IMG/VR virus record: IMGVR_UViG_3300031566_000220
Span: 1-33,050 of that record
DNA: 33,050 bases
Source of the DNA: a virus
Strand: one strand, 5' to 3'
In this document: piece after piece, positions 1 through 33,050 of the stretch
How positions within the stretch are numbered: the stretch's first letter is position 1
Layout of the letters: every line of letters starts with the position of its first letter
Made by a program: the position numbers and the translations under genes
Notes under the pieces: generated by a model
Seen by the model: only the letters and a program-made list of their open reading frames with translations
What the model was told of the DNA's origin: nothing
Database searches by the model: none

Positions 1-164
1 GGTAAGTTCGAACCGCCTTCATCCGCTAGCGTCAAAATGTAACGTGTCTTAACATTGGACTCACATAAGACGCAAATGAGACAGAATTAGCAAAGCTGAC
101 CATTATATGCCCAAAAACCCCTATTGGGGGCTATGCGCCCTTAAAACGCGCTAAAGTTGCCTGT
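1..164 (+). other. Non-coding leader before the terminase genes
   Basis: I see no supportable gene here. The stretch has an inverted repeat GTCTTA (46-51) / TAAGAC (66-71), an AATGT (36-40) / ACATT (52-56) pair and an 8-bp palindrome CGCTAGCG around 25-32, then a double hairpin described separately. In lambda-like phages the cos site and packaging signals lie just before the small terminase gene, so this is the expected place for such signals. No promoter with good -35 and -10 boxes is obvious; TTATAT near 103-108 is the best -10 candidate. Function is inferred from position only. Confidence 0.4.
113..140. promoter_or_regulatory. Two mutually exclusive hairpins upstream of the small terminase gene
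   Basis: CCCC (118-121), loop TATT, GGGG (126-129) forms a tight 4-bp stem. Its right arm is shared with a second stem, GGGC (128-131), loop TATGC, GCCC (137-140). Only one can form at a time. A run of five A precedes the first stem (113-117), so on the - strand it looks like a short terminator with a T tract. It could be a minus-strand terminator, a fold in the terminase mRNA leader or part of a packaging signal. The stems are short, so confidence is modest. Confidence 0.35.
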
Positions 165-644
165 ATGGAACCAGCCACGACCAAAGAACTATCTGAAACG
201 CTTGGCATCACTGTCGCACGCATTTCTCAACTTAAGACTGAAGGGCGTTTTGACGGATGTTTCACAGTGCAACGAAACCGCATCTTGTGGGACAAGGACA
301 AGGCAGTCCAGGCTTATAAGGACGGCAATCCGCTGATTGGGTTATCCGACCGGGTGTCTAGTGCAGACATGGAAATCCCGTCATTCAACGAAAGCAAGGC
401 CAAGTCTGAGCATTATCGGGCTGAGTTGGCGCGGCTGGATCTCGAGACGAAGGAGGAACAGCTTGTGGAAGCAGGCAAGGTGGAGCGCGAGGCGTTTACG
501 GTGGCGCGTAGCGTGCGTGATGCGTTGAACACGATTCCAGATCGAGTGTCAAACCAACTGGCCGCCGAAAGCGATCCGGTGATCATCCACCAGTATTTGA
601 GCGAGGAGATCCGCAAGGTGCTCGAGAGGTTGACTCATGCGTGA
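165..644 (+). CDS. terS: Terminase small subunit (Nu1-like)
   Basis: A 159-residue protein that would recognise phage DNA and recruit the packaging motor. Residues about 5-35 read as a helix-turn-helix (TTKELSETLGITVARISQLK) and are followed by a charged helical region (about 75-115) suited to oligomerisation and contact with the large subunit. The size is close to lambda Nu1 (181 residues), and the gene directly precedes and overlaps the large terminase gene by 8 bases, the standard arrangement. The ATG at 165 has only a weak ribosome binding site. DNA specificity cannot be read from sequence alone. The call rests on HTH, size and position together; small terminases are poorly conserved. Confidence 0.82.
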   Translation: MEPATTKELSETLGITVARISQLKTEGRFDGCFTVQRNRILWDKDKAVQAYKDGNPLIGLSDRVSSADMEIPSFNESKAKSEHYRAELARLDLETKEEQLVEAGKVEREAFTVARSVRDALNTIPDRVSNQLAAESDPVIIHQYLSEEIRKVLERLTHA

Positions 645-2541
645 TGGTGCGGAGATCTACCGGCATGCGTTCTTGGAGGGCCTACGGCCTGACCTGGACC
701 TAACGGTTAGCCAGTGGTCGGACATGTACCGGATGCTGTCTAGCAAGGCATCGGCTGAGCCTGGGCCATGGCGGACAGATCGCACTCCTTACCTCAAGGA
801 GATCATGGACTGCATGTCAGCGAACAACACGACGCAGAAGGTAGTGTTCATGGCTGGTGCGCAGTTGGGTAAGACGGAGGCGATCAACAATGTGGTGGGG
901 TACATGATCGCGCATGCTCCTGGCCCCGCATTATTTGTACAGCCCACGATCGAGATGGCAAAACGTCTCAGCAAGCAGCGGCTGGAGAGTTTGATCAATG
1001 AGACGCCATGCTTGGCGGACAAGATCGCGCCAGCTAGGAGCCGGGACAGTGGGAACACGATGTTCAGCAAGGAGTATCCGGGCGGGATTTTGCTGCTTAC
1101 TGGCGCCAACAGCGCAACGGGTTTGCGATCTGCTCCTTGCCGCTGGATATTGCTGGATGAGGTAGATGCCTTCCCTTCAGACGTTGATGGTGAGGGTGAC
1201 CCGTGTGCGCTGGCAGAACGACGTGCGTCAACTTTTAGCAGGCGCAAGATCATCTTGACCTCAACACCAACGATCAGGGACATGTCTCGTATTGAGACTG
1301 AGTATTTGGCCAGCGACCAGCGGCGATTTTTTGTGCCATGCCCGCATTGTGAGCACAAGCAATGGCTGCAGTGGAAGAATTTGCAATGGAGGGATGGCGA
1401 CCCGAAGACAACGGCTTATGTGTGTGAAAGCTGTGGTGCGCACATCCCGGAGCATTTTAAATCGGAGATGCTACGCAAGGGTGAGTGGCGGGCAACTGCT
1501 ACTAGCGAGGACCCGAGGACCGTTGGGTTCCACCTGTCGTCGCTGTACTCGCCACTGGGATGGAAGAGCTGGCAAGAGATCGTGATGGAATTTTTGCGAT
1601 CCAAAAATGACGCACCGCTGCTCAAGACGTTCGTCAACACGATCCTTGGTGAAACGTGGGAGGAGGAGATTGGTGCCAAGCTTGGTGCTGACGGCTTGGC
1701 GGAACGGGCTGAGTTTTACCCAGCGAGCGAGATCCCGCGTGGTGCGTCGGTTGTCACTGCTGGTGTCGACGTGCAGGATAACCGGGTCGCGGTCGGGATT
1801 TATGCATGGGGTAGCGGCGAGGAGTGTTGGCTGATCAGCCATGGAGAGGTTTACGGCGATCCAGCAGGCAGCAAGTTGTGGGAGCAAATCGATGACCTTG
1901 TGTTGAGGGACTATCCAGTGGAAGGCGGTGGCACCACACGGATTTCGGCCATTGGAATTGATTCTGGTGGCCATTACACCTCGGAGGTCTACACCTATGC
2001 GCGTAGCCGACGAGGCGATGGTGTGTTTGCTTTGAAAGGGCAGTCTGTCCGAAACAAACCGCCTATTGGGAAGCCTTCCAAGGTAGATATTAGCTACAAG
2101 GGCAAAGTGCTTAAGAATTCAGCGGAGGTGTACCCGGTTGGAACGGACACGATCAAGGCAACGCTGTTTGGTCGGTTGAAGCACAACGAGCCTGGGGCGG
2201 GGTACATCCATTTCCATGCGGAGGCTGGGCATGAGTATTTCAAGCAGTTAACGGCAGAGCGGCAGGTGGTGCGATATGTGAAGGGATTCGCCATTCGCGA
2301 ATGGAAGAAGAAGGCGGGGGATCGTAACGAGGCGCTGGACTGCTTTGTGTATTCGTTTGCGGCGTTGAACTTTTTGTACATGCGATACAATCGTGCGACT
2401 ATATTCGAGCAATTTTCGCGTAAGCTGGGTAGCGTGCCAGTAAATGCGCAGAAAGCGGAGCCAGCACCGATAGAATCGATCTATCGGCCTCAACGGCAAC
2501 GCAAGGCCCGGCCCTCCACATCGTTCGTAACAAACTGGTGA
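637..2541 (+). CDS. terL: Terminase large subunit (lambda gpA family, ATPase/nuclease)
   Basis: The 634-residue packaging motor: an N-terminal ATPase translocates DNA into the prohead and a C-terminal nuclease cuts the concatemer. The Walker A-like segment GAQLGKTE lies near residues 74-81 and the Walker B segment ILLDEVDAFP near 171-180. A four-cysteine zinc ribbon, CPHC and CESC about 30 residues apart (roughly 235-270), sits between the domains as in other GpA proteins. The nuclease half carries GVDVQDN (about residue 375), IGIDSGG and a C-terminal DRNEALDC motif with acidic metal-binding residues. Length matches lambda gpA (641 residues). It overlaps its neighbours by 8 and 4 bases, implying coupled translation. 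GpA-type terminases usually make cos ends, so cohesive ends are likely, though I did not identify cos. Confidence 0.95.
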   Translation: MRDGAEIYRHAFLEGLRPDLDLTVSQWSDMYRMLSSKASAEPGPWRTDRTPYLKEIMDCMSANNTTQKVVFMAGAQLGKTEAINNVVGYMIAHAPGPALFVQPTIEMAKRLSKQRLESLINETPCLADKIAPARSRDSGNTMFSKEYPGGILLLTGANSATGLRSAPCRWILLDEVDAFPSDVDGEGDPCALAERRASTFSRRKIILTSTPTIRDMSRIETEYLASDQRRFFVPCPHCEHKQWLQWKNLQWRDGDPKTTAYVCESCGAHIPEHFKSEMLRKGEWRATATSEDPRTVGFHLSSLYSPLGWKSWQEIVMEFLRSKNDAPLLKTFVNTILGETWEEEIGAKLGADGLAERAEFYPASEIPRGASVVTAGVDVQDNRVAVGIYAWGSGEECWLISHGEVYGDPAGSKLWEQIDDLVLRDYPVEGGGTTRISAIGIDSGGHYTSEVYTYARSRRGDGVFALKGQSVRNKPPIGKPSKVDISYKGKVLKNSAEVYPVGTDTIKATLFGRLKHNEPGAGYIHFHAEAGHEYFKQLTAERQVVRYVKGFAIREWKKKAGDRNEALDCFVYSFAALNFLYMRYNRATIFEQFSRKLGSVPVNAQKAEPAPIESIYRPQRQRKARPSTSFVTNW

Positions 2542-3116
2542 CCATCCTTGTTCCCGAACTGATCTACGCCGGAGACACGGTGATTTTTGACGTGCCGGAG
2601 TTTACGGACTCGATCGGAACGGCTGTCAACAGCGGGACTTACACGTTGACTTGGTATGCGAGGACCAATACGGCGTCTGAGGGGACGACGATCACGGGAA
2701 CGGCGCAGAGTACTGGGTGGCGGGTGACGGTGCCAGCATCGACGACGTTGGCATTTGATGCAGGGTTGTGGACGTGGCAGGCGGTTGCAACGTATTCAAC
2801 GCTGCAGTACACCGCTGGCCGTGGACAGTTTACGGTCAAGGGAACGGCAGCTTACACGGGGACGCCGGGTGCCTTTGATGATCGATCTCGCGCTGAGATT
2901 GATCTGTCTTACGTTGAGACAGCTATTAGAACGCTGTCGCAGGGCGGGATGGTGCAGGAATACACCATCGGGAACCGCAACTTGAAACGGTATAAGATGC
3001 CCGAGCTGCTCCAACTGAGGGATGTGTTGAAAGCTGAAGTTGACCGTGAGCGCCGAGCCGAAAAGATTAGGCAGGGCCTTGGCAATCCCGGCGTCGCTCG
3101 CGTGAGGTTCACCTGA
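2538..3116 (+). CDS. gpW-like head-tail joining protein with extra N-terminal beta domain
   Basis: A 192-residue protein starting at a GTG that overlaps the terminase stop. The C-terminal ~65 residues (about 128-192) look like lambda gpW: a helix, a short hairpin with EYTIGNRNLKRY, then a helix LLQLRDVLKAEVDRERRA. gpW is 68 residues, lies between A and B in lambda, and plugs the portal after packaging. The first ~105 residues are rich in Thr, Val and Trp and alternate like a beta sandwich (LTWYARTNTASEGTT; AGLWTWQAVATYS), unlike anything in lambda gpW. The position between terminase and portal supports the W assignment. The N-terminal domain's role is unknown; a capsid- or neck-exposed Ig-like domain is one guess. 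Confidence 0.72.
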   Translation: MTILVPELIYAGDTVIFDVPEFTDSIGTAVNSGTYTLTWYARTNTASEGTTITGTAQSTGWRVTVPASTTLAFDAGLWTWQAVATYSTLQYTAGRGQFTVKGTAAYTGTPGAFDDRSRAEIDLSYVETAIRTLSQGGMVQEYTIGNRNLKRYKMPELLQLRDVLKAEVDRERRAEKIRQGLGNPGVARVRFT

Positions 3117-4675
3117 TGGCACTCTTTGGCTTTGGTCGTACCGCCGGCCTGAAAAAAGACCTGATGAAAGCGCGAGAGCGCAATTCAAACCTCAAGCGTG
3201 CTTATGCCGCTGTTGCCAGCAACCGCCTTACTTCTGATTGGATCAGCCTTGGCACCAGTGCCGATAGTGAAATCAGGAACAGCCTTCGACTTCTTCGGAA
3301 TCGCGCTCGCCAGTTGGTTCGTGATTCTGATTTTGCCAAGGCAGCGTTGAGGGCAGTCCGCAACAACGTTGTTGGAACTGGCATCAAGCACCAGTCGCAG
3401 GTGCAAATGGTGCGTGGCGGCAAGCTTGATGATCGGTTGAATTCGCTGATTGAAAAGCAATGGGATCAGTGGACATGCGCTGATACCTGCCATGTTGGCG
3501 GCCAACTGAGCTGGGTTGAAATCCAACGGTTGTCGATCACGGCAATGATGGAATCTGGTGAAGTTTTCATCCGCCTGATTAATCAGAAGTTTGGCGACAG
3601 CAAGGTGCCGTTGGGGCTCGAGGTGCTCGAGGCTGATTTGCTGGACGATGACTACACGGGCATTGAGGCAAACGGCAACCGTGTCCGCATGGGCGTCGAG
3701 ATTGACAAGTGGGGTCGGCCTGTGGCCTATCACTTCTTGCGGAATCACCCAGGCGATTACCAGTTCACTGGTACGGCCGTGGCAGCAAAACAGCGGCAAC
3801 GGATTCCTGCACGGGATGTGATCCATCTGTATTCAGTGGAGCGTCCCGGGCAAACCCGTGGTGTGACGGCATTTGCGTCGGCCATCATGCGGTTGCGCAA
3901 TCTCAGCGGTTATGAGGAGGCTGAAATTGTGGCAGCACGGGCGTCTTCGGCAATGATGGCGTTTGTGCGTACACCAGATCAAGAGCTATTTGAGGACGGC
4001 AAATACCAAGACGATTCCGTTCTGGACTTTTCGCCCGGTTCAATCCGGCGGCTAGCACCCGGGGAAGAAATGCAATTCTTCTCGCCCATCCGGCCTGATG
4101 ATGCCTTCACGCCATTCGTGGCTCAAATGCTGCGGGCTGTTGCCTCGGGCGTTGGATGCTCCTACACGCAGATCAGCAGCGACTTCAGCCAGAGCAACTA
4201 CAGCTCCTCGAGGCTGGAGCTACTCGAAACCCGTACGCATTACAAAACGTTACAGCAGTACCTGATCGAGGCATTGTGTGAGCGCGTTTACGAACGCTGG
4301 ATGGAAATGGCTGTGATGGCCGGCGTGTTGGTGCTGCCTGGGTACGAGCTGGATGCTGAGCGGTACGAGGAATCGAAATGGATTCCACCGGCTGCGCAGT
4401 TTGTCGATCCACAGAAAGAAGCCGATGCTTACAAATCATTGATCCGCAACGGGATCATGACGCTGTCGCAAGTCATTGCTTTGCATGGCGGCGATTTTGA
4501 GGAGCAAATGCGGCAACGTGCTCATGAACTAGCTCTGGCTGACGAGCTTGGCATCGTGCTTGACAGCGACCCCAGTCAGGTCACCAGCTCTGGTCAGCAA
4601 CAGAACCCACTTGCGGTTGAAACAGAAGAACCCGATACACTAGCAAGCGATGATCTCGAGGAATTAGAATCATGA
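3116..4675 (+). CDS. Portal protein (lambda gpB family)
   Basis: The 519-residue protein should form the dodecameric ring at one capsid vertex through which DNA passes and to which the tail attaches. The N terminus (RNRARQLVRDSDFAKAALRAVRN, in part) and the central motifs (GLEVLEADLLDDD; DVIHLYSVERPGQTRGV; CSYTQISSDFSQSNYSS) are typical of lambda-type portals, and the length is near lambda gpB (533). The region after about residue 485 is acidic, Glu/Gln/Ser-rich and probably disordered. The ATG overlaps the upstream stop by one base and the downstream start by four, so it is translationally linked to the joining protein and the protease-capsid gene. Confidence comes from motif, size and gene order. 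Confidence 0.94.
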   Translation: MALFGFGRTAGLKKDLMKARERNSNLKRAYAAVASNRLTSDWISLGTSADSEIRNSLRLLRNRARQLVRDSDFAKAALRAVRNNVVGTGIKHQSQVQMVRGGKLDDRLNSLIEKQWDQWTCADTCHVGGQLSWVEIQRLSITAMMESGEVFIRLINQKFGDSKVPLGLEVLEADLLDDDYTGIEANGNRVRMGVEIDKWGRPVAYHFLRNHPGDYQFTGTAVAAKQRQRIPARDVIHLYSVERPGQTRGVTAFASAIMRLRNLSGYEEAEIVAARASSAMMAFVRTPDQELFEDGKYQDDSVLDFSPGSIRRLAPGEEMQFFSPIRPDDAFTPFVAQMLRAVASGVGCSYTQISSDFSQSNYSSSRLELLETRTHYKTLQQYLIEALCERVYERWMEMAVMAGVLVLPGYELDAERYEESKWIPPAAQFVDPQKEADAYKSLIRNGIMTLSQVIALHGGDFEEQMRQRAHELALADELGIVLDSDPSQVTSSGQQQNPLAVETEEPDTLASDDLEELES

Positions 4676-6495
4676 GCGAATTGGCTGATCACATGATGGA
4701 AGAGCAGGACGCAGTCCGCAAAATTCAGAGCGAATCGTTTCAACGCGCTCTTGCTACGGAATTTGAGACTGCGACTGAAGATCGCATTATTGAATTTCCA
4801 TTTGCTTCTGAAGCGCCAGTTGAGCGTTACTTTGGGACAGAAGTGCTTCGCATGGATGAAGATTCCATGGATTTATCGCGCCTCAATGATGGCGCACCAC
4901 TTTTATTTCAGCATGATCCTGACAAGATTGTTGGCGTAGTGCAACGTGCTTACATCAAAAACAAGCGCGGTTACGCCAATGTGAAAATGGCCAACAACGA
5001 GTTGGGTCGTGAAATGCAGGGCCTGATTCAAGACGGCATTCTTCGTAATGTCAGCTTTGGCTACCGCATCAATGCAATGGAGACTGATAACAGCACAGAC
5101 CCGATCACATATCGCGCCACGTCATACCAACCGTTTGAAATTTCGCTGGTGACCGTGCCAGCGGATCAAACCGTTGGCATTGGTCGAACCCTTACTATAA
5201 GTGAGTGTTCAACTACGGCCTCAGCCGTTACCAGCCCACCACTCTCGGAGTCAACACCCGTGGAACCTACCTTCGATTTGGAGGCGATCCGCGCTGAGGC
5301 CGCACAGGCCAAGGCAAAGGAGCTTTCCGAAATGATTGCCCTCGGCAATCGCACCAACAACAGCGACATGGCCCAGGAATTCATTGCAAATTCCCGTGGT
5401 CTTGAAGAGCTGCGCACCGCCCTTCTCGAGAAAATGAGTATCTCTGCCACGCCTGTGCAAAACAACGCTGCCGACATCGGCCTGTCCAACGAGGAGACCC
5501 GGTCTTTCTCTTTCCTTCGCGCCATCAACTTCCTTGCCAATCCTGCTGATCGCTCTGCGCGTGAAGCTGCTGGCTTTGAAATTGCCGCTTCTGAAGCCGC
5601 TGCTGCCAAGCTTGGTCGTCAGAGCCGTGGCATCACGATCCCCCAGGAAGTGCTTCGCCGTGACCTGAACGTTGGTGCTGCCACCGCTGGTGGTAACGTC
5701 GTCGCCACCGAGCTGGACACCGCTTCCTTCATCGACCTGCTGCGTAACGCTTCGGCCCTTGATCAGGCTGGCGCCACCGTGCTGACCGGTCTGGTTGGCA
5801 ACGTGGCGATCCCCCGTCAATCGGGTGCCGCCACCGCTTACTGGGTTGCTGAATCCGGTGCTCCCACCGAAAGCCAGCAAACCATTGATCAGGTCAGCCT
5901 GACCCCCAAAACGGTTGCTGCTTTCACTGATTACAGCCGTCGCCTGATGCTCCAGTCCTCCATCGACGTGGAGAACATGGTGCGTCGTGATCTGGCCGCC
6001 GTTCTTGGTCTCAAGATCGATGCCGCTGGTCTGTATGGCACTGGTTCCAACAGCGAGCCCCTCGGCCTCAAGTTCATCTCTGGTATCGGCACCGAAGATT
6101 TCGCTGCTGACGCTCCCACTTTCGCTGAAGTGGTTGCCCTCGAGTCTGATCTGGCTACCGCCAACGCTCTGCTGGGTTCACCCGTTTACCTGATGAACGC
6201 CGCCATGCGCGGCAACCTGAAGACCACCAAGAAAGACGCCGGCTCCGGCATCTTCCTGATGGAGAACGGTGAAGTGAACGGCTATCGCGGTGTGCTGTCC
6301 AACCAAGTCGCATCTGGCGATCTGTGGTTCGGCAACTTCTCTGACATGCTGATCGGCTACTGGTCCGGTCTGGACATCATGGTGGATCCCTACACCAACA
6401 GCACCAGCGGCACCGTTCGCGTGGTCGCCATGCAGGATGTGGATGTCGCCATCCGTCACCCCGAGTCCTTCTCTCGCGGTAATAACACCCTCTGA
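4672..6495 (+). CDS. Fused prohead protease and HK97-fold major capsid protein
   Basis: One 607-residue reading frame joins two usually separate genes. Residues about 35-175 match the HK97-type prohead protease (peptidase U35): His81 in FQHDPDKIVG, Ser128 in NVSFGYRI and Glu156 in PFEISLVTVPAD are plausible catalytic residues. Residues about 197-300 are Ala/Glu-rich and helical, like the delta scaffold domain of HK97 capsid. From about residue 305 the HK97 fold starts (IPQEVLRRDL; NASALDQAGATV; SLTPKTVAAFTDYSRRLM; LDIMVDPY). No separate scaffold or protease gene is present, which fits a self-contained fusion whose protease must remove itself and the delta region. An in-frame internal GTG with a ribosome binding site (see 5247-5262) could make capsid alone in excess. 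The part from about 5450 onward uses C-ending codons, as expected of a highly expressed gene. Confidence 0.9.
   Translation: MSELADHMMEEQDAVRKIQSESFQRALATEFETATEDRIIEFPFASEAPVERYFGTEVLRMDEDSMDLSRLNDGAPLLFQHDPDKIVGVVQRAYIKNKRGYANVKMANNELGREMQGLIQDGILRNVSFGYRINAMETDNSTDPITYRATSYQPFEISLVTVPADQTVGIGRTLTISECSTTASAVTSPPLSESTPVEPTFDLEAIRAEAAQAKAKELSEMIALGNRTNNSDMAQEFIANSRGLEELRTALLEKMSISATPVQNNAADIGLSNEETRSFSFLRAINFLANPADRSAREAAGFEIAASEAAAAKLGRQSRGITIPQEVLRRDLNVGAATAGGNVVATELDTASFIDLLRNASALDQAGATVLTGLVGNVAIPRQSGAATAYWVAESGAPTESQQTIDQVSLTPKTVAAFTDYSRRLMLQSSIDVENMVRRDLAAVLGLKIDAAGLYGTGSNSEPLGLKFISGIGTEDFAADAPTFAEVVALESDLATANALLGSPVYLMNAAMRGNLKTTKKDAGSGIFLMENGEVNGYRGVLSNQVASGDLWFGNFSDMLIGYWSGLDIMVDPYTNSTSGTVRVVAMQDVDVAIRHPESFSRGNNTL
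5247..5262 (+). promoter_or_regulatory. Internal ribosome binding site and in-frame GTG start for free capsid protein
   Basis: GGAG at 5247-5250 is followed, nine bases later, by GTG at 5260-5262. The GTG is codon 197 of the protease-capsid frame (588 bases from its ATG). It lies at the junction between the protease domain and the helical delta-like region, where a free capsid precursor would begin, and would give about 411 residues. Lambda uses the same device for Nu3 inside C. Sequence and frame are seen directly; use in the cell is inferred. Confidence 0.45.
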
Positions 6496-6497
6496 TC

Positions 6498-6665
6498 ATG
6501 ATGATCCGCATCCTTAGGCAGACAATGGCCGGTGGTTGCGTGGCTCGCGTGGGGGAAGTCATTGAGGCTTCCCCTAGCGATGCCAGATTCCTGATCGGTA
6601 TTGCAAAAGCTGAAGAGTTTATTCAAGCCATTCCCACAGCTCCCAAACGGAGGAAACCCCAATGA
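6498..6665 (+). CDS. Small head-region protein (55 residues)
   Basis: A short gene starting at tandem ATG codons (6498 and 6501), just after the capsid gene stop, and ending in an ATGA overlap with the next gene. The product begins MMIRILRQTMAGGCVARVGE and continues with VIEASPSDARFLIGIAKAEE before a Lys/Arg/Pro tail. The pattern (hydrophobic strand, a glycine turn, G-E-V, then a short helix ending in a Gly/Ile-Ala-Lys-Ala-Glu stretch) is one I recognise from many short proteins found right after phage capsid genes. Their function is not established, though a role in head completion is often suspected. The overlap with the downstream gene and the compact spacing support expression. Confidence 0.7.
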   Translation: MMIRILRQTMAGGCVARVGEVIEASPSDARFLIGIAKAEEFIQAIPTAPKRRKPQ

Positions 6666-7042
6666 CCGTTCTTAACCTTGGTTCAAAAACGACGCAAATT
6701 GCGTTGTTCCCCACTGCGGTTGGTGCTTCTACCACCACTGGCAGTGCCATCGATCTGCAGGGCTACGAAGGCGACATGGTCGTTCTTCTTGACGCTGCAG
6801 CCGGTGGCGCCAGCATCACCTTTGCTGTCAAACTGACCACTTCTGACACTTCCGGTGGTACTTACACCGACGTGACCGGTGGCGGTTTCACGACCACTAC
6901 CGCTAACACTGCTTCTCGTCAGAAGCTGTATGTCAATGTCACCGACATCAAGCGTTACGTCAAAGTTTCGCTGACTGTTGCCGGTGGCACGGGCACTGGT
7001 GCTGTCTCAGTCCAAGGTCTGGCTTCTGCCAAGTACGGCTGA
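6662..7042 (+). CDS. Beta-rich virion structural protein, possible head decoration
   Basis: A 126-residue protein rich in Thr, Gly, Ala and Val with no charged clusters. It has an excellent ribosome binding site (GGAGG, eight bases before the ATG), consistent with high expression. The sequence alternates as a beta sandwich: AIDLQGYEGDMVVLLDAA near residues 28-45, then VKLTTSDTSGGTYTDVT and a closing KRYVKVSLTVAGGTGTGAVS. Proteins of this look commonly follow the major capsid gene, where lambda has D and FI, and are often detected in virions. A decoration or head-stabilising role is inferred from position and composition; there is no sequence resemblance to lambda gpD that I can see. Confidence 0.65.
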   Translation: MTVLNLGSKTTQIALFPTAVGASTTTGSAIDLQGYEGDMVVLLDAAAGGASITFAVKLTTSDTSGGTYTDVTGGGFTTTTANTASRQKLYVNVTDIKRYVKVSLTVAGGTGTGAVSVQGLASAKYG

Positions 7043-7047
7043 TCCCC

Positions 7048-7326
7048 ATGGCGTTGACTGAAGATCTAGGAATGTTCCTTGCTGATTTTGGCCTCACCTG
7101 TGTGGCTGGAGCAACGCAAGCAATTGGAATCCTTGACACCCCAAGTCAAGTGATCAGCGATGGAATGGTCCTAACGACTGATTACACGCTGACCACTAGG
7201 TCTTCAGATTTTGGCAGTCTCGTTCGCGGTGATTCAATCACTGTGGGCGGGACTGCTTTCACCGTTAGGGAAACAATGTTGATTGATGACGGAGCATTTG
7301 TTCAAATCGCTCTGCAGAAGACATGA
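7048..7326 (+). CDS. Head-tail joining protein (gpFII-like)
   Basis: A 92-residue protein five bases downstream of the preceding gene and overlapping the next by four (ATGA). It opens with MALTEDLGMFLADFGLTCVA, the pattern of lambda gpFII-type proteins whose small beta barrel forms the head-side attachment point for the tail. The later segments SLVRGDSITVGGTAFTVRE and the closing DDGAFVQIALQK fit the barrel strands of this family. Lambda gpFII is 117 residues, so this is slightly short. Position between head and tail genes supports the call. Confidence 0.75.
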   Translation: MALTEDLGMFLADFGLTCVAGATQAIGILDTPSQVISDGMVLTTDYTLTTRSSDFGSLVRGDSITVGGTAFTVRETMLIDDGAFVQIALQKT

Positions 7327-7748
7327 CCACCAAACGCGAATCAATCCTCACAGCAATCCGCACAGCACTGACTGGCACCACTGGCGTGGGTACACGCATC
7401 TACCGCAGCCGGGTGGAGCCAATGGCGCGTGAGGAGTCGCCTGCACTGGTTGTAGAGCCGATTGCTGATACATCCAGCGTGGAAACCAGCCTGCCCACCT
7501 TGACGTGGCGCATGACCGTGCGTGTGACGGTAATTGTGCGTGGCAACATCCCAGACCAAGTAGCAGATCCGATCATCGAAAGCCTTCACTCCAAACTGTC
7601 CAGTGACCTGACGTTGGGAGGTTATGCTATGGACATTCAACCGGTCAGTGTTACCTTTAACCTTGTGGAGGCCGATCAACCCGCTGGTGTCATCATGTGT
7701 GACTACTTAGTGATTTACCGCACATCCTCCACCAATTTGGCTGCTTGA
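7323..7748 (+). CDS. Tail terminator-like protein (gpU/gpZ position)
   Basis: A 141-residue protein with an N-terminal helix (KRESILTAIRTAL) and a run of beta strands (PALVVEPIADTS; LTWRMTVRVTVIVRG) followed by an amphipathic helix (QVADPIIESLHSKL) and a final strand pair. This alpha-beta order is that of lambda gpU-type tail terminators, which cap the tail tube and set its final length. It sits exactly where lambda has Z and U. The two functions cannot be separated from sequence by eye, and only one such gene is present. The four-base overlap with the joining protein suggests co-expression. Confidence 0.7.
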   Translation: MTTKRESILTAIRTALTGTTGVGTRIYRSRVEPMAREESPALVVEPIADTSSVETSLPTLTWRMTVRVTVIVRGNIPDQVADPIIESLHSKLSSDLTLGGYAMDIQPVSVTFNLVEADQPAGVIMCDYLVIYRTSSTNLAA

Positions 7749-7751
7749 CTT

Positions 7752-7928
7752 ATGGCTAACATGGTGGATGAATACTGGGGCCAGGGTGGAACCTATCTAC
7801 TCAACCCCAAAACCGGCATTCGGAAGCTCCTCGAGCGGACAGAGCCGGCCCAACCCTCCGACAACACCCCTGAGGAATTGAGCAATGGCACTTCTGAGCC
7901 GCAAGCGTCTGATCCTGGTCAAGACTGA
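7752..7928 (+). CDS. Small tail-region protein (58 residues)
   Basis: A short frame starting four bases after the terminator gene and running 44 bases into the tail tube gene in another frame. The product starts MANMVDEYWGQGGTYLLNPK and continues GIRKLLERTEPAQPSDN before a Glu/Ser/Pro-rich tail. Short phage proteins with the pattern YWG-GG-Y-NP-TG-R-LVERT are often found immediately before tail tube genes; their role is unknown. Alternative Met4 would give 55 residues. The long overlap with the tube gene and weak ribosome binding site lower confidence, but the family-like pattern and gap-filling position favour a real gene. Confidence 0.6.
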   Translation: MANMVDEYWGQGGTYLLNPKTGIRKLLERTEPAQPSDNTPEELSNGTSEPQASDPGQD

Positions 7929-8817
7929 ATCCACCTATGGCACCGATGCGACGCCGGCCGGCACCGATGCCCTTTTGGTGCGCAACCTTGACATCACACC
8001 TCTTTCGGGTGACATTGTCAGCCGCGATTTGATTCGCCCCTACTTGGGCAACTTTGATCAATTGATTGCACAGACCAGTGTTGCAATCAACTTTGAAGTT
8101 GAACTGGCGGGTTCGGGCACTGCCGGCACTGCCCCCAAGTATGACGCAATCCTGAAGGCATGCGGCTTGGCGGCCACGATTGTTGCAAGCACCAGCGTGA
8201 CCTACGCTCCTGTTTCAGCAAGCTTCAGTTCTGCCACCATCTACTTCAACGTTGATGGTGTGCTGCACAAGCTCACCGGGTGCCGTGGCTCAATGAACAT
8301 GAGCTGTGCTGTTGGAGCAATCCCAACCTTGTCATTTAACCTGACTGGTGTTTACAACGCTCCTACGGACACTGCAGCCCCTTCTGTGACCTATTCGGCA
8401 CAGGCCACACCTTTGGTCTTCCGCGAAGGCAACACCAGTGCCTTCTCCTTCTTCTCCTATAGCGGCATTCTGCAATCGGTTGATTTCAACCTTGCCAACG
8501 ATTTGATTTATCGCGAACTGGTTGGTGGCACCAAGGAAACTTTGATCACTGACCGCAAGCCTGCTGGTACGGTGATGATTGAAGCGCCGACCATTGCTAC
8601 CAAGGACTTTTTCACCATTGCCCTTGCGTCCGCAACTGGCAACCTAACCTTCTTGCATGGCACCACTGCCGGCAACCGGGTAACCTTCCTTGCATCACAA
8701 GTTGATGTAATCAATCCTACCTATCAAGATCAGGATTCGGTTATGATGTTGTCCGTCCCGTATGTGGCCACCCCGACCACTGCTGGCAACAACGAGTTTT
8801 CCCTAGCCTTCACCTGA
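7885..8817 (+). CDS. Major tail tube protein
   Basis: A 310-residue protein that should polymerise as stacked rings to form the non-contractile tail tube. It begins MALLSRKRLILVKTESTYGT, a typical start for siphovirus tube proteins (a short basic region then KTE--YGTD), and has many Gly/Thr/Ser-rich beta strands throughout, for example SGDIVSRDLIRPYLGN and GVLHKLTGCRGSMNMSC. It is longer than lambda gpV (246), but the extra length is common in this type. There is no sheath gene next to it, which supports a siphovirus tail. GAGG about ten bases before the ATG serves as ribosome binding site. It lies directly before the G/T chaperones, as V does in lambda. Confidence 0.85.
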   Translation: MALLSRKRLILVKTESTYGTDATPAGTDALLVRNLDITPLSGDIVSRDLIRPYLGNFDQLIAQTSVAINFEVELAGSGTAGTAPKYDAILKACGLAATIVASTSVTYAPVSASFSSATIYFNVDGVLHKLTGCRGSMNMSCAVGAIPTLSFNLTGVYNAPTDTAAPSVTYSAQATPLVFREGNTSAFSFFSYSGILQSVDFNLANDLIYRELVGGTKETLITDRKPAGTVMIEAPTIATKDFFTIALASATGNLTFLHGTTAGNRVTFLASQVDVINPTYQDQDSVMMLSVPYVATPTTAGNNEFSLAFT

Positions 8818-8828
8818 TATCAACCCTC

Positions 8829-9155
8829 ATGGCATTCATTCGCAAAAAAGTTGCAAGCGTACGCTGGCCTGTAACCGTCGAAATCCCTTCTGACGGCGGC
8901 AAATTTGAAAAGCAACTTTTCACTGTGACCTTCAAGTTGCTTGGTCGATCTGAGTTCACCAAATTGGCGGACAAAGGTGACGTTGAGCTGCTTGAAGCAG
9001 TGCTCGAGGGCTGGGACGAGATCGTTGATGAAGATGGCACTGCAGTCCTATTTACGGCTGCAAACCGCAAAGGCTTCCTTGACGATCCCTACTTCTGCCG
9101 TGGTGTGATCAAGGCTTACCTTGAATCGCTGGATGGAGCCCAGGTAAAAAACTGA
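8829..9155 (+). CDS. Tail assembly chaperone G-like (108 residues)
   Basis: This is the shorter of two tail assembly chaperones that hold the tape measure protein while the tube assembles around it. The protein is strongly charged and mostly helical in its second half (LLEAVLEGWDEIVDEDG), with an N-terminal beta region (VRWPVTVEIPSDGGKF). It ends in QVKN at a TGA that immediately follows the slippery sequence A AAA AAC, so most ribosomes stop here while a minority shift to -1 and make the 215-residue G-T product. The place between tail tube and tape measure genes is diagnostic. There is little sequence conservation in this family, so the call rests on context and the frameshift signal. Confidence 0.85.
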   Translation: MAFIRKKVASVRWPVTVEIPSDGGKFEKQLFTVTFKLLGRSEFTKLADKGDVELLEAVLEGWDEIVDEDGTAVLFTAANRKGFLDDPYFCRGVIKAYLESLDGAQVKN

Positions 9156-9184
9156 AGGAGGCCGCACAGCATTGGGCTGGTGGC
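9146..9184 (+). promoter_or_regulatory. Programmed -1 ribosomal frameshift signal
   Basis: The in-frame codons GTA AAA AAC TGA contain the slippery heptamer A AAA AAC (9146-9152) directly before the stop. After an eight-base spacer (9153-9160) comes a hairpin: GCCGC (9161-9165) pairs with GTGGC (9180-9184) including one G-T wobble, A9166 is bulged, CAGC (9167-9170) pairs with GCTG (9176-9179), and ATTGG is the loop. Slipping by -1 enters the open frame that ends at 9475. Heptamer, spacer and stem have textbook dimensions for bacterial -1 frameshifting, as in lambda G-T. The efficiency is not predictable from sequence. Confidence 0.88.
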
Positions 9185-9475
9185 GGTGAACGCGACGAAT
9201 CCGGTGATGATGCGGCTGTATTCGGAATGGATCCGGCTGTTTTGGAAACAAAGCAGTCGGACGATTTCGAGGTGTGGGATGAAAACTGGGACATTGTCAT
9301 GATGTTCATGCGTCTTCAGACCCAGTGGAACGTCACCATGGGAGGCTATGTAGGCTTGCGCTATGAGCCGCTCCAGTGGCTGTGCGGTCTATACTCGGTT
9401 AAGGACGTGCCAACCATGTTCGAGGGCATCCAGATCATGGAAGCCTCAGCCCTAAGCCAGTTGAACGCGAAGTAA
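9152..9475 (+). CDS. Tail assembly chaperone T-like extension, made by -1 frameshift
   Basis: This 107-residue segment is read only after the -1 slip at 9146-9152, giving a 215-residue G-T fusion. It starts LKEAAQHWAGGGERDESGDD, a flexible acidic linker, and continues with a helical, aromatic region (WDENWDIVMMFMRLQTQW; LRYEPLQWLCGLY). There is no good independent start: the first ATG in frame is at 9227, with no adjacent ribosome binding site, and would leave 82 residues. In lambda the T part binds the tape measure protein, and G-T to G ratio is critical. The stop overlaps the tape measure ATG (TAATG). Confidence 0.82.
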   Translation: MKEAAQHWAGGGERDESGDDAAVFGMDPAVLETKQSDDFEVWDENWDIVMMFMRLQTQWNVTMGGYVGLRYEPLQWLCGLYSVKDVPTMFEGIQIMEASALSQLNAK

Positions 9476-12400
9476 TGGCAAACGAAGCGACAATCCTCCG
9501 CATCAGAGCCCAGGTCGAAAACCTGGAAGGATTGAATCGCGCTCGTTCAGCCGTAAGAAATTTTGCAACTGAATCCAAGGCTGCCAGCAACGACCTTGAC
9601 AAGCTGCGGTCGCTGTTCAAAGAACTTGGCGCTGAATCAGTTCGTTCTGTTAATAATCTTAAGAATTACCGCACCGGTCTTGATGCCCTGCGGCAATCGG
9701 CGGAAATTGGTAGCACAACATTTAAAGAATTGACATCCGAAATAAGACAGCTTGATATTGAACTTGGAACGCTGCAGGGTAAGCAAGCTCAAGTTGCATC
9801 TGGTTTCAACGAGATTGCATCATCAGCCAACGCAGCAGCAACGGCCACAAGGCGTCAGTTTGACCTGTCGGGTGCTGGAGTTAATTTTGGCAAAACAACT
9901 GTTGCCGGCAAAACTTACACAATAAGAGATACCACGCAATACGCGCAACCGATTGGGCCTAGAGCTGTTGATTACGCTGCAGTCAACACAGGATTGACGC
10001 AAGCTGTCCAAGCCGAAGAACAATTGACAGAACTGTCACGCCGCGCACGAATGGAGCGGTTATTGAATGCTGAAAAATACAACAACTTAGAAATCGCTGC
10101 TGCTGATAAAAAAGCGCGTCAAGAACTTCGTATTCAACAACAAGGATTCGATCGCGCATTGGCAGATTTTGATAGGCGATTAGCAAACAGAACAAAGAAA
10201 CGAGGCAATCTTCAAAGGTTTGGCCAAACCGCTGGTGCCGTTGCAGCATCAGGTGTTTTTGGCGGACCTGAAGGCTTGATTGGTGCAAGCCTTGGCGCAT
10301 TTGGTGGCCCAGGCGGCGCATTAGCCGGTGGTGCCATTGGTGCGCAGGTGGGCATGATACGGCAAGCCATTGGAAGCATGACCGAATACGCAGCTCAAAT
10401 AGGTCGATTGCAAATTGCATTGCAAGGCGTAACCAAAACTTCCGCTGAATACGCAAGCGCACAAGAGGCAATTTCTCGTATATCAAAAGATTTAAATGTT
10501 CCAATCTTGGAAGCAACTAAGGGATTTACTCGGTTATCGGCATCTGTTTTGGGAGCTGGTGGCAAAGTTAATGATGCTGAACTTGTATTTCGTGCTTTTA
10601 CGCAAGCCATTAAAGCAACTGGTGGTGGCGCAGAGGAAGTCAATGGCGTTATGACGGCATTGACACAGATATTTGCAAAAGGAAAAATTAGTGCTGAAGA
10701 AATTAACCAAATTGCTGAACGCCTACCTGGGGCGTTCAATGCTATTGCAAAAGCTACTGGCATGTCTGGCGCACAACTGCAAGAGGCGCTAAAAAAAGGT
10801 GAAGTTGGCCTTAATGATTTGATGAAGACAGCGCAATATCTTACGAATCAATACAGTGCCTCAGCCGATAGAATGGCTAAATCTACAGATGATGCCGGCG
10901 CAAGAATGAAAGTTGCGTTAGATGAACTTGGCAAAAATTTTGGCGAATTTTTTAAACCGGTTGGTGCGGGAATTCAAGATTTAATTACAAAATTGGCAAA
11001 CTTTGCCAACGAAATGTTTAGAACCGCGCAATTAACCAATAAACTAAAAGATTTTAGCAAAGGTTTGACACCGGCCAATGAGTCAGCACTTACTTCTGAT
11101 GCCGAAAGAATTGCAAGATTACGAGTGCTGGGCAGAAACAGGAGAGATCTGCCTATGAATCAATTGACAAATGATGAGCAAGGCAGGGTAACTCAAGCTA
11201 TTTATGGAAGTAGTTACGGGGCATTAACAAAAAGTGGTGGCATTTACGGCGAATTGCGTCGTGATTATATGACTAGGCAGTTGTATGGTTTAAAGGCACT
11301 TACAGTTCCAACTGCAGCGCAAGCGCCTACAAACTTTGCGCCACCCAAGGTTGACGACACCGTTGGCAGGGGAACTAAGACTGCAGAAAACGCAGCCAAG
11401 CGTCTTGAAGATAGAAGAAAAGAACAATTGGCTGATGCTGACAAGTTGCTTGCCACAGAGAACGGCCGCTTTGAAATTGCAACCGCTGCAAATGAGTTAG
11501 AAAAGATTCAAGCCGAATACGATAAAACACAAGTTGAGCGACGAGTAAAGTTCTTAGCCCTCCAAAAAGGTGCATTAAGCGAAAAAGCTAGGGAGGTCTA
11601 TGCTGAAGCACAGTATGCGGCTATCCAAGCTGATCGTTTTGAGTACAACGCTAAGATTCAAAAATTAATGGAGGATCAAACCAAAGAGCTTTACGCTCAA
11701 GTTGGCATGTCAGCTACGTTAAACAAAAATCTTCAAGCAGCCCTTTTTGGCGCATTTGATGGGGGCACTGCAACAGGCACGTTCCGCACGGACGTGGACC
11801 TGATGCCTGGTTTGACTGGTGGTGAGCTTGGCAGCAAGATCGAGGAGCTGAAAAAAAGCTTGGCAGATCTGCAGGATCCCATCAAGCAGGTAATGGCTGG
11901 TGCCCAAGCGATTGGGGAGGCTTTCTCCACCTCCTTCAAAGGGTTGATCGACGGATCGATGTCTGCGCAGGAAGCCTTGGCTGGTTTCTTCAAGAGCATC
12001 GCCAATCATTTCTTGGACATGGCCAGCCAGATGATTGCCAAATATATTGAGATGCAAATCATTGGCTTGGCGAAACAGTTCTTGCCTGGCATGTTTGGCG
12101 GCATCTTTGGCCCCAGTGGTGCGCCTGACCTTTCTGGCGCATCGTTGAATATGTCCGGCCTTACTGGAACTGCTTTTGGATCACCGTCGCTGATTGGCTC
12201 CGCCAACGGCAACGTCTTCGCGCAGAACGGTATTGTCCCCTACGCCAAGGGTGGCATCGTCGATCGGCCGATGATGTTCCCATTTGCCAAGGGCATCGGG
12301 CTGATGGGTGAGGCTGGCCCGGAGGCGATCATGCCCCTCAAGCGTGGCGCTGATGGCAAGCTGGGCGTTGCTGGTGGCGGTGGTGGTGGCACCAGCGTTG

Positions 12401-12546
12401 TGGTCAATGTTGATGCAAGCGGCTCGAGGGTTGAAGGGGACCAAGCACAAGGCAAGCAGCTTGGGGTTGCCATATCGGCTGCTGTACAGGCAGAATTGGT
12501 CAAACAGCAACGTCCAGGCGGCCTACTGGCCAATACACGACGCTAA
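9475..12546 (+). CDS. Tail tape measure protein
   Basis: A 1023-residue protein that sets tail length and is probably ejected with DNA. Residues about 1-130 and 180-250 are coiled-coil-like. The region around 310-460 matches the conserved tape measure N-terminal domain: LNVPILEATKGFTRLSASVL, EEVNGVMTALTQIFAKGKIS and INQIAERLPGAFNAIAKATG. A glycine-rich hydrophobic stretch (about 265-300) is a likely membrane-inserting segment. The C terminus (VPYAKGGIVDRP; GLMGEAGPEAIMPLKRG) is the usual lambda-family tape measure ending. At roughly 0.15 nm per residue, tail length would be about 150 nm, which is inference. Bases about 9640-11740 are clearly more AT-rich than the flanking parts of the same gene, hinting at a mosaic join. 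Confidence 0.92.
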   Translation: MANEATILRIRAQVENLEGLNRARSAVRNFATESKAASNDLDKLRSLFKELGAESVRSVNNLKNYRTGLDALRQSAEIGSTTFKELTSEIRQLDIELGTLQGKQAQVASGFNEIASSANAAATATRRQFDLSGAGVNFGKTTVAGKTYTIRDTTQYAQPIGPRAVDYAAVNTGLTQAVQAEEQLTELSRRARMERLLNAEKYNNLEIAAADKKARQELRIQQQGFDRALADFDRRLANRTKKRGNLQRFGQTAGAVAASGVFGGPEGLIGASLGAFGGPGGALAGGAIGAQVGMIRQAIGSMTEYAAQIGRLQIALQGVTKTSAEYASAQEAISRISKDLNVPILEATKGFTRLSASVLGAGGKVNDAELVFRAFTQAIKATGGGAEEVNGVMTALTQIFAKGKISAEEINQIAERLPGAFNAIAKATGMSGAQLQEALKKGEVGLNDLMKTAQYLTNQYSASADRMAKSTDDAGARMKVALDELGKNFGEFFKPVGAGIQDLITKLANFANEMFRTAQLTNKLKDFSKGLTPANESALTSDAERIARLRVLGRNRRDLPMNQLTNDEQGRVTQAIYGSSYGALTKSGGIYGELRRDYMTRQLYGLKALTVPTAAQAPTNFAPPKVDDTVGRGTKTAENAAKRLEDRRKEQLADADKLLATENGRFEIATAANELEKIQAEYDKTQVERRVKFLALQKGALSEKAREVYAEAQYAAIQADRFEYNAKIQKLMEDQTKELYAQVGMSATLNKNLQAALFGAFDGGTATGTFRTDVDLMPGLTGGELGSKIEELKKSLADLQDPIKQVMAGAQAIGEAFSTSFKGLIDGSMSAQEALAGFFKSIANHFLDMASQMIAKYIEMQIIGLAKQFLPGMFGGIFGPSGAPDLSGASLNMSGLTGTAFGSPSLIGSANGNVFAQNGIVPYAKGGIVDRPMMFPFAKGIGLMGEAGPEAIMPLKRGADGKLGVAGGGGGGTSVVVNVDASGSRVEGDQAQGKQLGVAISAAVQAELVKQQRPGGLLANTRR

Positions 12547-12887
12547 TGGCAACTTTCCCTGACATTGCGCCCACCTACGGCGCCCAAAAAACCAGCCAGC
12601 CCAAAGTGCGGCAGGTGCAATTTGGTGATGGCTATTCGCAGCGGCTAACAGTTGGATTGAATCAAAACCCTAAAGTGTGGAACGTTACATGGAAAACGAC
12701 AGAAGCCGATTCTGACACTATTGAAACATTTCTTGACGCACGCGCCGCTGATGGCGCATCATTTACATGGACGCCACCGCATGAAGCTAGTGCTTATCAA
12801 TGGATTTGCTATGATTGGTCAAAAACCATCCCTTATTTAGACTTCGTTACAATCCAAGCAACCTTCACTCAAGTATTCGAGCCATGA
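12546..12887 (+). CDS. Minor tail protein M-like
   Basis: A 113-residue protein of the lambda gpM type (Phage_min_tail family). The diagnostic features are the N-terminal FPDIAPTYGAQKTSQPKVRQ followed by FGDGYSQRLTVGLNQNP, the WNVTW strand, a helix with DTIETFLDARA, and the GASFTWTPP motif near residue 77. Lambda gpM is 109 residues and forms part of the distal tail/tip assembly. The ATG overlaps the tape measure stop by one base (TAATG), and its own stop overlaps the next start by four. Confidence 0.85.
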   Translation: MATFPDIAPTYGAQKTSQPKVRQVQFGDGYSQRLTVGLNQNPKVWNVTWKTTEADSDTIETFLDARAADGASFTWTPPHEASAYQWICYDWSKTIPYLDFVTIQATFTQVFEP

Positions 12888-13306
12888 GCACCATCGTCAC
12901 AAGATCTGGCAAAGGCAGTCCGCTCACTCACGTTGAAGTGGATGCTAATTTTACCAACCTCAACACCGACAAGGCTGGATATATTACTGGTGAAGGCGGC
13001 ACGGTTGCGCAGGCAACCAGCAAGGCAACTGCCGTCACGCTTAATAAGAAGTGCGGGCAGATCACAATGAACGCTGCATCGCTAGCAGCAGCTACCACGG
13101 TCTCATTTACGCTGACCAACAGCACTATTGCAGCAACTGATCTGTTGGTGCTCAACCACGTCAGCGGTGGTACGGCTGGATCGTATTTGCTCAATGCCCA
13201 AGCAGCAGCCGGTTCTGTTTCAATCAATGTGCGGAACGTAACCGCTGGTTCATTGTCTGAAGCTATTGTGATTGGCTTTGCAGTCATCAAGGCTTCCATC
13301 ACATAA
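12884..13306 (+). CDS. Fibre-like protein inserted between M and L
   Basis: The likely start is the ATG at 12884, overlapping the M stop (ATGA), giving 140 residues; an upstream in-frame alternative at 12815 lies inside M and is unlikely. The N terminus (STIVTRSGKGSPLTHVEVDA, then NFTNLNTDKAGY) is a motif I associate with the beginning of phage tail fibres. The remainder (LNKKCGQITMNAASLAAAT; NHVSGGTAGSYLLNAQAAAG; AIVIGFAVIKASI) is a compact beta domain found in many phage fibres and virion proteins. Lambda has no gene between M and L, so this is an accessory insertion, perhaps a baseplate-side decoration or carbohydrate-binding module. Exact role unknown. Confidence 0.75.
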   Translation: MSTIVTRSGKGSPLTHVEVDANFTNLNTDKAGYITGEGGTVAQATSKATAVTLNKKCGQITMNAASLAAATTVSFTLTNSTIAATDLLVLNHVSGGTAGSYLLNAQAAAGSVSINVRNVTAGSLSEAIVIGFAVIKASIT

Positions 13307-13309
13307 AGC

Positions 13310-14107
13310 ATGACCAACGCTGCCATTGCAAGCGCCATCCAGGCGATCGCCCCTAGCGCACTGATTGAGCTGTTTCAGCTTGAACTTAATGTGCCGCAGC
13401 ATGGTGTTGCTGAGACGTATTACTTTCATGCTGGCACAAGCATGAACAATAATGGCGACTTGATTTGGGCTGGCCAGTCATACATGGCATTGCCCATTGA
13501 AGTGGAGGGCTTTGAATATAGCGGTCAAGGTTCGCTGCCCCGTCCAAGGATGCGCATCAGCAACATAATGGGCACCATCACAACGTTAATCCTGACGTTG
13601 CCAGAAGGTTTGGAAGGCGCCAAGCTAACGCGCATCAGAACCCTAGCGCGATTTATTGATAGCGATAACTTTGCCGCTGGCACTGACTACCTGCTGACAG
13701 AAGATAATTTCGCGCTGTTGTATGAAGACGATACGTTCATCTACCAAGAAGTTGGCAACCCATACGGCTCGCCCGATCCAACTGCTGAGTTCCCGCGTGA
13801 GATTTATTTTGTTGATCGCAAGTCAGCAGAAAACCGCGATGTAGTGGAGTTTGAACTTGCCAGTGCATTTGACATGGCAGGTATCCGCGCACCAAAACGC
13901 CAGTGCATTACGCGCTGTCAATGGGTGTATCGCTCGGTTGAATGCAGCTACACCGGCACCAACTACTTCAACGTAAGTGATGTTGCAGTAGGTAATGCAA
14001 GCCAAGACGTATGCGGCAAGCGTGTTGATAGTTGCAAGGCAAGATTTGGGCAGAACTCTGAGCTACCCCACGGAGGATTCGTTGGCATTGGCACCTATTT
14101 CGCATGA
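13310..14107 (+). CDS. Minor tail protein L-like with Fe-S cysteine set
   Basis: A 265-residue protein matching lambda gpL. The N-terminal two thirds form the tip domain ([31 protein letters not shown]). The C-terminal part has Cys203, Cys212, Cys235 and Cys242 in the segments [19 protein letters not shown] and SCKARFG. Their 9-23-7 spacing is, as I recall, that of the four cysteines binding a [4Fe-4S] cluster in lambda gpL; Cys199 is extra. Lambda L is 232 residues and is needed for the tail tip. The gene ends in an ATGA overlap with K. The metal cluster here is inferred from cysteine spacing. Confidence 0.88.
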
Positions 14108-14805
14108 CCTGGAAAGACGCTGCCTTAGAACATGCCCAGGCCGAGGATCCCCGTGAAGCGTGCGGATTGGTGGTGATCATCAAGGGCCGTGAACGCTACT
14201 GGCCGTGCCGCAACCTTGCCACCCAGCCGGAGCAGTTGTTCGTCCTGGACCCAGCGGATTACGCCGCCGCGGAGGATGCAGGTGAAATCGCCGCCATTGT
14301 CCACAGCCATCCGATCACCATGCCACTGGCCAGCGAGGCCGATAAGGTGGCCGCAGAAGCCAGCAAGCTGCCGTGGCACATCGTCAACCCAAAGACCAAG
14401 GCATGGGGCCTGTATGTGCCCTGTGGCTACCGCTCACCGCTCATTGGGAGGCAATGGGTGTGGGCCGTGCAGGATTGCTGGACCTTAGCGCGTGACTGGT
14501 ACAAAGAGAATGGCATCGCGTTGCGTGATTGGCAGCGACCAATGGATCCAGCGGATTTCCTTGCTGCACCGATGTTTGATGGTTGCTGGGCGGACACTGG
14601 ATTCCGGGAGCTTGAAGAAGATGAAAGCCTTGAGAAGGGTGATCTGCTACTAATGTCGATCAATGCACCTGGCTTGAACCATTGCGCCGTTTACATTGGC
14701 GATGGGATGGTGCTGCACCACCTCCAGGCACGCCTGAGCAGTCGGGACATGTATGGCGGCTGGTTAGCTAAGATGACAGGCAGGAGGTTGCGCCATGCTC
14801 CGTAA
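14104..14805 (+). CDS. Tail tip peptidase K-like (JAMM metalloprotease + NlpC/P60)
   Basis: A two-domain protein of 233 residues. The N-terminal JAMM/MPN+ domain has Glu18 in REACGL and the zinc motif His67-Ser-His69-Pro with Ser77 and Asp80. The C-terminal NlpC/P60 domain has Cys125 in [12 protein letters not shown], His193 in [11 protein letters not shown] and His205 in VLHHL, a plausible catalytic set for cutting cell-wall peptides. Lambda gpK has the same organisation and probably helps tail tip maturation and local wall penetration. It overlaps L by four bases and I by eleven. All expected catalytic residues appear intact. Confidence 0.9.
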
Positions 14806-15406
14806 GATCAAGCTCTACGGCCAACTGGCTAAGTTCATTGGCAGTCGTGTGCTTGAGGCAGACGTGGCCACTGCTGCCGAAGCAGTGCGGATGCTGGCGG
14901 CCAATTTTCCTGGCCTTGAGAAGCACATGGCAGACCAGCACTACCGCGTGACGGTAGGCACCTACGATCTGGCGCTAGATGAAATCCATGATCCAGCCGG
15001 CCAGCAGGACATCATGATCGTGCCGGTGATGGCTGGTGCTGGTGCAGTGGGACGGATAATCCTGGGAGTTGCGCTGATTGCTTTATCTTTTGTAACCTTT
15101 GGTGCTGGTGCTTGGGCTGGCGTAGGAGGGTTTGGCGCCACCGCTGCTGGCACTGCGGCTGGAAGTATGGCGATTTTCAAGATCGGCGCTCTGCTTGTCC
15201 TCGGCGGCGTCGCCCAATTGCTATCCCCAGTGCCAACCGTTCCCCAAGGCGCTGGCAGCGACAACGACCCACGGAAGACCTTTAACTTCTCAGGCATCCA
15301 GCAGACATCACGTCAAGGCGTGCCAGTCCCTTGCGTTTACGGCCTTACATTGGTTGGCAGCGTGGTCATTTCTGCTGGCGTTGACACCGTGCAGGTGAAA
15401 GCATGA
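14795..15406 (+). CDS. Tail assembly protein I-like
   Basis: A 203-residue protein with a good ribosome binding site (AGGAGG, eight bases before the ATG). Residues about 1-80 form a ubiquitin-like beta-grasp domain ([20 protein letters not shown]). The middle is glycine/alanine-rich and hydrophobic (about 87-145), with two candidate membrane segments, and the C-terminal segment ([20 protein letters not shown], then G) is the hallmark of lambda gpI-type proteins, which are thought to help deploy J at the tail tip. Length is close to lambda I (223). K's JAMM domain cutting I's beta-grasp domain has been proposed for this family pair; here they are adjacent and overlapping. Confidence 0.87.
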
Positions 15407-18400
15407 CAATCATCGGAGCTGGTGGTGGTGATGGCGGTAAAGGTGGCGGTGGTGGCAGCAGCCGCACGCCATCGACAGCACCTGACAGCCTCGACTCTCG
15501 GCAGTACGCCAACGTCATTGACTTGATTTCAGAAGGCGAAATTGAAGGCTTGGCTGATGGCTTCAAATCTATTTTTCTAAACAATACCGTTCTACAAAAC
15601 CCAGACAATAGTTACAACTTTCAAGATGTAACAATTTACACCCGCAATGGTACGCAAAACCAAACGTACATCCCGCTGAGTGGTGGCATTGAAGATGAAA
15701 AGCCTGTTGGTATCACAGTTGTAAAAGCTGTCCCTCAGGTTCGCACCATCACCGATGTAGACGTTGATGCCGTTCGCATTACGATCTCCATCCCATCGCT
15801 GCAAAGAATTGATAATACAAACGGCGACACATCAGGCTCTAGCGTCCGGCTGCAAATTGCCGTGCAGTATCAAGGCGGTGGTTACACCACAAAGATTGAT
15901 GACACCATCAGTGGCCGCACAGCAGACGAATACCGCAAGGATTATCTGATTCAGTTAGCGCGACCTAATGCGTCTGATATTGTAGACATCAAGGTGACGC
16001 GGATCACTGATGACAGCACGGACACATTATTAGCAAATGCGTTTAGCTGGAGCAGCTACACTGAAATTATTGATGCAAAATTAACCTACCCCAACAGCGC
16101 ATTGGTTGGCATTAGGGTTGATGCTGAACAATTCAGCAGCATCCCATCACGCAGCTACCTAATCAAAGGGATCAAGGTACAAATCCCCAGTGGCGCCACA
16201 GTTGACGCAGCCACCGGACGGATAATTTACCCTGCCAACTTTGTTTGGAATGGTACGTTTGCCGCAGCTACTTGGACATCATGCCCAGCATTTATACTGT
16301 TCGATTTGCTCACCGCATCCCGCTATGGATTCGGCGATCATATTGCCGCAGCACAACTAGATAAGTGGGCATTTTTTGCCGCTAGCAAATATGCTAATGC
16401 GCTGGTTGATGATGGCTTTGGCGGTCAAGAAGCACGGTTCAGTTGCAACACCTCCATTCAAACCGCAGAAGAAGCGTACAAGCTGGTCAATGACCTGCTA
16501 TCGGTCATGCGCTGCCAGGCGTTCTGGAGCATTGGCAGCCTGACCATTGCGCAGGATGCTCCATCGGATCCCGTCTACCTGTTCAACCAAGCCAACGTAA
16601 CGCCTGAGGGTTTCAGCTACAGCGGCAGCAGCCTCAAGGTGCGGCCCAATGTGGCAGTGGTCAGCTACCTCGATCTGAACCTAAGGGACACTGCCTTCGA
16701 GGTGGTCGAGGACATTGATTCGATCGCCAAGTATGGCGTGGTGCGCAGTGAGATCAGCGCCTTTGCTTGCACCAGCAGGGGCCAGGCCAATCGCATTGGT
16801 CGCTGGTTGCTTTTTGCTGAACGCTACGAAAAAGAAGTATGCACCTTTGCATCAAGCCTTGACGCAGGCCAGCAGGTACGGCCTGGACAGATCATTTTGA
16901 TTTCAGATCCAGTCAGGGCAGGATCTCGGCGTGCTGGTCGCATTAATGCAGCAACCACCACTGCAATCACGGTTGATGATTCTACTGATACCGACCTAAG
17001 CATTGAAGGTGGCTCGCTGTTAAGCGTGATCCTGCCTGACGGCACGGTAGAACAGCGCGAAGTTTCAACAGTTGTCGGCAGCGTAATTACTTTGCAGTCT
17101 GCATTAAGTGCTGCGCCTAATGCTAATAGCATTTGGATACTAGAAAGCCCATCGCTTCAATCTTCCACTTGGCGCGTTATTGGCATCAACGAGTCGGATG
17201 GTATTAACTATGGCATCACCGCCATTGCACATAATGAAAGCAAGTATGCCTACATAGAAGATGGCGCACCGCTTGCATTCAGGGACATCACCAATCTAAA
17301 CGTAATCCCTGCACAGCCCGGTCAACTGGCGGTTATTAGTATTACTCAACTTGGCGGTGAAACAAGTCCAGAAGTGCAATATGAGCTGAATGGACGCATT
17401 GCCGTTAAGATTACATTTGGCTGGTTTGCACCGCAAGGCGTCAAAAAGTTTCGCGTTAAGTGGCGCCATGAAGATGATAACTTCACAACAGTAACAGTAC
17501 AAGGCACTACGTTCGACATCCTTGATGTCAAGCCTGGCAATTATCAAATCCAAGTGAGCAGCATCAGCTCATCTGGCATCTTATTTAGTGAGCCTGCCTT
17601 GGCTGATTACACAGTAGCTGGCCTTGGTGCGGCACCATCAGCCGTGCGAGATCTTACCGCCATCGCTACCAGTGAGGACATGTTGATCCTCACTTGGAGG
17701 CAAGCATCAGAACTTGACGTGCAGGTAGGTGGCCGCGTCATCATTCGCCACGACCCACGGGCTTTGGCAAGTGCTGAATGGAACAGCAGTAATGACGTGG
17801 TGCAAGCAGTAGCTGGCAGCTCAACGCAAAAGCAAGTGCCACTATTGCCTGGCACCTATTTCTTGAAGTTTGAAGACTTCCTAGGTAACCGCTCAACAAT
17901 AGCAACTGGCGTTGAAATAACACTACCAGAACCTGAGTCTCGCGTTGCAGCAAAAACATGGGCAGAGCAAAGTCTTGCTACACCATTCAGCGGCACCAAA
18001 ACAAACTGCGCTTATGATGCAGGCGAGACAGCTTTGGTGCTAACACCAGATATTTACGTTGCTCCTGATTATTGGGAAACCATCTACTGCGCTGGTGATT
18101 GCGGGGCTGAATACCAATTCCAAGATACCTTTGATCTTGGCGATGCGTATGACTTCAGGATTCGGCGTTATATCGTCAGCCGTCCGTTGGTGTTTTCATT
18201 ATTGTTTGATGCCATCAGCGGTAACTTTGATGCGCAGTCCGGCTTCTTTGATGGCACCGTAGCAGATCAAATCAACGTGGCAACTTATGTACGCACCACA
18301 CTAGACGATCCAGCCGCATCGCCTACATGGGGACCATGGACTGAGTTTGTAAGCGGCATGGTCCGTGGTCGTGGCGTTCAAGTGAAGGCCATTTTCTCCA

Positions 18401-18738
18401 CTGAGACAGAATTGATTGGTGTGGCCATTGATGAACTTGGCGCAACGCTGGAGTTAACACGGCGCGTGACCACCAGCCTGACTGTTCAAACCAGCAGCAG
18501 CAGTGCAGTTACTACTATCACATTCCCCAATGCGTTTTATAAAGCTGTGACCGTTGGTGATCCATATTACAACTTGCTGCCTAGCGTTGGAATTACGGCA
18601 TTATCAATTGGAGCAAATACACACGCAGAAATCACAAACCTGACCCGCACGGGCTTCGACGTTGAATTTTTGCAAGGCGGATCTAGACAGGTGTTAGACT
18701 TCACCTATAATGCAGTCGGTTACGGACGCGCTTTCTAA
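15403..18738 (+). CDS. Tail tip/host specificity protein J-like
   Basis: A 1111-residue central tip protein. It starts with a glycine-rich lead-in, then VIDLISEGEIEGLADGFKSI, the classic beginning of J-type tip proteins. The middle (about 100-620) holds the hub domains (ARPNASDIVDIKVTRITDDS; FDLLTASRYGFGDH; WRVIGINESDG). Two fibronectin type III-like modules follow at about 635-742 and 745-835 (VRDLTAIATSEDMLILTW). The last ~75 residues (TFPNAFYKAVTVGDPYYN ... DFTYNAVGYGRAF) resemble the lectin-like C-terminal domain seen on some J proteins and may touch the receptor. Lambda J is 1132 residues. Host-range differences would be expected in the last 300 residues. The gene overlaps I by four bases and the fibre gene by one. 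Confidence 0.92.
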   Translation: MTIIGAGGGDGGKGGGGGSSRTPSTAPDSLDSRQYANVIDLISEGEIEGLADGFKSIFLNNTVLQNPDNSYNFQDVTIYTRNGTQNQTYIPLSGGIEDEKPVGITVVKAVPQVRTITDVDVDAVRITISIPSLQRIDNTNGDTSGSSVRLQIAVQYQGGGYTTKIDDTISGRTADEYRKDYLIQLARPNASDIVDIKVTRITDDSTDTLLANAFSWSSYTEIIDAKLTYPNSALVGIRVDAEQFSSIPSRSYLIKGIKVQIPSGATVDAATGRIIYPANFVWNGTFAAATWTSCPAFILFDLLTASRYGFGDHIAAAQLDKWAFFAASKYANALVDDGFGGQEARFSCNTSIQTAEEAYKLVNDLLSVMRCQAFWSIGSLTIAQDAPSDPVYLFNQANVTPEGFSYSGSSLKVRPNVAVVSYLDLNLRDTAFEVVEDIDSIAKYGVVRSEISAFACTSRGQANRIGRWLLFAERYEKEVCTFASSLDAGQQVRPGQIILISDPVRAGSRRAGRINAATTTAITVDDSTDTDLSIEGGSLLSVILPDGTVEQREVSTVVGSVITLQSALSAAPNANSIWILESPSLQSSTWRVIGINESDGINYGITAIAHNESKYAYIEDGAPLAFRDITNLNVIPAQPGQLAVISITQLGGETSPEVQYELNGRIAVKITFGWFAPQGVKKFRVKWRHEDDNFTTVTVQGTTFDILDVKPGNYQIQVSSISSSGILFSEPALADYTVAGLGAAPSAVRDLTAIATSEDMLILTWRQASELDVQVGGRVIIRHDPRALASAEWNSSNDVVQAVAGSSTQKQVPLLPGTYFLKFEDFLGNRSTIATGVEITLPEPESRVAAKTWAEQSLATPFSGTKTNCAYDAGETALVLTPDIYVAPDYWETIYCAGDCGAEYQFQDTFDLGDAYDFRIRRYIVSRPLVFSLLFDAISGNFDAQSGFFDGTVADQINVATYVRTTLDDPAASPTWGPWTEFVSGMVRGRGVQVKAIFSTETELIGVAIDELGATLELTRRVTTSLTVQTSSSSAVTTITFPNAFYKAVTVGDPYYNLLPSVGITALSIGANTHAEITNLTRTGFDVEFLQGGSRQVLDFTYNAVGYGRAF

Positions 18739-19676
18739 TGGCTCAGTCAGATCAGACAGTACAAAATGCGACGTTTCCAAGCGTTCGCGCTGACATCAAC
18801 GATAACCTCGCGGCATTGTTCAGCCAAAGCAGCGGCAGCAGCGCACCATCTGTAACTGTTGCCTTCCAGCCTTGGGTTGATAACAGCAGCAGCCCGCCCG
18901 TATGGAAAGTACGCAATGGATCCAATACTGCATGGATTACGGTAGGCGTGCTGGATCCTGCTGGGTTCAATGCTGGCGGCGTCACAGCCATTGCTAATGG
19001 CGGCACAGGGGCGATCACAGCAGCACTGGCGCTGGCGGCATTACTGCCAAGCCAAGCTGGCAATGCAGGCAAGGCGCTGGTTACAAGCGGCAGCGCAGCA
19101 ACATGGGGCACTGTTGCATCAGGCGCCTCCATTCAAGTGTTCACAGCAAACGGCACCTACACACCAACAGCGGGCAAGACAACGTTCTTGGCGTTTGCTA
19201 CTGGAGGTGGTGGCGGTGGCGTGGCTGCCTCTGGGAATGGAGGTGATCTAGGTTTTGGCGCTGGCGCTGGCGGCACTGCTGCAAGATTATATAATACAAC
19301 CGAATTGGGTGCATCTGCTTCAATTACTATAGGCGGTGGCGGTGCTGGTGCTAACTTTACCGCTAGCGGTGTAGCGGCTACGGGTGGTACTGGAGGTAAT
19401 ACAACTTTTGTGCCCATTGGTACAGGGTTGACAATTACGGGCAATGGCGGCGGCGGCGCTCAATGGAATGCTGCTGGTCAATGGTTTTCCGCAGGCGTTG
19501 GTGGTGGCGCGTCAAACAGCATGATTGCCATTGATGGTGGCGGCGGCGCTAAAGGTGCCGGTGGTGGTGGTGTGTCATTTTTTGCAGGTGGTCGTGGTCG
19601 TGGAGGCCCCGGCGGCAATGGTGGCGCTGCTAGTGCTAACGGCACCGCAGGCGTTGTCTTTATCCTTGAGTGGTAA
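18738..19676 (+). CDS. Glycine-rich tail fibre/adhesin
   Basis: A 312-residue fibre protein. The first ~85 residues (NATFPSVRADINDNLAALFS; WKVRNGSNTAWITVG) form an N-terminal attachment module typical of cyanophage and related fibres, followed by an Ala-rich linker. From about residue 150 the sequence is a polyglycine lattice of repeated runs such as ATGGGGGGVAASGNGGD, ITIGGGGAGANF and RGRGGPGGNGGAAS, ending in VVFILEW. Glycine-rich tips of this type form polyproline-II-helix sandwiches in the receptor-binding adhesins of some T4-like phages; glycine-run loops are often the host-range determinants. No enzymatic motif is present. The DNA behind it (GGTGGC repeats) is prone to recombination. 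Confidence 0.82.
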   Translation: MAQSDQTVQNATFPSVRADINDNLAALFSQSSGSSAPSVTVAFQPWVDNSSSPPVWKVRNGSNTAWITVGVLDPAGFNAGGVTAIANGGTGAITAALALAALLPSQAGNAGKALVTSGSAATWGTVASGASIQVFTANGTYTPTAGKTTFLAFATGGGGGGVAASGNGGDLGFGAGAGGTAARLYNTTELGASASITIGGGGAGANFTASGVAATGGTGGNTTFVPIGTGLTITGNGGGGAQWNAAGQWFSAGVGGGASNSMIAIDGGGGAKGAGGGGVSFFAGGRGRGGPGGNGGAASANGTAGVVFILEW

Positions 19677-19706
19677 AGGCTAGACTACCTCCACATAAAC
19701 ACCCCC

Positions 19707-21689
19707 ATGGCTAACCGCAAAATTTCAGACCTGACAGCACTGACCGCACCAGTCACTGGTGACCTGCTGCCGATTGTTGATATTAGTGAGGCCGCAGCAG
19801 CAGATAAAAACAAGAAGATTACATACGGTACATTCCTGTCTAGCGTGCCATTGGGCACCGCAGCAGCGCCAAGTATTGCATTCACTGGCGACCCCAACAC
19901 CGGCATCTATTCCCCTGGTGCAGACCAAGTAGCCATCAGCACTAATGGGGCTGGGAGGTTGTTTGTTGATAGTGCAGGCAAGATCGGGATTGGTGCTGCC
20001 AGTGTCGCCGGGCTTTTACAAATTAAGTATGCAACTGATGTTCATACTTCATTTCGCAATGCAACAGCAGGTGGGCTATCCGCTGGGACGTTAATTGAAA
20101 GTGTCAATGATGCTTTTAATTCCTACAATCCAATTTATTTGAAAGGATCGCAATTTACATTTGGCACAGATTCTGCCGGATCTTTTGTTGAACGCCTCCG
20201 CATCACCGCCGGAGGACTCGTAGGCATAGGGACTTCTGGGCCGCTCAAGAAAACAGAAATACGCAGCACTCCAGCAACCGCAGATACTGATGGACTTCGA
20301 GTTGGCGACGGCACACGATACCTGGAGTTTGCCCAGACTGGGGCAACGTACAACTACATGCAAGTTGGTGCCAACCAAAACCTTATTTATTTTTCTGGTT
20401 CCAATCTTAGTCTCTCCACTGATGGCGCAAATGCAATTACTTTAAACACCAACTCCCTTGAGCGTGTTCGTGTTACATCGGCAGGAAACGTAGGGATTGG
20501 CACTACTACGCCCAACGTCACTGGATTTGGCAGCACAGTTGCCACTATTAATGTTGCAACAGGTTCCAATGGTGGTCTTGAGTTAACCAAGAACAACGTC
20601 GCCGCCGGTCACTTCACTGTTGAAGCCGGTGCCAGCAACGACGTTCGTGTTGGCGCTGTTGGTGGTTCTGCTGCACTTACATTCCAAATTGGAGGCAGTG
20701 AGCGCGGGAGATTTGATAGCTCGGGACGTTTGTTAGTTGGTACGTCTACGAGCACTAGCACTGCAAACGTAGGAAGCACGCAAAACATTCAAGCGCAGGG
20801 AAGTTCAAGCCTTGCAAGCATTTCGGTAATCGGAAATGTTGCATCCGCTGCTGGCGGCTACCTGACACTTGCAAAGTCAAGGTCAACGACCCCTGGAGGT
20901 TTTACCGTCGTTATCGCAGGCGATGAACTAGGCGCCATTTCTTTTGAAGGTGCAGATGGTAGTGTTCATCGAGTTGGCGCAAGCATTGGTGGAGTAGTAG
21001 ACGGCACCCCTGGCGCTGGTGACATGCCAGGCCGCCTAGTGTTCTCCACTACCGCAGATGGGGCGAGTTCTCCGACGGAACGGATGAGGATTACGAGCGA
21101 TGGCATCTTGCTTGTAGGGACTACAAGTCTTTCAACCATAACAGGCGAAGCGGCGGCTAAAACACAAGTGGCTGGAAACTTTATTGTTGGAAATGCTGTA
21201 GCCGCTACAAATGTGGTTGCTACTATTAACGGAGTTGTAAGCAAGGCTGGAAGAATTGCGTTTGCTGAATCTGGCGATATTAAATGGTTAATTGGAAACG
21301 GTGCGGCGTCTGAAAATGGAGTTTTCGAAATTTACGACAACGTAAATGGAACAGGAGTTCAACTAGCTAAAAGCGGAACGTCGTGGAGTGCAATTTCTGA
21401 CGAAAGAGAAAAGGACATCATTGAGCCAATTTCAAATGCGTCACACAAAGTATCATCACTACGAGCGATTATTGGTAAATACAAAACTGATCAATCTGGT
21501 ACACGCAGAAGTTTTCTGATTGCTCAAGATGTGCAGGCAGTATTGCCAGAAGCGGTGGATGACACTGACCCTAATAAACTAGGTGTACGGTACACGGAAG
21601 TCATTCCTTTGCTCGTTGCCGCTATTAAAGAACAGCAAGCCCTTATCCAAGCATTGACTGAGCGTCTATCCGCCCTTGAGGGCGCGTAG
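19707..21689 (+). CDS. Tail fibre with self-cleaving S74 chaperone domain
   Basis: A 660-residue fibre. The N terminus (MANRKISDLTALTAPVTGDL) is the usual short attachment motif. The shaft carries five copies of an ~16-residue repeat of the form (E/G)R-R(I/V)T--G--(G/V)GT (see 19953-21125). The last ~100 residues are an intramolecular chaperone of the peptidase S74 type, with Ser564-Asp565 in AISDEREKDIIEPIS, then FLIAQDVQAVLPEAV and VRYTEVIPLLVAAIKEQQAL, ending in a trimerising coiled coil. Cleavage before Ser564 is predicted to release the chaperone once the trimer has folded. The leader before the ATG contains no G for 23 bases and no ribosome binding site. Confidence 0.9.
   Translation: MANRKISDLTALTAPVTGDLLPIVDISEAAAADKNKKITYGTFLSSVPLGTAAAPSIAFTGDPNTGIYSPGADQVAISTNGAGRLFVDSAGKIGIGAASVAGLLQIKYATDVHTSFRNATAGGLSAGTLIESVNDAFNSYNPIYLKGSQFTFGTDSAGSFVERLRITAGGLVGIGTSGPLKKTEIRSTPATADTDGLRVGDGTRYLEFAQTGATYNYMQVGANQNLIYFSGSNLSLSTDGANAITLNTNSLERVRVTSAGNVGIGTTTPNVTGFGSTVATINVATGSNGGLELTKNNVAAGHFTVEAGASNDVRVGAVGGSAALTFQIGGSERGRFDSSGRLLVGTSTSTSTANVGSTQNIQAQGSSSLASISVIGNVASAAGGYLTLAKSRSTTPGGFTVVIAGDELGAISFEGADGSVHRVGASIGGVVDGTPGAGDMPGRLVFSTTADGASSPTERMRITSDGILLVGTTSLSTITGEAAAKTQVAGNFIVGNAVAATNVVATINGVVSKAGRIAFAESGDIKWLIGNGAASENGVFEIYDNVNGTGVQLAKSGTSWSAISDEREKDIIEPISNASHKVSSLRAIIGKYKTDQSGTRRSFLIAQDVQAVLPEAVDDTDPNKLGVRYTEVIPLLVAAIKEQQALIQALTERLSALEGA
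19953..21125 (+). repeat. Five diverged repeats encoding the fibre shaft motif
   Basis: In-frame copies start at 19953 (GRLFVDSAGKIGIGA), 20190 (ERLRITAGGLVGIGT), 20460 (ERVRVTSAGNVGIGT), 20700 (ERGRFDSSGRLLVGT) and 21078 (ERMRITSDGILLVGT). Spacings are 79, 90, 80 and 126 codons. The repeats are protein-level and diverged in DNA. They are typical of trimeric beta-helical fibre shafts; segments between them may be exchangeable modules. Confidence 0.8.
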
Positions 21690-21695
21690 TCAACG

Positions 21696-21728
21696 CCACT
21701 ACCCACCACACCACACCACACCACCACC
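21696..21728 (+). promoter_or_regulatory. G-free A/C-rich leader with CCACA repeats
   Basis: The 33 bases before the ATG at 21729 contain no G and a single T, with CCACA tandem copies. There is no Shine-Dalgarno sequence. Such an unstructured leader may allow initiation without one, but this is inference. Confidence 0.4.
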
Positions 21729-22040
21729 ATGACCACCACCTACACCTGGGCCATCGCCAACCTCGAACGCCACACGGCTGATTCGATCGTCTTCACCGCT
21801 CACTGGACACTTGCTGCCACCGATGGCACCTACACCAGCACGGCATACGGCAGCATCGGCCTAGAGCAGCCTGAGGGTGACATCATCCCCTACGCTGACC
21901 TGACCCCTGAAATCGTCATCGGTTGGGTGCAGGAGAAGCTCGGTGGTGCCGAGAAGGTTGCCGAGATCGAGGCCGCACTCCAGGCCCAACTGGATGAGCA
22001 GGCTGCACCTACCAAAGCGGCTGGGGTGCCGTGGCAGTAA
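21729..22040 (+). CDS. Small tail-side protein of cyanophage type (103 residues)
   Basis: The product starts TTTYTWAIANLERHTADSIV and continues with a strand pair around FTAHWTLAATDGTYTSTAYG, then a short acidic region and a C-terminal helix (VEEIEAALQAQLDE-like, read as VAEIEAALQAQLDEQ). Small proteins with this YTWKIANLER--ADG-V-TAHW signature are common just after fibre genes in cyanophages as I remember them; their function is unknown and a structural or fibre-assembly role is only a guess. The last bases overlap the basic peptide gene that starts with GTG at 22031. Confidence 0.7.
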   Translation: MTTTYTWAIANLERHTADSIVFTAHWTLAATDGTYTSTAYGSIGLEQPEGDIIPYADLTPEIVIGWVQEKLGGAEKVAEIEAALQAQLDEQAAPTKAAGVPWQ

Positions 22041-22168
22041 AATCAAAGACCGGTGCCGCCCGGGTTGACCACCAGCCCGGGCCACCTAAGACCACCAGCC
22101 AAGGTCAAGGTCAGCATTCACGGCCCCGCCGCCGTGGTCGTAAACCGTTGCGTGGTCAAGGCCGGTAA
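22031..22168 (+). CDS. Very basic 45-residue peptide (cyanophage type)
   Basis: A GTG start ten bases before the end of the preceding gene opens a 45-residue frame: it begins (M)AVKSKTGAARVDHQPG, continues PPKTTSQGQGQHSR and ends RRRGRKPLRGQGR. It has twelve Lys/Arg residues and one acidic residue. I recognise a near-identical layout (AVKSKTG-ARIEHKPG-PKTTRQGQG...RGQG) in small cyanophage proteins, often without a name. Charge suggests nucleic-acid or virion association, but function is unknown. A 7-bp GC hairpin (22058-22082) lies inside the frame, so a non-coding reading is the main alternative. The pattern match is from memory and not checked by search. Confidence 0.68.
   Translation: MAVKSKTGAARVDHQPGPPKTTSQGQGQHSRPRRRGRKPLRGQGR
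22058..22082 (+). other. GC-rich 7-bp inverted repeat
   Basis: GCCCGGG (22058-22064) pairs perfectly with CCCGGGC (22076-22082) around an 11-base loop. It follows the stop at 22038-22040 by 17 bases, as a terminator would, but no T tract follows. It falls within the basic peptide frame, where it may simply be a consequence of Pro/Gly/Arg codons. Confidence 0.4.
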
Positions 22169-22190
22169 AGTGTAAGCACGCGCTAACACT
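22169..22190 (+). promoter_or_regulatory. Hairpin ahead of the lysis cassette
   Basis: AGTGT (22169-22173) pairs with ACACT (22186-22190), and AGC (22175-22177) with GCT (22182-22184), around an A-A mismatch and a four-base loop ACGC. It sits directly between the basic peptide stop and the ATG at 22199. There is no T tract, so it could be a processing site, a weak pause or a structure limiting lysis gene translation. Confidence 0.35.
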
Positions 22191-22198
22191 GGCTTGTC

Positions 22199-22462
22199 AT
22201 GATCGAAAATCTGATCGTTGGTCTTGCCTGCCTGCTGCTTGGTGGTGTTGGTGGCAGCGCATCTCGGTGGGTTGTTGCCCGTGGCACTGAAGATGAAAGA
22301 GCCAATATCGCTATTGTCAGGCTCAGTGCTGGCGTGGAGCACATTGCGACAGAACTCACGGCCATCCGTGAGGACATGCGATCCGACCGCCGTGAGCTGT
22401 TTGGTCGCCTCGGGACAGCAGAACAACGTATTGCTAAGCTAGAGGCACATCACATCCCCTGA
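22199..22462 (+). CDS. Membrane-anchored coiled-coil protein, possible lysis accessory
   Basis: An 87-residue protein with one N-terminal transmembrane segment (about residues 4-22, IVGLACLLLGGVGGSAS region) and a highly charged helical remainder with heptad spacing (VEHIATELTAIREDMRSDRR; LGTAEQRIAKLEAHH). This is the topology of an inner-membrane anchored spanin or a holin-associated protein, although no outer-membrane partner or lipobox is seen. It immediately precedes the holin-like gene. Alternatives include a superinfection or membrane remodelling protein. No enzymatic motif is visible. Confidence 0.6.
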   Translation: MIENLIVGLACLLLGGVGGSASRWVVARGTEDERANIAIVRLSAGVEHIATELTAIREDMRSDRRELFGRLGTAEQRIAKLEAHHIP

Positions 22463-22463
22463 G

Positions 22464-22649
22464 ATGGACCGCATCGCTGAATACATCGCCGTTGCGATCG
22501 CCGTGCATGGCGCCGCGGTGGCCATCGTGAACCTCACGCCCACCCCTAAGGACAACGAGTTCCTAGACAAGTACAGCAGGATGGCCGTCAAGCTGTACCG
22601 GGCGATCGAGATCCTGGCTGGTGTTGTATCGCCTCTCGTCAAGAGATGA
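22464..22649 (+). CDS. Holin-like small membrane protein
   Basis: A 61-residue protein with an N-terminal hydrophobic helix (YIAVAIAVHGAAVAIVNL), the motif LTPTPKDNEF, and a C-terminal amphipathic helix with a second hydrophobic patch (AIEILAGVVSPLVKR). This layout and its place right before the peptidase gene (ATGA overlap at 22646) fit a holin that permeabilises the inner membrane. Similar short proteins with TPTPKDD recur in phages of cyanobacteria as I remember them. A single clear membrane segment and no functional motif make this a positional call. Confidence 0.6.
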   Translation: MDRIAEYIAVAIAVHGAAVAIVNLTPTPKDNEFLDKYSRMAVKLYRAIEILAGVVSPLVKR

Positions 22650-23335
22650 CCAATACAAGCCCGATCACGCTTGATCAGCTTTTTCGCAACAACCGCAACC
22701 TGCCCCACCAACTAGCAGCCATTGCTGAGTTGGAGCATGACATCCGGTCAAATGATTATGACGTTGCAATGCGTCGTGATCGCCCATGGTTTAAGACATG
22801 GAGCCAAGCGGGCAAGCAATCAAACCCGCTGCCCGTGCCATACCAGTCGCAGCGGGACAACTACCGCGATGCAAACCGCACCTGCTTTAGCTCCAGTTGC
22901 GCCATGCTGCTGATGACCCTGAAACCAGGCGCCATCCATTCGGATGATGACTACATCAAGACCGTTTTTAGCATTGGCGACACGACTGAGGCATCAGTGC
23001 AATTGAAGGCACTGGCCAAATACGGCATCAAAGCCCGCTTTGAGACTGGCGGCAACCGCGCCCTAATCAAGCGGCAAATTGATGCCGGCAAACCCGTACC
23101 GGCTGGTTTCTTGCATCATGGTTCGGTGTCGGCGCCCACAGGTGGTGGCCATTACCTTTGCATCATCGGTTATGACGCCACTGGTTACTGGGTCAATGAT
23201 CCATGGGGTGAAATGAACTTAACCGCTGGCACCTATGGCAGCACCGTAGGATCCAAACTCCATTACAGCTACGCAAACTGGGAGCCGCGTTGGATGGTAG
23301 ATGGCCCCAGCACCGGGTGGTGTGTGATCGCATGA
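22646..23335 (+). CDS. C39-like cysteine peptidase, probable endolysin
   Basis: A 229-residue protein of the papain-like C39 peptidase group. The catalytic Cys is probably Cys80 in NRTCFSSSCAMLLM (Cys-x6-Met spacing as in C39 families), the His is His169 in PTGGGHYLCIIGYD, and Asn184/Asp185 in VNDPWG complete the triad. The motif VPYQSQRDN upstream of the Cys is also typical. Closely similar proteins recur in cyanophages and are often proposed as endolysins because no muramidase or amidase is otherwise present; the substrate is not proven. It overlaps the holin-like gene by four bases, consistent with a holin-endolysin pair. It could instead be a virion peptidase. Confidence 0.75.
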   Translation: MTNTSPITLDQLFRNNRNLPHQLAAIAELEHDIRSNDYDVAMRRDRPWFKTWSQAGKQSNPLPVPYQSQRDNYRDANRTCFSSSCAMLLMTLKPGAIHSDDDYIKTVFSIGDTTEASVQLKALAKYGIKARFETGGNRALIKRQIDAGKPVPAGFLHHGSVSAPTGGGHYLCIIGYDATGYWVNDPWGEMNLTAGTYGSTVGSKLHYSYANWEPRWMVDGPSTGWCVIA

Positions 23336-23853
23336 TCCTGCCCGACTACGAAATCCATGAGCTATGCAGCAAGCATGCCATGGTGGTGCCGTTTGATCCT
23401 GAGCTGCTCAACCCGGCCAGCCTCGACGTGCTGCTGGGTGACCGGTTGATGCTCGAGGTCATGTATCGGCATGAGCTGGAGATCTTCGACATTTCCCACA
23501 ACACCAAGTCCAATCCGTACTGGCTGGCGCCGGGTGAGTTCTGCCTGGCAGAGACCCGAGAGATCTTCAACATGCGCCCCGATGTGGCAGGTCAGTTCGT
23601 GCTCAAGTCCAGCCGTGCTCGCGAGGGCCTAAGCCACGCGCTAGCCGGCTACCTAGATCCAAGCTGGTGCGGTAGCCGCCTGACGCTGGAACTCCACAAC
23701 TTGCGTCGGCATCATTCGATTGCGCTGTGGCCAGGTTTGCGCATTGGCCAGGTGGTCTATCACCGTATAGCAGGAACCCCGCAGCGCAACTACGCCGAAA
23801 TTGGCCACTACAACAACCAGCCGCAAGTCATGCCTAGCTGGGAGGCAGCGTAA
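23332..23853 (+). CDS. dcd: dCTP deaminase
   Basis: The ATG at 23332 overlaps the peptidase stop (ATGA) and gives 173 residues; an in-frame start at 23290 would run back into that gene. It converts dCTP to dUTP for the thymidylate supply. The fold-defining motifs are present: NPASLDVLLG (residues 27-36), LKSSRAREGL (91-100), GYLDPSWCG (106-114) and LTLELHN with Glu120, the likely catalytic acid, then ALWPGLRIGQ ending at Gln140. The Ser-Ser-Arg-Ala-Arg and Asp-Pro-x-x-x-Gly patterns favour deaminase over dUTPase. Its location after lysis rather than with replication genes is unusual but seen in compact phages. Confidence 0.9.
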   Translation: MILPDYEIHELCSKHAMVVPFDPELLNPASLDVLLGDRLMLEVMYRHELEIFDISHNTKSNPYWLAPGEFCLAETREIFNMRPDVAGQFVLKSSRAREGLSHALAGYLDPSWCGSRLTLELHNLRRHHSIALWPGLRIGQVVYHRIAGTPQRNYAEIGHYNNQPQVMPSWEAA

Positions 23854-24010
23854 GGCGGTAGCGGAAGATCTTAGCAGGTGCTTCAGCCGGATCATCCAAG
23901 GGGATCATCCGGTAATTTTCGACGCCATGGGTTTCAGCCCAATGCTGCGCAGCGATGTGGGTCGGGAACGGCCCAACGTGCCAAAGGCCGATGTCGAGGA
24001 TGTAGGTCAT
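23834..24010 (-). CDS. Small conserved-looking protein (58 residues)
   Basis: A minus-strand gene whose 3' end overlaps the dCTP deaminase end by 20 bases. I chose the ATG at 24010; a longer reading upstream would be low-complexity and overlap the gene on the other strand. The product starts MTYILDIGLWHVGPFPTHIA and continues AQHWAETHGVENYRMIPLDD. The pattern Y-L--G-WHVGPF-T--AA--WA----G---Y---PL--P is one I recognise in small cyanophage proteins of unknown function. It has two short strands and one helix. It faces away from the other minus genes' direction of origin, separated from them by + strand genes. Confidence 0.6.
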   Translation of the reverse strand: MTYILDIGLWHVGPFPTHIAAQHWAETHGVENYRMIPLDDPAEAPAKIFRYRLTLPPS

Positions 24011-24059
24011 GGTTTGGTGGGTAGTGGTGGTTACGATAGGGGCTGCGGCTTTTGCCCAC

Positions 24060-24290
24060 ATGAGAGCGTATCTGGTGGAAATTACCGCGAAAGTGGTGAT
24101 TCGATCTGAAACGGATCCAGACGTGCTTTGCGACAACCTGTACGCACAGATCACTGAATTCATCCACAATGATGATGATCTGTTGAATATTGAAGTCGAA
24201 CTGCTCCCCTTGCCAGCGGATTGCAATGGATCACCAGATCGACGGGACGAACCTAATTCCGAGGAAGGAAGCGAAGCTCCGGTTTCGTGA
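24060..24290 (+). CDS. Small beta-alpha protein (76 residues)
   Basis: Starting at the ATG at 24060 the product begins MRAYLVEITAKVVIRSETDP and continues CDNLYAQITEFIHND. The strand-turn-helix pattern recurs in short phage proteins of unknown role. An earlier in-frame ATG at 24009 would add a hydrophobic stretch (VWWVVVVTIGAAAFA) that looks like a membrane segment and would make its start codon overlap the start of the opposite-strand gene; I prefer the shorter form. The last ~25 residues are acidic and probably disordered. It overlaps the HNH gene by 65 bases. Confidence 0.5.
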   Translation: MRAYLVEITAKVVIRSETDPDVLCDNLYAQITEFIHNDDDLLNIEVELLPLPADCNGSPDRRDEPNSEEGSEAPVS

Positions 24291-24534
24291 TCAAATCCAC
24301 CTTGCGTGGGACTGGAAGTGCGCTTATTGTTGCGCAGAACTTGGTAGATCGGCAACGCTGGATCATATCATCCCAAAGGTTAAGGGTGGGCTAACTGTAC
24401 GTTCAAATTTGATTAGTTGTTGCCTAGCTTGCAATAGTCATAAGCAACATACAGATTGGAAAGATTGGTATCAAGATCAAAACTTTTACTCCGCAATACG
24501 AGAAGAAGCAATTACAGCATGGACCAATCAGTAG
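24226..24534 (+). CDS. HNH endonuclease
   Basis: From the ATG at 24226 the product has 102 residues; a TTG at 24190 would add 12. It has the zinc-binding CAYC pair, the catalytic LDHIIPKVKGG motif (His of the beta-beta-alpha metal fold) and NLISCCLACNSHK with the second Cys pair and the final HNH residues. Such free-standing HNH enzymes in phages act either as homing-like nucleases or as helpers of terminase cleavage; here it is far from the terminase, which favours a homing-like or host-DNA-cutting role. It overlaps the preceding gene, and the convergent minus gene by seven bases. The AT-rich composition differs from the late genes, consistent with separate acquisition. Confidence 0.85.
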   Translation: MDHQIDGTNLIPRKEAKLRFRDQIHLAWDWKCAYCCAELGRSATLDHIIPKVKGGLTVRSNLISCCLACNSHKQHTDWKDWYQDQNFYSAIREEAITAWTNQ

Positions 24535-24704
24535 TAGTTAACATAAATTTCGGCTTGCCATAGATCAACTGTATAGCGGCAAATAGCACCATTATGGCCG
24601 CATGCTCTATACAATGGCATCCCGTCATCGCCCTCAACCACATCAATCCAGCGTGTTTCACCGCGCTCAAGGCGGTCCAGCGTCTTCCGTTCCATCGTCT
24701 TCAT
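24528..24704 (-). CDS. Uncharacterised small protein (58 residues), last gene of minus operon
   Basis: Starts at the ATG at 24704, with AGGA about 11 bases upstream, and overlaps the preceding gene by 38 bases. The product is MKTMERKTLDRLERGETRWI, then DVVEGDDGMPLYRACGHNGA and a hydrophobic, aromatic end. CGHNGAIC has two cysteines and a His that could bind metal, but the set is too small to be sure. An in-frame start at 24773 would lengthen it by 23 residues inside the neighbour. Function unknown. Confidence 0.5.
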   Translation of the reverse strand: MKTMERKTLDRLERGETRWIDVVEGDDGMPLYRACGHNGAICRYTVDLWQAEIYVNYY

Positions 24705-25026
24705 ACAGTGAGCATTTCCTAGCGTAGCGACCCTTGTTGGTTTGCGCCTCAGGAAAACCAAGGCTACATGCATCAGATCTTGGTGTCCAGTGAATGCAAG
24801 ACCAGCACTTAGGTTTGCCTTGATATGATCCCCAGATTTCTTCTACTGATTTACCGCTGTACAATGCCAAATAATTGTATTGAGCGCAAATAAACGCTGC
24901 CGTTAAATCTGATGTGCCAAGGTCAACCGTAACCGGATCACAATGGGGCAGCTTAATTCTTGCAGTCCAATTTTCTGCTAAAGAATTACGCTGGATAATT
25001 ACACGACCATTGTATAGGTTAATCAT
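24667..25026 (-). CDS. Four-cysteine protein of unknown function (119 residues)
   Basis: The ATG at 25026 overlaps the upstream stop by eight bases. The N-terminal half reads as a small beta domain (VIIQRNSLAENWTARIKLP). The second half has a four-cysteine set: CWSCIHW, DACSLGFPEA and a final KCSLY, spaced Cys-x2-Cys-x10-Cys and a fourth about 19 residues later. Small phage proteins with C--C-W-----C-LGFPEA are recurrent in my memory and likely bind zinc or iron. The DNA here is AT-rich. Role unknown; metal binding is inferred. Confidence 0.55.
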   Translation of the reverse strand: MINLYNGRVIIQRNSLAENWTARIKLPHCDPVTVDLGTSDLTAAFICAQYNYLALYSGKSVEEIWGSYQGKPKCWSCIHWTPRSDACSLGFPEAQTNKGRYARKCSLYEDDGTEDAGPP

Positions 25027-25252
25027 CTTTTCTACCAAATGAAGGCGCGTGATATAAACGCTCAAGTTGCAGTGATGCTGGCTCTGTATTGTCCGTTTCC
25101 CAGATGCCAGCATTGGTAGGGTCATCCCTATCCTTGACGCCATAAACCGCCGTGGTGCCATGTTGCTTTACATGCACCATGCTGATGCGGGGGCTGCTAA
25201 TCAAAAAACGAATTGCAGCATTTTCAAGCCAGGACAGGAATGGAGCGTTCAT
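25019..25252 (-). CDS. Uncharacterised protein (77 residues)
   Basis: Starts at an ATG overlapping the upstream stop by four bases (ATGA). The product opens MNAPFLSWLENAAIRFLISS, an amphipathic helix, then has KQHGTTAVYGVKDRDDPTNA and a basic end. I do not recognise a family. Its tight coupling to neighbours and coding-like amino acid composition are the only support. Confidence 0.5.
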   Translation of the reverse strand: MNAPFLSWLENAAIRFLISSPRISMVHVKQHGTTAVYGVKDRDDPTNAGIWETDNTEPASLQLERLYHAPSFGRKDD

Positions 25253-25476
25253 GGTTCAAGATGAGTGATAAGACGGTTGATGTACCATTGAGCTTTGCGT
25301 GCATCCTCGAGTGGAGCACCCTTTAGCCACACTCTAAGCAGATACTTAAGGGCTTGACCTTGAAGGTAGCCGCAAACAATATCAGAAGGAGCACTGGAAA
25401 TTGCATCTTCAATAACATCAATTGCTTCAAATTTTCCACTCGTATAATGTGGAGGATGATTTACAAGATCATTCAT
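25249..25476 (-). CDS. DUF3310 family protein
   Basis: From the ATG at 25476 the product is 75 residues: NDLVNHPPHYTSGKFEAIDV, then IVCGYLQGQALKYLLRVWLK and DARKAQWYINRLI. NHPPHY near the start and the G---G-ALKYLLR core with a closing Trp/Tyr helix define DUF3310, a small phage domain sometimes described as a nucleotide kinase of unknown specificity. An in-frame ATG at 25482 is an equally possible start. The gene overlaps its upstream neighbour by eight bases and its downstream one by four. Found here with a dCTP deaminase and an NrdR-like zinc ribbon, it may act in nucleotide metabolism; that link is inference. Confidence 0.82.
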   Translation of the reverse strand: MNDLVNHPPHYTSGKFEAIDVIEDAISSAPSDIVCGYLQGQALKYLLRVWLKGAPLEDARKAQWYINRLITHLEP

Positions 25477-25702
25477 CTTCATCACCATAAAAAAGCAATA
25501 CCGGAACACGCAGTGTTGGCTTGCCACCAAAGCCAGACCTTAGCTTTTCCCATCCAACAGCCCATGAAGCAACTTCAAGTTCAATTGTAAACCACTTGTG
25601 TTTACAATCTTTGCATTCGCGCTGACGTGTTGTATGATTGGGCTTCATAGTATTTGATTGCAAAACAAATACTGAATCATGATCGCATTTAGGGCAATTC
25701 AT
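25469..25702 (-). CDS. NrdR-like zinc ribbon protein lacking the ATP-cone
   Basis: A 77-residue protein starting MNCPKCDHDSVFVLQS and continuing TTRQRECKDCKHKWFTIE. The Cys-x2-Cys ... R-REC-x2-C--(R/K)(F/W)FT-E pattern is that of the N-terminal zinc ribbon of NrdR, the repressor of ribonucleotide reductase genes, but NrdR's ATP-cone (about 90 residues) is missing and the end is unrelated (LRVPVLLFYGDEDE). It could act as a DNA-binding decoy of the host NrdR or as an unrelated zinc-ribbon adaptor. Starts at the ATG at 25702, overlapping the upstream stop by four bases. Confidence 0.68.
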   Translation of the reverse strand: MNCPKCDHDSVFVLQSNTMKPNHTTRQRECKDCKHKWFTIELEVASWAVGWEKLRSGFGGKPTLRVPVLLFYGDEDE

Positions 25703-25986
25703 ATAATGGTTTTGGTTTGGTAGTTAGGGTCTTCAGGATCAGGGCCAAACCCACTGGCCTCTGCTGCGGGTGCCTCGAGTGGCGCTGCGATGGTGTCCGT
25801 GAGCCATTCCCGCAGCGCATCACCCGTAGGTGTCTTGCGAGGCCAGCCAATGAAGCGCAGCATCTCTTTGGTGTCGGTGAACAGCATCGAGACGTGGGGC
25901 TTCCAGGCCATGTAGCTGGTGCCATTCCAGCGGTCATGGCGGCGCTCGATGCGCAGCCCGCCGGCGGTGAAGGTGTCAGCGACCAT
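25699..25986 (-). CDS. Uncharacterised protein (95 residues)
   Basis: Starts at the ATG at 25986, overlapping the RlpA-like stop (TGATG). The product starts VADTFTAGGLRIERRHDRWN and has a central MLFTDTKEMLRFIGWPRKTP, then TGDALREWLTDTI and an acidic, Pro-rich tail. I do not recognise the family. The longer frame upstream of this ATG is a shadow of the RlpA-like gene. A mixed alpha-beta fold is likely. Confidence 0.55.
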   Translation of the reverse strand: MVADTFTAGGLRIERRHDRWNGTSYMAWKPHVSMLFTDTKEMLRFIGWPRKTPTGDALREWLTDTIAAPLEAPAAEASGFGPDPEDPNYQTKTII

Positions 25987-26300
25987 CAGTAAGAAATCCC
26001 AACTTTTGCTACCCCATCCAGCGGTACGCGTAAGCGATACGCAGCACCTGCTGACAGGTCGATCGAGTTGCAGTCGCAACGGTCGGTGATCGGCACCACC
26101 AAGCTGCGGCCCTGGTGGGTGACGCGGACACGGGTGCCGCACGGGATCCATGGATGCGCCGCGCTGATGCCCCAGTGCTGGTAGGTGCCACCGCAGGCGT
26201 CGGCCCTGTTGTGATACCAGCCGTCGTAGACCGTGGCGGTGACAGTGCGGGCCTGGGCTGGTGCCGCAAGCATCGCCAGCAGCAGTAGGAAGCGCCTCAT
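25986..26300 (-). CDS. RlpA-like secreted double-psi beta-barrel protein
   Basis: From the ATG at 26300 (ATGA overlap with the upstream stop) the product has 104 residues. It starts with a clear signal peptide: MRRFLLLLAMLAAPAQA, with cleavage expected after AQA. The mature part is a small double-psi beta barrel: TATVYDGWYHNRADACGGTY, ISAAHPWIPCGTRVRVTH, then VVPITDRCDCNSIDLSAGAA and RVPLDGVAKVGISY. The ITDRC--IDLS--A motif holds the Asp that RlpA lytic transglycosylases use, and the cysteines could form disulfides outside the cytoplasm. RlpA cuts peptidoglycan lacking stem peptides. Here it is in an accessory operon on the opposite strand to the lysis cassette, which is odd. It may be a wall hydrolase, an inhibitor-binding scaffold or an entry-related factor. 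A 106-residue form from a GTG at 26306 is less likely. Confidence 0.8.
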   Translation of the reverse strand: MRRFLLLLAMLAAPAQARTVTATVYDGWYHNRADACGGTYQHWGISAAHPWIPCGTRVRVTHQGRSLVVPITDRCDCNSIDLSAGAAYRLRVPLDGVAKVGISY

Positions 26301-26584
26301 GCCCACTTCCCCAGCAGGTAACGGCGGCAGATAGCAATTGCTTGCTGCGCCTGCTTCTGCGTCATCACGGAATTGGTTTCATCCATGGCTTGGCACACGT
26401 CAGCATGGAGCTGCGCGTAGTCGGCATCCCTGAAGTTGGGGCCGATGTCGGCGCAGAACTCCTGCCATAGACCGGTGTAGGTGGAGCGCAACGGGTCACC
26501 CTTGGGCAAGTCAGCGCGACCGCTTTTGGCATATAACGCTTCCATCATGGTGGTGCGTTGCAGGTCAAGTTGATGGGGTTTCAT
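26297..26584 (-). CDS. Uncharacterised helical protein (95 residues)
   Basis: ATG at 26584, overlapping the upstream gene by 20 bases. The protein is charged and mostly helical: DLQRTTMMEALYAKSGRADL, GLWQEFCADIGPNFRDAD, then AMDETNSVMTQKQAQQAI and a basic end. No family recognised. Tight coupling to the RlpA-like gene downstream is the strongest clue to co-expression. Confidence 0.55.
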   Translation of the reverse strand: MKPHQLDLQRTTMMEALYAKSGRADLPKGDPLRSTYTGLWQEFCADIGPNFRDADYAQLHADVCQAMDETNSVMTQKQAQQAIAICRRYLLGKWA

Positions 26585-26762
26585 TTTCTTTTAGGTGAAA
26601 CAACAGATTGCGGCATTCCTGCCATGCCACTGAATTGTGGTGTAGCTCATCCATTCGCACTTTAAGAAGCGTCTTGATGTGCCGCCGTTCATCTTGGCAA
26701 CCTTGTTCATAAAGACTGTTACTACTGATTAAATCAGCAATGCGTTCACGCAATGGCTTCAT
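26565..26762 (-). CDS. Uncharacterised small helical protein (65 residues)
   Basis: ATG at 26762, in an ATGA overlap with the upstream gene. It starts MKPLRERIADLISSNSLYEQ and continues GCQDERRHIKTLLKVRMDEL; the whole chain looks like two charged helices. No family recognised. Position within an unbroken overlap chain supports it as real. Confidence 0.5.
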   Translation of the reverse strand: MKPLRERIADLISSNSLYEQGCQDERRHIKTLLKVRMDELHHNSVAWQECRNLLFHLKENETPST

Positions 26763-27049
26763 CGCGTTTCAATTACCTTGGAGGACAGGTAAAGTTGAGA
26801 AAGCATAAAGCAATCACCTGCTACATTGTGGCAGATGTAATGCGGCCAGGTTTGACCTTCAGCTCTGCTTTTAATGTACAGAACATCTTTAGATGACCAG
26901 TTACGAACATAAACTTTTTGACCAAGGTTGAATCTCCACAGGGGCGCAATGCGTTGGCCGCCGCGATTATTTCGAGTCATGTTGTATGTGCTCCAACTGG
27001 TTGAAACAATTGGAACAACATAATTGCTTGGCAGGACAGTTGCTTGCAT
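26759..27049 (-). CDS. Uncharacterised protein (96 residues), first gene of minus operon
   Basis: Starts at the ATG at 27049; an alternative at 26980 would give 73 residues beginning TRNNRGGQRIAPLWRFNLGQ. It then has KVYVRNWSSKDVLYIKSRAE and a closing LYLSSKVIETR, suggesting a small beta barrel (SH3-like), as in GQKVYV--W---- motifs. Function unknown. It is the promoter-proximal gene of the ten-gene chain; I see no convincing promoter in the 80 bases upstream. Confidence 0.5.
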   Translation of the reverse strand: MQATVLPSNYVVPIVSTSWSTYNMTRNNRGGQRIAPLWRFNLGQKVYVRNWSSKDVLYIKSRAEGQTWPHYICHNVAGDCFMLSQLYLSSKVIETR

Positions 27050-27131
27050 GTGTTTCAGTGGTGCCCTGGTTTGGGCATGAACCTAAGGTAGTACACCGCC
27101 AGTGCGGCCCAATGGGTTTGTTGCAAAGGTT

Positions 27132-27167
27132 TACAAAAGAAAACCCGTGTCAGTTTCCTGCACGGGT
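27132..27167 (-). terminator. Rho-independent terminator of the recombination operon
   Basis: Read on the - strand: ACCCGTG (27167-27161) pairs with CACGGGT (27149-27143) around an 11-base loop, followed by TTTTCTTTT (27143-27135). It lies 15 bases after the SSB-like stop at 27182. It separates the RecE/RecT operon from the small-gene operon downstream. Confidence 0.85.
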
Positions 27168-27181
27168 CCTACCATCACCAA

Positions 27182-27538
27182 TCAGAACAATTCAGTCCCA
27201 CCAGTTGCTGCAGCAAGGTTGCTGGTCGCTTGACCCAGTACCTCCGCCTCTTGCAATGCCTTCAGCGTCTTAAAGTCAGGCTCGAACGCAAGGCTCAGAT
27301 AAGTCTGCCCTGCACCTGACTGCTTGGGCCATCCGCTAATCTTCACCGGGATTTCACCCCGATCATTCGGCGCCGCATTCATCACATAATTGGCAAATGC
27401 CATCCGGTCCTCTTCCTTGATGCTAAACACACCGTCATAGCCAGGATAATTACGATTTGGGTCGTAGCGATCCTTGAAACGTTCCTGCAATTTCTCAGGC
27501 GTATTCTTGAACAGTGCGCCGTTAGCTTTGAAAGTCAT
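27182..27538 (-). CDS. SSB-like protein of the recombination operon (118 residues)
   Basis: The product has MTFKANGALFKNTPEKLQER, then RYDPNRNYPGYDGVFSIKEE and EIPVKISGWPKQSGAGQTYL, then SLAFEPDFKTLKAL. The LFKN ... P-Y-G ... I-GW-K-S--G-TYLSL-F-P pattern resembles small phage/prophage proteins (DUF736-like) often placed beside recombination genes and suspected of binding single-stranded DNA through an OB fold. It ends in a short acidic-hydrophobic tail (GGTELF), reminiscent of SSB tails that recruit partners. Last gene before the terminator and overlapping the HTH gene by four bases. Single-strand binding is inferred. Confidence 0.55.
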   Translation of the reverse strand: MTFKANGALFKNTPEKLQERFKDRYDPNRNYPGYDGVFSIKEEDRMAFANYVMNAAPNDRGEIPVKISGWPKQSGAGQTYLSLAFEPDFKTLKALQEAEVLGQATSNLAAATGGTELF

Positions 27539-27726
27539 GGTTGTTCGTGGGTGATGGTGTTGGCCTTTTCAAATTGCTCCACCTCGGCCAAGGGGTAGAG
27601 CACGCGACCGTTGATCTTTGAATAAGACGGACCCTTATTAAGGGAACGCCATCGGATCAATGTCTGGCGGTGGACATGCCACCGCTCAGCAAGTTGCACA
27701 TCAGTCAAAAATTCAGAAGAGCTCAT
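27535..27726 (-). CDS. Excisionase-like HTH DNA-binding protein (63 residues)
   Basis: A short protein with FLTDVQLAERWHVHRQTLIR followed by WRSLNKGPSYSKINGRVLYP and LAEVEQFEKANT. This is the helix-turn-helix and wing of the AlpA/MerR-like excisionase group (HTH_17), in which the ...GP-Y-KI-GRVLY---EVE-FE wing is diagnostic. It overlaps RecT by 14 bases and the SSB-like gene by four. It might be a directionality factor, but no integrase is in view; a local transcription regulator is equally likely. Confidence 0.82.
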   Translation of the reverse strand: MSSSEFLTDVQLAERWHVHRQTLIRWRSLNKGPSYSKINGRVLYPLAEVEQFEKANTITHEQP

Positions 27727-28378
27727 CTACTACCTCTTGGGCGGCTTGCACCACCGGAGTGGCAGCGGCGGGCGGCTGGATCTTTGCATTCAACTCATCA
27801 AGGTTGGTGGAAACATTGACAAGTTCAACATCAACCACCTCCTCTTGAGACTGGATGCCAAGCAGCAAATCACTAGCATACAGCCGGCCCCAAAAGGCAG
27901 CAGCCCTATAACGAATCATTAACTCAGGCATTGTCTGCCACTTAGATCCATTTTTGGAAAACCACCCTTCTTTTTTGGCCATTGCGATCGTGATCGTTGG
28001 CCCCTTCAACTCTTGCTCAGACTTGACATCAGTAGCAACAGCAAAGCACGCCATAGCATCGCCTTCGCCGCTCATCTCAAATCGCAATGGCGTAAAGCGG
28101 CCGGAACCGTTCACCATTGCAATGATGAAACTACTGCTCCAACTTGGTCGCCCATGGATCACATGCAAATGTTGCATCGCCAAAAATGGACTGATGTTCA
28201 TCCGATTTGCAATCTCGAGCGCCACAAGGCAATTGGCAAAGCCTTGCTGCCCTTGGAATTGAGTCGGAATCAGCGTGCTACTGGCCAATGCCTTAGCAAT
28301 CCGTTGCGCATCCTCGAAAGCTTGGATGCCAGAGAACACTGAGTTGTTGCTGGTCGTGGTCAAGGAGGAGTTGGTCAT
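27713..28378 (-). CDS. recT: RecT-like single-strand annealing recombinase
   Basis: A 221-residue protein. Key segments are GFANCLVALEIANRMNISPF, AMQHLHVIHGRPSWSSSFII, and WQTMPELMIRYRAAAFWGRL, the conserved annealase core of the RecT group. The end is a Pro/Ala-rich linker finishing in VVDELF, a possible partner-binding tail. It overlaps the nuclease by one base (TGATG) and the HTH gene by 14. RecT binds the 3' overhangs left by RecE-type nucleases. E. coli RecT is 269 residues; the shorter form here mainly lacks part of the flanking regions. Confidence 0.82.
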   Translation of the reverse strand: MTNSSLTTTSNNSVFSGIQAFEDAQRIAKALASSTLIPTQFQGQQGFANCLVALEIANRMNISPFLAMQHLHVIHGRPSWSSSFIIAMVNGSGRFTPLRFEMSGEGDAMACFAVATDVKSEQELKGPTITIAMAKKEGWFSKNGSKWQTMPELMIRYRAAAFWGRLYASDLLLGIQSQEEVVDVELVNVSTNLDELNAKIQPPAAATPVVQAAQEVVDELF

Positions 28379-29226
28379 CAGTACATCTCAATTTCAGGTG
28401 GCTGGCCCATGGTCGTGCCATCAGCCTTAGGCCGCATCCATGCCGGTAGGTTGATCAGCTCCACTTGGTCGCTGTAACCAGGCCATGCATCCGCTGCCAT
28501 GCATTCAGCAAGGCGGTTTAGGTTTGCTCGAGCAGTGTCCCAACCGATCTTTACCATTTCTGGTGCTGCAACGTAAACAGCACATGCGAACGGAGGGCGC
28601 TTTTCGACGCACAAAAATACGAATTGCTCAGGCCGTTTGCCTGTTGCTTGTTCAACACCATGCAAATACCATGCAGCCTGGACGTGGTAACGCCATTTTG
28701 CAATCGATTGCATAAAATCTGCAGGACTGGCACTTTCCGTTGTTTTAACGTCAACAATGGTGCTGCCATCATCCAACAGATAATCAGGTCGGCACTTGCA
28801 CTCGAGGCCAGTCTCCGCATCCGTCCAGAACAGACTGGATTCAGCCTTGCCCGGCAAGCCAAGCAAACTACTGGCAGCAGGATGCTTGAAGACACCCTCG
28901 GTGATCTTGCCAACTAGGTCGGCATCCTCACGGCTGATCACGGTGCGGGTGCCCGCAGCCGTCGTGAACACATCCCATTCAGCCTTTCCTGCATTGGTGC
29001 GCCGGTTGATGCCAGCAGGTGTCACCGCGTAGGTGGCATCCCACTTATCAATCTCCAACACACTGGTATGCACGGCTGATCCGATCACCATGGCCGGCGT
29101 TGGTGCTTCCGCTGGCCAGCGGTTGGGATCCAGATGCTTGGCCCAATAATGCAAGGGGCTGCGTGCGATCGAATCCAAGCGGCTCTTAGAAACCGCCGGG
29201 TGGCGGTGGTAGCTTTCGTTGTCCAT
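28378..29226 (-). CDS. RecE-like PD-(D/E)XK exonuclease
   Basis: A 282-residue nuclease that would resect 5' ends to feed RecT. The N-terminal VSKSRLDSIARSPLHYWAKH and GSAVHTSVLE (His53, Glu57) are family hallmarks; RPDYLLDDG and STIVDVKTT supply Asp148, Asp159 and Lys161 of the PD-(D/E)XK site, and YHVQAAWYLHG supplies the later Gln/Tyr motif (Gln183, Tyr187). These match the catalytic end of RecE (exonuclease VIII). No RecE N-terminal extension exists, as in other phages. It is first in the operon, reading away from the SF2 helicase across a 54-base gap. Confidence 0.88.
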   Translation of the reverse strand: MDNESYHRHPAVSKSRLDSIARSPLHYWAKHLDPNRWPAEAPTPAMVIGSAVHTSVLEIDKWDATYAVTPAGINRRTNAGKAEWDVFTTAAGTRTVISREDADLVGKITEGVFKHPAASSLLGLPGKAESSLFWTDAETGLECKCRPDYLLDDGSTIVDVKTTESASPADFMQSIAKWRYHVQAAWYLHGVEQATGKRPEQFVFLCVEKRPPFACAVYVAAPEMVKIGWDTARANLNRLAECMAADAWPGYSDQVELINLPAWMRPKADGTTMGQPPEIEMY

Positions 29227-29280
29227 AGCATTGCGTTGGGCTCGCGCATCCTATACCATTGGCGCTCCTACTGCAACCCT
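29227..29280. promoter_or_regulatory. Divergent start region for the recombination and helicase operons
   Basis: Fifty-four bases separate the - strand nuclease start from the + strand helicase start. On the - strand TTGCAG and TATAGG lie 15 bases apart; on the + strand TTGCGT and TATACC lie 15 bases apart. Spacers are short and neither start has a ribosome binding site, so these are weak promoter candidates sharing the same AT pocket. Confidence 0.4.
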
Positions 29281-30633
29281 ATGCAACTGCGGCCCTATCA
29301 GGAGGCAGCCGTCGCTGACCTTCGCCGCGCCTACGCCGCCGGTCATCGCGCTCCACTCCTTGTCATGCCGACCGGTGCAGGCAAGACACAGGTTTTTACC
29401 TTCATCACCGCTGCCATGGCGCAGCGCAACCTGTCGGTCACCATCCTTGTTCACCGCCGTGAGCTGATCGCCCAGGCATCACGCAAGCTCACCCAAGCAG
29501 GCGTGGACCACGGCATCATTGCTGCTGGCACACCTGCGACATTTGCACCAATTCAGGTCGCATCGGTGCAAACGCTCATCCGTCGCCTCGAGGACACCCC
29601 AGCCCCAGATTTGCTAATCATCGATGAAGCGCACCACGCCGCCGCCGGCTCCTGGAACCGCATCCTCGAGCACTGGCCCGACGCCCTCCGTCTTGGTGTC
29701 ACCGCAACCCCAGCACGCCTTGATGGCCGTGGCCTGCGCGATAACTTCGACGGTATCGTCCATGGTCCAACCGTTGCTGATCTCACAGCAGCCGGTTACC
29801 TAGCCCCATTCAAGCTCTACGCGCCTCCGCAGGTGGCTGATCTATCCGACATCCCAACCCGCGCTGGTGATTTCGCCTCTGATGCCACCGCCGCAGCAAT
29901 GGACAAACCATCCATCACTGGTGATGCCATCGACCACTACCGCCGCATCTGCCATGGTGCGCCAGCTATTGCTTTTTGCTGCACCACCGCTCATGCCGAA
30001 AACGTCGCCGCACAATTCCGCACCGCTGGCTTCTCATCTCAAGCCATCCTTGGCACCACCCCTATCGCGCAGCGTGATCAGCAGCTCAAAGACCTTGCCT
30101 CCGGCGCCATCCAAGTGCTCACATCCGTGGACGTGATCTCCGAAGGCACTGACGTTCCAGCCGTCACAGCCGCCATCCTCTTGCGACCAACAGCCAGCCT
30201 TGGCCTCTACCTGCAGCAGATTGGTCGCATCCTTCGCCCTGCCCCGGACAAAGCCAACGCGATCGTCCTTGATCACGTCGGCAACGTCCACCGCCATGGT
30301 TGGCCGGACGATGTCCGTACATGGTCCCTCGACAGCAAACCCCGCCGTCAGCGCGACAATGCCCCCGCGCCAACAGTACGCACATGTCCCGTCTGCTTTG
30401 CTGCTTTCAAGCCCCAGCCAACCTGCCCATGCTGTGGTGCACCATCGGAACTCACCCAACGCGAAATCCAGCAACGAGACGGTGAACTCCAAGAACTCGA
30501 GCGCCGCACCCAACGTCGCCAGCAAGGCACAGCCCGTAGCCTGAAAGAATTGATACACATCGGTCAGCAACGTGGTATGCAAAATCCAATCGGCTGGGCG
30601 AAACACGTCTTCTACGCTCGCGGGTTGAAATAA
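29281..30633 (+). CDS. SF2 DEAH-box helicase with C-terminal zinc ribbon
   Basis: The ATG at 29281 (MQLRPYQEAAV) gives 450 residues; an open frame extends back to 29134 but runs across the opposite-strand gene. Motif Q-like RPYQ, Walker A MPTGAGKTQ (29-37), Walker B/DEAH IIDEAHHAA (113-121), TATPARLDG (motif III), and the second RecA-like domain ending QQIGRILRPA (motif VI) are all present. Near the C terminus CPVC and CPCC, nine residues apart, make a zinc ribbon (RTCPVCFAAFKPQPTCPCCG). It resembles phage and UvsW/RadD-type helicases that remodel forks or recombination intermediates. It is followed at once by a VRR-NUC gene. The start has no ribosome binding site. Confidence 0.92.
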   Translation: MQLRPYQEAAVADLRRAYAAGHRAPLLVMPTGAGKTQVFTFITAAMAQRNLSVTILVHRRELIAQASRKLTQAGVDHGIIAAGTPATFAPIQVASVQTLIRRLEDTPAPDLLIIDEAHHAAAGSWNRILEHWPDALRLGVTATPARLDGRGLRDNFDGIVHGPTVADLTAAGYLAPFKLYAPPQVADLSDIPTRAGDFASDATAAAMDKPSITGDAIDHYRRICHGAPAIAFCCTTAHAENVAAQFRTAGFSSQAILGTTPIAQRDQQLKDLASGAIQVLTSVDVISEGTDVPAVTAAILLRPTASLGLYLQQIGRILRPAPDKANAIVLDHVGNVHRHGWPDDVRTWSLDSKPRRQRDNAPAPTVRTCPVCFAAFKPQPTCPCCGAPSELTQREIQQRDGELQELERRTQRRQQGTARSLKELIHIGQQRGMQNPIGWAKHVFYARGLK

Positions 30634-30992
30634 TGGCCAACGCCGAGACCACCCTCCAACAAGAAATCCGCCTAGCACTCGGCACCATCCCTAGCGCCCG
30701 AATCTTCCGCAACCAGGTCGGCTCGCTCCCCGACCCCCGTACCGGCAGGCTGGTCACCTTCGGCCTTGCCAAGGGCTCCGCTGATCTCATCGGCTGGCGC
30801 ACCATCACGATCGGCCCGGAGCATGTCGGTCAGCGCCTAGCCGTCTTCACCAGCATCGAGGTCAAAACCCCCACCGGGCGCGTCACACCACAGCAGCGCA
30901 ACTGGCAAGCAGCCGTCCTCGCAGCAGGTGGCATCGCAGGCGTCGCACGCTCTGTCCCCGATGCGTTACGAATTGCAACAGACCCGATCTGA
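30633..30992 (+). CDS. VRR-NUC domain nuclease
   Basis: A 119-residue stand-alone VRR-NUC protein, one base overlap with the helicase stop. The PD-(D/E)XK site is visible as Glu11 (LQQEIRLAL), Asp51 (KGSADLIGW) and Glu76-x-Lys78 (FTSIEVKTPTGRVTPQQ), with Gln87 after it. VRR-NUC nucleases cut branched DNA such as Holliday junctions and flaps. Pairing with an SF2 helicase is common in phages and suggests a resolvase-helicase unit for replication or recombination. Confidence 0.9.
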   Translation: MANAETTLQQEIRLALGTIPSARIFRNQVGSLPDPRTGRLVTFGLAKGSADLIGWRTITIGPEHVGQRLAVFTSIEVKTPTGRVTPQQRNWQAAVLAAGGIAGVARSVPDALRIATDPI

Positions 30993-31038
30993 TCGCCCCC
31001 AAGCCCCGCCACCATTAACCTGCACAGCCAATCACGCC

Positions 31039-31242
31039 ATGACTTCCGACGAACAGCTCAAAGACTTCTACTGCCTTCACCTAGGCCACGCACAGCGTCC
31101 CAACATCGAGACAGCACGCCACTTCGCTGAATTTATCCACCTCTTCACCAACCACTGCATCCACTACCGCGCATGGACACGCGAACGCGCTGATGCCGTC
31201 ATCGCTGATGCTCGCGCCTTACTTCAACCATTGCAAAAATAA
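31039..31242 (+). CDS. Uncharacterised small protein (67 residues)
   Basis: From the ATG at 31039 the product is MTSDEQLKDFYCLHLGHAQR, then ETARHFAEFIHLFTNHCIHY and RADAVIADARALL. It is helical with many His residues but I recognise no family. Upstream in-frame ATGs (30961, 30928) exist but read through part of the nuclease gene. The end overlaps the convergent SF1 helicase by 19 bases. Confidence 0.5.
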   Translation: MTSDEQLKDFYCLHLGHAQRPNIETARHFAEFIHLFTNHCIHYRAWTRERADAVIADARALLQPLQK

Positions 31243-32651
31243 AGACCTTTTTTTGCCCGTGTAGTGGCAACGTATAGCAGGGCATTGCTGTAGTCAGCCC
31301 TGCATTCTTGCACATCTTTGTGAATAAAAACATAATCAAAAGTGCTGCCTTGTGATTTGTGCACAGTCATGACATTGGCGGAATAAATTACTGGAAAATA
31401 TGAATTGACTTGCATCATTGCGTGCCAAGCTTCGTGTGTTCCATTAATTATTCCGGCTTCTTGCATTTGATTAAGACGTTTTCTTAGCGCCATCCTATAA
31501 GCCTGTTGCTCGCTATCGTCAAGCAATGGGGCAAATACTGTAATTCTTGAACGCCAACGCTCAAGCTCAATTGTGATTTCTTGGAATTGCCCATCTATAC
31601 CTATGTCAATTGTTCTTTCAAGTTGCTTTGCTGGAGTTACATAGTCAAAGCTTAAAAAAGTTTTTTTAATGTCAATAATTTTTGACTCAATGACTGTAGC
31701 GTCTGAACAGGAATAGATTTTTTCATTGTTTGGCGCAACGGTGTATTTGGGAAATGTTATCTTTTCACCAGGCATCCAACCTTTGCGCGAATCCATGCCA
31801 TACAACGAAAACCTTAAAGCATCGGTCAAGGCTTTACAATTGTCATTTTTATGAGTCAATGCTCTGGCTTTCAAGCCATGTTGCTTGACGTGTTGAAAAA
31901 AGTTTTGCATCCATACGGCCTCCGAATCAATTACTTGAATAAAAGACTCGGAATCTCGTTGGGATGTTTTTGGAAAATAATGACGGTTGGTCCAGTTTGA
32001 TCGAATGAACGTAGCGTACTCAAGCACTGGACCGCCATGACGCAACACTTTTGTTAATTTACAACTCAAACCATCCGTCAATACAAACTGCTTGCACATG
32101 TTTTTAGAATAAACAACTTCTTCTGATTCATCAGACTGATCTTTGTTGTTCTCGATGGGAGGGAGCTGATATGGATCACCACTGAAAAAAAGCATTACAT
32201 TGTCGCACAGCGATACAATTTGTTGCATAATGTCAGCGTCTTCTTGAGAGACCATTGAAGACTCGTCTACAACCACAAGTCTTAACGGGCCATTGCGTTT
32301 TAATTCGTCAGCTTTTTTGTGCAGCACTTGAACAGAAGGTTTTTCAAACTCGACTTTATCTTTATTTTGTTTTGTGCTAACACCAATCATTTTTGCAATA
32401 GTAATAACCTTTACACCTTTTGGCATCTGCTCACGCAAAACACCAGCCGCTTTATGAGTTGGTGTCACAAAGATAACTGATTGACTACCAAGAAACCTTG
32501 CGGTTTCTTTCGCAAGATGCTGGAGTGTAGTTGTTTTTCCGCATCCAGCAGGGCCTAAAAGTGAGCCAATGGAATCTTCGCGTGTTTCAATGTTTGCAAG
32601 AATTTGATCGATGACAAGCTTTTGCTCTAAGGTGAGCGCAGTGGTCTTCAT
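31224..32651 (-). CDS. SF1 helicase of the Dda/RecD type
   Basis: A 475-residue protein with Walker A GPAGCGKTTT (33-42), motif Ia VTPTHKAAG, Walker B LVVVDESSMVS (Asp129, Glu130), GDPYQLPPI (motif III), and at the C-terminal end VMTVHKSQGSTFDYVF and YVATTRAKKGLY (motifs V-VI). This is the Dda/RecD-like SF1B group that moves 5' to 3' and restarts replication or displaces proteins. Compared with T4 Dda (439 residues) it is slightly long. The gene is on the opposite strand to its neighbours and is very AT-rich: bases 31621-31680 have 16 G/C (27%), while 30721-30780 have 44 (73%). That supports recent transfer. A hairpin (32658-32674) sits just upstream of its ATG. Confidence 0.9.
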   Translation of the reverse strand: MKTTALTLEQKLVIDQILANIETREDSIGSLLGPAGCGKTTTLQHLAKETARFLGSQSVIFVTPTHKAAGVLREQMPKGVKVITIAKMIGVSTKQNKDKVEFEKPSVQVLHKKADELKRNGPLRLVVVDESSMVSQEDADIMQQIVSLCDNVMLFFSGDPYQLPPIENNKDQSDESEEVVYSKNMCKQFVLTDGLSCKLTKVLRHGGPVLEYATFIRSNWTNRHYFPKTSQRDSESFIQVIDSEAVWMQNFFQHVKQHGLKARALTHKNDNCKALTDALRFSLYGMDSRKGWMPGEKITFPKYTVAPNNEKIYSCSDATVIESKIIDIKKTFLSFDYVTPAKQLERTIDIGIDGQFQEITIELERWRSRITVFAPLLDDSEQQAYRMALRKRLNQMQEAGIINGTHEAWHAMMQVNSYFPVIYSANVMTVHKSQGSTFDYVFIHKDVQECRADYSNALLYVATTRAKKGLYFCNG

Positions 32652-32657
32652 GGAAAT

Positions 32658-32674
32658 GCTGCCGATGGGGCAGC
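32658..32674 (-). promoter_or_regulatory. Hairpin in the leader of the SF1 helicase
   Basis: GCTGCC (32658-32663) and GGCAGC (32669-32674) are perfect complements around GATGG. On the - strand it ends six bases before the helicase ATG, where it could sequester the initiation region. It could instead be a second protein-binding site. Confidence 0.45.
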
Positions 32675-32688
32675 GGTCGGTTCAAAGC

Positions 32689-32718
32689 CATGCTAGCATG
32701 CCAAGCGCACCCCAAGCG
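32689..32718. promoter_or_regulatory. Operator-like palindrome and direct repeats
   Basis: CATGCTAGCATG (32689-32700) is a perfect 12-bp palindrome. Immediately after it, CCAAGCG occurs at 32701-32707 and again at 32712-32718, 11 bases apart (one helical turn). The site lies between the divergent SF1 helicase and the ribbon-helix-helix gene that starts at 32727. RHH proteins usually bind such paired sites near their own promoter. Direct observation of the DNA; binding is inferred. Confidence 0.6.
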
Positions 32719-32726
32719 AACGCCAA

Positions 32727-32894
32727 ATGACCGCACCCCGCAACAGGTCGTCGATCACCCTCGACATCCCGCCAGACCTCATCACCTTCTGTGATGAGCG
32801 TGCTCAGGCTCTTTGCCTCTCACGCTCTGCCTTCATTCGCTCACTACTCATCTGGCATCGCGAAGCCCTTGCCACTGCCGCAAAGGAGGATTGA
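32727..32894 (+). CDS. Ribbon-helix-helix (CopG/Arc-type) regulator, 55 residues
   Basis: A 55-residue product: MTAPRNRSSITLDIPPDLIT, then FCDERAQALCLSRSAFIRSL and LIWHREALA. The beta strand SSITLDI followed by two helices with SRSAFIRSLL is the canonical ribbon-helix-helix. Two such chains make the DNA-contacting ribbon. It sits next to an operator-like palindrome and directly before the primase, so it could autoregulate and control the replication genes on both strands. The stop TGA is in frame with the primase frame that follows, with only six bases to the primase TTG. Confidence 0.78.
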   Translation: MTAPRNRSSITLDIPPDLITFCDERAQALCLSRSAFIRSLLIWHREALATAAKED

Positions 32895-32900
32895 TCCTTG
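32883..32900 (+). promoter_or_regulatory. Strong ribosome binding site deciding a TTG start
   Basis: AAGGAGG at 32883-32889 is followed eight bases later by TTG (32898-32900). It is the best Shine-Dalgarno in the window. An in-frame TGA at 32892 excludes any earlier start for the primase frame. Confidence 0.8.
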
Positions 32901-33050
32901 GCAACACTCTCAGATCAAGCCCAAGGCCATTGGCCATCAATCCTTGGCGCCCTGGCAAACCTCACGCAAGAGCAACTCACTGACAAACATCAACCATGTC
33001 CCCTATGTGGTGGCAAGGATCGCTACCGCTTCGATGATCAAGATGATCGT
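32898..33050 (+). CDS. Phage primase, N-terminal zinc ribbon (partial)
   Basis: The first 51 codons of a gene cut by the window end. Starting at TTG, the product begins (M)ATLSDQAQGHWPSILGALAN, then has HQPCPLCGGKDRYRFDDQDD, the C-x2-C zinc ribbon and GGKDR-RF-D segment of T7 gp4/P4-type primases that read the template and start RNA primers. The second cysteine pair, TOPRIM domain and possible helicase domain must lie beyond 33050. It is preceded by and in frame with the RHH gene. Confidence 0.85.
   Translation, partial: MATLSDQAQGHWPSILGALANLTQEQLTDKHQPCPLCGGKDRYRFDDQDDR

Follow-up and report, generated by a model that had tools for sequence, protein, structure and literature searches.

A run of ten small overlapping genes in a virus (IMG/VR record IMGVR_UViG_3300031566_000220; the window is the whole stretch of 33,050 nucleotides analysed here) raises the question of whether such a chain is one undescribed system, a set of genes directed against the host, or an accessory operon beside the recombination genes. 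The virus is a siphophage whose relatives include S-CBS3 and S-LBS1, both phages of Synechococcus, and the host of this aquatic virus is probably cyanobacterial. The ORF calls gave ten consecutive genes from 27049 to 24528 (Table 1), with overlaps of 4, 20, 4, 1, 4, 8, 4, 8 and 38 nt from g1 to g10, computed with start codons backed by homologues. The g3/g4 overlap would be 10 nt instead of 4 if g4 started at an alternative upstream GTG at 26306. When each ORF was compared with 6-10 close relatives, purifying selection was detected on all ten (dN/dS 0.05-0.27 nearly throughout, highest single value 0.33), and therefore they are not chance reading frames. A preliminary description had proposed ten genes of 58-119 residues chained without a gap by overlaps of 1-38 nt, and this was borne out by the ORF calls and dN/dS, as was its g1 start at 27049, since the N-terminus is conserved even among distant homologues.

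The labels first given to three of the genes (RlpA-like, NrdR-like zinc ribbon and DUF3310) agree with Pfam, in which g4 matched PF03330 (DPBB; 60.6 bits, cut-off 28.8), g6 matched PF22811 (NrdR zinc ribbon; 38.3 bits, cut-off 27.2) and g7 matched PF11753 (DUF3310; 57 bits, cut-off 24; 12 of 12 aligned members match). The other seven genes (g1, g2, g3, g5, g8, g9 and g10), the four-cysteine g9 among them, matched no Pfam family above cut-off, in line with a chain of mostly undescribed families adjoining the replication and recombination region. NCBIfam and PADLOC searches of the uncharacterised genes gave no result, and neither did a search of Rfam. The protein g5 is 52% identical to its S-CBS3 homologue, and its PHROG family is annotated without function. 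From its sequence g1 looks SH3-like or otherwise beta-rich, and it has a weak match in cyanophage KBS-S-2A. PDB profile searches with g3 and g7 were without match, and no confirmed relative of g3 was found in the bacterial genome contigs searched.

Table 1. The ten chained genes and the elements that flank them (positions in the window; loci, the 49 relatives spanning the segment)
Feature	Description	Position	Strand	Evidence
g1	96 aa, no assigned family	26759..27049	-	conserved N-terminus; dN/dS 0.08-0.33; 4/49 loci
g2	65 aa, core, no assigned family	26565..26762	-	49/49 loci; dN/dS 0.07-0.20; S-CBS3 homologue; alignment A4
g3	95 aa, core, no assigned family	26297..26584	-	49/49 loci; dN/dS 0.07-0.23; homologue S-CBS3 gp27; alignment A9
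g4	104 aa, optional, putatively exported double-psi beta-barrel (RlpA-like)	25986..26300	-	Pfam DPBB_1; 15/49 loci
g5	95 aa, optional, phrog_37139	25699..25986	-	PHROG match E 3.8e-24; 6/49 loci
g6	77 aa, zinc ribbon of the NrdR type, remainder of NrdR absent	25469..25702	-	Pfam Zn_ribbon_NrdR; 47/49 loci
g7	75 aa, core, DUF3310 (T7 gp1.7 / SaV family)	25249..25476	-	Pfam DUF3310; 49/49 loci
g8	77 aa, core, undescribed family	25019..25252	-	alignment A8; 49/49 loci
g9	119 aa, core, undescribed family	24667..25026	-	alignment A7; model; 49/49 loci
g10	58 aa, core, no assigned family	24528..24704	-	alignment A6; S-CBS3 gp25; 48/49 loci
Terminator	intrinsic, between SSB-like gene and g1	27135..27167	-	hairpin ACCCGTGCAG-GNRA-CTGACACGGGT then TTTTCTTTT; kept in close relatives aligned
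Palindrome	operator-like, TTGTAAA-NN-TTTACAA	27121..27136	.	conserved in close relatives; one mismatch in window
HNH gene	convergent HNH endonuclease, downstream limit of unit	24190..24534	+	Pfam HNH

Presence and absence were scored in 49 relatives that were found via RecT alone and that each span the segment. The ten genes are a largely conserved unit in dozens of related viruses: g2, g3, g7, g8 and g9 are present in every spanning locus, g10 in all but one and g6 in 47, and the six-gene core of g2, g3 and g7-g10 is near-universal with its order kept. The junctions recur as well, the g2/g3 overlap being 4 nt in 110 of 144 loci and the g8/g9 overlap 4 nt in 121 of 137. A single dedicated system of ten components would fit the unbroken overlapping chain and the co-occurrence of nearly all ten genes in the window's own clade. 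However, g1, g4 and g5 are optional (4, 15 and 6 of the 49 loci, against 47-49 for the rest), and two genes change position: in most relatives the g6 zinc ribbon lies elsewhere, following the SSB-like gene at a distance of about 200 nt, and g4 is found at two different positions among the loci. Phage S-CBS3 keeps only g2, g3, g5 and g10, and in other phages the segment holds genes of nucleotide metabolism or DNA modification, namely thymidylate synthase (ThyX), dCTP deaminase or a helicase-methylase DNA methylase. With this patchiness we regard a ten-component system as extremely improbable and reject it for the full set, which leaves a smaller module such as g7-g10 or g8-g9 as a candidate. 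Thus, of the original reading, the real chain of mostly undescribed families stands, but the ten genes as one undescribed system do not.

The genes upstream of the chain encode a DUF3799 nuclease, a RecT-like protein, an HTH_17 protein and an SSB-like protein. With a conserved intrinsic terminator upstream and, as in relatives, a convergent HNH gene downstream, the chain appears to be a transcription unit separate from these genes. The hairpin was recognised from the alignment of the gap, the automatic terminator scan not having flagged it, and it is a feature of the window's own clade; in most other relatives an opposite-strand gene occupies the gap. The HNH gene was found in 122 of 128 loci bearing g10, and in each of these 122 it is encoded on the strand opposite to the chain. 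Close to the terminator, the palindrome may act as an operator, and a sigma-70 promoter scan gave no excess over shuffled sequences. The ten overlapping genes are very probably one transcription unit.

Overlapping runs of small, dispensable genes next to replication genes are already familiar from phages: in the nin region of lambda such interlinked genes flank the replication genes, belong to the delayed-early class and can be deleted (PMC10695390). An overlapping chain of small genes beside replication and recombination genes is also found here, but no sequence relation to the nin region was found. The two also differ in that the nin region ends at a late regulator, whereas the present chain ends at the convergent HNH gene and contains a near-universal six-gene core. 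In S-CBS3, gp25-gp28 are homologues of g10, g5, g3 and g2 and keep their order; as here, they and the structural genes are on opposite strands, and they end at a convergent HNH gene, but S-CBS3 has no g1, g4 or g6-g9 and its gp25-gp28 are preceded by a sigma-factor gene. It was also observed that S-CBS3 is naturally without g7-g9, while the core is near-universal elsewhere. On balance it seems fairly probable that the chain is a mosaic accessory operon beside recombination genes, of the lambda ninR kind, in which a conserved core (g2-g3 and g7-g8-g9-g10) is combined with exchangeable cargo, and which is tied to replication and nucleotide supply. Counting against the accessory reading, freely dispensable genes would be expected to vary more than this near-universal core does.

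The putatively exported g4 aligns both with the RlpA-type protein PA4485 and with the hub protein of a phage, as would suit a chain with a part in the virion or in lysis, where g4 would act on peptidoglycan. By sequence g4 shares the DPBB fold with the RlpA lytic transglycosylase and PA4485, and the AAH and DR residues line up, but it is set apart by four conserved cysteines and by a score below the cut-off of the RlpA family model TIGR00413 (39.6 bits, cut-off 82.15). In addition, the terminase, head and tail-type ORFs and a C39-type peptidase at 22646 form a separate block on the plus strand, whereas the chain is on the minus strand and follows the recombination genes, and none of the ten genes matched a structural family beyond a chance-level match of g10 in the PHROG search. 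A virion or lysis role for the chain is thus very improbable.

The zinc ribbon of g6 corresponds to the N-terminus of NrdR, the rest of which is absent: against the full-length NrdR equivalog TIGR00244 g6 scored 27.4 bits (cut-off 124.65) and only positions 1-43 of 147 were matched. In the literature, the DUF3310 family of g7 has been linked to the T7 gp1.7 nucleotide kinase, DUF3310 proteins are toxic on overexpression and located in early regions of mycobacteriophages, and lactococcal SaV is an early, toxic protein with a part in sensitivity to AbiV. One member of the chain does therefore come from a family including toxic, early-expressed phage proteins, as the preliminary description had it. 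With T7 gp1.7 and SaV g7 shares a DUF3310 match far above cut-off, but it consists of that domain alone and its kinase role is putative. The family's record could point to an island of host takeover or anti-defence, which would mainly encode early-made inhibitors directed at host functions and at immune systems, g7, g8 and g9 among them. Some DUF3310 relatives weakly resemble the Thoeris inhibitor Tad4 (best 19 bits, E 0.0018), and the conserved C-terminal tail of g8 (EPxSMQLERLYHxPSYGExE) could be a binding motif. However, the gathering score of Tad4 (PF25186, 25 bits) was not reached, the window's long ORF scoring 12.9 bits, and g7 was rejected as a Tad4; a literature search on Tad4 gave no result. 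The ten genes likewise gave nothing beyond chance against the models of PADLOC, which covers mainly defence proteins. Arms-race genes tend towards a patchy distribution, and a near-universal core is unusual for them. An anti-defence role for the chain is possible, but such an island is on the whole unlikely.

Neither g8 nor g9 has a relative in 50,697 phage records. For g8 the predicted structure reached a pLDDT of 73 and a pTM of 0.42, and PDB profile and PDB fold searches were without match. In g9 the model places a sheet and a helix at the N-terminus, and the C-terminal module contains four invariant cysteines. At least 521 related IMG/VR stretches were found for g9; the PDB profile search and the fold searches in PDB and BFVD gave no significant match, and no relative was confirmed in the bacterial genome contigs searched. 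The order of strands followed by a helix in the model gave rise to the idea of an AP2/arm-type DNA-binding domain, which stays a guess because there was no significant fold match. It has also been considered that g7-g8-g9-g10 are a near-universal module for takeover or counter-defence, so far undescribed, in a large lineage of uncultured cyanophages, with g9 (zinc module) and g8 (tail motif) acting as a pair against a nucleic-acid or transcription target in the host, but this we find distinctly doubtful.

Under the accessory-operon reading, the unit would have a promoter of its own in the gap at 27050-27134 and would be expressed early or midway through infection, and the stop-start overlaps may couple translation. 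The products would mostly tune nucleotide supply and DNA transactions to favour phage replication, with g7 as a putative gp1.7/SaV-type protein, and the zinc ribbon g6 and g9 as candidate small nucleic-acid binders or transcription modulators. In contrast, the putatively exported DPBB protein g4 together with g1 and g5 would be passengers with separate jobs. The nucleotide and DNA theme draws on less than half of the genes, a minority, since g2, g3, g8, g9 and g10 have no known function or structural match.

The chain looks like a typical phage accessory operon and not like one new machine. What was a list of hypothetical genes is now a defined conserved unit with a core, optional genes and boundaries. 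It also singles out g8 and g9, whose families are absent from the phage records searched, yet g9 occurs in more than 500 environmental viral stretches. In case the core serves anti-defence or takeover, phages of aquatic and probably cyanobacterial hosts would have it as a common tool, and if it is metabolic, it would add to how such phages supply nucleotides.

The ten-gene chain g1-g10 is best read as a mosaic accessory operon adjoining the recombination genes. The 33,050-base window is a virus record, its class following IMG/VR conventions, and the gapless overlapping chain that the preliminary description placed at 24528-27049 was recovered as ten minus-strand open reading frames with overlaps of 1-38 nt (4, 20, 4, 1, 4, 8, 4, 8 and 38 nt, from g1/g2 to g9/g10). 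All ten behave as protein-coding, as dN/dS against close relatives was 0.05-0.27 in nearly all comparisons, with a single value to 0.33. The first 23 residues of g1 are conserved, in part even in distant homologues, which favours 27049 as its start.

Coordinates of the chain, its upstream surroundings and related module genes
Feature	Position	Strand	Remark
Upstream genes		minus	PD-(D/E)XK nuclease (DUF3799), RecT-like, HTH_17 protein, 118-aa SSB-like protein
Intrinsic terminator	27135-27167	minus	-15.8 kcal/mol; in gap 27050-27181, SSB-like gene to g1
Palindrome	27121-27136		TTGTAAA-NN-TTTACAA; adjoins terminator
g1	26759-27049	minus
g2	26565-26762	minus
g3	26297-26584	minus
g4	25986-26300	minus
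g5	25699-25986	minus
g6	25469-25702	minus
g7	25249-25476	minus
g8	25019-25252	minus
g9	24667-25026	minus
g10	24528-24704	minus
Genes with the four-cysteine module of g9 behind an HTH-like N-terminus	L020:8090-8383; L021:3247-3540; L131:2778-3068; S-LBS1 (MG271909) 24607-24861		in related viral loci and a Synechococcus phage

Related loci came from a RecT-based search (best 80 of 461 loci kept) and a g9-based search (best 80 of at least 521). Among these best matches, the 49 RecT-ascertained loci spanning the SSB-like gene through the HNH gene all carried g2, g3, g7, g8 and g9, with g10 in 48/49, g6 in 47/49, and g4, g5 and g1 in 15, 6 and 4 of the 49, respectively. The pattern was the same when the 85 spanning loci among the best matches were reduced to 55 by collapsing near-identical SSB-like genes; the 85-locus set is biased to g9 by the g9 query, a bias from which the 49-locus set is free. 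Overlaps of 4 nt recur at the g2/g3 (110/144 loci) and g8/g9 (121/137) junctions, and of 4 or 1 nt at g7/g8 (126/136). The g3-g7 interval, occupied in the window by g4, g5 and g6, is variable, with ThyX in L026 and a dCTP deaminase in L025. The window's own dCTP deaminase gene (23290-23853, plus strand) adjoins the HNH gene; that of L025 lies inside the operon. A helicase-methylase directly precedes g2 in L042, and g4 is found after g3 in the window's clade and before g2 in L032, L050 and others.

Upstream, the SSB-like protein matched no Pfam family and is named from position and appearance only. In the window's clade, the terminator and palindrome lie in the gap before g1, the terminator reading ACCCGTGCAG-GNRA-CTGACACGGGT then TTTTCTTTT and being kept in aligned close relatives. 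Most other relatives (63/73 loci) have instead a small opposite-strand ORF, with a recurrent family of ~61-71 aa ending ...QQEMLQAAVHEIARLE... (e.g. L037:7194-7409, L060:1279-1506), and there the zinc-ribbon gene starts 200-250 nt past the SSB-like gene. Both arrangements suggest that g1-g10 would be transcribed separately from the recombination genes. At the other end, g10 faces a convergent HNH endonuclease gene, a layout shared with the Synechococcus phage S-CBS3; this HNH gene was on the opposite strand wherever found (122/122; found in 122 of 128 g10-bearing loci). One relative (L067:5165-11593) has two recombination cassettes in tandem; besides a DUF3799-type nuclease, an HTH protein and an SSB-like gene, the second has its own, different RecT-like protein (247 aa). 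The window also has two different helicase-type genes (29134-30633 and 31224-32651), one ResIII/DEAD and followed by a VRR-NUC gene, the other AAA_30/UvrD_C_2.

S-CBS3 retains g2, g3, g5 and g10 and is the sole cultured phage with clear relatives of the last three; g3 has weak matches in cyanophages S-H1, KBS-S-2A and S-EIVl, and g5 matches uncultured MedDCM phages. Two length forms of g3 (SGRTC-TYTGLW and SGRxxLPxGHPLRxTYTGLW) were seen in its homologue alignment, both in several different clades. No confirmed relative of g3 or g9 was found in the bacterial genome collection. The host is likely picocyanobacterial, as the nearest isolates are Synechococcus siphophages.

Family matches and alignment bore out the DUF3310 protein (g7), the NrdR-like zinc ribbon (g6, without the remainder of NrdR) and the four-cysteine protein (g9) named from the sequence at the outset; g4 is a DPBB protein, putatively exported, that aligns with PA4485 and retains its AAH and DR residues. 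The literature ties DUF3310 both to gp1.7, the nucleotide kinase of T7, and to a mycobacteriophage protein that is cytotoxic and encoded in an early lytic region (PMC10700055), and further to lactococcal phage SaV, which is early, toxic and involved in AbiV sensitivity (PMC8306868). Some DUF3310 members are weakly similar to the Thoeris inhibitor Tad4, but below the cut-off, and membership of g7 in the Tad4 family was rejected. In g9, the N-terminal sheet and helix are the better modelled block (pLDDT ~72-90), and the C-terminal module with its four invariant cysteines is poorly modelled. The module recurs behind an HTH-like N-terminus, weakly similar to Sigma70_r4, in a second gene of the operon (30 of 141 module-bearing loci) and in the S-LBS1 isolate, which suggests a portable nucleic-acid-related module, putatively zinc-binding. 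The C-terminal tail of g8 is conserved, and the model of this protein is weak. Neither g8 nor g9 gave a significant structural match in fold searches or a relative among 50,697 phage records. The chain had been proposed as the best candidate for an undescribed system; since it is read as a mosaic accessory operon, that claim is kept for g8 and g9 and not for all ten genes.

In anatomy the chain resembles the nin region of lambda, a delayed-early and deletable stretch that has been cited as 'a chain of interlinked genes' (PMC10695390). However, the window's core (g2, g3, g7-g10) is near-universal among relatives, and it may thus be of greater importance to its phage than the nin genes are to lambda. 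The products of g7-g9 might serve in host takeover or anti-defence. Nucleotide supply and DNA transactions would be the likeliest common theme of the chain, a reading that draws on DUF3310, the zinc ribbon and the cargo genes.
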